Part shown: positions 1 to 28,583 of the stretch, piece after piece
How positions within the stretch are numbered: the first letter of the stretch is position 1
Layout: every line of letters begins with the position of its first letter
Source of the DNA: a virus
Virus record (IMG/VR): IMGVR_UViG_3300025889_000703
Coordinates: 1-28,583 of that record
Strand: one strand, 5' to 3'
DNA: 28,583 nucleotides
Translations under genes and position numbers: made by a program
Notes under the pieces: model-generated
What the model saw: only the letters and a program-made list of their open reading frames with translations
What the model was told of the DNA's origin: nothing
The model's database searches: none

Positions 1-477
1 GATTTTTTCACGTTCAATAATCGGTCCGGCCATTTCCCAACGAGTAGACCACCCGTGGTTTCCCCAGTTATTTTTATCTCCCCACACGGCCCAGTCGAGA
101 CCCTCAGCCTTCGTGACGGCCCAATCCAAAGCGTCCCCATCTAAGTTGTTAATGAATACCTCAACGGTGGCAACCTGTACATCAGCAAGGGTTATCCACG
201 CGGACGTTTCCGTGTAAGGCCTACCCTTTTCGTCATCAACAATTGGGTAAGCCACCACTGTAAAAGTGCCTTCTTCGTAATCGCAATCAATGCTCACGTC
301 CCAAGCGTTTGTATAAAACTCTTTTCCTACTAATTCGGGAACGTCGATTTCACAGCCAATCCATTCACCATACCCATCGGCATAATCATCAGGAATAAGG
401 CTATAGTCCATTTGGGCAAGCTTTTCCCGAAGAGCCCTTTCCACCAAACCCGTGTCCCACTCAAAAAATGCGCTCAT
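1..477 (-). CDS. NinX-like (DUF2591) protein with extra N-terminal domain, partial
   Basis: The frame is open for 159 codons and runs off the left edge, so the C-terminus is missing. Residues about 109-159 resemble DUF2591, the NinX family of lambdoid phages: a segment LDGDALDWAVTKAEG is followed by a Trp/Asn-rich stretch and STRWEMAGPIIEREKI. The role of NinX is not known. The first ~105 residues (acidic, beta-rich, starting MSAFFEWDTG) are not part of that family as I know it, so this looks like a fusion. The ATG follows AGAAAGGG and lies four bases after the stop of the upstream 73-aa gene, so the two are probably co-translated. The NinX assignment is by motif recall; function is unknown. 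Confidence 0.75.
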   Translation of the reverse strand, partial: MSAFFEWDTGLVERALREKLAQMDYSLIPDDYADGYGEWIGCEIDVPELVGKEFYTNAWDVSIDCDYEEGTFTVVAYPIVDDEKGRPYTETSAWITLADVQVATVEVFINNLDGDALDWAVTKAEGLDWAVWGDKNNWGNHGWSTRWEMAGPIIEREKI

Positions 478-480
478 GAT

Positions 481-702
481 TTAACCCTTTCTAGGTCCGT
501 AGGACCGCTCTTCGTCACTTACAACAAGGTCGTCAACTTCTTCCTCTACTCCAAGGTCTTCCTGTATCCACGCCATAGCGGTGCATATGTCGGACCAAAT
601 TTCGTCATATTGCGAATCACCTTCCGGAATGAGATCTGCACGGTAGGCTTCCAATGCGTCCCATAGGGTCTCAAGGTGGGCTTTCGAATCATGTCGGTTC
701 AT
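481..702 (-). CDS. Small acidic phage protein, unknown function
   Basis: A 73-aa, strongly acidic protein beginning MNRHDSKAHLETLWDALEA. It has a helix-rich middle with LIPEGDSQYDEIWSDICTAM and an acidic tail ending in SYGPRKG. It resembles small proteins often found in phage early or packaging regions, but I know no function for them. The ATG is preceded by TTTAGAAAGGA, a very good ribosome binding site, and this is the first gene after the inverted repeat at 739-759. No membrane segment, signal peptide or metal-binding motif is visible. Confidence 0.75.
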   Translation of the reverse strand: MNRHDSKAHLETLWDALEAYRADLIPEGDSQYDEIWSDICTAMAWIQEDLGVEEEVDDLVVSDEERSYGPRKG

Positions 703-774
703 TTTGTGTTCCTTTCTAAAGTATTTAACGGGTACAACAGTTCGTATGATACACGAACTATTTCAAAAGTTCCG
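703..774 (-). promoter_or_regulatory. Intergenic control region with inverted repeat 739-759
   Basis: This 72-nt gap upstream of the 73-aa gene holds a 7-bp inverted repeat, AGTTCGT (739-745) and ACGAACT (753-759), with a 7-nt centre that itself contains GTATGATAC. On the minus strand TATCAT inside the centre matches five of six bases of a sigma70 -10 box, but I cannot find a convincing -35 box. Closer to the gene, the minus strand reads TACCCGTTAAATACT, a block also seen in slightly different form ahead of the gene at 10448. A repressor operator overlapping a promoter is a reasonable guess; a short RNA hairpin is the alternative. Confidence 0.4.
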
Positions 775-984
775 CTACCCTCGCAAAAACAGACCCGAAA
801 CCCACAGCCACAGACCTGACTTCATCATTTCCTTCGTTGATTCCACCTTGCTCGACAAGGCCAAGCTGTCCAACTCCGCTTGGTCAACTTCCCTCGTTAA
901 GGGAAATTCATCACAAAACAGGCAATTATCCGTGTCATCAAACGGTGCGCGGTAGCCACATTTCCCACAATGGCGCCAAATCAA
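775..984 (-). CDS. Small zinc-ribbon protein
   Basis: A 69-aa protein if it starts at the TTG at 984, which lies five bases after AAAGGGG; the longer frame to 1011 also begins with TTG but has no ribosome binding site. Two CxxC knuckles, C6-x2-C9 and C21-x2-C24, form a probable zinc ribbon at the N-terminus. The rest is helical and polar with a Trp/Leu-rich end (LWLWVSGLFLRG). Such mini zinc ribbons in phages may bind nucleic acid or a host protein; the partner here is unknown. It sits between the VRR-NUC nuclease gene and the 73-aa gene. Confidence 0.7.
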   Translation of the reverse strand: MIWRHCGKCGYRAPFDDTDNCLFCDEFPLTREVDQAELDSLALSSKVESTKEMMKSGLWLWVSGLFLRG

Positions 985-1026
985 ATTAACCCCTTTCTTT
1001 CGTATGTCCAAAACGGCATCTTACCA

Positions 1027-1452
1027 TTACTTCAAAAGTTCCAACCGAAGCATATGCCACTGCATCTGAGCAAGGTTACAGGCCCACACGGGCTCCACGT
1101 CAACACCCACCAGGACTAAATCCCCCGCTTGCTCCCCACGGTACAACCGCAACTCAGCCGTCTTACTCGAAGTCGTTCCCGGTGGGTGATACTGCACCAA
1201 AACAAAGGTCGGAACCCTTAGGTCGGCATGTTTCAAGTGAAAAGCCACTTGATGAGGACTCAAGGCTACCTTACGGCCACGCTTCGTCACTTTTAGCTCT
1301 ACCATGACAAAGCGGGGTTGTTGGGGGCCCAAGGCTATCAAGCAATCAGGAACACCTAAACCCACCCGAGATTCAAGACGGGTGATATGACTATTCGGTA
1401 GGTTTTCCTTCAGTCTCTTGTACAGGGCCGCTTCCGGCTTTATTGTTGACAT
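1027..1452 (-). CDS. VRR-NUC (PD-(D/E)XK) nuclease
   Basis: A 141-aa stand-alone VRR-NUC domain. An N-terminal helix carries PEAALYKRL; the core motif is RVGLGVPDCLI (D36) followed by FVMVELKV, giving E52-x-K54 of the PD-(D/E)XK fold; the following LSPHQVAFH (Q68) is also typical. VRR-NUC proteins of phages act on branched or structured DNA in a Holliday-junction resolvase-like way, which fits a gene beside the small terminase: branches must be removed before packaging. The ATG lies inside the 3' end of the terminase gene (62-nt overlap in another frame) behind AGAGGA. The fold assignment is secure; the exact DNA substrate is inferred. Confidence 0.85.
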   Translation of the reverse strand: MSTIKPEAALYKRLKENLPNSHITRLESRVGLGVPDCLIALGPQQPRFVMVELKVTKRGRKVALSPHQVAFHLKHADLRVPTFVLVQYHPPGTTSSKTAELRLYRGEQAGDLVLVGVDVEPVWACNLAQMQWHMLRLELLK

Positions 1453-2086
1453 CGATGTCCTCTAAGTCGGGGAAGGCTTCCAAAGCTTTACGGGCTTCAA
1501 ACGGTGGGTCCTTCTCAATGGTCACGTCTTTCGCTTCCACGTCCAAAATTGCCTGTGGTGGTGGCCCACCGTACAAGCTCTTGATCTCGTTTAACTTACG
1601 TTCCACTTCTTCCCTGCTCATGGAATCAATCGTGCCGTGCCTGATTTCCTTACGTTCCACGTAAATGGTCCCTAAAGCCTGCCCACGGCGATATTCAGCT
1701 TGCACTGCGGCTCCATATGCACCGGCGGCCAAAGCGGCATCACGGATCGTCTGGAGATCCTTCATGTGCCTTTCATACGTAATGCCATACTTTGCGGCGA
1801 GCTCAGCCCGATATTCTTGGATTGCCGCACATACGTGTGGATTTAAATCAGGGTTTGTAAGCTTCCACGCTACCGTCTTCGCTGACTGTGGGGTATATCC
1901 AGCCCGAAGAGCCGCCTCTTTCATCGTGACGGCCCCGTCCCCACCTACAAGCTCTTGAACGAAGGTCCACTCTTTTTGAGTCAGACGCTTACGTTGCTTT
2001 TTCAGAGGGGCTACCTTCCGATTGGTTCTCTCCTGCATCTTATTAGGCAATACCGGGGGAACGTGCCAAACGTCTTTGTAAGCCAT
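1391..2086 (-). CDS. terS: Terminase small subunit
   Basis: A 231-aa protein that would recognise phage DNA and hand it to the large terminase for packaging. After a basic N-terminus (KKQRKRLTQKEW), residues 36-90 form the helix-turn-helix region typical of small terminases, with MKEAALRAGYTPQSAKTVAW. A long helical segment (about 90-172) that should form the oligomer ring follows, then a Pro-rich acidic tail. I start it at the ATG at 2086, behind GGAGGA; a TTG 24 nt upstream would extend the frame but has no clear binding site. The start shares one base with the stop of the upstream gene (TAATG), so translation is probably coupled. The large subunit is not in the window and is expected to the left. 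Confidence 0.85.
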   Translation of the reverse strand: MAYKDVWHVPPVLPNKMQERTNRKVAPLKKQRKRLTQKEWTFVQELVGGDGAVTMKEAALRAGYTPQSAKTVAWKLTNPDLNPHVCAAIQEYRAELAAKYGITYERHMKDLQTIRDAALAAGAYGAAVQAEYRRGQALGTIYVERKEIRHGTIDSMSREEVERKLNEIKSLYGGPPPQAILDVEAKDVTIEKDPPFEARKALEAFPDLEDIDVNNKAGSGPVQETEGKPTE

Positions 2087-2379
2087 TAAATAGTCCTCCG
2101 ACAAACCCAATAACCAGAATCAATGTCTTGCTTCAGAGAAAAGCGTCTTGTTGGATTCTTTCGGTTAAAGGTCTTCAAAGCGTTCCTAGCGGCGTAAGCG
2201 TGGTCTTTGCCTTCCAACAGGAAAAAGTCCCCGACGATCATTGCTTTAAACGGATAACGAGCCCTTCCGGTCAGCAGGTTGTACCTCGCCACATGCCTCT
2301 TGGGCCGTATAAAGGTGTTTCCAGCAAGGGCTCGGGCCTTGTCTTCTGCTTGTTTTTCAAAGGTTTCGAGGGCACTCAT
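2086..2379 (-). CDS. DUF7303-like small phage protein
   Basis: A 97-aa protein starting MSALETFEKQAEDKARALAG. The C-terminal two thirds (RYPFKAMIVGDFFLLEGKD, then a helix AARNALKTFNRKNPTRR and a final YWVCRRTI) has the layout of a widespread small phage domain: a strand, an Asp-Phe-Phe strand, a helix over the variable part, and a closing W-x-x-R-x-I strand. The function of that family is unknown; a nucleic-acid role is a guess. The ATG stands 13 nt after AAGGGGG, rather far, and an upstream TTG at 2427 is the alternative start. It is the first gene leftward of the repeat-rich region. Confidence 0.7.
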   Translation of the reverse strand: MSALETFEKQAEDKARALAGNTFIRPKRHVARYNLLTGRARYPFKAMIVGDFFLLEGKDHAYAARNALKTFNRKNPTRRFSLKQDIDSGYWVCRRTI

Positions 2380-2449
2380 GAACAGGATATTACCCCCTTC
2401 CAACACCCTGTGCAACAGGGGAGCCAAGGAAACAATACATCAACGACCC

Positions 2450-2700
2450 CTATTAAGGGTGTTTCTCGAATGAAATTTTTTTTTTTCATAAAAATGACCT
2501 GTGCGCGATTTTCGTAAGATTTTGCTCCTATGGGTGTTTTTTACGACACCTCTATACACCTCTATACACCACTCATTTTTCGTGGTGTAACGACTTAAGT
2601 CCTTGATCCGTGGTCCTTTATCCACTCCACTACACTCAAGTGGGTGTTTTTTGTTCAAAAAAAAAATTATTTTTTTTCATTCCAGAAACACCCCTAATAG
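2450..2700. repeat. Pair of outward-facing 26-nt near-identical inverted elements
   Basis: Left copy 2450-2475 and right copy 2675-2700 are reverse complements of each other at 24 of 26 positions. Read outward from the middle, each is an A/T-rich run, then TTTCATTC, one variable base, AGAAACACCC, a pyrimidine, and TAATAG. The left copy therefore points to the terminase block and the right copy to the GNAT/HNH block. This is what divergent promoters or paired regulator sites would look like. No gene lies between the copies, so they are not the ends of a gene-bearing element. Confidence 0.65.
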
Positions 2701-2782
2701 ATGTGTGCACTGTATAGCCCCAAAAAAGTGGTGTACTGTGGTGTATAGTCCCCCCGCCCAACACCCTTCAAACCCCAACCCA

Positions 2783-2811
2783 TTGTATTTATGTAACATT
2801 TTCTGTACTAC
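2783..2811 (+). promoter_or_regulatory. Possible sigma70-type promoter for GNAT and HNH genes
   Basis: TTGTAT at 2783-2788 and TACTAC at 2806-2811 are separated by 17 nt, in the direction of the plus-strand GNAT gene about 90 nt away. Both boxes are weak matches to TTGACA and TATAAT. The right-hand outward element at 2675-2700 is an alternative start point. Confidence 0.3.
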
Positions 2812-2869
2812 ACTTCCCGTTATGGTCCGTTTCCGGTTAGTACACCACTCGTTACACCACACCACTCGT

Positions 2870-2893
2870 TACACCACTCCTCCGAGTGGTGTA
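2870..2893 (+). promoter_or_regulatory. 10-bp hairpin just before the GNAT start
   Basis: TACACCACTC (2870-2879), a four-base loop CTCC and GAGTGGTGTA (2884-2893) form a perfect inverted repeat ending nine bases before the ATG at 2903. It is built from two opposed copies of the local repeat. It could be a dyad operator in DNA or a hairpin in the leader RNA; there is no T-run after it, so it is not a terminator. No clear ribosome binding site lies between hairpin and ATG. Confidence 0.6.
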
Positions 2894-2902
2894 TTGCCCG
2901 TA

Positions 2903-3289
2903 ATGCGTGTATTGCAGCTTGCTTGTCTGCCGCACGACGAGCCAATCTTTCCTGACAACGGTTGGTGGTGGCTGGGGCATTCTCTGGACAACAACCAAGC
3001 GGTGGCCTTTGGCATCCTGGAACCCTCCCAGCAGTGGCTGGACACGGCCTACCTCTCCCGAGCGGGGGTACTACCAGCTTGGCGTGGTCAAGGGCTCCAG
3101 CGCCGTCTTATTGCCCTTCGTGAGCGTCTTGCGCGCCGGCAGGGCTTTGTCTGGATGATTTCTGACACCACGGACAATGTCCCGAGCTCCAACAACCTGA
3201 TTAAAGCCGGCTACAAGCTCATAGAGCCCTCCGCCCCGTGGGCCAATAGTGAGTCACTCTATTGGACTAAAAAGCTCGTGAAGGCCTGA
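2903..3289 (+). CDS. GNAT-family N-acetyltransferase
   Basis: A 128-aa protein that should transfer an acetyl group from acetyl-CoA to an amine. Motif A is clear: strand LSRAGVLPAW followed by R61-GQGLQ66, the acetyl-CoA pyrophosphate loop, and a helix. Motif B follows with SSNNLIKAGYKLIEPS, and the last strand is SLYWTKKL. It is short for a GNAT, close to a minimal domain. I use the ATG at 2903; TTG at 2894 and GTG at 2888 are in frame but inside or touching the hairpin. It lies on the opposite strand from its neighbours and is followed four bases later by the HNH gene. The substrate (a protein, a toxin or a small molecule of the host) cannot be told from sequence. Confidence 0.85.
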   Translation: MRVLQLACLPHDEPIFPDNGWWWLGHSLDNNQAVAFGILEPSQQWLDTAYLSRAGVLPAWRGQGLQRRLIALRERLARRQGFVWMISDTTDNVPSSNNLIKAGYKLIEPSAPWANSESLYWTKKLVKA

Positions 3290-3293
3290 TTAA

Positions 3294-3692
3294 GTGCCCT
3301 ACAAGGACCCTGCCAAGCGCGAGGCCATGGCCAAGGTGTACAAGGCCCGTTGGTATCAAAAGAACAAGCTGGTGACGAAAGAGCGCACGAGGGCCAACAA
3401 ACGCAAGCAAAAGGTGGTCTGGGATGCGTTCAAGGCCTCCCAGGCTTGCAGCCACTGCGGGACGACACACCCCTCGGGTGTAATCATTGATTTTCACCAT
3501 GTGGACCGGACGGACAAGCAGTCTGTCCATTTCTTGATCAAGAACTACCGGTTTGCGGCGGCGATGGAGGAGATTAAAAAGTGCATCCCCTTGTGCTCAA
3601 ACTGCCACCGGATTTTGCACTGGGAGGAACGTGAAACCTATAAGCGCGAAAAAAAGAGAAAAAAGGCACTTAAAGGCGCCAAAAAAGCGTGA
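3294..3692 (+). CDS. HNH endonuclease
   Basis: A 132-aa, very basic protein with a zinc-supported HNH (beta-beta-alpha-metal) core: C52-x2-C55 (CSHC), the catalytic strand IIDFHHVD with H68/H69, then C101-x2-C104-H105 (CSNCHRILH). The N-terminus (KDPAKREAMAKVYKARWYQ) and Lys-rich C-terminus are typical of phage HNH proteins, some of which are free-standing homing endonucleases and some of which take part in packaging. It starts with GTG four bases after the GNAT stop, with GAAGG upstream. The plus-strand pair GNAT-HNH may be a homing cassette or a morphogenesis helper; position near terS allows either. Confidence 0.88.
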   Translation: MPYKDPAKREAMAKVYKARWYQKNKLVTKERTRANKRKQKVVWDAFKASQACSHCGTTHPSGVIIDFHHVDRTDKQSVHFLIKNYRFAAAMEEIKKCIPLCSNCHRILHWEERETYKREKKRKKALKGAKKA

Positions 3693-3703
3693 AAACGCAT
3701 TTT
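3683..3703. terminator. Possible bidirectional terminator between convergent genes
   Basis: Between and into the ends of the HNH gene (stop at 3692) and the leftward 289-aa gene (stop at 3719), GCGT-GAAA-ACGC forms a short stem with a GAAA loop, flanked by an A-run on one side and ATTTT on the other. A second weaker inverted repeat, AGTGC (3704-3708) and GCACT (3723-3727), follows. The position between convergent genes supports a terminator, but the stem is short. Confidence 0.4.
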
Positions 3704-3718
3704 AGTGCGCAAAAACGC

Positions 3719-4588
3719 TTAAGCACTTAGCTTGTAGTCATGAAACACAAAGCCCCGGTCGCCCATTTTGTCCTTGTTGATGACGGTCGAGCGCACGAGC
3801 ACGGATTTCCCTGACTTGAGCCTGCGGAAGTGGGCCCGTCGTTCGTGGGGCTTGGGACTTGCGTGGGTTCCCCCTCTGTGTAATACGAGAGCCGGGGCCG
3901 TGGTCCGTGGTTCGATGACACTGCTCACCCATTCAAACTTCGGGCGGTTGCCACGGGCGATCTTTTGGGCGTTGCGGATGGGGTCGGGGTTGGTGGTGCT
4001 GTAGTAGTGCTGTGTGTCGCTGACGGGGCCGAACATGCCGTAAGTAGCGCAGACCAGGGCGTAGTATGCGGTATTGGAGAAGTGCTCTCCCCAGGATGCG
4101 CTGCCGTCAGGCAGAGGCAGATCCAGTCTTTCGAGCATGTAAGCGGAACCCACGCACGTCTCAGCCTCAAACGTAAACTTCCCATCTTCTTGAAAAGCAA
4201 TGCAGTTCAGGGTGACGATTGGACGGGTTTTAAGGCCCACAGGCTGTTTAAAAAAGGTGTAAAGATTGCAGGTAAGCCGACCACCAATGCGTTGAAACTG
4301 AAAAACTTCGTAACGACTTTCCTCGTGAGGTATTTTTTCATAAACCTCTACCACAAAGAAAAACTTCTCAAAGGGCATTGGGTAATTCTCAGGGGTGAAA
4401 AGGTCCTGGTCCGAGGTCCGATTTGCTTTTTGGATGTCTTCGTACGCGCTTTTGTACATCGCATCTTCATATAAAACACCATAGGCGTCTCGGACGACCT
4501 TGACGATCCACTTGTAGTCAAGAATTTCCGCTTTGTTAGCTAACACTTTTGTTAGGTAAGGGAAGATCTCTGCGACGATCGGGTTCAT
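3719..4588 (-). CDS. Conserved phage protein of unknown function, 289 aa
   Basis: Begins MNPIVAEIFPYLTKVLANK and has a mixed alpha/beta body with several aromatic-rich strands (EKFFFVVEVYEKIP, YEVFQFQRIGG). The last ~45 residues are a conserved block seen in many phage proteins: HERRAHFRRLKSGKSVLV, then a short strand, and a closing GFVFHDYKLSA. That block is basic and could touch nucleic acid, but I know no demonstrated function. The ATG at 4588 follows CAGGAGA; the frame upstream of it belongs to the previous gene. The stop of the 62-aa gene is one base away. Much larger than its neighbours, it is the last gene of the small-gene block. Confidence 0.8.
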   Translation of the reverse strand: MNPIVAEIFPYLTKVLANKAEILDYKWIVKVVRDAYGVLYEDAMYKSAYEDIQKANRTSDQDLFTPENYPMPFEKFFFVVEVYEKIPHEESRYEVFQFQRIGGRLTCNLYTFFKQPVGLKTRPIVTLNCIAFQEDGKFTFEAETCVGSAYMLERLDLPLPDGSASWGEHFSNTAYYALVCATYGMFGPVSDTQHYYSTTNPDPIRNAQKIARGNRPKFEWVSSVIEPRTTAPALVLHRGGTHASPKPHERRAHFRRLKSGKSVLVRSTVINKDKMGDRGFVFHDYKLSA

Positions 4589-4589
4589 T

Positions 4590-4778
4590 TCATTCTCCTG
4601 TATCCAAAAGACGATGCTCGTAGGTCCGTGGTCCATGGCGCGTGGTTTGTAGTATGCCGCCCGAGGTTTTGCTGAGGTAGTTCTTGTGGTCGACGACCCA
4701 GCCGAGGTTGCCGGGGCTAAGTCCCAGACGCTTGAGTGCTCGGCGATGGGCGAGGTAGAGCAGTTGTTGGTTAGTCAT
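4590..4778 (-). CDS. Small basic protein, unknown function
   Basis: A 62-aa protein starting MTNQQLLYLAHRRALKRLG, basic, with a helical N-terminus and no recognisable domain. The ATG follows ATACAGGAGAATGAA, the same start module as the next gene. The segment RHGPRTYEHR is encoded by a copy of the dispersed GGTCCGTGG micro-repeat (4623-4634). The stop is one base before the ATG of the 289-aa gene. Confidence 0.65.
   Translation of the reverse strand: MTNQQLLYLAHRRALKRLGLSPGNLGWVVDHKNYLSKTSGGILQTTRHGPRTYEHRLLDTGE
4623..4634. repeat. Dispersed GGTCCGTGG micro-repeat (representative copy)
   Basis: GGTCCGTGGTCC here is one of about ten related copies: 2605-2616, 3896-3910, 4829-4846, 5137-5156, 5402-5412, 6354-6372, 15921-15932, 19686-19695, 19755-19770 and 27630-27645. 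All but one read as GG(T/C)CCGTGG on the plus strand, several are tandem, and they are enriched at gene ends between 3.9 and 6.4 kb, where they encode HGPR or DHGP in some frames. Confidence 0.6.
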
Positions 4779-4818
4779 TTCATTCTCCTGTATGTAGTGT
4801 TGCGGTTAGTATCTTACA
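4779..4818 (-). promoter_or_regulatory. Short gap with a TAAGATACT block
   Basis: This 40-nt gap before the 62-aa gene contains TAAGATACT (minus strand, 4816-4808), identical to nine bases in the promoter region at 10466-10474 and similar to TTAAATACT near 720-727. No good -35 box is seen, so an internal promoter is only a suggestion. Confidence 0.3.
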
Positions 4819-5022
4819 TCAAACTTTTGTCCGTGGGCCGTGGTCCTTGTCCACCGGAACGCAAATCGACTTATACGCCACGATCTCCTCGGCGGCTTCT
4901 AAGCGCAGCTCGTACTCGGCGTTCATGGTCTCGCAGATCTCCCGTGTAGGGACGGGCTTGGCGAAGACGAAGTCGCATTCACCGCCCACAAGGCAGACAA
5001 AAATGATGGGCAGGTAGATCAC
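4819..5022 (-). CDS. Small protein with hydrophobic N-terminus
   Basis: A 67-aa protein starting MIYLPIIFVCLVGGECDF. The first 13 residues are hydrophobic and could be a signal or short membrane segment, though no charged residue precedes it. Cysteines at 10, 16, 30 and 54 could pair. The rest is helical and acidic (RLEAAEEIVAYKS). It starts with GTG in a GTGA overlap with the upstream stop, behind GGAGAA. The C-terminal DHGPRTKV is encoded by copies of the dispersed repeat. Small secreted-looking phage proteins of this form are common, with no known role. Confidence 0.7.
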   Translation of the reverse strand: MIYLPIIFVCLVGGECDFVFAKPVPTREICETMNAEYELRLEAAEEIVAYKSICVPVDKDHGPRTKV

Positions 5023-5207
5023 TGCACTTCTCCGTAGAACTTTTCGCCTCGTTGAGCGCGCGCGAGCAGGTCCGTGACGCTGGCCATGGGGACAAGGCCC
5101 ACGTCCTCGATCTCTTGGACATTGAACTTGCTATCTGGGTCGTGGACCACGGGGCCGAAGAAGAGGTGGTCGACGTCGTTAATCTTGATCCGCAGGCCCT
5201 GCATCAT
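5019..5207 (-). CDS. Small phage protein, unknown function
   Basis: 62 aa if started at the ATG at 5207 (MMQGLRIKINDVDHLFFG); a TTG at 5261 would add 18 residues and has its own good GGAG site, so the start is uncertain. The protein opens with a beta strand pair and ends with a helix (VTDLLARAQRGEKFYGEVQ). No known domain. It overlaps the NrdR-like gene upstream and ends in a GTGA overlap with the next gene, as is usual in this operon. Confidence 0.6.
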   Translation of the reverse strand: MMQGLRIKINDVDHLFFGPVVHDPDSKFNVQEIEDVGLVPMASVTDLLARAQRGEKFYGEVQ

Positions 5208-5400
5208 AAATAACTTCTGCGTCGGGGTCGTCCCCGTTTGCAACTCGTTCAAGGTCTCCAAGGCTTAACTCCACGGTTTTGAAGGTTTGATTGCAGTTGT
5301 AACACCGCCGGGTGCGTTGTGTCCAGCTTTCAAAGTCCTTGTACCTGCGGGTTTCTAAGACCTCACTCTTGGCGTTGTTGCAGTGCGGGCAGTGGCTCAT
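5179..5400 (-). CDS. NrdR-like zinc-ribbon protein
   Basis: A 73-aa protein with C4-x2-C7 (CPHC) and C33-x2-C36 (CYNC), separated by VLETRRYKDFESWTQRTRR and followed by QTFKTVE. Spacing and flanking residues resemble the N-terminal zinc ribbon of NrdR, the ribonucleotide reductase repressor, but the ATP-cone domain is absent; an acidic tail (GDDPDAEVIYDAG) takes its place. It may bind DNA, either phage operators or host NrdR sites. No ribonucleotide reductase gene is in the window. The ATG overlaps the preceding stop as ATGA. The motif is plain to see; regulation of nucleotide supply is inference. Confidence 0.78.
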   Translation of the reverse strand: MSHCPHCNNAKSEVLETRRYKDFESWTQRTRRCYNCNQTFKTVELSLGDLERVANGDDPDAEVIYDAGPADQD

Positions 5401-5762
5401 AGGCCGTGGACCTTGAGCCCCAGGTCCAAGCGCAGGGCTTCGTTTTCATCCTTTAGGTGTTTGATCTGCTCGGCCATGGCTTCGAGCTGCTTTTCCATGA
5501 TCTTGAGCCGTCGCTCGGGGTTCTCGAAGGACACGTCCTCACCGGGTGTTTCATTTTTGGATACGTTCGTATCTGTTTTGGGTACGATCGTGCCCTTTTT
5601 TAGCATGTCGATGGTCATGTCGCGTTCGGCGAGCTTGGTGAGCAGGCTCTGGGTGGTCATGGCCCAGTGTTCGAGCTCCTTCATGCGTTGGTTGTGGTCA
5701 TCGCGCATCATTTCGAAGAGGCGCTCAGAGGCTTCCAATTGCTTTTGTACGAAGTCAATCAT
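5397..5762 (-). CDS. Coiled-coil protein
   Basis: A 121-aa, almost wholly helical protein. Heptad-like stretches cover about residues 3-56 (FVQKQLEASERLFEMMRDD) and 83-115 (ERRLKIMEKQLEAMAEQIK), joined by a polar linker with PKTDTNVSKNETPGEDV. It probably forms a dimer or bundle. No catalytic motif is visible. Start and stop are both in ATGA overlaps with the neighbours. Confidence 0.72.
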   Translation of the reverse strand: MIDFVQKQLEASERLFEMMRDDHNQRMKELEHWAMTTQSLLTKLAERDMTIDMLKKGTIVPKTDTNVSKNETPGEDVSFENPERRLKIMEKQLEAMAEQIKHLKDENEALRLDLGLKVHGL

Positions 5763-5998
5763 TCAAACTCTCCATTGGTGGTGATGAACTTACTCTGTAG
5801 GTGGCTAATGGCCCCGGCCAATTCAAGCTGCGTGCAGCGCATGGCTTGGGCGGCGGAGTAGAGCAGGCCGTTGTCGTCGGTGATTTCCACAATGGCAATG
5901 GCCTTGGTCTTGCCGTCCTTGGCGCGGTCGATGATGCCCTCGCAAATGCGGACAATGTCATCAGGGTCGTACTTCTTTCGGGCGAGTTTAATGGTCAT
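5759..5998 (-). CDS. Small phage protein, unknown function
   Basis: 79 aa, starting MTIKLARKKYDPDDIVRICE at an ATG behind GGAAGGA; the longer frame to 6064 has no start signal. Alpha/beta in outline: helix, a strand with KTKAIAIVEITDD, then a helix AAQAMRCTQLELAGAISHL. No match to a family I can name. It overlaps the upstream gene by 11 nt and the coiled-coil gene by ATGA. Confidence 0.68.
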   Translation of the reverse strand: MTIKLARKKYDPDDIVRICEGIIDRAKDGKTKAIAIVEITDDNGLLYSAAQAMRCTQLELAGAISHLQSKFITTNGEFE

Positions 5999-6209
5999 CG
6001 AGTAATCCTTCCGTGATGTCAAGAAACTGGCGTTGCAGTTCTTCAACGATGGTGTGCTGCTCATCTGTCAAGGGGCCGTACTTCAGTTTGCTACGAAACA
6101 AAACGTCCAAGTCGGTCAGGGCGCCGTAGTACTTCAACCCATTGACGGCGTGAGCGGCTTCGCGTTGTTCTCCAAACGGGTCAAACTCAAGAATAAGTTT
6201 TGCCATCAT
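5988..6209 (-). CDS. Small helical protein, unknown function
   Basis: 73 aa, starting at tandem ATG codons (6209, 6206) behind AGAAAGG. It begins MMAKLILEFDPFGEQREAAH and ends with a long helix (DEQHTIVEELQRQFLDITEG). EFDPFGEQREAAHAVNG resembles openings of small phage proteins that precede a helical body, but no function is known. Overlaps both neighbours by 10-25 nt. Confidence 0.68.
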   Translation of the reverse strand: MMAKLILEFDPFGEQREAAHAVNGLKYYGALTDLDVLFRSKLKYGPLTDEQHTIVEELQRQFLDITEGLLDDH

Positions 6210-6417
6210 TCTCACCTTTCTGGCCAGCGGTGTAGCCTTTGTCAAAACAGCGTTTGCCTATCTCCATGAGCATGGACTCGGGTAAATTGTACCGGGCGCC
6301 TTTCTGTCGCATGCCGCTTGTCATCACGGCAAGAACAATCTCTTGGAGCTCTTGGTCCGTGATCCGTGGGTCGTCAAGCTCGACTGGGTAAGGTACTCCG
6401 CTAACCATTGCTTTCAT
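6187..6417 (-). CDS. Small phage protein, unknown function
   Basis: 76 aa, starting MKAMVSGVPYPVELDDPRIT at an ATG seven bases after AAGGGGG. Mostly helical after residue 18, with LQEIVLAVMTSGMRQKGARY and a Lys/Gly-rich end. No domain recognised. Its start lies within the 3' end of the upstream gene (17-nt overlap). Confidence 0.68.
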   Translation of the reverse strand: MKAMVSGVPYPVELDDPRITDQELQEIVLAVMTSGMRQKGARYNLPESMLMEIGKRCFDKGYTAGQKGENDGKTYS

Positions 6418-6676
6418 GCCTTTTCCCCCTTGAATAATAAATATGACCGAACTCGTCAAATGTTTTGTCATCAATTAGCGCATGGTATTTGTTGTCAAGC
6501 TTGCTTCTTAAAGAATCCAGTCTTGCTTCCATGGATCGAAGCTGACTGATTTCAGGCAGCGTGGATTTTCTTTCCAAAAGAAAAGCACGTAGCGCATATA
6601 TGCAGTCTTTAATGTGGTAAATATCCTTTGCTAAGAGCGCATGCTCGGTAAGATCTATGTCTTTTCTTTTTTTCAC
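6401..6676 (-). CDS. Helical/coiled-coil protein, unknown function
   Basis: 91 aa with a GTG start in a GTGA overlap with the upstream stop; GGAGG lies seven bases before it. The opening MKKRKDIDLTEHALLAKDIY is basic and most of the rest is one long helix (SQLRSMEARLDSLRSKLDNK) with leucine heptads. Likely a dimer; no function can be assigned. The base composition of this gene is more AT-rich than that of its neighbours. Confidence 0.68.
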   Translation of the reverse strand: MKKRKDIDLTEHALLAKDIYHIKDCIYALRAFLLERKSTLPEISQLRSMEARLDSLRSKLDNKYHALIDDKTFDEFGHIYYSRGKRHESNG

Positions 6677-6903
6677 TTTGGCTCCTCCGGTTGTTTTTGG
6701 GACCACAGGGTCAGGCAGGCCTGTTCGAGCTCCATTGAAGGGACGTTTGTGCGCAGCGCATCGCGTTTGCCTGCCTTGTAGGCCTCGACGATGTCGTTGG
6801 CGGTGATGGGCACGTTAACAATGGGCGGTGAGTTTTCTTGCAGTTTTTCGTAGGCGAGCAGCGTGAGCAGGCCCATGGCAAATCCAACGAACCAGTTATT
6901 CAT
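6673..6903 (-). CDS. Small protein with one N-terminal membrane segment
   Basis: 76 aa starting MNNWFVGFAMGLLTLLAYEK. Residues 4-18 form a hydrophobic helix long enough to anchor the protein in the inner membrane, with the polar remainder (EAYKAGKRDALRT, QKQPEEPK) outside the bilayer. Position in an early operon, not beside a lysin, argues against a lysis role; superinfection exclusion or a host-envelope target are possibilities only. The ATG follows AAAGGGGAATACAC. Confidence 0.68.
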   Translation of the reverse strand: MNNWFVGFAMGLLTLLAYEKLQENSPPIVNVPITANDIVEAYKAGKRDALRTNVPSMELEQACLTLWSQKQPEEPK

Positions 6904-6915
6904 GTGTATTCCCCT

Positions 6916-7113
6916 TTAATAAAGTTGAAGCATGGTGGCTTCGTAAACCAAGCCGCCATCGGCATTGAGTTCCTCTAACTCAGCAACGCTAAGCTCCTCG
7001 CCCGTATCTTCCCAACACGCATTGGCAATGTACGCATCGCAAAAATCGGGGTAGTCCCTCGTATCAATGTCCTCAACCTCAATGTCAGTAATACTTCGGC
7101 CTTTAAATTTCAT
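6916..7113 (-). CDS. Small acidic conserved phage protein
   Basis: 65 aa, starting MKFKGRSITDIEVEDID. The middle, DYPDFCDAYIANACWEDTGE, followed by LSVAELEELNAD, is a pattern I have seen in small phage and prophage proteins of betaproteobacteria; no function is known. Very acidic. The ATG follows GAGAGGAATACAC, a start module nearly the same as that of the membrane-segment gene at 6903. Confidence 0.7.
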   Translation of the reverse strand: MKFKGRSITDIEVEDIDTRDYPDFCDAYIANACWEDTGEELSVAELEELNADGGLVYEATMLQLY

Positions 7114-7300
7114 GTGTATTCCTCTCTTTTAAGTATGTTTCGATTTGTCGTGCGATAAGGGTGTAGCGGTCTTTGTTGATCTTCTTGACTGCGGTGGAGA
7201 CCCACAGGAAGTGAAGATCTTTGTCCTGCAGCCCCCGCCACTTGCGGGTGATGGCCTGGATGTGTTCCGGGGTATGGGTGCGTGTGGTGTTATCCACCAT
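7103..7300 (-). CDS. Small basic protein, unknown function
   Basis: 65 aa from the ATG at 7300 (AAGGAG four bases upstream): MVDNTTRTHTPEHIQAITRK. Helical and basic, ending in a long helix (RYTLIARQIETYLKERN). The upstream extension to 7348 belongs to the preceding gene. No family recognised; DNA or RNA binding is possible from charge but not shown. Confidence 0.68.
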   Translation of the reverse strand: MVDNTTRTHTPEHIQAITRKWRGLQDKDLHFLWVSTAVKKINKDRYTLIARQIETYLKERNTHEI

Positions 7301-7835
7301 TTTTCTCCTTAAGCGTTGCCTCAAGGGCTCGTGCAAAAGACTGCACATATCTTGTGTTTCCAGCGTGGGTGTCGCCCCAATATTCCGCTATCTCCTCATC
7401 CGTCAGCCCAACCCATTGCCGCCTTGCTCTCAAATATCCAAGCACATCGCGTAATTCTTCCTCTAAAGCATCGAGTGCCTGATCCATGGTGTCAGCGTGG
7501 CCTGTTGCTAAATCGAATGTACCCATGATGCGGACGAGTCTATCTACCCATTCCTTATGCAAAACTCCTGCTGTTGTGTCGAGTTTTGCATATGCTTTAT
7601 CGACTTCTGGGGTCACTTCAGGGGTGTCATTCCCCCGCAGTTCCTCTACCCACTCACTCGCATTGGGAACATCTGCCCAAGCCCTAGTGCCTCGTTCGAT
7701 AGCGGTTTGTAGGTCGAGTGCTTGGCGTAGTGCTTCTATTGCATCTGCTCTGGTCTTGCTCCGATGACCCAAATAAACGTCATCTCGCTGGAGTTGTTTC
7801 AACGCCATCTCTGCCGCTTGTCTTAGGTCGTTCAT
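7290..7835 (-). CDS. Helical phage protein, 181 aa, unknown function
   Basis: Starts MNDLRQAAEMALKQLQRDD and continues with ADAIEALRQALDLQTA, a helical pair that opens many small Caudoviricetes proteins of otherwise different content. The centre is variable; the end holds VGLTDEEIAEYWGD and a final helix FARALEATLKEKN. The repeated A-L-x-x-L pattern suggests a modular, recombining family. Function unknown. ATG in an ATGA overlap with the upstream gene, with AAGGAGG inside that gene. Confidence 0.72.
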   Translation of the reverse strand: MNDLRQAAEMALKQLQRDDVYLGHRSKTRADAIEALRQALDLQTAIERGTRAWADVPNASEWVEELRGNDTPEVTPEVDKAYAKLDTTAGVLHKEWVDRLVRIMGTFDLATGHADTMDQALDALEEELRDVLGYLRARRQWVGLTDEEIAEYWGDTHAGNTRYVQSFARALEATLKEKNGG

Positions 7836-8107
7836 TCCGCCACCTCCTTCTTTGTCATACCAAACGGGTCACTGCAAAACTTACCCCAATTAATTTCCCG
7901 ATTCATCTTGGGGCCAGCAAACTTCTGGGTATGCAGAAGGCTTTCTTTTGACACCAGCAGCCGAAAGCGAGCAGGGTTGCCTGTGGTGGGCATGCTCAAC
8001 CGGACTGCATGATGCCGTTTGACCAGTCGTGCCATGCGCTGTATCGCACTCTTGCGACTGACTTCCAGCAGTTTTGCAATGTCATCGACGCAGACTTCTT
8101 CGTTCAT
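7832..8107 (-). CDS. Winged-helix DNA-binding protein
   Basis: A 91-aa protein with a helix-turn-helix at about residues 6-32 (VDDIAKLLEVSRKSAIQRM) followed by a third helix (ARLVKRHHAVRL) and a two-strand wing (TGNPARFRLL). This is the usual layout of a small winged-helix regulator. The C-terminal 35 residues (basic, with FAGPKMNREINWGKF) are not recognised. It could bind phage operators such as the repeats near 2.6-2.9 kb or 739-759, but nothing in the sequence links it to one. The start shares a base with the upstream stop (TAATG). Confidence 0.72.
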   Translation of the reverse strand: MNEEVCVDDIAKLLEVSRKSAIQRMARLVKRHHAVRLSMPTTGNPARFRLLVSKESLLHTQKFAGPKMNREINWGKFCSDPFGMTKKEVAE

Positions 8108-8286
8108 TAGTTGTTCTCCTCCATGAAGGCCTCTTGAATGGCCTCGGCAAAGCGCCGGATTTCGTCCTCGTCGTCGCCAAGCTCAAAACGCTTGGCGATC
8201 TCGAACACTCGCCTGTCATCAAGTAGTTGGACCCGTGATTCGTTGTACGCGTCAAGGCTGTAATCAAGGTAGCTGTCGTAGTTCAC
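8107..8286 (-). CDS. 59-aa acidic protein, unknown function
   Basis: A GTG-started gene (MNYDSYLDYSLDAYNESRVQ) behind TTTAGAAAGGAG, one of the best ribosome binding sites in the window. It is Tyr/Asp-rich at the start and acidic throughout (FELGDDEDEIRRFAEAIQEA). Its TAA overlaps the ATG of the winged-helix gene, so the two are probably coupled; an acidic partner or inhibitor of that DNA-binding protein is conceivable. The overlapping frame on the same strand, in the window 8082-8267, has no start signal and is not a gene. Confidence 0.7.
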   Translation of the reverse strand: MNYDSYLDYSLDAYNESRVQLLDDRRVFEIAKRFELGDDEDEIRRFAEAIQEAFMEENN

Positions 8287-8310
8287 AATCTTTCTCCTTT
8301 CTAAAGGTGG

Positions 8311-8622
8311 TTAGTGTTTCTGGTACGCCTTAACGGCCTCATCAAACTTCTCGTGAAAGCGTTTAAGGTCCTGCCAGTCAACGCCTTCGAACTCTTCCCA
8401 GGCCCAGACGGCCTTGTTGAATTCAACAGCGGCATCAACCAGCTTTCTCTCCGCAACCCAGCGGTCCTTCTTTTCAACGGCGTAATCAATGCCGTTAATA
8501 ACTGCTTGAGTGAAGAAGGCCTCGAACAAGGCCTGCATAGAGGCCTTGTCACCGCTGACTGTAAAAGTGGCCGAGCCGTCGTCATGCTCCTCCATCATCT
8601 CAACGTTGAATGAATGGCTCAT
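8311..8622 (-). CDS. Small acidic phage protein, unknown function
   Basis: 103 aa, starting MSHSFNVEMMEEHDDGSATF. A strand pair, then TVSGDKASMQALFEAFFTQA and a long helical end rich in Trp and Phe (AVWAWEEFEGVDWQDLKRFH). The short segment from the second strand to GIDYAVEKK resembles small phage proteins of unknown function. ATGA overlap with the upstream gene; AGG is the only SD-like signal, so coupled translation is likely. Confidence 0.7.
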   Translation of the reverse strand: MSHSFNVEMMEEHDDGSATFTVSGDKASMQALFEAFFTQAVINGIDYAVEKKDRWVAERKLVDAAVEFNKAVWAWEEFEGVDWQDLKRFHEKFDEAVKAYQKH

Positions 8623-8978
8623 AGCAACCTCAGCACTTCAACAACGTTTTTCTCACGGTTCATGCTCGTCATGTAGCTGCCGTTGCCCCAGATGTCAGAG
8701 GCTTGACTTGCAACGCCTGCTTGAATGTCTGTGATATCAAAATCCTTGCAGGGGATTTCCACAGAAGAGCCTGGTTCGAGGTCCTTGAGCCATGGGCCGT
8801 AATACTCGCGCAGTGTGCCAAAGCCGTACTTATAGCCCTTCTTTTTACGGCCCTTCTTAAGGGCGTCGCCAAAGATGTAATCGGCGCCGTCTTTGTCGAT
8901 GACAACGTAGCTGCAGCCAAGATTTTGCAGGCCAGCTAGCAAACGGTTAAGTGCTTTTTGTTCAAGTTCAGTTGACAT
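8619..8978 (-). CDS. Conserved phage protein, 119 aa
   Basis: Starts MSTELEQKALNRLLAGLQNL. The first part is a small alpha/beta unit with a Lys-rich loop (ALKKGRKKKGYKYGFG). The second part, LREYYGPWLKDLEPGSSVEI followed by a helix and WGNGSYMTSMNREKNVVEVL, has the sequence style of a DNA-binding module in which a Gly-rich loop and a final strand pair follow a helix (reminiscent of small phage regulators). I do not know the family function. Good AGAAAGGA site. Confidence 0.7.
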   Translation of the reverse strand: MSTELEQKALNRLLAGLQNLGCSYVVIDKDGADYIFGDALKKGRKKKGYKYGFGTLREYYGPWLKDLEPGSSVEIPCKDFDITDIQAGVASQASDIWGNGSYMTSMNREKNVVEVLRLL

Positions 8979-8980
8979 GG

Positions 8981-9283
8981 TTATTTCCTTTCTGAGTTTT
9001 CGATCTCTGCGATCAGTTCGTTTAAATAAAAGACAGACTTCTTAACATCCACGAGTGGATTCTTTTCGTGCTTGATGCGATAGCGCCAGAGGTAGCGGAT
9101 GACGTGGCCGACACAGATGGCCTCAAAAGCAGGCAGGCCCTTGGTTGCGGCCTTGATGGCCTGGATGCATTCCACCTCCCCGCCGGTGTAATGGGCTGGG
9201 CGATTGACGAGCTTGTCGGTGAGATGGTCGTCCACCGGCTTCTGGTCAATCAGTTGCGAAAGACTGTGGCCGGTGATGGTCAT
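8981..9283 (-). CDS. DUF3310 (T7 gp1.7-like) protein
   Basis: A 100-aa protein with the DUF3310 signature NRPAHYTGG (residues 27-34) and CVGHVIRYLWRYRIKHEK, followed by a helix pair (LVDVKKSVFYLNELI). DUF3310 occurs in T7 gp1.7, which is reported to phosphorylate thymidine nucleotides, and in many small phage proteins for which the activity is untested. A role in nucleotide supply for phage replication is the best guess. N-terminal 25 residues are outside the domain. Behind TATAGAAAGGA and in an ATGA overlap with the upstream gene. Confidence 0.85.
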   Translation of the reverse strand: MTITGHSLSQLIDQKPVDDHLTDKLVNRPAHYTGGEVECIQAIKAATKGLPAFEAICVGHVIRYLWRYRIKHEKNPLVDVKKSVFYLNELIAEIENSERK

Positions 9284-9633
9284 TTGTAAATCCTTTCTAT
9301 ATCAGCGAGCTCTCCATCCTTTCCAACTCGGATTTCAAAGACGAGGTCGTCGTTGGTTTGTTCGTCTTCGTCATCCTTGAATATGCTTTCTTCATCATCA
9401 CCGAGCGGGTCGGGGTCCACTTTGGAAAGTAGCTCTGAAAGATTTTTTTCTCCCACGTCTTCGATTTCATCGGTTGCTTGCCTTAAGTGTTTGGCGGCGG
9501 ACCAAAGAGCGAACTCAATGGCGTCTGGGTCGGAATCCAACTTGTTGCCGATGTTGTCAATCACCAAATCAATAATGCCTTTGGCGTGGCGGATGTTGGT
9601 ATCAATTTTGTCGATGTCGGGATACGAAGCCAT
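9280..9633 (-). CDS. Acidic protein, unknown function
   Basis: 117 aa, starting MASYPDIDKIDTNIRHAKG. N-terminal helices (IEFALWSAAKHLRQATDEIE) are followed by a very acidic linker (DPDPLGDDEESIFKDDED) and a final strand pair. The acidity suggests a DNA-mimic or a protein partner, but there is no homology to name. AAGGAG lies eight bases before the ATG. Confidence 0.68.
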   Translation of the reverse strand: MASYPDIDKIDTNIRHAKGIIDLVIDNIGNKLDSDPDAIEFALWSAAKHLRQATDEIEDVGEKNLSELLSKVDPDPLGDDEESIFKDDEDEQTNDDLVFEIRVGKDGELADIERIYK

Positions 9634-9871
9634 AGAATGTTCTCCTTAGTTTGCGAAAAAAATTGTGGATGGGGTTGTTGCGACGTGCTCCGGTGGCAGC
9701 GACCTGTCGTAACCAGTCGTTGCCGTCATACGCCTTGCCGGTTTCCTCTAACATGCGTTCTTGTAGGAACTGGACTTTTTGCAGGGCCATGTCGCGTTGG
9801 GCCTGATACCGCCTTGCGACGGCCTTCCAGTATTCGATGTTGGACGTGTGGCCGGCCTCAGACAGTTTCAT
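9602..9871 (-). CDS. Small basic helical protein
   Basis: 89 aa from the ATG at 9871 behind GGGGAAAG: MKLSEAGHTSNIEYWKAVAR. A long amphipathic helix (RYQAQRDMALQKVQFLQERM) and a strongly basic end (FFRKLRRTFYGFVSRHRQN) that overlaps the next gene by 32 nt. No domain recognised. The frame upstream of this ATG lies in the previous gene and lacks a start signal. Confidence 0.62.
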   Translation of the reverse strand: MKLSEAGHTSNIEYWKAVARRYQAQRDMALQKVQFLQERMLEETGKAYDGNDWLRQVAATGARRNNPIHNFFRKLRRTFYGFVSRHRQN

Positions 9872-10055
9872 TGGCTTTCCCCATCCGCTTATCAAAGTTC
9901 TCCAGGTACTCGTCCACGCCACGGCTAAAGGCCTTGGTGTAAAGGTCAAGTAAAGCGTCCTTTAATGTGATGGCATCAAATGTAAACGTGCCTTCATCCT
10001 CGTTAAAGGTGCCTCGGTTAAGAACTTCTTCTCGGGTTTTGGTGATATGACTCAT
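9858..10055 (-). CDS. Small phage protein, unknown function
   Basis: 65 aa, starting MSHITKTREEVLNRGTFNED, with a short strand pair (GTFTFDAITL) and a C-terminal helix (LLDLYTKAFSRGVDEYLENF). Begins in an ATGA overlap with the upstream gene behind AGGAGAAAG. No family recognised. Confidence 0.68.
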   Translation of the reverse strand: MSHITKTREEVLNRGTFNEDEGTFTFDAITLKDALLDLYTKAFSRGVDEYLENFDKRMGKANETV

Positions 10056-10261
10056 GCTCTTTCTCCTAGTATTTCGTCTTCCAGAGATATTCTGTCGGAC
10101 TCGTTGATGTACTTCAAAAGGTTTTGCTTACGTCCTGCTCCGTGAACCCCGGTCACTGTCACGCTTTGGATGTCCACCTGCTCGGGCAGCCCCAGCTCGG
10201 GCGGGTCGATTTCGTAATCAATGTCAACTTCAAGTTGGATGTACGTTGTGTGTACGGGCAT
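10052..10261 (-). CDS. Small beta-rich protein, unknown function
   Basis: 69 aa from the ATG at 10261 behind AGAAAGGA: MPVHTTYIQLEVDIDYEIDP. The first half is made of acidic strands with a Pro-rich loop (EIDPPELGLPEQVDIQSVTV); the second is helical. The Pro-Pro-Glu turn between strands is common in small phage proteins of unknown role. It overlaps the ribbon-helix-helix gene by 32 nt. Confidence 0.66.
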   Translation of the reverse strand: MPVHTTYIQLEVDIDYEIDPPELGLPEQVDIQSVTVTGVHGAGRKQNLLKYINESDRISLEDEILGERA

Positions 10262-10448
10262 TGGGTTCCTTTCTGCTTTCTGGAAAAACAAGGTCGTACT
10301 CTGTTTCGATCAAACGACCTAAAGTTCGGGTCATCGGGTCATTGTTATGGTCTGCGATTTCCCTTAGTTTGGCCATGTTGTCGTAACGAATTTGGGCCGT
10401 ATACCAAGGTGTGTCGCGCTTGCTCGGGGACTTCCGTTTTTCTGGCAT
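10230..10448 (-). CDS. Probable ribbon-helix-helix DNA-binding protein
   Basis: 72 aa from the ATG at 10448 behind AAGAAAGGAG. After a basic N-terminus (MPEKRKSPSKRD) come a strand (WYTAQIRY), helix A (NMAKLREIADHNN) and helix B (MTRTLGRLIETEYD), the order of an Arc/MetJ-type dimer in which the paired strands enter the DNA major groove. It is the first gene after a terminator and probable promoter, the usual place for an autoregulated phage regulator. The fold call rests on secondary-structure order and is moderate. Confidence 0.65.
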   Translation of the reverse strand: MPEKRKSPSKRDTPWYTAQIRYDNMAKLREIADHNNDPMTRTLGRLIETEYDLVFPESRKEPNARTHNVHPT

Positions 10449-10513
10449 GCAATTCTCCTTTCTTGAGTATCTTAACGGTATCACACAATCTACGGGTAGT
10501 GCAAGTGCAGACG
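10449..10513 (-). promoter_or_regulatory. Promoter region of the small-gene operon
   Basis: On the minus strand, right after the terminator, the sequence contains TTGCAC (a good -35 match) then GTGATACC and TTAAGATACT before the AAGAAAGGAG site of the first gene. TTGCAC lies 16 nt from GATACC and 24 nt from TAAGAT, so the -10 box is not certain. The block TACCGTTAAGATACT has a near copy upstream of the 702 gene. A transcription start must lie here because the upstream terminator would isolate the operon. Confidence 0.5.
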
Positions 10514-10539
10514 AAAAAAAACCCGCCGAGGTGGCGGGT
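10514..10539 (-). terminator. Strong intrinsic terminator of the replication operon
   Basis: On the minus strand ACCCGCC, loop ACCTC, GGCGGGT forms a 7-bp GC-rich stem followed directly by eight T. It lies 42 nt after the DNA polymerase stop and should end the replication transcript. Confidence 0.92.
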
Positions 10540-10580
10540 CAAGTCCCTGTGACGGGAGAGGAGGATACATCAAGCCTTGA

Positions 10581-12443
10581 TTATGCCGCTTTACCCCAGG
10601 AAGGTCCAATTTCTACGTCCACCCTGGAGGGGATTTCAAGCTCCACGGCGTTTTGCATAATCTCGGCTGCTTCACGAGCCTCACCATAAGAGGATACTGA
10701 CAAGGCTATTTCGTCATGAACCTGCAACAGGAGGTTGAAACCTGCTTTATGGAGCGCCACCATCGCAGCCTTTGTCTGATCAGCGGCCGAGCCCTGGATG
10801 AGTCGGTTCAAGCCTTTGTAAGTAAATGCTCGCTTAATGGATCGACCATATTCCATAATGGCTTGCTCATACGGAAGGGCCTTGTTTATGCCCCACTGCG
10901 TGGGCTCCCAGAGAGGGAAGCGGCACTTACGCCCGAGCAAAGTACGGATGGCGCCCCCTGATCCGGGGTGCTCGATTCGTTTCATCACGGCATTGACCGT
11001 GCCCTTTAGGAACGGCACTTTCTGGTGAAAGACGGTCATAAGCTCACCGGCCTCATCTACCGGTAGATCAAGCTGGTCGGCCAGTTTGTTCTTACCCATG
11101 CCGTACATCAGGCCCAGGCCAATGGTCTTAGCCTGTTTTCTTTGGATGCCTGCCATGTCGGCCACCATCTGGTGAAAGTCGGTGCCGGGGTTGTCTCGGT
11201 AGGCTTGGGCCATGGTCTCTGCTCCTGGAAGGTCGAGCAGGGTGGCGTAGTGCACCAGAAGACGGGGCTCTTGGCTAGAGAAGTCGCAGGCGGCCCATTG
11301 CTGACCTTCTTCGGGTAGGAAAAGGCTTCTCACAAGGGGTCCAATGACCTCATGCCGTGCAGGCACCTGCTGCAAGTTTGGGTTTGCCATTGAGAGGCGG
11401 CCGGTGACGGTGCCACCGTCGTCTGAACGCAACTGGTTAATGTGTGGATGGATGCGGCCGTCGGCTCGTGCGTGGTCCAAATAAGGCCCGAGGAATGTGC
11501 CGGCGGTCTTGTTGAACTCCCGAGACTCGGTGATCAGTTGGCTAATTGGGTGGTCATGTGTCTCTAAAAAGCTACGCGTAAAGCTTGGTGCGCCTTTGTC
11601 CGTTCGAGGGTACTCAATTTTGAGCTTGTCAAAAGCCCTTGCAATGCTTGCAGCGGCCCAGATGTCCACCTTCTCACCAGATATCTTTTTTATATCTTTC
11701 TGCAGGCTTTCTTCACGTTCCTGCATTTCTGCAATCCGCTTTTGAGCCATATGTGAATCAAAACGGATGCCTTTGAGCGTTATATTGACCAAAATAGGCA
11801 AGAGCTCTGTTTCCAGATCAAAGATGGATTCGACCTCTTCTTTGCGCAGGACCGTCTTGAAGTGTTGCCAAAGCTTCAATGTAAGGGCAGCGTCCTGCTC
11901 GGCATATTCGCCCACGAACATCGCGGGAAGCTTCCAAAGTTCTTTTTTGGCGTGGACGTTAAAGTCGCCAGCCGCTTCTTTTAATCCCTGCTCAGACTTG
12001 ACTTCTTTGAGGTAGTCAAAGCCCAGTGCGTTCAAGGAAAAAGAGAAGCGGTTCTCGTCAATTAACGGGGCTGCAAGCATGGTGTCAATGATCTGGCCAT
12101 TGACCTTGAACCCTGAGGAAAGAAGCCAGCCCATGTCATAGGCTGCGTTGTGCATGACCTTGGTGTTGGGAAGCTCTAGCGTTTTTCTGACAAAGTTTTC
12201 AACTAAGCGTTTGTCAATGTTGCCACCGCCTTCGTGAGCCACGGGAAAATAGCCACGCCAACCGTCGACTGCGAATGCGTAGCCAACGATGTAACCGTCT
12301 TTGCGAGCCCACCCAGGTCCCATGGTTTCCATGTGTGGATCACATGTCTCCAGGTCGATTGCAATTTCGTCAGCAGAAGAAAGATCGGGAAAGTCATAGG
12401 GCGGTACCCATTCGGTTTTTCTTGGAAACAATGGAATAGTCAA
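10581..12443 (-). CDS. polA: DNA polymerase A with 3'-5' exonuclease domain
   Basis: 620 aa, the replicative polymerase. The exonuclease domain is intact: IDLET (D30, E32), MHNAAYDMGWL (N99, D103) and YAEQDAALTL (Y180, D184). The polymerase domain has motif A ACDFSSQEPRL (D387), motif B on the O helix R435-KQAK439-TIGLGLMY447, and motif C VHDEIA (H576, D577). No 5'-3' exonuclease domain is present, as usual in phages. At the position equal to Phe762 of E. coli Pol I there is a leucine (L443). The TTG start overlaps the helicase stop as TTGA, behind AAAGGA, so expression is tied to the helicase. Assignment is certain. Confidence 0.97.
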   Translation of the reverse strand: MTIPLFPRKTEWVPPYDFPDLSSADEIAIDLETCDPHMETMGPGWARKDGYIVGYAFAVDGWRGYFPVAHEGGGNIDKRLVENFVRKTLELPNTKVMHNAAYDMGWLLSSGFKVNGQIIDTMLAAPLIDENRFSFSLNALGFDYLKEVKSEQGLKEAAGDFNVHAKKELWKLPAMFVGEYAEQDAALTLKLWQHFKTVLRKEEVESIFDLETELLPILVNITLKGIRFDSHMAQKRIAEMQEREESLQKDIKKISGEKVDIWAAASIARAFDKLKIEYPRTDKGAPSFTRSFLETHDHPISQLITESREFNKTAGTFLGPYLDHARADGRIHPHINQLRSDDGGTVTGRLSMANPNLQQVPARHEVIGPLVRSLFLPEEGQQWAACDFSSQEPRLLVHYATLLDLPGAETMAQAYRDNPGTDFHQMVADMAGIQRKQAKTIGLGLMYGMGKNKLADQLDLPVDEAGELMTVFHQKVPFLKGTVNAVMKRIEHPGSGGAIRTLLGRKCRFPLWEPTQWGINKALPYEQAIMEYGRSIKRAFTYKGLNRLIQGSAADQTKAAMVALHKAGFNLLLQVHDEIALSVSSYGEAREAAEIMQNAVELEIPSRVDVEIGPSWGKAA

Positions 12444-13948
12444 AGTCGGAATCCTTTAGTGTAATTCTCGGGTCGTATGAGATGGAGCTCTTTCTTGGCG
12501 CGTGTTAATCCCACGTAAAGCAATCGGTTCATGTCATCGGGGTTCTTGTCGTATTCGTTCATGAAACGTGCAGAGAGGTCCAGTCGGAACAAAACCTTCT
12601 CTGCTTCACCACCCTTTACAGCGTGGATCGTGGACAGTCGTACGGGGGCCTTGCCTGCTAGTTTAACGCCCCTTCTCAACAAAGCGATGATGTAATTCCT
12701 TTTGTCCTCTGCAATTTTTGTCAAGGCCTCGTGCCAGATAACGTCGGTCAAAAGACCGTGATGTTTTTGCAATTTGTCAAGCGTAAACAGTTCTTCCCGG
12801 TCGGCTGTATTTAACGACTTAAATCCTCGCTTGATATACTCAGAACCAAGATGCTTGTAGACCTGGGAGACCACGTTGAAGGGAACTTCTTTGCCCTTTC
12901 GCAACGTTTCCCACCCTAAGACGGCTGTCATTACGGCCTCCGCAACGCTCCTGTTGCCGTTGCGCTCAAACAAAATCCCTTCTGACAACAGCCAAGAATG
13001 CATGGGGTTCAAGAAGTAGTTTGTTGCGGCGATCACGAGCCAGTCGCTGCCATCATGTATGTTCACTTGATCGAAGCGGTCGTACACATAGATGTTGCCT
13101 TCGTCGCCTTCTTTCGGGCTCCAGACTTTGGGCTGCCGTTGGCGTATCCGATTGGATACAGCATCCGCCGCTTGGTGTATTTTTGGTGGGACGCGGTAGC
13201 TCTTGTCCAAAACAATCGTCTCGCCCGGTAACTCAAGAAAGGTGTCCACGTCGGCCCCGGCCCAACGGTAGATGGCCTGGTCATCATCGCCTGCGATGTA
13301 GCCTGTAACGCTACGCGTTACAAGTTCCTTGACAATGTCCCACTGCAGGCGTGAAAGGTCTTGGGCCTCGTCAATGATGACGGTTTCAAGGTTTGGCAGG
13401 CGATCAGGTTCAAGAAGGATTCGTTCTAACAGATCCGTAAAGTCCAACAGCAGGCGTGTCTGCTTGTATTGGCGATACGTGCGTTCAACGAACTCAAAGT
13501 GAAACCACTCGATCTGCAGGTTGCTACGGTTGTAGTGTGTGTGCAGATCATCGCCTCGGATACGTGCAAGGTTGATCTCGTTAAGAATAGGGTTGTCTGC
13601 CTTAACAAAGCCATCTTCTTCCCCCGTCTCTTCTACTGTCATGTCCAGGTTGGCGATCTTGGCAAATTCGCGGAAGTTTTCTGGCGCCATCATGTCTTTG
13701 CTGGTTATGCCCAGGCAGCGGTACGCAAGCGAGTGCAGAGTGCGGAAGTAAGGAAAGTCCGTCTTCTCATTCAAATGGGGGAACTTGATCAAAGCCCGTT
13801 CCCTTGCCTCGGTGCTTGCTTTGCGGGTGAAGGCAAAGTAACCGATGTCACAGGGCAGCACACCCCGGTCGAGCTCATGTTCAACAGTGTTTAACAGGTA
13901 TGTCGTCTTGCCGGTTCCAGGAGGGCCGAAGACCTTATGGATAGTCAT
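12440..13948 (-). CDS. UvrD/Rep-like superfamily 1 DNA helicase
   Basis: 502 aa with all SF1A motifs in order: Walker A FGPPGTGKTT (7-16), Ia FTRKA (40-44) and RTLHSLAYR (69-77), II IIDEAQD (191-197), III AGDDDQAIYRWAGA (219-232), IV KSYR (249-252), V LSTIHAVKGGEAE (438-450) and VI LYVGLTRAKKEL (477-488). Such 3'-5' translocases unwind DNA using ATP; here it probably works with the polymerase encoded next to it, taking the place of a DnaB-type replicative helicase, none of which is seen. It is smaller than cellular UvrD (about 700 aa) and lacks most insertions. Its start lies 14 nt inside the upstream gene. Confidence 0.95.
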   Translation of the reverse strand: MTIHKVFGPPGTGKTTYLLNTVEHELDRGVLPCDIGYFAFTRKASTEARERALIKFPHLNEKTDFPYFRTLHSLAYRCLGITSKDMMAPENFREFAKIANLDMTVEETGEEDGFVKADNPILNEINLARIRGDDLHTHYNRSNLQIEWFHFEFVERTYRQYKQTRLLLDFTDLLERILLEPDRLPNLETVIIDEAQDLSRLQWDIVKELVTRSVTGYIAGDDDQAIYRWAGADVDTFLELPGETIVLDKSYRVPPKIHQAADAVSNRIRQRQPKVWSPKEGDEGNIYVYDRFDQVNIHDGSDWLVIAATNYFLNPMHSWLLSEGILFERNGNRSVAEAVMTAVLGWETLRKGKEVPFNVVSQVYKHLGSEYIKRGFKSLNTADREELFTLDKLQKHHGLLTDVIWHEALTKIAEDKRNYIIALLRRGVKLAGKAPVRLSTIHAVKGGEAEKVLFRLDLSARFMNEYDKNPDDMNRLLYVGLTRAKKELHLIRPENYTKGFRL

Positions 13949-14171
13949 TTATATCCCCCGGCCACACAATGATTGGTGTTTCCTCTCCCACATAAGCACC
14001 TTCAATGTTGAACCCAACAAACTCAAAAGCCTCTTCCTGAGTCATACCTTCCGAAACAAGTTTTTCAACGATTTTGTTCCCGTCATACACAAGAACTTCA
14101 ACCCTCGTGTGGTTGATCCATGGGGTTGCTGATCCGATAACAGCGTCATCATGTCCGTCAATTTTTAGCAT
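13935..14171 (-). CDS. Conserved small protein of the replication operon
   Basis: 78 aa, starting MLKIDGHDDAVIGSATPWIN. DGHDDAVIG opens, a strand VEVLVYD follows, then a helix with EKLVSEGMTQEEAFEFV and an end FNIEGAYVGEETPIIVWP. I recognise this as a small protein conserved in proteobacterial phages and prophages, with no known function; its place between primase and helicase suggests a replication accessory. It starts in a TGATG overlap with the primase stop. Confidence 0.78.
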   Translation of the reverse strand: MLKIDGHDDAVIGSATPWINHTRVEVLVYDGNKIVEKLVSEGMTQEEAFEFVGFNIEGAYVGEETPIIVWPGDINDYP

Positions 14172-15697
14172 CAGAACGGACTCACTTTGCCCTGCTCAGG
14201 CGTGTCAAACGGTGCATCCTGGCGTTCAAACTTTGGAATGCGCCAGCAGCGTGTTTGCCTTCCCTTGAGGTAGAGCGTAATCGGCTCGCCACCCAGATCA
14301 CGAACACGTTGCGCCATACGCCCTGGGGCCATGCCCAAGAAGTTGTTGCGCTTTAAGTGTGTTTCGAGGTCCTTGAACCGGAAATAGGTCTTCGCTTCAA
14401 CGTCATCCGTAAAGGGTCGGCCCATGAGGATCTCATCACGGTCCATTGCTTGTTGCAAGTGAGTCGTAAACTCCTCCAAGAGATCGTTGAAGCGGCCGGT
14501 GATGCTGGTGTCCTCAGGTGCTTCTTGAATTTGTTCGGATTCCACCATCTCGCGCAGCAGTGCATTAAGCGCGGTCTCCCAGTCTTGCTTGCGCAGAGTG
14601 GGCGGCAGCAGGTTGATCTTCTCAACGCAGGCCTTTTGGAAAAGGTTTTGGTTGTACAAGCTGTCGGTATCAAGCTCCATGCGCTTGCCGTTCACGTCAA
14701 TGAACCAGATGGGTGGTTCGCTTGCATATTTGGACAGTGATGCAAGGGACGGCGAGTCGGGTCCGCTGGCCCCGATCCCGTGTTTGCGAGTCCGGCACAG
14801 GCTGCTGTTACAGAAGCTGTTGATCGGTGCGTCTTTGCACTTGTACAAGTAATCTTTTTTGGTGAGCTGCTTGACGATGATCTGCAGTTCTTGCAGCCCC
14901 AAAGGCGGGTGGAAGTACTTGTTGTTGTACTCCATCAGCTTGGTGTCCCAGTCGTGCGGGTTGGCTTTCTTTAGGTAGATGCCGATGTTAAAGAGGCCGT
15001 TGTTCCGTGTGCCTTCGGGAAAGCCTTGTGTGCAAAGCGCCTGCAGGCAAGGAGGGCCGTCCGGTGCTGGGTGGTCTGCCTCTTTGGGTGGGTTGATTTC
15101 AGGGATGCCGTCTTGAACAAACTTGTTATGTAGCTCGTAAAACTCTTCTAACGTCGCCGCTGCGCCTTCGTCGTTGATCGCATAGCGCATCCCGTTATCA
15201 CCTGCAAAGTAAGGCAGGTTAAGAAAATTACCGGTATCGCCCCGATCGACAAGAATCTCAGACTGTTTTGGAAAGATTTCACGGCCAGACTCCCCTAGTA
15301 ATGCGGCACAGGCCTGCAGACAGTTCTGCATCATAGCGGCCGAGACAGGTTCTTTTGTAAACAGGAATGCGTGTGCGCCTCCGCTTTTGCTACGGCAAAC
15401 GACCAGAGGCAGATTAAGTTTGCGAATCTTTGTGACGAGCCCCAGGTGGTCAAGTGGGTACTGGTCAATGTCTATGCAACCCCAGATGCAGGTGTTGTCT
15501 GCACGAATGGGGATGATGCCCAGGCTGGGTTCTACACCTTCAAGGTGCTTTTCCCAGAGGTCATCGGTTGGAGGTTTGCGAACGACAACAGCCTTCCCGG
15601 CCTGCTTGCCATCGCCCCGTGAGCCTTCAATTTTGTATGTTCCGTAGGCGATGTCCAGCCCGGAGAAAATCGCCTTGAACCTTGTTATGTCGGTCAT
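14171..15697 (-). CDS. Archaeo-eukaryotic-type (TOTE-like) primase with PriCT-like and Cys-rich region
   Basis: 508 aa. Residues ~1-170 form an AEP primase core: DID at 76-78 (metal-binding), CRSKSGGAHAFLF with H109, EIFPKQ (140-145) and GNFLNLPYF, the pattern of the primases of TOTE conflict systems. It should make primers for the family A polymerase. Residues ~217-305 hold EGTRNNGLFNIGIYLKK, like a primase C-terminal domain, and cysteines C217, C222, C287, C296 and C301 that could bind zinc or an iron-sulfur cluster. The last 200 residues are helical and unassigned. No helicase motif is fused. The ATG follows AGAAAGC. Confidence 0.85.
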   Translation of the reverse strand: MTDITRFKAIFSGLDIAYGTYKIEGSRGDGKQAGKAVVVRKPPTDDLWEKHLEGVEPSLGIIPIRADNTCIWGCIDIDQYPLDHLGLVTKIRKLNLPLVVCRSKSGGAHAFLFTKEPVSAAMMQNCLQACAALLGESGREIFPKQSEILVDRGDTGNFLNLPYFAGDNGMRYAINDEGAAATLEEFYELHNKFVQDGIPEINPPKEADHPAPDGPPCLQALCTQGFPEGTRNNGLFNIGIYLKKANPHDWDTKLMEYNNKYFHPPLGLQELQIIVKQLTKKDYLYKCKDAPINSFCNSSLCRTRKHGIGASGPDSPSLASLSKYASEPPIWFIDVNGKRMELDTDSLYNQNLFQKACVEKINLLPPTLRKQDWETALNALLREMVESEQIQEAPEDTSITGRFNDLLEEFTTHLQQAMDRDEILMGRPFTDDVEAKTYFRFKDLETHLKRNNFLGMAPGRMAQRVRDLGGEPITLYLKGRQTRCWRIPKFERQDAPFDTPEQGKVSPF

Positions 15698-15717
15698 ACT
15701 GCTTTCTCAGTTGAAGA

Positions 15718-15739
15718 GGCCTGGGGTTGCCCCCAGGCC
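15718..15739. promoter_or_regulatory. Strong hairpin between primase and ssDNA-binding protein genes
   Basis: GGCCTGGGG (15718-15726) and its exact complement CCCCAGGCC (15731-15739) form a 9-bp stem with a TTGC loop. No T-run follows on either strand, so it is not a standard terminator. In the leftward transcript it lies just after the gene for the abundant-type ssDNA-binding protein and before the primase, the place for an attenuator or an RNA end that favours the upstream gene. Confidence 0.7.
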
Positions 15740-15745
15740 AAACGA

Positions 15746-16513
15746 TTAGAAGGGTGCGTTTTGTGAAGCGCCTTCAACTTCGTCATGGTGTTTTACCTTG
15801 ACTTCGCCGGCATTAATGCTGAGAGCAAATGCCTTTGCTGCCTGATAAACACCAACATCTTCAACCGAGCCGATGCGCTCGATCTCCCAACCGAACCATT
15901 TGCCTTTGTCATTTGACTCAGGGGCCGTGGTCAGTCGGTAGAGCTGCGAGTACATTGGAGGGGTGTACAGCCCGTTGGCTCCTGGGAGCTTCACGGACAT
16001 GGCCATGCTGTTCCACTTGCGGGACTTCTTTAGCTGCGTAGACTTCATCGAGATAAGGGCAGGCATGGGGGTGCCATCCTCACGGATTACCATGACATAG
16101 TGGTTCGCGGTGTTCTCGATGTAATTCCCGTTGTCAAGATAGTCCTTGTTATCGCCGGGTTCCCGATGCGTTTTGGACAGGACATCACTCGTCGCAGGGT
16201 AGATGTTGATTGGTGCGCCACTTCCTGAACCGCGTGGTGCCCACTCGATGTACTGGCGAACGTAAGCGCAAGACACAACTTCAATACCCTTCTTGCCGTC
16301 GTGCAGCTCGCCGGTTACGGTGTTGTAGACCATTCCAGGCATTGCACCTTCCACCGAACCCACTTCTGGGCTGGTGTTGGTTAACAGGCGCAGAAACGGA
16401 AGCGCATAGTCTTCTTGGTCCATACCATCAAAACCACCCATAGCGTCCTGCTCAAAGGTTGAGACAAGAGCTACAGCACCTTCATTTTTTACTGCAACGT
16501 CATTCTTAGCCAT
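15746..16513 (-). CDS. Probable single-stranded DNA-binding protein
   Basis: 255 aa. An N-terminal segment with MDQEDYALPFLRLLTNTSPE leads into beta-rich sequence (GMVYNTVTGELHDGKKGIEV, VVSCAYVRQYIEW) and NYIENTANHYVMVI, which I recognise from conserved phage proteins in replication modules that are thought to bind ssDNA in the manner of T7 gp2.5. The C-terminus (HHDEVEGASQNAPF) is mildly acidic and ends in Pro-Phe as bacterial SSB does, a possible docking tail. Position between primase and the two conserved upstream genes supports the role. It is not a RecT or Beta protein as far as I can see. AAGGAAA precedes the ATG. Confidence 0.62.
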   Translation of the reverse strand: MAKNDVAVKNEGAVALVSTFEQDAMGGFDGMDQEDYALPFLRLLTNTSPEVGSVEGAMPGMVYNTVTGELHDGKKGIEVVSCAYVRQYIEWAPRGSGSGAPINIYPATSDVLSKTHREPGDNKDYLDNGNYIENTANHYVMVIREDGTPMPALISMKSTQLKKSRKWNSMAMSVKLPGANGLYTPPMYSQLYRLTTAPESNDKGKWFGWEIERIGSVEDVGVYQAAKAFALSINAGEVKVKHHDEVEGASQNAPF

Positions 16514-16530
16514 TTTTCGTTTTCCTTATA

Positions 16531-17082
16531 TCAAGATTTAATAGTCGCTTTTTGGCCGATGTAGGCGCCAAAGAGCTCCGCAGGGAAGGCGTTGCCGCGC
16601 TCCACCTGTTCCTTCACCCATGCTTTTAAGGTCATGGGCTCCACCTTCTCGGCTTGATCGGCTGGGAAGCCTTTCTGACCGAGCAGATCCAGCAGACTCG
16701 CACAAAGCTCGTCTTCGCCGCGTCCAAAACGAACGCTGACTGTGTTTTTAATAATGTCGTCAAAGCCATTGTCACGAAGCCATTTAAAGGCTTCGGCCTT
16801 GCGCTCGGCACTGATGCTTGCAGAGTAAAAAGCCTTGACTTCAATGGACGAGCCATCGGCAAGTTTAAAAGATTTCATGCCAAGGCCGGTCATGGCCTCA
16901 GGAATGGACTCTTCCGTTAGCTTGAAAAACTGGTAGCTTTTTTCCTTCATGACTGCTTCGAGGTCCTTGATCTCTTTCTCAAGTTCCTTGGCACGACGGG
17001 CTAATGCGGCCAGCCCTTCAATGTCATTGTCCTTTACACGAAGTGCATCGGCGTCCTGCTCAAACATAGTTTCAATAGTCAT
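16531..17082 (-). CDS. Conserved replication-module protein with N-terminal coiled coil
   Basis: 183 aa from the ATG at 17082 behind AAGGAG. Residues 22-52 form a charged coiled coil (ARRAKELEKEIKDLEAVMKE); then a strand pair around FKLADGSSIEVKAFYSASI, AFKWLRDNGFDDIIKN (99-113), a short strand VSVRFGRGED, and an end block TLKAWVKEQVERG. The order of parts is well known to me from phage replication regions, next to an ssDNA-binding protein, but no function is established; the coiled coil recalls Gam-type nuclease inhibitors, which is a weak analogy. It overlaps the upstream gene by 11 nt. Confidence 0.72.
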   Translation of the reverse strand: MTIETMFEQDADALRVKDNDIEGLAALARRAKELEKEIKDLEAVMKEKSYQFFKLTEESIPEAMTGLGMKSFKLADGSSIEVKAFYSASISAERKAEAFKWLRDNGFDDIIKNTVSVRFGRGEDELCASLLDLLGQKGFPADQAEKVEPMTLKAWVKEQVERGNAFPAELFGAYIGQKATIKS

Positions 17083-17404
17083 CACTTTCTCCTTTATAAA
17101 AAAGATCAATCTGCATTGGGACGTACAGCTTTTCCCTGCGGTCCCACTTTAACAGCTTAAAACGGCCGTTGTTTTTTGCAGCGGCTGCTGCGCAGACAAT
17201 GCCGATAGCTGAAGGGTCACCAATGAGCACAAGATAATCCTCATCGGAAAAATTCTCAAGCTTGCGTTTGATTCTGTTCACAACAGGCACCACCGAGAAC
17301 AAAATCTGCGCATTGGGTGGCAGAATCGTAACAATCTCGCCGTACTGCATCGCAGGCGTTACGTTGTGTTGCGTGGTTTCTGACACCACATAGACTTTTG
17401 GCAC
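17072..17404 (-). CDS. Conserved small protein heading the replication operon
   Basis: 110 aa from the GTG at 17404, which follows TTAGAAAGGAGAAGGAA; a longer frame from a GTG at 17443 would begin upstream of the predicted transcription start. Sequence opens PKVYVVSETTQHNVTPAMQY, has FSDEDYLVLIGDPSAIGIVC, a small alpha/beta core, and ends GRFKLLKWDRREKLYVP. NVTPAMQYG and LLKWDRR are patterns of a small protein that goes with phage ssDNA-binding proteins and primases in aquatic phages. Function unknown. Confidence 0.75.
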   Translation of the reverse strand: MPKVYVVSETTQHNVTPAMQYGEIVTILPPNAQILFSVVPVVNRIKRKLENFSDEDYLVLIGDPSAIGIVCAAAAAKNNGRFKLLKWDRREKLYVPMQIDLFYKGESDDY

Positions 17405-17434
17405 TTCCTTCTCCTTTCTAACTTCGAGGTTGTT

Positions 17435-17463
17435 AATGTACACTTGGAATTCTTAGAAAGCAA
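17435..17463 (-). promoter_or_regulatory. Probable sigma70-type promoter of the replication operon
   Basis: On the minus strand TTGCTT (17463-17458) and TACATT (17440-17435) are 17 nt apart, leading to a start near 17428 and a leader of about 24 nt that holds only the ribosome binding site. It sits in the 80-nt divergent gap facing the SNF2 helicase gene. On the plus strand I see no comparably good promoter, only the imperfect tandem TTAGAAAGCAAG / CTAGAAAGCGAG before its ATG. Confidence 0.5.
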
Positions 17464-17484
17464 GTTCACCTAGAAAGCGAGAAC

Positions 17485-18945
17485 ATGGAAGACAAATACC
17501 TAGCCACATTTCCGTTTAAAAACAAACCCTTCTTGCATCAGAAGGCTTACCTGCAACGGTTCTACAAAGAGCCTATCTGTGCGCTTTTTGCCGACACCGG
17601 TACGGGCAAGAGCTTCATGTTGATTAACAACATTGCGATGCTCTACGACCAGGGCAAGATTAATGGGGCTTTGATCGTGGCGCCTAAGGGCGTGTACCGT
17701 AACTGGTTCAAGCTTGAGATCCCCAAGCACATGCCCGATCACGTGGTGTACCGCATGGCGATCTGGAACCCAAGCCCGAAGAAGGCGGAGGCCGAGGCCC
17801 TTGATTCGATGTTCGGGGTCACAGAAGACTTGAAGGTGCTTGTGATGAACATTGAAGCGTTTAGCACGGACAAGGGGACGAAGTTTGCGCAGCGGTTCTT
17901 GAATGCGCACAACTCGTTTTTTGCTGTGGATGAAAGCACCACGATCAAAGGGCATACGGCCAAGCGCACGAAGAATACGATCAAGTCGGCAAAGCTTGCC
18001 AAGTACCGACGGATTGCTACGGGCTCGCCTGTGACCAAGGCCCCGATGGACCTGTACTCGCAGTGCGAGTTTTTGTCAGACGATTGCCTGGGGTTGCCGA
18101 GTTACTACTCCTTCTTGGCCCGTTATGCGGTGACCGTGGAGCGCAGTGTTGGCACCCACACGTTTAAGCAGGTGGTGGGCTACCGCAGGCTTGATGAGTT
18201 GCATGAGAAGCTTTCCAAGTTTTCTTTCCGTGTGCGCAAAGACGAGTGCTTTGATCTGCCAGAGAAGACCTTCTTGCGCAGGGAAGTGGAGCTCACGCCA
18301 GAGCAGAAACGAGCGTATGACCAGATGGTCTTGATGGCGCTTGCCACCTTTGACAAGGGGATGACGTCCACCACGAATGCCCTGACCCAGATCATGCGGC
18401 TGCAGCAGATCGTCTGTGGTCACATTACGTTGGACAACAAGGAGGTTGTGCCCCTGAAGAACAACCGGATCGCAGAGCTCATGTCTGCCATTGAAGAGTC
18501 GGACGGCAAGATCATCATCTGGGCCTACTTCAGGCACAGCATTGAAGAGATCAAACTTACTCTGCAAAAAGAATACGGCATGAACGCCGTAGCGACGTAT
18601 TTTGGAGACACTCCGGACGAGGAGCGGTCAGATATTGTGGAGAGGTTCCAGGACATGGATAACGAGCTGCGCTTTTTTATTGGCCAGCCACGGACCGGAG
18701 GCTATGGTTTGACCTTGACAGCGGCGCATACAATGATTTACTACGCCAACGGCTACGACTTGGAGACCCGGCTGCAGTCCGAAGCACGTATTGATCGCTA
18801 CGGCCAGACCCACAAGATGACATACATTGACCTATTTACACCCAATACCGTGGACGAGAAGATTGTCGACGCCTTGGTGAACAAGATGGACATTGCCAAC
18901 ACCATCCTGAAAGAAAACCCACGAGATTGGATTAAAAATGATTGA
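17485..18945 (+). CDS. SNF2-like superfamily 2 helicase/translocase
   Basis: 486 aa. Motifs in order: Q-type LHQK (17-20), Walker A ADTGTGKS (36-43), Ia LIVAPKGVYRNW (63-74), II VDES (148-151), III ATGSPVTKAPMDLY (178-191), V RTGGYGLTLTAA (403-414) and VI QSEARIDRYGQ (431-441) followed by TYIDLFTPNTVDEKI, typical of the SNF2/Rad54 branch. No DNA-binding or nuclease domain is fused. SNF2-type phage proteins probably move along duplex DNA to remodel forks or protein roadblocks. It is on the opposite strand from the replication operon and overlaps the exonuclease gene by 8 nt. Motif II ends Asp-Glu-Ser, a variation found in phage members. Confidence 0.93.
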   Translation: MEDKYLATFPFKNKPFLHQKAYLQRFYKEPICALFADTGTGKSFMLINNIAMLYDQGKINGALIVAPKGVYRNWFKLEIPKHMPDHVVYRMAIWNPSPKKAEAEALDSMFGVTEDLKVLVMNIEAFSTDKGTKFAQRFLNAHNSFFAVDESTTIKGHTAKRTKNTIKSAKLAKYRRIATGSPVTKAPMDLYSQCEFLSDDCLGLPSYYSFLARYAVTVERSVGTHTFKQVVGYRRLDELHEKLSKFSFRVRKDECFDLPEKTFLRREVELTPEQKRAYDQMVLMALATFDKGMTSTTNALTQIMRLQQIVCGHITLDNKEVVPLKNNRIAELMSAIEESDGKIIIWAYFRHSIEEIKLTLQKEYGMNAVATYFGDTPDEERSDIVERFQDMDNELRFFIGQPRTGGYGLTLTAAHTMIYYANGYDLETRLQSEARIDRYGQTHKMTYIDLFTPNTVDEKIVDALVNKMDIANTILKENPRDWIKND

Positions 18946-19642
18946 ACTCTTCCCGATCAGGAAAAAGTACGTTTACGAAACCCTTGAACGGGTAGACGAT
19001 CCCGAACGGGGCAGGCGCTATGGCGACCAGAAGCTGCCCAGCGTGACCACCATCCTGTCTGCTACCAAGGACAAGTCTGGCCTTGATGCGTGGGCCGAGA
19101 GGGTTGGTCGGGATAACGCGGAGCGTATTAAGAACGAAGCGGCCACGGTCGGCACCCATATGCACAACGTGATAGAGCGGATGTTAGCGGCCAGGGACCT
19201 ACCCAGACCCACAACTTGGCTCCAATTGCGGGGTTATGAGATGGGTTACAGGCTCATAAACACGTATTTTTGTCACCTTAAAGAGGTTTGGGGCTCAGAA
19301 GTCACGCTTTATTATCCCGGCAAGTATGCGGGAACAACAGACTTAGTTGGCGTCTATCGGGATCAACCTGCGATAGTTGACTTCAAACAGTCCATCAAGC
19401 CTAAGCAGGCCAAGTGGATTCAGGATTACTTTCACCAGTTGGCAGCCTATGCCATGGCCCATGACATTGTGCATGGAACTTCAATCGAATTTGCGGCAGT
19501 TTTGGTGTCCGTGCAGGATGGATCCACGCAAGAATTCACCACCACAGGCAGTGAATTCAAGCGTTACAAGGAGGAGTGGATGCAGCGAGTGGAGAACTAC
19601 TGGGGCAACTGCAACGTCGTGTCAAACGGGAACAGTGATTGA
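18938..19642 (+). CDS. RecB/Cas4-like PD-(D/E)XK exonuclease
   Basis: 234 aa. The active-site set is complete: VGTHMHNVIE (H74/H76), SEVTLYYPGKYAGTTDLVGV (E121, D135), IVDFKQS (D148, K150) and QLAAYAMA (Q167, Y171), the order of RecB-type nucleases. There is no Cas4 cysteine cluster. Such phage enzymes degrade or resect DNA ends in recombination, or recycle host DNA. It overlaps the SNF2 helicase by 8 nt, suggesting a working pair, and its last 46 nt overlap the tail of the leftward 1130-aa virion gene. A putative annealing partner is not seen nearby except the ssDNA-binding protein. Confidence 0.92.
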   Translation: MIELFPIRKKYVYETLERVDDPERGRRYGDQKLPSVTTILSATKDKSGLDAWAERVGRDNAERIKNEAATVGTHMHNVIERMLAARDLPRPTTWLQLRGYEMGYRLINTYFCHLKEVWGSEVTLYYPGKYAGTTDLVGVYRDQPAIVDFKQSIKPKQAKWIQDYFHQLAAYAMAHDIVHGTSIEFAAVLVSVQDGSTQEFTTTGSEFKRYKEEWMQRVENYWGNCNVVSNGNSD

Positions 19643-22600
19643 AGCATCTGTCGGCTTGACGCTGGCGCTGCTGGTCCTGGCCCTTGGGCCGTGGGTTGTG
19701 GGGCTGGGGCTACTGGTCCTGGCTGAGCTGCTTGTGCAGAAGACATGAAGGGTAGGCCCGTGGTCGGTGGGGCAGGAGGCAGTTGGCGTAAGAGCTTTGA
19801 TGCCGGAACTCCGGTGGTTGGGCTCATAAGCATTTCTTCAACTTCTTCGTCCGTAGGCGGGGGATCGCTTTGATCAAAGTAGTTCATTGTTGCAACGCTA
19901 AGGGGTGCCAAGCCGTTTCGTTTCATTGACTCAATCACGCGCTTTCCAATGTTAAAGAAGGAGCGTTGGTCGTAGGCTTTGCCTCTTTCCAAAAGAGTTG
20001 CCATGAAGGCGGGGTCTTTAGCAGCCCTCTCTAAAACAGCCCTTGTCTTACCAAGGGGCATGTCTTCAAAGAGCTTTTTAAAGGTGCGAACACCGGCGCC
20101 GGCAGCAACAAGGGCTCCTGGTCCAGAGGGCGCGATCTGTGAGGTGACGTTGGTGCCCGCTAAACGAATAGCCAGGTCTTCAAGGGGATTAATGCTGTTT
20201 AGCGTTTCGACAAAACGCCGTGTACCCATTGAATCCTGTGTCTTTTGAATGGTGTCCACGATTTTTTTAAGGCGTGTCATTTCTGCTACATCAACTAAAC
20301 CATTTTTTACCATCATCTCAGAAAGCGACGGTTGGCCAGGTTTAATGGGGCTAAACATAGCACTCTTAAAAGCAGCCGGATCAAAAACAGCCGTGTCCCT
20401 CGCAGGGCCTGCTGGCTCAGGTGCCGCTTTCATAAAGGCCCAGTCGTACAAAGACGAGGCTAAACCACGTTTAGGTGCGTCCCCCAGACCTGTTTTTTGA
20501 AGAACCTTTTTGTTCGTCGCAAGATTAATCAACCGTTGCAGTTGTGTAACGGGCTCGCCTGAAGTAAACGCGTTTGATACAACACGAGTGATGTTTTCCG
20601 GAGAATTTAAGACTGCAGCAAAAGCCGACTTGTCTTGCAAAGACTTGTTAAGCGCGCTTGTGCTATCCAGCACATAACGGAAGTACTCTTCTGCCTTGTT
20701 TACGTTTTGAAGATCGTTGTAAAGCGTTGGATGAAAGCGCTTGAGAATAGCGTCGTTTTGACGTAAAAAGTTTTGGTACTTTGCCGTATCAAAGCTTAGG
20801 CGCTTGGCAAGCTGTCCCGGTTGTGCAGGAACTTCCCTGAACAATCCCCCAATGTCTTGCTCGAATATCTTCTTAAAAGCGTCGTCCACCGATAAAACAT
20901 AGGCGCTGTTTTTGACTTGATCGGCTAAAGGCTTGAGTTCACGAATAGTAGCCTCATCTCCATTTTGAACAGCCGTAGCCCACTTTTGCCGCATTGCAGC
21001 GGCATCCTTGGGATTGTCCACTACCTTTGCCCAAGAGGCGAGTTCAACCGCATCTTCCAGTTCAGCCATTCGCAAGGAGGTACGATCGTTTGCTCTGTTT
21101 AACGTTTGAAAAAACCCATCCACCAAAAGCTCTGGGGGATTCTTTTGAGCACCTGACCGTTTGGAAGCCGTTATTTCAACAGGGAATGCGCGAGTAAAAT
21201 AGTCGTTGAGTGTCCTGGAGAAGGTTATAGCTTCTTTGTACTCAGGAATATTAAAGGCTTCCAAGTCTTTTAGAGCAGCTTGCGCTAACCGGCCGTAAAC
21301 CTCTGCGTCACCTCTCTCTGACCCCGCACGAGCATCTCGGGCAAGACGTAACATGTCCGACCGAAAAGTTTGAAGTTTGCCGGGTGGCAACATCTTTATC
21401 TTTTCGTTTATTTCGGATGTTGTTTCCGGTGGGAGCACCTTAGTTTCTTGGAACTGTCGTGACAAAGTTGCACCGTTATAGGTGTTTACCATGTCCTCAT
21501 CAAGCCCAAGCTCTTTAAGGCGACGCAAAGTATCCGCATTTAAAACTGTTTCGCCGCCAGACATTCCCCTGTCTTCTAAAATGTCCAGCACTTCGTACAT
21601 TAGAGAGGAAGGCTTTTGTTGTTTGAACGTGACCATCTTTGCACGGGTCGCGGCCCAATCTTTCTTAGGCACATTCAAACGTATTAAGTCTTCGTTAGTA
21701 AGCTCTCTGTACCCTGCTGCTTTTGCTTTTTCGTACAAAACCCTTTCAAAGGCGCGCATGTCGGAAAGCGCGTCAATAACAGGTTTTTGAAGCTGCTGTC
21801 CAATTGCTGCACGATATTCAGGTGTATCGGGCGTAAGGCCCTTTGGAAGAGGGTCAATCTTGGCCTGAGCTAATTTTAGCCGTGTGGAAATAAGGTCCCG
21901 GAAATAATCCGACTGAAACTTTGCCGCTTGCAATAGCGCATTGGGATCCTGCGTCTGTGTTAAAGCATTAACAAGCTCTTTGTGGGCCAACATATAAGCA
22001 CGACCCTTGCTTTCAACATCGCCACCAAATTGTGCGCTTTGTTTAGCTAAGGACGCTTCAAAGGCCGACAAGACAGCACTGCCTGATTTTTGTGCGGCAG
22101 TGGGCAAAGCGTCTCCGCGCAAACCAGATATTTCGGGCGACCGAAGGGCAGCCAGGACCTTTTGTGGGTCTTCTTTGAACGTTTCTAGGACGTAGGGATC
22201 GTTAAAAATTGTAAAAAGACGCTTAGCTGCTCGGGACTCTGCTTTGCCTTCACCAAACAACTCTTTAAAAGAATTTTTGACGTTCCTTGCTTCACCAAAG
22301 TTGGATACGATTGTTCGGAAAGGAAAGAAAGCTCCACCACCAAACTCCAAAGCAAACTTTGCTACAGGATCTCCAGGGTATGCAGCTTCTGCAATTCCAC
22401 CCCCAACGCCAGACCCAGTAGCCCCCAAAGCTTCTACCGTGTAAAAAAGCTTTGGTGTTTCACGAGCTGACTTTCCATAAGCAGTAAGCAATCGTGAAGC
22501 CCAGTTGTCCACCATTTCGGGAAGAAAACGAACACTTCCCACAAACGGAAGCGCTCCTCCTGTGGTTTTTGCGCCTTCCCTAAAAGGATCCAGGTCTGGA

Positions 22601-22989
22601 CGACCGGGGGCGGGAAAGAGGTTGTACTTATCTATTAATGCCTTGACTGCGTCCTCACCTTGTAAGCCTGCGGCTAAACCGAGGCCTCCACCCACGACAA
22701 CTGTTAAAGGGGCAAAAGGCCCTGTGTAGGGTGCAGCAAGCATGCCAAGTGCAAGGCCTCCTGTGAGTCCAACGCCGACCGGAGTACTTTCTACGGCACC
22801 TTGAAGAAGTCCTGTTGGTATTTCACCAACTTTCTCTCCTAACGTTGAATACTCACGGTACTCTCCTGGGCGAGAGACCAAAGGCAGGTCCGTTGTCCCT
22901 GGGACATCGTCCAAAGGAACTCCGCCATATCCATAGGTGGTGGCTTCGTCAACATCCGTTTCTTGCGTCGGGGTAAGTAAAGGATCCAT
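19597..22989 (-). CDS. Large internal virion/DNA-ejection type protein
   Basis: 1130 aa, the largest gene. Residues ~40-115 are Gly/Ala-rich and hydrophobic (TPVGVGLTGGLALGMLAAPY, TVVVGGGLGLAAGLQG) and could insert in a membrane; a second glycine-rich patch lies near 170-215. The long remainder is helical, Lys/Glu/Ala-rich without known domain; no lysozyme or transglycosylase motif is seen. The end is Pro/Ala/Gln-rich and closes with SSRQMLQSLFPFD. Size, position last in the late block and amphipathic content fit the internal core proteins that form an ejection tunnel in podoviruses, but this is by analogy. AAGG lies seven bases before the ATG. Confidence 0.6.
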   Translation of the reverse strand: MDPLLTPTQETDVDEATTYGYGGVPLDDVPGTTDLPLVSRPGEYREYSTLGEKVGEIPTGLLQGAVESTPVGVGLTGGLALGMLAAPYTGPFAPLTVVVGGGLGLAAGLQGEDAVKALIDKYNLFPAPGRPDLDPFREGAKTTGGALPFVGSVRFLPEMVDNWASRLLTAYGKSARETPKLFYTVEALGATGSGVGGGIAEAAYPGDPVAKFALEFGGGAFFPFRTIVSNFGEARNVKNSFKELFGEGKAESRAAKRLFTIFNDPYVLETFKEDPQKVLAALRSPEISGLRGDALPTAAQKSGSAVLSAFEASLAKQSAQFGGDVESKGRAYMLAHKELVNALTQTQDPNALLQAAKFQSDYFRDLISTRLKLAQAKIDPLPKGLTPDTPEYRAAIGQQLQKPVIDALSDMRAFERVLYEKAKAAGYRELTNEDLIRLNVPKKDWAATRAKMVTFKQQKPSSLMYEVLDILEDRGMSGGETVLNADTLRRLKELGLDEDMVNTYNGATLSRQFQETKVLPPETTSEINEKIKMLPPGKLQTFRSDMLRLARDARAGSERGDAEVYGRLAQAALKDLEAFNIPEYKEAITFSRTLNDYFTRAFPVEITASKRSGAQKNPPELLVDGFFQTLNRANDRTSLRMAELEDAVELASWAKVVDNPKDAAAMRQKWATAVQNGDEATIRELKPLADQVKNSAYVLSVDDAFKKIFEQDIGGLFREVPAQPGQLAKRLSFDTAKYQNFLRQNDAILKRFHPTLYNDLQNVNKAEEYFRYVLDSTSALNKSLQDKSAFAAVLNSPENITRVVSNAFTSGEPVTQLQRLINLATNKKVLQKTGLGDAPKRGLASSLYDWAFMKAAPEPAGPARDTAVFDPAAFKSAMFSPIKPGQPSLSEMMVKNGLVDVAEMTRLKKIVDTIQKTQDSMGTRRFVETLNSINPLEDLAIRLAGTNVTSQIAPSGPGALVAAGAGVRTFKKLFEDMPLGKTRAVLERAAKDPAFMATLLERGKAYDQRSFFNIGKRVIESMKRNGLAPLSVATMNYFDQSDPPPTDEEVEEMLMSPTTGVPASKLLRQLPPAPPTTGLPFMSSAQAAQPGPVAPAPQPTAQGPGPAAPASSRQMLQSLFPFDTTLQLPQ

Positions 22990-22998
22990 TAAGTTGCC

Positions 22999-25149
22999 TT
23001 ATTGAGTCTTGCCTGGAGCACGGTACCGTTTGATCTTACCACTCGGCAAAATCACCGCAAATTCACCGCCGGGATTTTTCTGTTGGAAGCTTTTAATTGC
23101 TGCTTCATCTCGGTAAGAGAATGTATCTTTTCGACCAATACTAAACTTGTTCGGGTCACGTTTATCCACATACTCTTCTCCAGCCCGTAGTCCAGAGCCC
23201 TTAAGCTGTTCACTTGACATTATGCTGGGTGGAACTCCAAGGCTTTGCCGATAAGTGTCAATTAGGTTGACTTTTACACGAGCCTCATCAATTGTTCGCG
23301 CTAGATGCTTGTCCGGTTGCTCAATGATTTTTGAGTAGTTTTCTTTTTCTTTTAACAACGCGTCATCCAACGACACGAGAGCCGTGCTCATTGCGCCCTC
23401 GCCCCCAAATACCCGTGGGGTTAAGCCGATGAGAGGGCGCAGTTTCTGCATTTCGTCAACAGAAAGTTTTCCCTCATTGGTTGCTAACGCCCTAATTAAA
23501 CCCTCGTTAGCTTTTATAGCATCCTTACGCACCTTGTCTACGACATTGGGAGGCATTCCAGGGACGTTGGATGTAATAAAAGCTTCAGCGGTGTTTAAAG
23601 GTCCAGCCAAGTAGCCACGAGTGTTCCAAAGCTTGGGTTTGCTGGGATCAGTTGACGGCAACAAGTATGAACTCGCAACAAGCTGCGCACCTTCTGGTGT
23701 TTTTGGTGCGGGTTCTGTGGTTTCTACTGCAACCCCGCCTGTAATGTCTTTGCCTGTTGTTGGTTCTTCTGAAGGTGCGGCAGGGCCCTCAGCCACTTTA
23801 ACTGCGGGGAAAGCAAGTGACGATACCTTAATATCAGGACCAAGGCTTTGAATCCACTTGTCCGCAGCCTCTTTTCCGTAGTTACGCTCAAGACCGTCCA
23901 CGAAGGATCGCGGTATGTCGGCCCTTCTTACTTCAGTGGTTACATTCCCCATTTTATCGGTGATCGTAACCATTGTCGGCTGCACCATTTGTGTGACAGC
24001 GTTTAATATACGCGTTTGGCCTGTTGGATCTAAATTTCCTTGAACAAAGGGCGTGATCAGTTCTTGATACTGATTGAAGGGTGTGCCCGTAACTTTTCCA
24101 CCTTTGCCTGCTGCCTTAACCTCTTCTTTCGCAATGTCTGTTTGAAGCTCAAGAAGTTTTTGGTTGGCAGCTCGTTCTGCGGCTATTGTTTCTTCCGCCG
24201 ATTTTAAGCCCGCCAACTTCAACGCCTGATCTTCTTTACGTTTGGCAGCGGCCATTTTCATCATCTCTGCAGGCAAACCCCGTGCAGCGCCCGCAAAACG
24301 GGAAAGAGCGGACCCACGAAGTGGTTGTCCCGTGATTGGGTCCACATTGGCGGCATAAGCAAAACCACGCTCACCTAAGGAGGTTAGAAAGCCTAGCTTG
24401 GCAAGATCGCCTTGGTTTCCACCGAGAAGCTCTTCGTATGCGCGAGTTTTTTGACCGGCTAACTGTGCTAAATCGGAAATCTTCCCTGGTCCACGGGCCA
24501 TGATGCTTTCAACAAGCGAACGACTTGCAGGCAGGGTTGAAGAAGAGTATCCAAGGATAGAAGACGCATCGTTTTCCTCGGAGGCGGCTGCGTCCGTCCT
24601 ACCTTCGCCTCCTTGGCTAAAACGTTGAACAATCCCACCCTGTGCCATTTGCAATGGCGGTGGTCCGGGGGGCATGGCCCCTGGCGCCATATCACCAATC
24701 CCGCCTGCAGGCATCGGCTGCATCGGGGCCATCATATCGGATGGCATGTTGGGGACATTGGGTACGTTGGGCATGTTAGGTGCGCCAACGGGGGAAATCC
24801 CTCCAGGGGGCATCGGGCCAGGAGGCATCATTGCAGCGATACCCTGCTGGGCCAAAACAGGCTGGAGCATGGCAAGAACAGGCTCCGGTGTTTCAACAGC
24901 AGCGGCATAACCTACCAGGTCAGCGAGCTCGTCACGACGAGCATCCACCGAGCGCATGTCACCACGGAGATTGTTCATGAGGATCTCAGGCGAATCAGGT
25001 GTGCGGCCGAGCATCTCACCTGCTTCGTACTCGTCGTCCTCTTCGAACTCGTCGTCGTCCTCGTTCATCATCTCAAGGAAGCCCTGCATGATGCCGACGT
25101 TGTCCACCGGCATCGCTTCCATCTCAATTTCCATGTCTTTTTTAGCCAT
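22999..25149 (-). CDS. Virion structural protein, 716 aa
   Basis: Three parts are visible: an acidic N-terminus (MNEDDDEFEEDDEYEAGE, ~28-45) with TPDSPEILMNNLRGDMRS and a helical block to 105; a Met/Pro/Gly-rich linker (106-165) with PNMPNV-type 9-nt repeats, ending in LQMAQGGIVQRFSQGG (166-181); and a long helical and mixed body of unknown fold (alanine-rich helices at about 280-340). It shares the LQMAxGGIV motif with the 642-aa protein. No enzymatic motif. Likely an internal or tail-associated virion protein, made in amounts matching its neighbours (9-nt gaps). Function is inferred from position and composition. Confidence 0.6.
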   Translation of the reverse strand: MAKKDMEIEMEAMPVDNVGIMQGFLEMMNEDDDEFEEDDEYEAGEMLGRTPDSPEILMNNLRGDMRSVDARRDELADLVGYAAAVETPEPVLAMLQPVLAQQGIAAMMPPGPMPPGGISPVGAPNMPNVPNVPNMPSDMMAPMQPMPAGGIGDMAPGAMPPGPPPLQMAQGGIVQRFSQGGEGRTDAAASEENDASSILGYSSSTLPASRSLVESIMARGPGKISDLAQLAGQKTRAYEELLGGNQGDLAKLGFLTSLGERGFAYAANVDPITGQPLRGSALSRFAGAARGLPAEMMKMAAAKRKEDQALKLAGLKSAEETIAAERAANQKLLELQTDIAKEEVKAAGKGGKVTGTPFNQYQELITPFVQGNLDPTGQTRILNAVTQMVQPTMVTITDKMGNVTTEVRRADIPRSFVDGLERNYGKEAADKWIQSLGPDIKVSSLAFPAVKVAEGPAAPSEEPTTGKDITGGVAVETTEPAPKTPEGAQLVASSYLLPSTDPSKPKLWNTRGYLAGPLNTAEAFITSNVPGMPPNVVDKVRKDAIKANEGLIRALATNEGKLSVDEMQKLRPLIGLTPRVFGGEGAMSTALVSLDDALLKEKENYSKIIEQPDKHLARTIDEARVKVNLIDTYRQSLGVPPSIMSSEQLKGSGLRAGEEYVDKRDPNKFSIGRKDTFSYRDEAAIKSFQQKNPGGEFAVILPSGKIKRYRAPGKTQ

Positions 25150-25158
25150 ATATGCCTC

Positions 25159-26112
25159 TTAGAATACGCCTGCAACCTTGCCCGCGCCGTAAGTGCTTAA
25201 CCCACCCAGCGCAACACCTGCAACTTGTTGGAAGGGGCTCGCCTGCGGGACCGCTGCAGATGTTGTTGCCATTTGCGACGACGGTGCGCCCTTATAAATG
25301 TCAGACAAGAAGGCTGCCTGTTGATAGGGAGCGTACATTCTTTGCATCTCCGATGCACGAATTGCATCCAGTTGCCGCTGCGACTGGCCCTGTTCAGACT
25401 GGCCAAGACCGTACAGAAAGCTAATGTCACCCTGTTGCATTTGCTGTGCGGTTTGTCCTAAAGCGGCCTGTTGGACGCCAAGCTGCCCAGCCTGTTGGCC
25501 TAGCTGCCCAAAGAGCTGTCCAATTCCGAGTTGACGCTGTCGCGCAGCCTCTTCGGCCTGCATGGCCGCTTGTTGAGCCTGAGCATAATTTTGTGCATAA
25601 CCCTGAGCAATCTGTTGCGCCATAAGATTTTGGACATTCCGCTCCATCTCCGCACGTTGAACACCCTCTCGGGTACCACCAAAAGCGCCTGTACGCACGG
25701 CTTGAGCTGCCTGGGACTGTCCTGCAATGTCTGCTTGACGGCGAATATCTTGCAAGCTTTGTTCCGTTACCGCCTGCTGATAGGGGTTCATAAAAGCAGC
25801 TGCTGAGCGAGGATCGTACATTCCGGCTGCACCAGAAGCCGCAATCTGGCCTACCTGCGTTGCGCCTAATCCCTGACCAAGGGCAACATTCCCCGCTTCG
25901 ATGTAAGGCAGGTAGCTACCAATCCCCTGTTGCATCCCTGCCTGAAGTGCAGCCTGCTGGGCGGGAGAGAAGCTGGCCACTTGGTATTCAGGTAGCTGTC
26001 CACCAAACTCGGGGCGATAAGCAAGCTTAGCGGCCTCGCCAAGAAGCTGAAGCTTGATCGCCTCAAGTTCCTCGGCCTCTCGGACTATTTGTGTTTCTGT
26101 TGTTGCGGCCAT
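25159..26112 (-). CDS. Gln/Ala-rich virion-associated protein
   Basis: 317 aa. Helical from end to end: KLAYRPEFGGQLPEYQVASF, AAAFMNPYQQAVTEQSLQDI, then AVRTGAFGGTREGVQRAEME and a long Gln/Ala helix (GYAQNYAQAQQAAMQAEEAA). The NPYQQAVTE...AGAFGGTRE pattern is one I know from conserved structural genes of aquatic podoviruses and their relatives. It resembles internal virion proteins in composition; the role is likely in DNA ejection or core assembly. A Ser/Gly-rich hydrophobic end (VAGVALGGLSTYGAGKVAGV) closes it. Gap of three bases to the upstream gene. Confidence 0.65.
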   Translation of the reverse strand: MAATTETQIVREAEELEAIKLQLLGEAAKLAYRPEFGGQLPEYQVASFSPAQQAALQAGMQQGIGSYLPYIEAGNVALGQGLGATQVGQIAASGAAGMYDPRSAAAFMNPYQQAVTEQSLQDIRRQADIAGQSQAAQAVRTGAFGGTREGVQRAEMERNVQNLMAQQIAQGYAQNYAQAQQAAMQAEEAARQRQLGIGQLFGQLGQQAGQLGVQQAALGQTAQQMQQGDISFLYGLGQSEQGQSQRQLDAIRASEMQRMYAPYQQAAFLSDIYKGAPSSQMATTSAAVPQASPFQQVAGVALGGLSTYGAGKVAGVF

Positions 26113-26115
26113 AAT

Positions 26116-28044
26116 CTATGCCTTTGCAGTTTTGCCTACGGGACCGCCTTCAAGCATTTTCATCAGCTTGTACATCTTGGCAGCGCCTTTGCGACGGCTT
26201 CCGCCGCCCATGTTACGAACGGCCTGGGCCGTGAAAACGAACTCGCCATCGGAGAGCATCGCCGGGATGTCATCGGACGTTCCCGTGCCTGGGCCATTAA
26301 TCGCGCCGTTTTTACGGGGGAAATCTTCTACGCCCTGAGGTCCTGAACCCTTTGCCGCGCGGTAAGTTGGTTGTGAACTAGGTAAAAACGATCCAAAAAA
26401 CTCAGGCCGATCTCGTCGGAACTGGGCTACTTTTTCTGCTCTTTGGGCGTCGTATTCTTCCTGTGTCATGCCTTCAGGGGCAGGAACCTTGAACAAGGAG
26501 TCCAAGCCGCCCGTTGCAGCCAGTGTTGTTCCTGCTACTGCGGCAAGTGGGCCGTATTTGGTCAGGAACCCAGGAGCTTCTTTTGCAGCCGTATCAGTAG
26601 CAAGCTTCAGAGTTTCAGCCGTGTTTGGAAGCCCAAACTTGCCACCCTGTTCTATCGGGGTTGTGAGGTCCTTAAAAATGGTTTCTGCAGAACGACCTTG
26701 AATACTTGCTCGTGTGGGTGAAAGGTAGTCTGTGACAACGTTTTTTGCTCCCGTATAAACGTCTTGTGCGCCTTGCGTAACACGGTCAAGTATTCCTCCA
26801 GGGGGTTGGAGAGGAGCATTTAGGTCAACACCCGTGATGGTAGAGGGTTGAGGCAATCCAGGACGCAACCCCTGTTGAACATTGATGTCTACCGGCGGCT
26901 CTACAAATCGCCCAAAGGCACCCGCTTCTGCGGGTGGAGCTGAGGCTAATTGTTCCGTTGCGGTGCCTACTCCAGGAGGCGTAGGAGGTGCTGCAGCGTC
27001 CGGTCCACCGCTAATAAACTCGGCGGCTTTACGGAAAGGTGACGTAATGTTATCTAAACCCTTGGTAAACCCCTCTCCAAGGGTTTGAGGGGCGCCTGCT
27101 GCAGGAGCCCCTGAAAACCCTGCCTCTCCAAACACCCCCGCTCCGGCAAAAGATAATGCGCCCGCTGTAAGTCCACTACGAAGAGCTGTTTTAAAACCAT
27201 CACCAGCAAGAAGACTTGAACCAAAGACACCAAGACCCGCAGATAGACCAAACGATGCCGCAGGTCCTACACCCCCTAAAAGCCCTCCTGCTATTGGACC
27301 AAGAAACGCGCCCAAGGCAATACCCGTTACGATCCGCCCAACCGTGCTCTTTGCAAACTTTTTAACAGCCCTGCCAATACTTTTAAACGCTTTGCCAATA
27401 CCTCTAAAAAGACCTTTTAAGAAGAACTCAGGCAAACCCGTGTAAGGGTTGATGGTCCCTGATCCGCCCATGCGCTTCAACATCATCGCCTCTTGCGGCG
27501 TGATGTGAGCAAGCATTGTGTCGCCATTACGGCCCATTGCGGCCATCTCACGTGCAATCGGCGTCATCTGCGGCAGCCCTACAATCCCACCCTCTGCCAT
27601 CTGAAGCGGCATGTCCATGGGCATATCTTGGCCCGTGGGCCGTGATTCTTGGGACAGGTTTTCTGCCTCTTCGACCGCCATACGCAGGGCTACAAAGAAC
27701 TCCAAGTCAAAAGTCTCGGGAAGAATGTCTTCTGGCACACCTTCTGCGAGCAACCGAGCACGAACTTCAGGATAGTTGTTTGGATCACCGAACACGGCTT
27801 CCACCACCCGGCGCATGAGGGCCACGTCTTCAGACGTCAAGCCTGCGTCACGGATGGTTTGTAAGAATTCTTGAACCTCTGCCTGGTCCATCTCGGAGCC
27901 GGCAGACAACAATTCACGTGTAAAACGCGGATAGCCCATGTCACGCGCAGCTTGTTGCGCAGCGATCAATGGTGCAAAAGAGTCGAGTCCGTCTTGGGAA
28001 GTTGCGCCGCCAACGTTCGCGGGCAAGTTCATGATGCCTTCCAT
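26116..28044 (-). CDS. Virion structural protein with conserved phage C-terminal motif
   Basis: 642 aa from the ATG at 28044 behind GAAAGGA; a TTG 15 nt upstream is not needed. N-terminal helices (1-130), MDMPLQMAEGGIVGLPQM (143-160), MLAHITPQEAMMLKRMGG (177-194), a basic amphipathic stretch (AFKSIGRAVKKFAKST, ~219-234), a Gly/Ala-rich hydrophobic region (238-282) and a variable Pro/Gly linker region. The end, DDIPAMLSDGEFVFTAQAVR, GGG and KGAAKMYKLMKMLEGG, is a motif recurring in virion proteins of marine cyanophages and pelagiphages. That motif is certain; function is unknown (ejection or tail protein by context). Confidence 0.68.
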   Translation of the reverse strand: MEGIMNLPANVGGATSQDGLDSFAPLIAAQQAARDMGYPRFTRELLSAGSEMDQAEVQEFLQTIRDAGLTSEDVALMRRVVEAVFGDPNNYPEVRARLLAEGVPEDILPETFDLEFFVALRMAVEEAENLSQESRPTGQDMPMDMPLQMAEGGIVGLPQMTPIAREMAAMGRNGDTMLAHITPQEAMMLKRMGGSGTINPYTGLPEFFLKGLFRGIGKAFKSIGRAVKKFAKSTVGRIVTGIALGAFLGPIAGGLLGGVGPAASFGLSAGLGVFGSSLLAGDGFKTALRSGLTAGALSFAGAGVFGEAGFSGAPAAGAPQTLGEGFTKGLDNITSPFRKAAEFISGGPDAAAPPTPPGVGTATEQLASAPPAEAGAFGRFVEPPVDINVQQGLRPGLPQPSTITGVDLNAPLQPPGGILDRVTQGAQDVYTGAKNVVTDYLSPTRASIQGRSAETIFKDLTTPIEQGGKFGLPNTAETLKLATDTAAKEAPGFLTKYGPLAAVAGTTLAATGGLDSLFKVPAPEGMTQEEYDAQRAEKVAQFRRDRPEFFGSFLPSSQPTYRAAKGSGPQGVEDFPRKNGAINGPGTGTSDDIPAMLSDGEFVFTAQAVRNMGGGSRRKGAAKMYKLMKMLEGGPVGKTAKA

Positions 28045-28133
28045 GGATGTCCTTTCCAAATTAATCTGTAGGCCTCATGTGGGCGCGCGCCGGGAAAGGA
28101 CGCGGATTTAACCCAGATTATCGCCTTTTTCAT
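28029..28133 (-). CDS. 34-aa mini-protein in the late operon
   Basis: ATG at 28133 overlaps the stop of the 109-aa gene (TAATG) and is preceded by ACAGGAACTA; it runs MKKAIIWVKSASFPGARPHE and ends at a TGA 16 nt inside the 642-aa gene. The stop-start coupling on the left, the overlap on the right, and the filling of an otherwise empty gap argue for a real gene. The N-terminus is basic and hydrophobic, then Gly/Pro and Trp-rich. No function can be given. Confidence 0.5.
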   Translation of the reverse strand: MKKAIIWVKSASFPGARPHEAYRLIWKGHPWKAS

Positions 28134-28462
28134 TAGTTCCTGTCTACTTCGAGGTAGGATAAATAAAAGACCACGTCGTTCTCGGAGGCCTCTACCTCAA
28201 GCTCGTCTGTGGCTTCCAAAACCAGCGGGATTCCACTAAATACGTCCATTGTCCCGTTGACCGGCAAAAACATGTCTCGCAGAAGCTTGTACCCGGTTCC
28301 CCCCAAGGGGTAGACAGTCACAGTGAGGGTGGCATCCGTGGAATTGGCATTGGTCACCCGTAAGGAGTTAAGGATGGCCGAGTTGGCCGCAGGCACTGTG
28401 TACAAGGTATACGGCGTGGCTGCCACCGTTGCGTGATATTGGCGAAAATATTTATTGGCCAT
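28133..28462 (-). CDS. Small beta-sandwich virion protein
   Basis: 109 aa, starting MANKYFRQYHATVAATPYTL. Nearly all strand: alternate hydrophobic and Thr residues (ATLTVTVYPLGGTGY), then GTMDVFSGIPLVLEATDELE and VVFYLSYLEVDRN. This ending (IPLVL-x-A-x-DELEVEAS and LSYLEVDRN) is shared by small virion or head-tail structural proteins of many phages. It is probably a decoration or tail-tip related protein. Its start overlaps the stop of the upstream gene by one base, with GGAG at good distance. Confidence 0.65.
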   Translation of the reverse strand: MANKYFRQYHATVAATPYTLYTVPAANSAILNSLRVTNANSTDATLTVTVYPLGGTGYKLLRDMFLPVNGTMDVFSGIPLVLEATDELEVEASENDVVFYLSYLEVDRN

Positions 28463-28583
28463 CAGTACATCTCCGCAGAAATAAACGCTGCCGTCAGGAT
28501 GACGGAGGGGATAGCGGGTCGTGTCGGGCTAGTGTTAGCGGGGTAGTACTCCAAAAAAGCCCCCGTCAGGTCAGACCACCAGG
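28462..28583 (-). CDS. C-terminal end of a phage structural protein, partial
   Basis: The open frame enters from the right edge and ends at TGA 28462-28464, giving about 40 residues: WWSDLTGAFLEYYPANTSPT, then RPAIPSVILTAAFISAEMY. The frame is the only open one of three on this strand here. Pro-rich, beta-like content suits a tail or tail-fibre associated protein, but too little is present to decide. It is coupled to the 109-aa gene by a TGATG overlap. Confidence 0.6.
   Translation of the reverse strand, partial: WWSDLTGAFLEYYPANTSPTRPAIPSVILTAAFISAEMY

Follow-up and report, generated by a model that had tools for sequence, protein, structure and literature searches.

The cluster of TACACCAC repeats in the window (the whole stretch of DNA analyzed here, a 28,583-nucleotide fragment of a virus record) is best read as one clade's form of a conserved cis-site upstream of the small terminase gene, terS, and this site is most likely the replication origin of the phage group, a reading to which we give about even odds. 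As judged from sequence comparison, the repeats belong to a single-copy, putatively cis-acting DNA site that is kept upstream of terS by about forty uncultured aquatic phage lineages. Among the possible functions of the site, DNA packaging ranks second after replication initiation, and regulation of transcription ranks third.

The nearest named relative of the window phage is Phage DSL-LC04, whose 61.5-kb genome derives from a lake metagenome assembly and whose authors proposed the family 'Dishuiviridae' (PMC10611076); pelagiphages of the HTVC023P type are distant relatives. The genes of the group include a primase with an AEP domain, a UvrD-type helicase, PolA, an SNF2 helicase, and Pam3-gp32/33/34-like proteins, and homologs of the AEP primase, the UvrD-type helicase, and PolA were found in 13/13 near-complete genomes. 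One contig, L309, which carries a full site and the terS of the group, was binned into a Verrucomicrobia MAG.

Repeat cluster and site architecture in the window

An exact-match count over the whole window placed eight copies of TACACCAC in 2565-2893, four per strand, where 0.51 copies are expected per 28.6 kb and shuffled sequences contained three at most (n = 100). Together with two copies bearing one mismatch, this bears out the original prediction of about nine copies in both orientations. Outside the cluster, the other 28 kb hold a single exact copy, at 17743 and inside an ORF, and no 8-mer was seen more than four times per 340 bp when the whole window (60 shuffles) or the intergenic region (2000 shuffles) was randomized. 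The cluster had also been described as AT-rich, as lying between divergent gene blocks, and as unlike DnaA boxes. All three descriptions hold: the GC content of 2428-2905 is 41.6%, the region separates the leftward terS block from the rightward GNAT/HNH genes, and the closest approach to the DnaA box TTATNCACA, the sequence CTATACACC, matches it at 7/9 positions. Because this partial match is confined to the window and most relatives carry CGTAAT boxes instead, we rejected a DnaA-box origin.

The repeats turned out to be real and, at the same time, only one part of a larger and more structured site. Two inverted-repeat arms, A/T tracts, and a GC core had been overlooked in the original prediction, and with the short repeats (hereafter boxes) these elements form the conserved unit (Table 1). 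The arms of the window match as reverse complements at 24 of 26 positions, with a score of 24.4, whereas 12 shuffles reached at most 15.0 (z = 9.3). A profile HMM of the site, built from 17 regions, matched the window on the minus strand at 2700-2629 (E = 5e-4) and, weakly, at 2507-2441 (E = 2.2), in the expected order and on the expected strand. The GC core of the window is degenerate; at the corresponding position, L018, from the same clade, carries the complete GGGGTGCGCGCGCG. At the far end of the cluster, a perfect palindrome, TACACCACTC-CTCC-GAGTGGTGTA, occupies 2870-2893 and ends 9 bp ahead of the GNAT start codon.

Table 1. Features of the site and its neighboring genes, in window positions
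Feature	Position	Strand	Basis or remark
Conserved-site core	2441..2705	-, oriented as terS	Profile HMM; boxes flank it
terS-proximal inverted-repeat arm, CTATTAAGGGTGTTTCTCGAATGAAA	2450..2475		Pairs with distal arm
Distal inverted-repeat arm, TTTCATTCCAGAAACACCCCTAATAG	2675..2700		Pairs with proximal arm
T tract inside proximal arm	2476..2486		Sequence reading; A/T tracts at the same place in aligned lineages
A/T tract inside distal arm	2655..2677		Sequence reading; A/T tracts at the same place in aligned lineages
Degenerate GC core, AAAATCGCGCACAGGTC on terS strand	2496..2512	-	Counterpart of GGGGTGCGCGCGCG, by alignment with L018
Box cluster I, between arms	2545..2589		ACACCTC, TACACCTC, TACACCAC at 10-bp steps, then inverted TACACCAC
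Box cluster II, outside distal arm	2728..2745	-	Two TACACCAC 10 bp apart
Box cluster III	2841..2893		2841, 2853, (2858), 2870 on +; 2886 on -
Exact TACACCAC copies	2565, 2841, 2853, 2870	+
Exact TACACCAC copies	2582, 2728, 2738, 2886	-
One-mismatch copies	2555; 2858		TACACCTC at 2555; CACACCAC at 2858
terS (small terminase)	1391..2110	-	First conserved gene downstream of site; PHROG 51, E = 1.4e-9
Small ORF, YPF..GD..WVCRR family	2089..2379	-	Between site and terS
GNAT acetyltransferase gene	2903..3289	+	Pfam PF00583, E = 2.4e-7; accessory divergent neighbor

A search for structured RNAs in Rfam gave no match at E ≤ 1, and a tRNA scan of DSL-LC04 and the window stretch found none. Motifs resembling GGACCACGG are present in most of the related intergenic regions, with 76 in 42 regions where mononucleotide shuffles predict 7.8; in the window, one lies at 2597-2616 and about 27 others lie elsewhere.

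The terS assignment in Table 1 is accompanied by a match to Pfam Terminase_2 (PF03592), the G1P family that goes with an SPP1-type packaging site, at E = 1.4e-4 and 23.0 bits, below the curated cut-off of 26.1 bits. The ORF for the YPF..GD..WVCRR small protein is found in most relatives and missing in some, and we rejected this protein as an essential partner of the site since it is absent where the site persists. DSL-LC04 has two tandem copies of this gene at 19963-20474. On the other side, the rightward GNAT/HNH pair (2903-3692) occurs elsewhere beside other genes without the site, and relatives that have the pair but no nearby terS show no array, so we likewise rejected these genes as the owners of the repeats. 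The pair looks like a movable accessory unit; it is present without the site in L103 and L104, and in L103 it directly adjoins a gene for a PolA-type polymerase.

Conservation upstream of terS in related phages

The original prediction proposed searching relatives for the repeat and its position, and both the repeat family and its place proved to be kept. In L011-L014 and L016-L020, TACACCAC itself occupies the corresponding position upstream of terS. More widely, the relatives share two inverted arms separated by about 200 bp, A/T tracts within the arms, boxes spaced 9-10 bp apart, and the GC core GGGGTGCGCGCGCG. Inverted-repeat pairs enclosing a loop of about 130-280 bp were detected in the terS upstream regions of many of 42 lineages, with z values against shuffles of 9 in the window, 22 in L056, 18 in L114, 18 in L169, and 14 in L118, among others. 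The arm sequences vary between lineages, and the two arms within one genome match each other. Boxes lie both between and outside the arms and are of the CGTAAT type in most lineages and of the CGCAAT or GGTGTA type in others; in many lineages, three direct copies at the 9-10-bp spacing follow the distal A/T tract. The TACACC box of the window (GGTGTA on the other strand) is probably a variant of the CGTAAT-type unit, because L222 has GGTGTAagtGGTGTAagGGTGTA in place of the CGTAATaaaCGTAATgaCGTAAT of L199 and L056 carries both types.

Among 2.9 million viral contigs, the pattern GGGGTGCGCGCGCG-N1-8-TTTTT of the GC core occurred in 71, all of them from this phage group (71/71). In 67 of these 71 exact-core contigs, terS begins 116-660 bp downstream of the core and on its strand, the other four contigs ending first. 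Allowing up to one mismatch, each genome that has the core has it once. In 257 Gb of cellular genomes, 11 contigs contained an exact match, about the number expected by chance, and only L309 contained a clear full profile site.

Each of the 13 near-complete genomes gave one match to the site profile (E ≤ 4e-15), in every case upstream of terS and on its strand; since several of these genomes had been used to build the profile, the match at the site is partly by construction, which does not apply to the absence of a second clear site. Matches were obtained in 151 of 159 terS upstream regions (E < 1e-3), and over all fetched loci, 230 of 236 matches shared the strand of terS and were no more than 1.5 kb away from it. 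The exceptions were four contigs that end before terS and L086/L157, which are the same contig. There, at 25-142, the match lies opposite to the terS strand at the end of the contig, an end that may be inverted or chimeric. In the pelagiphages HTVC023P, HTVC027P, and 023Pt_psg01, we found no comparable array or arms near terS.

Strand composition and the function of the site

The original prediction held that the cluster could mark an origin and that a turn of the GC skew there would support this. As in iteron-type origins, short repeats are clustered at a fixed site with an AT-rich stretch beside them (in the aligned lineages, both arms contain A/T tracts). The skew turned near the site in most genomes: with correction for gene strand, the cumulative GC-skew minimum of 9 of the 13 genomes fell upstream of the site anchor, at a distance of 308-663 bp. 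The 13 genomes do not represent independent lineages, since G007, G008, G009, and G016 are closely related, as are G001 and G002. In G005, G011, G013, and DSL-LC04, the minimum was not at the site, and the skew of DSL-LC04 taken as a single genome gave no support for an origin. Raw skew over 12 kb was higher on the terS side in 13/13 genomes. At third codon positions, the GC skew (GC3 skew) of terS-strand genes was greater in the first quarter downstream of the site than in the second quarter in 12/12 cases, and that of terS was greater than that of polA in 14/14 records.

Because the site is also the start of the late genes, we sought effects independent of transcription and examined the SNF2 helicase gene, which lies on the strand opposite to terS in 12 of 13 comparisons. 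Its coding-sense GC3 skew exceeded that of nearby replication genes on the terS strand in 13/13 comparisons (P = 1.2e-4), which fits a leading/lagging-strand bias that turns at the site. The remaining genome, G013, has the gene on the terS strand, and there the skew is negative; in this genome (represented by the contig of L197), unlike the others of the set, both the SNF2 helicase and the nuclease genes are on the terS strand. Pairs of homologs that have switched strand agreed with a replication-strand bias in 17 of 19 cases. Some of the minus-strand genes in the right half may be spurious ORFs. For terS-strand genes to the right and left of the antipode, we saw no significant difference (P = 0.09, 7/12), and a terminus opposite the site is unsupported. 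We take the skew as support and not as proof because the boundary between early and late genes coincides with the site, and transcription could be the cause of part of the skew.

If the site is an origin, an initiator, presumably encoded by the phage, would bind the paired arms and the short boxes, whose spacing is close to one helical turn; after melting of the flanking A/T tracts, the AEP-type primase, SF1 helicase, and PolA-type polymerase of the phage would load there. We infer initiator binding, melting, and the start of replication at this position from the anatomy and the strand composition described above. We recognized no initiator among the encoded proteins and identified no gp38-like gene. 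There is no particular reason for an origin to be linked tightly to terS and not to the replication genes.

This linkage is what a packaging (pac) site would account for, one from which, after recognition of the region by terminase and a first cut by TerL near the GC core, headful packaging would proceed. We regard this as possible and clearly less probable than an origin. The single copy upstream of terS and on its strand agrees with the location of SPP1-type pac, which covers the terS promoters and the start of the gene and has direct repeats (PMC6316719, PMC4737164). In some lineages terS follows the site with no gene between; the gene on the other side varies between lineages (an observation that depends partly on a crude, weak ORF clustering); and the scattered internal positions of the site in near-complete contigs are compatible with permuted genomes. 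A predicted pac site of ICP1 similarly lies in ORF-less space near a putative rolling-circle origin (PMC7145576). Against these points, the whole gene backbone is syntenic, making the terS linkage weaker evidence than it appears, and contig ends do not pile up at the site. The helix-turn-helix region of TerS differs strongly among lineages that share the CGTAAT box (L054, L111, and L114), with the caveat that the TerS of SF6 likewise reads little sequence. Nor does packaging predict a change in strand composition that is independent of gene direction. Rather doubtful, in our view, is a combination in which one module serves as both replication origin and packaging start, coupled beside terS, with a box specificity that drifts while the architecture stays.

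It is unlikely that the site primarily controls transcription, with divergent promoters in the arms (their outer ends TATA-like) and boxes acting as operators for a phage regulator that switches the late operon containing terS and the short divergent operon. Divergent genes do flank the region in the window and in the relatives that form group 2, the arms are mutually inverted with outer ends of CTATAG, TAATAG, TTTAAG, or TATACT, and group-2 relatives have TTGACT-N17-TATACT directed toward terS outside the arm. The position of the window palindrome just before the GNAT gene points the same way. However, the complete DSL-LC04 genome has exactly two copies of the arm motif, which is thus not a general promoter class, the sigma-70 consensus was not found in the window stretch, and a promoter leaves unexplained a 14-bp GC core that is common to several lineages. 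Promoters of the T7 type are disfavored by the same twofold occurrence of the arm motif and by the failure to find a PF00940 RNA polymerase in 8 related records, in a search whose control also matched nowhere. An invertible promoter did not agree with the one orientation, upstream of terS, of the 230 matches noted above. It is quite possible that some elements of the region, for instance the palindrome, have a regulatory role alongside another function.

We consider it very improbable that the site is a physical end of the genome, either cos or a direct terminal repeat. A GC-rich core adjoining terS is reminiscent of lambda cosN, and in L202 and L229, which belong to one clade, contigs start 10 bp before the core. 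Yet the site is internal in near-complete contigs, many contigs span it, and contig ends (which are not virion ends) scatter across hundreds of bp without converging on one base, all of which disfavors an end of the lambda cos or terminal-repeat type. A replication origin is the best single guess, as the original prediction had suggested, and packaging and regulatory roles are also possible.

Relation to known phage sites

The site falls within the known kinds of phage cis-sites and is not a new category. The closest parallel for an origin is SPP1, whose oriL and oriR consist of direct repeats beside an AT-rich stretch and are served by phage-encoded replication proteins (PMC6316719); this organization of boxes and AT-rich DNA is one reason that we counted the parallel in favor of an origin. 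SPP1 has two origins that are bound by gp38, with a DnaB-type helicase, whereas the phages here have one site, an AEP primase, and an SF1 helicase, and the portion of PMC6316719 available describes no SPP1 counterpart to the inverted arms and GC core. The pac sites of SPP1 and SF6 resemble the site in lying on the promoter side of terS and in having direct repeats and AT runs beside GC (PMC4737164); in contrast, the site described here lies entirely upstream of the gene, in many cases separated from it by another gene, and includes a long pair of inverted repeats. ICP1 is an unrelated large phage, and the likeness of its predicted pac site near a putative replication start (PMC7145576) is one of location. 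The primase-polymerase of NrS-1, an AEP-family phage enzyme, starts DNA synthesis at TTTGGTTA or GTG (PMC8718748), a recognition motif that differs from the motifs of the site.

In the open literature that we searched, there is no description of an origin or packaging site for this common group of uncultured aquatic phages. Since one short site per genome can be located with the profile, origin and packaging functions become testable from existing metagenome reads, with no need for a cultured host. The arms, which differ between lineages and yet match within a genome, offer a handle for finding the protein that co-evolves with them.

Follow-up and report, generated by a model that had tools for sequence, protein, structure and literature searches.

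The open reading frame (ORF) at positions 14171 to 15697 of the window, by which we mean the whole 28,583-nt stretch of viral DNA analyzed here, raises the question of whether a single phage protein could join an archaeo-eukaryotic primase (AEP) domain to a cysteine-bearing domain resembling that of PriL, and act as the replicative primase of its phage. An earlier note, made from the sequence alone, had proposed as much, describing a TOTE-like AEP whose second part holds five cysteines that recall the iron-sulfur domain of PriL. As a whole that observation stands, with corrections to the strand, to one cysteine (C222), to the architecture, and to the TOTE label. The bounds of the ORF were exact and every residue named (D76, D78, H109, C217, C222, C287, C296, and C301) matches the translation, but the gene lies on the minus strand, the plus strand carrying stops in frame.

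The single chain was rightly foreseen, as the AEP domain and a second-part, four-cysteine domain are encoded in one 508-aa ORF (Table 1). The order of domains is AEP, PriCT/PriX-like domain with four cysteines, and C-terminal winged-helix-like domain. The protein belongs to PHROG 21866 (E 9.7e-95, residues 1-458), which the PHROG table names "primase" without further description. The reading we favor, and hold to be reasonably likely, is of a one-chain replicative primase in which an AEP domain is joined to a PriCT-1/PriX-like domain with a four-cysteine metal centre, encoded in a UvrD-PolA-SNF2 module.

Table 1. Features of the primase gene and its neighbors, in window coordinates.
Feature	Position	Strand	Support
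Primase gene, 508 aa: AEP, four-Cys PriCT/PriX-like domain, C-terminal winged-helix-like domain	14171..15697	-	ORF list, Pfam, PHROG, VIA
AEP catalytic domain, residues 1-203	15089..15697	-	Nearest structure CAPP of Marinitoga (VIA); Pfam AEP-TOTE
D76 and D78, catalytic acids, DxD motif	15464..15472	-	Invariant, 225/225
H109, catalytic, after invariant K104 and S105	15371..15373	-	Invariant, 225/225
E140, probable third active-site acid	15278..15280	-	Invariant, 225/225; aligned to 7nqd
PriCT-1/PriX-like helical domain, residues 208-316	14750..15076	-	Model pLDDT 92.9; PriX match; PriCT_1
C217, first of the set, in invariant PPC motif	15047..15049	-	226/226
R231, invariant; probable counterpart of PriX R72 / human PriL R306	15005..15007	-	226/226
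C287, second cysteine	14837..14839	-	226/226
C296, third cysteine	14810..14812	-	226/226
C301, fourth cysteine	14795..14797	-	226/226
C-terminal winged-helix-like domain, residues 395-495 (tentative)	14213..14515	-	VIA Z 8.1 to 5vfx, 86 aligned, rmsd 3.3
78-aa ORF, PHROG 13182, directly downstream of primase	13935..14171	-	ORF list, PHROG
UvrD/PcrA-like SF1 helicase	12440..13948	-	Pfam UvrD-helicase E 1.8e-28; syntenic in 76/80 close loci
Family A DNA polymerase with 3'-5' exonuclease domain	10581..12443	-	DNA_pol_A E 2.3e-59, DNA_pol_A_exo1 E 7e-10; syntenic in 75/80
Pam3 gp34-like gene, directly upstream of primase	15746..16513	-	Pfam E 1.1e-63; syntenic in 78/80
Pam3 gp33-like gene	16531..17109	-	Pfam DUF7307 E 3e-35; syntenic in 72/80
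SNF2/HepA-type SF2 helicase	17485..18945	+	Pfam E 5.3e-21; 65/80 loci
PD-(D/E)XK exonuclease	18938..19642	+	PHROG 298 E 7.3e-49; 60/80 loci

The AEP domain and the TOTE label

The ORF encodes an AEP, and primer synthesis is predicted for it from the sequence and the structure model. The solved structure nearest to the predicted model was the CRISPR-associated Prim-Pol CAPP of Marinitoga (VIA Z 20.3, 188 residues aligned, rmsd 3.3), and the LigD polymerase also aligned at Z 10.2, as befits an AEP fold. In searches of PDB sequences, profile A1 retrieved CAPP (E 1.6e-12) as its only credible match, and the window protein sequence alone retrieved nothing. The Pfam family AEP-TOTE (PF22548) was matched at E 9.8e-13, with 48.7 bits against a cut-off of 27. 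Conservation was counted over 226 distinct relatives, or 225 at AEP positions, where one row is a fragment. The earlier note had made the assignment depend on conservation of D76, D78, and H109; each is invariant, as are K104 and S105 (identical in 225 of 225), so that both the DxD and the SxH-type motif are present, and the fold together with these active-site residues confirms the AEP identity. E140 pairs with the glutamate of EIFPKQ in CAPP in the alignment to 7nqd.

The label "TOTE-like" suits the AEP domain, which fits the TOTE profile, but not the rest of the protein, which has no fused helicase. TOTE stands for TPR, OB, TBP, and Effector, as given in an excerpt of PMC12458937. Pfam found no helicase family in the 508-aa primase and no TPR, OB, or TBP domain among the eight window proteins scanned. 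By comparison, of the 17 matches to AEP-TOTE in a single phylum, 13 fall within open frames of 807-998 aa, which align to the window family over the AEP part only (L307 excepted); one TOTE-type AEP, read whole by eye, continues into a helicase, as the window protein does not. Among plasmid matches to a TOTE-type AEP, all 15 listed (of 93) lie in genes annotated as DEAD/DEAH box helicases. A TOTE conflict system was rejected as the identity of this gene because only the AEP domain matches.

CAPP, whose AEP domain is like that of the window protein, is described in part of PMC8211822 as having an N-terminal TPR and a CRISPR context. The NCBIfam model for CAPP (NF040561) scored the window protein at 22.9 bits, not reaching its cut-off of 200, and found nothing over the family cut-off in sets of 9, 398, and 296 genomes. 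PADLOC, run on four window proteins, returned weak Cas4-type matches to the exonuclease (E 0.0016). Conserved cysteines are reported for the PriCT of CAPP's C-terminal domain (CTD) in a figure legend of PMC8211822, a possible likeness to the window domain.

Four invariant cysteines and a possible kinship with PriL and PriX

The cluster of five cysteines described in the earlier note is borne out for C217, C287, C296, and C301. C222 is a cysteine in just 88 of the 226 relatives, and for this reason the set counts four cysteines, not five, and C222 was dropped as a ligand. The four all lie within one 85-residue stretch, C217 ending the PPC motif, the second cysteine standing 70 residues on, and the remainder following as C287-X8-C296-X4-C301. 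None of the four is replaced by His in any of the 226 relatives, and the remaining cysteines of the protein vary, being conserved in 6 to 203 of 225-226 sequences. Judged from the aligned sequences, such conservation is far beyond chance, and it is probable that these four residues coordinate a metal or an iron-sulfur cluster.

The domain that carries them most resembles PriX in predicted structure and PriCT in sequence. Of the 38 chains that VIA could re-align to residues 208-316, the two of PriX came first (5of3_C at Z 5.8, 82 aligned, rmsd 3.5; 4wyh at Z 5.0) and the third reached Z 2.1; with the full model, PriX 4wyh matched residues 213-297 at Z 5.8. For a predicted helical domain of this small size, a Z of 5-6 is a modest score. 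Foldseek alone gave PriX an E of 5.2 with the same domain, and PriL CTD chains were absent among the VIA matches listed for the full model and for the domain. In Pfam scans with E up to 10, PriCT_1 (PF08708) was matched by 71 of 82 members (best E 2.8e-10); the window copy fell under the cut-off (E 0.025) and several other members exceeded it. A search of BFVD with the domain returned a phage "DNA primase small subunit" as its best match (E 2.0e-5). Query A2 against PDB sequences returned an argonaute, a chance match, and no PriL or PriX.

The second Pfam family was DNA_primase_lrg (PriL, PF04104), matched by 16 of the 82 members with a best E of 0.016, below the cut-off. All PF04104 matches were under the cut-off and came from related sequences, and smaller scans matched it in 0 of 8 and 3 of 10 members. 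Direct sequence proof of PriL homology failed, neither hhalign nor hmmsearch giving a significant score: hhalign of the domain with the human PriL CTD and with the PriL-like part of PolpTN2 gave a probability of ~1% over 9 columns at PPC, and hmmsearch with the domain profile left human PriL among the decoys (E 9.2) or, after five divergent members were added, second behind a decoy (E 0.34). The profile comparison suggested in the earlier note came out for PriCT and not, as a direct score, for PriL. The four-cysteine set does recall PriL, and an iron-sulfur cluster is plausible.

The domain has in common with PriL and PriX the PriX fold match, the four cysteines, and a PPC...R...GLF pattern as in human PriL (FPPC...GGRMQYGLF in the human CTD and GPPC...GTRNNGLF here), in which C217 takes the place of the first PriL ligand and R231 follows. 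The window protein differs from PriL in having the catalytic domain in the same chain and its last two cysteines 5 apart. The spacing from third to fourth cysteine is far longer in PriL (in the human protein, C384 to C424), and PriL has a separate Fe-S_C subdomain for which the window domain, to judge from its length, would have no room. Three PF08708 proteins of the ordinary kind, read by eye (L319, L320, and L323), have neither the PPC nor the cysteine trio; a control set of ordinary PriCT-1 yielded 2 matches only from 120 genomes scanned. The kinship of PriCT, PriL, and PriX is already published (an excerpt of PMC5862659), and the PriS-PriL fusion of PolpTN2 and the cysteines in CAPP's PriCT were also known before. 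The complete invariant cysteine set was not found in print, and a literature search thin on subscription journals found no paper that assigns an Fe-S cluster to a PriCT domain or to a phage primase.

PolpTN2, of the Thermococcus plasmid pTN2, is likewise a single-chain AEP with a PriL-like domain and four cysteines, which are present in 7 of 7 sequences, PolpTN2 included. According to part of PMC3973330, this fused PriS-PriL primase is light brown when purified, and its catalytic His is not conserved. It differs from the window protein in belonging to archaeal plasmids, in its 926-residue open frame, and in having no significant profile match to the window domain. Its PriL-like part matched no Pfam family, a viral scan with the domain found no relative, and PDB searches with the domain and its alignment found nothing credible.

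The same cysteine pattern occurs with a different, PriS-like AEP core in the primases of KLEB27-3 (C247/315/324/329, the sole four cysteines of the protein), MTATph1 (C225/296/305/309), Thermus phage P23-45 (C244/318/327/331, with separate N-terminal cysteines at 15, 18, 32, and 35), and TSP4 (C245/319/328/332). The whole KLEB27-3 and MTATph1 proteins are over the PriCT_1 cut-off in Pfam and match, below cut-off, both PF01896 (E 7.1e-5 and 3.6e-4) and PF04104 (E 0.0056 and 0.12); PF04104 was not matched by the KLEB27-3 domain alone. Against PDB sequences, the best match of the MTATph1 primase was PriS 1zt2 (E 0.36), with no PriL or PriX. We tentatively suggest, as a possibility short of probable, that tailed bacterial phages possess a compact PriL-type [4Fe-4S] initiation module, interchangeable between at least two AEP cores (one CAPP/TOTE-like, the other PriS-like in Thermus, Moorella, and Bacillus phages), and that single-chain Fe-S primases would correspond, in phages, to the PriS-PriL heterodimer, replacing DnaG/DnaB in the window family.

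The replication module around the gene

The family A polymerase keeps its place in close relatives (Table 1), in agreement with the phage replication module originally proposed, and the placement of UvrD with the primase is conserved in each of three sampled clades (76/80, 58/58, and 78/80 loci). Neither DnaB_C, Toprim_2, nor the DnaG zinc ribbon was found in the records of eight relatives. Given the conserved UvrD/PolA/SNF2 module and the lack of these domains in the eight records, the gene is therefore probably the phage's replicative primase; the record spans 28.6 kb, so a further primase could lie beyond the window. The C-terminal domain of the primase also matched Cch residues 436-553 (5dgk) at VIA Z 7.1, and this region and that of 5vfx are, we assume, winged helices; this part of the protein may bind DNA or partners.

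The window polymerase reads KTIGLGL, by eye, at the Leu-762 place, a site that from its motif is presumably PolA position 762. It scored 325.6 bits with the DpoZ_1 profile, whose cut-off is 500. As regards Z-genome chemistry, the 2-aminoadenine phage SH-Ab 15497 carries a relative of the window primase, but neither PurZ nor DatZ is named in the annotation of DSL-LC04.

Proposed mechanism, rival readings, and significance

In the mechanism we propose, the AEP domain would make the first dinucleotide on a single-stranded template, and the helical domain would dock on it. The helix starting at R231 would use its N-terminus to grip the triphosphate on the initiating nucleotide, with R231 acting as R72 of PriX and R306 of PriL do. 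Together the four cysteines would coordinate a single metal centre that would link the two ends of the helical domain; a PriL-type [4Fe-4S] cluster is the likelier centre, zinc the less likely. The primer would then pass to the family A polymerase, with the UvrD-like helicase doing the unwinding. Modelling of CAPP suggests that its CTD acts on the initiating nucleotide in the manner of Pri2/PriX (an excerpt of PMC10345425). Nevertheless, priming may not depend on the helical domain, because S. solfataricus can prime without the Fe-S cluster (a portion of PMC5700102) and the catalytic core of CAPP, stripped of its CTD, is still an efficient primase in vitro (the same excerpt of PMC10345425).

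The same primase could instead lack an Fe-S cluster and bind one zinc ion through its cysteines, in a structural knuckle like the zinc finger of UL52/PrimPol or a zinc ribbon. We regard this as unlikely, though worth serious attention: C296-X4-C301 resembles the C-X4-C half of the UL52/PrimPol-type finger, and PriL gives no significant score in direct profile comparison. Moreover, the zinc-binding motif of PrimPol is reported to be required for its primase activity (part of PMC10415149), and zinc sites are common in AEPs (part of PMC4434180). A zinc site fits less well with a first cysteine 70 residues ahead of the second, in a PPC as in PriL, with the absence of His at these positions throughout the 226 sequences, and with P23-45, which carries its N-terminal cysteines as a separate group beside the four-cysteine set. 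Exactly four invariant cysteines in 85 residues, and the same set at near-equal spacing in primases otherwise little alike (in KLEB27-3, with no others), also make it very improbable that the cysteines are conserved for separate reasons such as redox, fold, or protein contacts, with no common metal, a reading that can appeal to the structure model having been made without metal.

A different objection concerns the role of the protein, which might be an accessory Prim-Pol for repair, lesion bypass, or TOTE/CRISPR-like defence or counter-defence, the phage using the host primase. Its AEP domain is indeed nearest to CAPP and the TOTE AEP profile, and phages are able to borrow host DnaG. The placement of UvrD, PolA, and SNF2, conserved in the three sampled clades, argues against such a role, as do the missing TPR, OB, and TBP domains in the eight scanned window proteins and DnaB_C in 0 of 8 relatives' records, and we consider it improbable.

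As a probable one-chain replicative primase, the window protein bears on two matters. In the SERC sample, modules joining PolA with Leu762 to UvrD and SNF2 helicases drew 16.4% of all reads that recruited to PolA contigs (an excerpt of PMC6302109), and the family may be the primase of such abundant virioplankton replication modules; the same excerpt places DnaG in all of that study's clades carrying both RNR and PolA, which calls for caution with this reading. The role of the Fe-S cluster in archaeal and eukaryotic primases is disputed, with part of PMC5700102 arguing that it is dispensable. Some primases with the same cysteine set come from Thermus phages, and a small one-chain phage primase with that set, of 508 aa or even 315 aa, would make the disputed role of the cluster testable.

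The primase gene and its neighbourhood

The open reading frame singled out in the earlier note is real, but its strand is minus: it runs from an ATG, and stops interrupt the plus strand over the same span. All eight residues named there (D76, D78, H109, C217, C222, C287, C296, and C301) have the identities assigned to them. Pfam places AEP-TOTE on residues 42-163 (E 9.8e-13), and the protein belongs to PHROGs family 21866, "primase" (E 9.7e-95). By tblastn, 25 phage records contain relatives; in 23 the match covers at least 80% of the query, and several already carry the annotation "primase". One relative, the 610-aa ORF of locus L242, has about 107 additional residues near the end of the AEP (archaeo-eukaryotic primase) domain, perhaps an insertion.

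Primase and other features of the window
Feature	Position	Strand	Remark
VRR-NUC-type nuclease look (by eye)	1027-1452	-	141 aa; no credible Pfam match
PolA	10581-12443	-	325.6 bits on DpoZ_1 profile (cut-off 500)
UvrD	12440-13948	-	
Primase	14171-15697	-	508 aa
gp34-like	15746-16513	-	
gp33-like	16531-17109	-	
SNF2	17485-18945	+	

Without correction for loci that end early, UvrD follows in 76 of 80 close loci and PolA in 75, with gp34-like (78) and gp33-like (72) genes ahead and SNF2 on the opposite strand in 65; on the same count, the ct3-like clade (58 loci) has UvrD in 58, gp34-like in 58, SNF2 in 55, and PolA in 52, and the HTVC-like group (80 loci) has UvrD in 78, gp34-like in 64, PolA in 58, and SNF2 in 38. 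The claim that the AEP primase stands in a phage replication module with a family A polymerase is supported. UvrD was present in 8 of 8 phage records and was not seen in three SH-Ab-like loci with 3-kb flanks; phage SH-Ab 15497 has a PcrA-type helicase about 5 kb downstream of its primase. DnaB_C, Toprim_2, and the DnaG zinc ribbon were not found in the 8 whole phage records of relatives, while controls were positive in 14, 14, and 10 of 14 genomes, respectively. Given the UvrD/PolA/SNF2 synteny and these missing domains, a replication primase is the best reading, and its helicase partner in the window family is most likely UvrD. In Moorella phage MTATph1 and Bacillus phage KLEB27-3, in contrast, a helicase annotated as DnaB-like or replicative is encoded nearby. 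The primase relative of SH-Ab 15497 is carried by a 2-aminoadenine phage.

Invariant residues and the predicted fold

The starting set held 232 matching sequences (the window, its second copy L081, 222 IMG/VR loci, and eight phage records), 229 of which were kept with an open frame above 420 aa; clustering at 80% gave 62. Relatives from MAG contigs were added later, for 247 sequences, 226 of them distinct. L081, three repeated loci, and all identical sequences had been dropped before this count, and so had relatives at a profile E of 1e-70 or weaker: the 341-aa protein L307 and the TOTE-type proteins. D76, D78, K104, S105, H109, E140, and P143 never vary in the 225 sequences that have a residue there (one fragment is gapped); the three AEP residues expected to be conserved are among them. 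C217, C287, C296, and C301, together with P215, P216, R231, and G307, are identical in 226 of 226. The proposed five-cysteine cluster therefore keeps four members and loses C222, a cysteine in only 88 of 226; the remaining cysteines (70, 74, 101, 126, 130, 357, and 484) are kept in 6 to 203 sequences. Histidine never occurs at the invariant cysteine positions in the 226 sequences. Among the 208 sequences fitting the search pattern, the last three cysteines are spaced CX8CX4C in 154 and CX10CX4C in 54; the other 18 of 226 fall outside it, yet their cysteines align. The gap from C217 to R231 is 13 in 216 of 226 and 12 in 8, with 2 outside the pattern.

A full-length model was built from 83 aligned sequences (mean pLDDT 86.1). 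In it, residues 1-203 resemble CAPP, the CRISPR-associated Prim-Pol of Marinitoga (Z 20.3, 188 aligned, rmsd 3.3), followed by protein HP0184 (Z 11.4) and the AEP domains of LigD, Prim-PolC, and S-2L PrimPol (Z near 10). Residues 213-297 resemble PriX 4wyh (Z 5.8, 82 aligned, rmsd 3.3), and residues 395-495 several winged-helix proteins, with a best Z of 8.1 that is near the level unrelated folds can reach. When residues 208-316 were modelled alone (pLDDT 92.9), PriX led the 38 chains compared (5of3_C, Z 5.8; 4wyh, Z 5.0; next row 2.1), but Foldseek by itself gave PriX at E 5.2. In the model, the first helix of this domain (216-224) has C217 near its beginning, the second (231-245) opens with R231, and C287, C296, and C301 fall in the loop and short helices past the fourth.

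Relation to PriCT, PriL, TOTE, and CAPP

The earlier note likened the arrangement of the cysteines to the iron-sulfur domain of PriL. In single-sequence scans, PriCT_1 was matched by 71 of the 82 sequences in the domain alignment (best E 2.8e-10); DNA_primase_lrg, the PriL family, came second with 16 of 82 and a best E of 0.016, under its cut-off; the third commonest family had 4 of 82. In one member, domain residues 34-90 aligned with PriL profile positions 203-253, and in MTATph1 residues 5-51 with 106-153. The 203-253 region of the PriL profile was hit by 3 of 10 members in one Pfam scan and by none of the family members in another. The latter scan gave no Pfam family for the PriL-like part of PolpTN2 (the fused PriS-PriL primase of Thermococcus plasmid pTN2), a part whose kinship with PriL is published, so the PriL profile overlooks true relatives. 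Direct comparison was not significant: hhalign gave about 1% each against human PriL and PolpTN2, and hmmsearch left human PriL among decoys (E 9.2) or, with a widened profile, second behind a decoy (E 0.34). Kazlauskas et al. 2018 (PMC5862659) describe kinship among PriCT-1, PriCT-2, PriX, and the N-terminal portion of the Fe-S domain of PriL, and state that with one PriCT-2 profile two of the four PriL cysteines were aligned. Three of three ordinary PriCT-1 domains inspected by eye have neither the PPC motif closed by C217 nor the C287/C296/C301 trio. The window domain, GPPCLQALCTQGFPEGTRNNGLF, was set beside a stretch of the human PriL CTD. The first cluster ligand of human PriL and the initiation arginine appear to have matching places in the window domain. 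The roles of that arginine, R306 in human PriL and R72 in PriX, are described in PMC5700102.

TOTE (TPR, OB, TBP, Effector, as expanded in PMC12458937) was the likeness first proposed. AEP-TOTE occurs in 16 of 145 genomes of one phylum with 17 matches; the open frame around the match is 807-998 aa long in 13 of them, and one match, in a 510-aa frame, belongs to the window primase family. Those proteins and the CAPP-profile finds align with the window family only over about residues 40-207, with the exception of L307 and of two short extra stretches. One TOTE-type protein examined whole by eye runs on into a helicase, and of the 93 plasmid matches to the L307 AEP, the 15 listed are all annotated as DEAD/DEAH box helicases. 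On this evidence the window protein is neither TOTE nor CAPP; the AEP branch is common to all three, and the TOTE likeness holds as a Pfam match to the AEP domain. For CAPP, published work mentions a PriCT with conserved cysteines (PMC8211822), proposes a Pri2/PriX-like role for the CTD, and reports efficient priming by the catalytic core without it (both PMC10345425).

The four-cysteine module in other primases

Domain-only tblastn reached the primases of KLEB27-3 (7e-2) and MTATph1 (5e-2) at marginal E values, and the domain profile gave 9.2e-12 and 1.6e-10 (nominal 1000 sequences). In both, the AEP part differs in type from that of the window family, matching DNA_primase_S (PF01896) with E 7.1e-5 and 3.6e-4, slightly under the cut-off. 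The whole KLEB27-3 protein (337 aa) matches PriCT_1 and, weakly, the PriL family (E 0.0056), the latter match being absent with its domain alone; C247, C315, C324, and C329 are its only four cysteines. MTATph1 has C225, C296, C305, and C309 at almost the same spacing among eight cysteines altogether. Its relatives in Thermus phages P23-45 (PPC-C244/C318/C327/C331) and TSP4 (PPC-C245/C319/C328/C332) score poorly on the domain profile (E 0.25 and 5.9). In BboS-125 and Vibrio phage K478b the cysteines are more numerous and their pattern is less clear. A PriS-like AEP core with the same four-cysteine module is seen in KLEB27-3, MTATph1, P23-45, and TSP4. The AEP-TOTE protein L307/L318 (341 aa; genome G620, contig 35, from the phylum of L241's source) also ends in a four-cysteine domain (E 7.8e-6); near it lies an 822-aa ORF with, by eye, a HerA/TraG-type ATPase look.

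Parts of this picture are already published for relatives; no account of the complete PriL-like cysteine set throughout a large family of phages, or of its reappearance beside another AEP core, turned up in the literature searched. The invariance of four cysteines in a PriCT/PriX-type domain is strongly supported, and the fold itself is predicted with moderate confidence. The four cysteines probably bind one predicted metal centre, for which their pattern would make [4Fe-4S] roughly twice as probable as zinc. We conclude with strong confidence that the window protein is an AEP replicative primase of phages.
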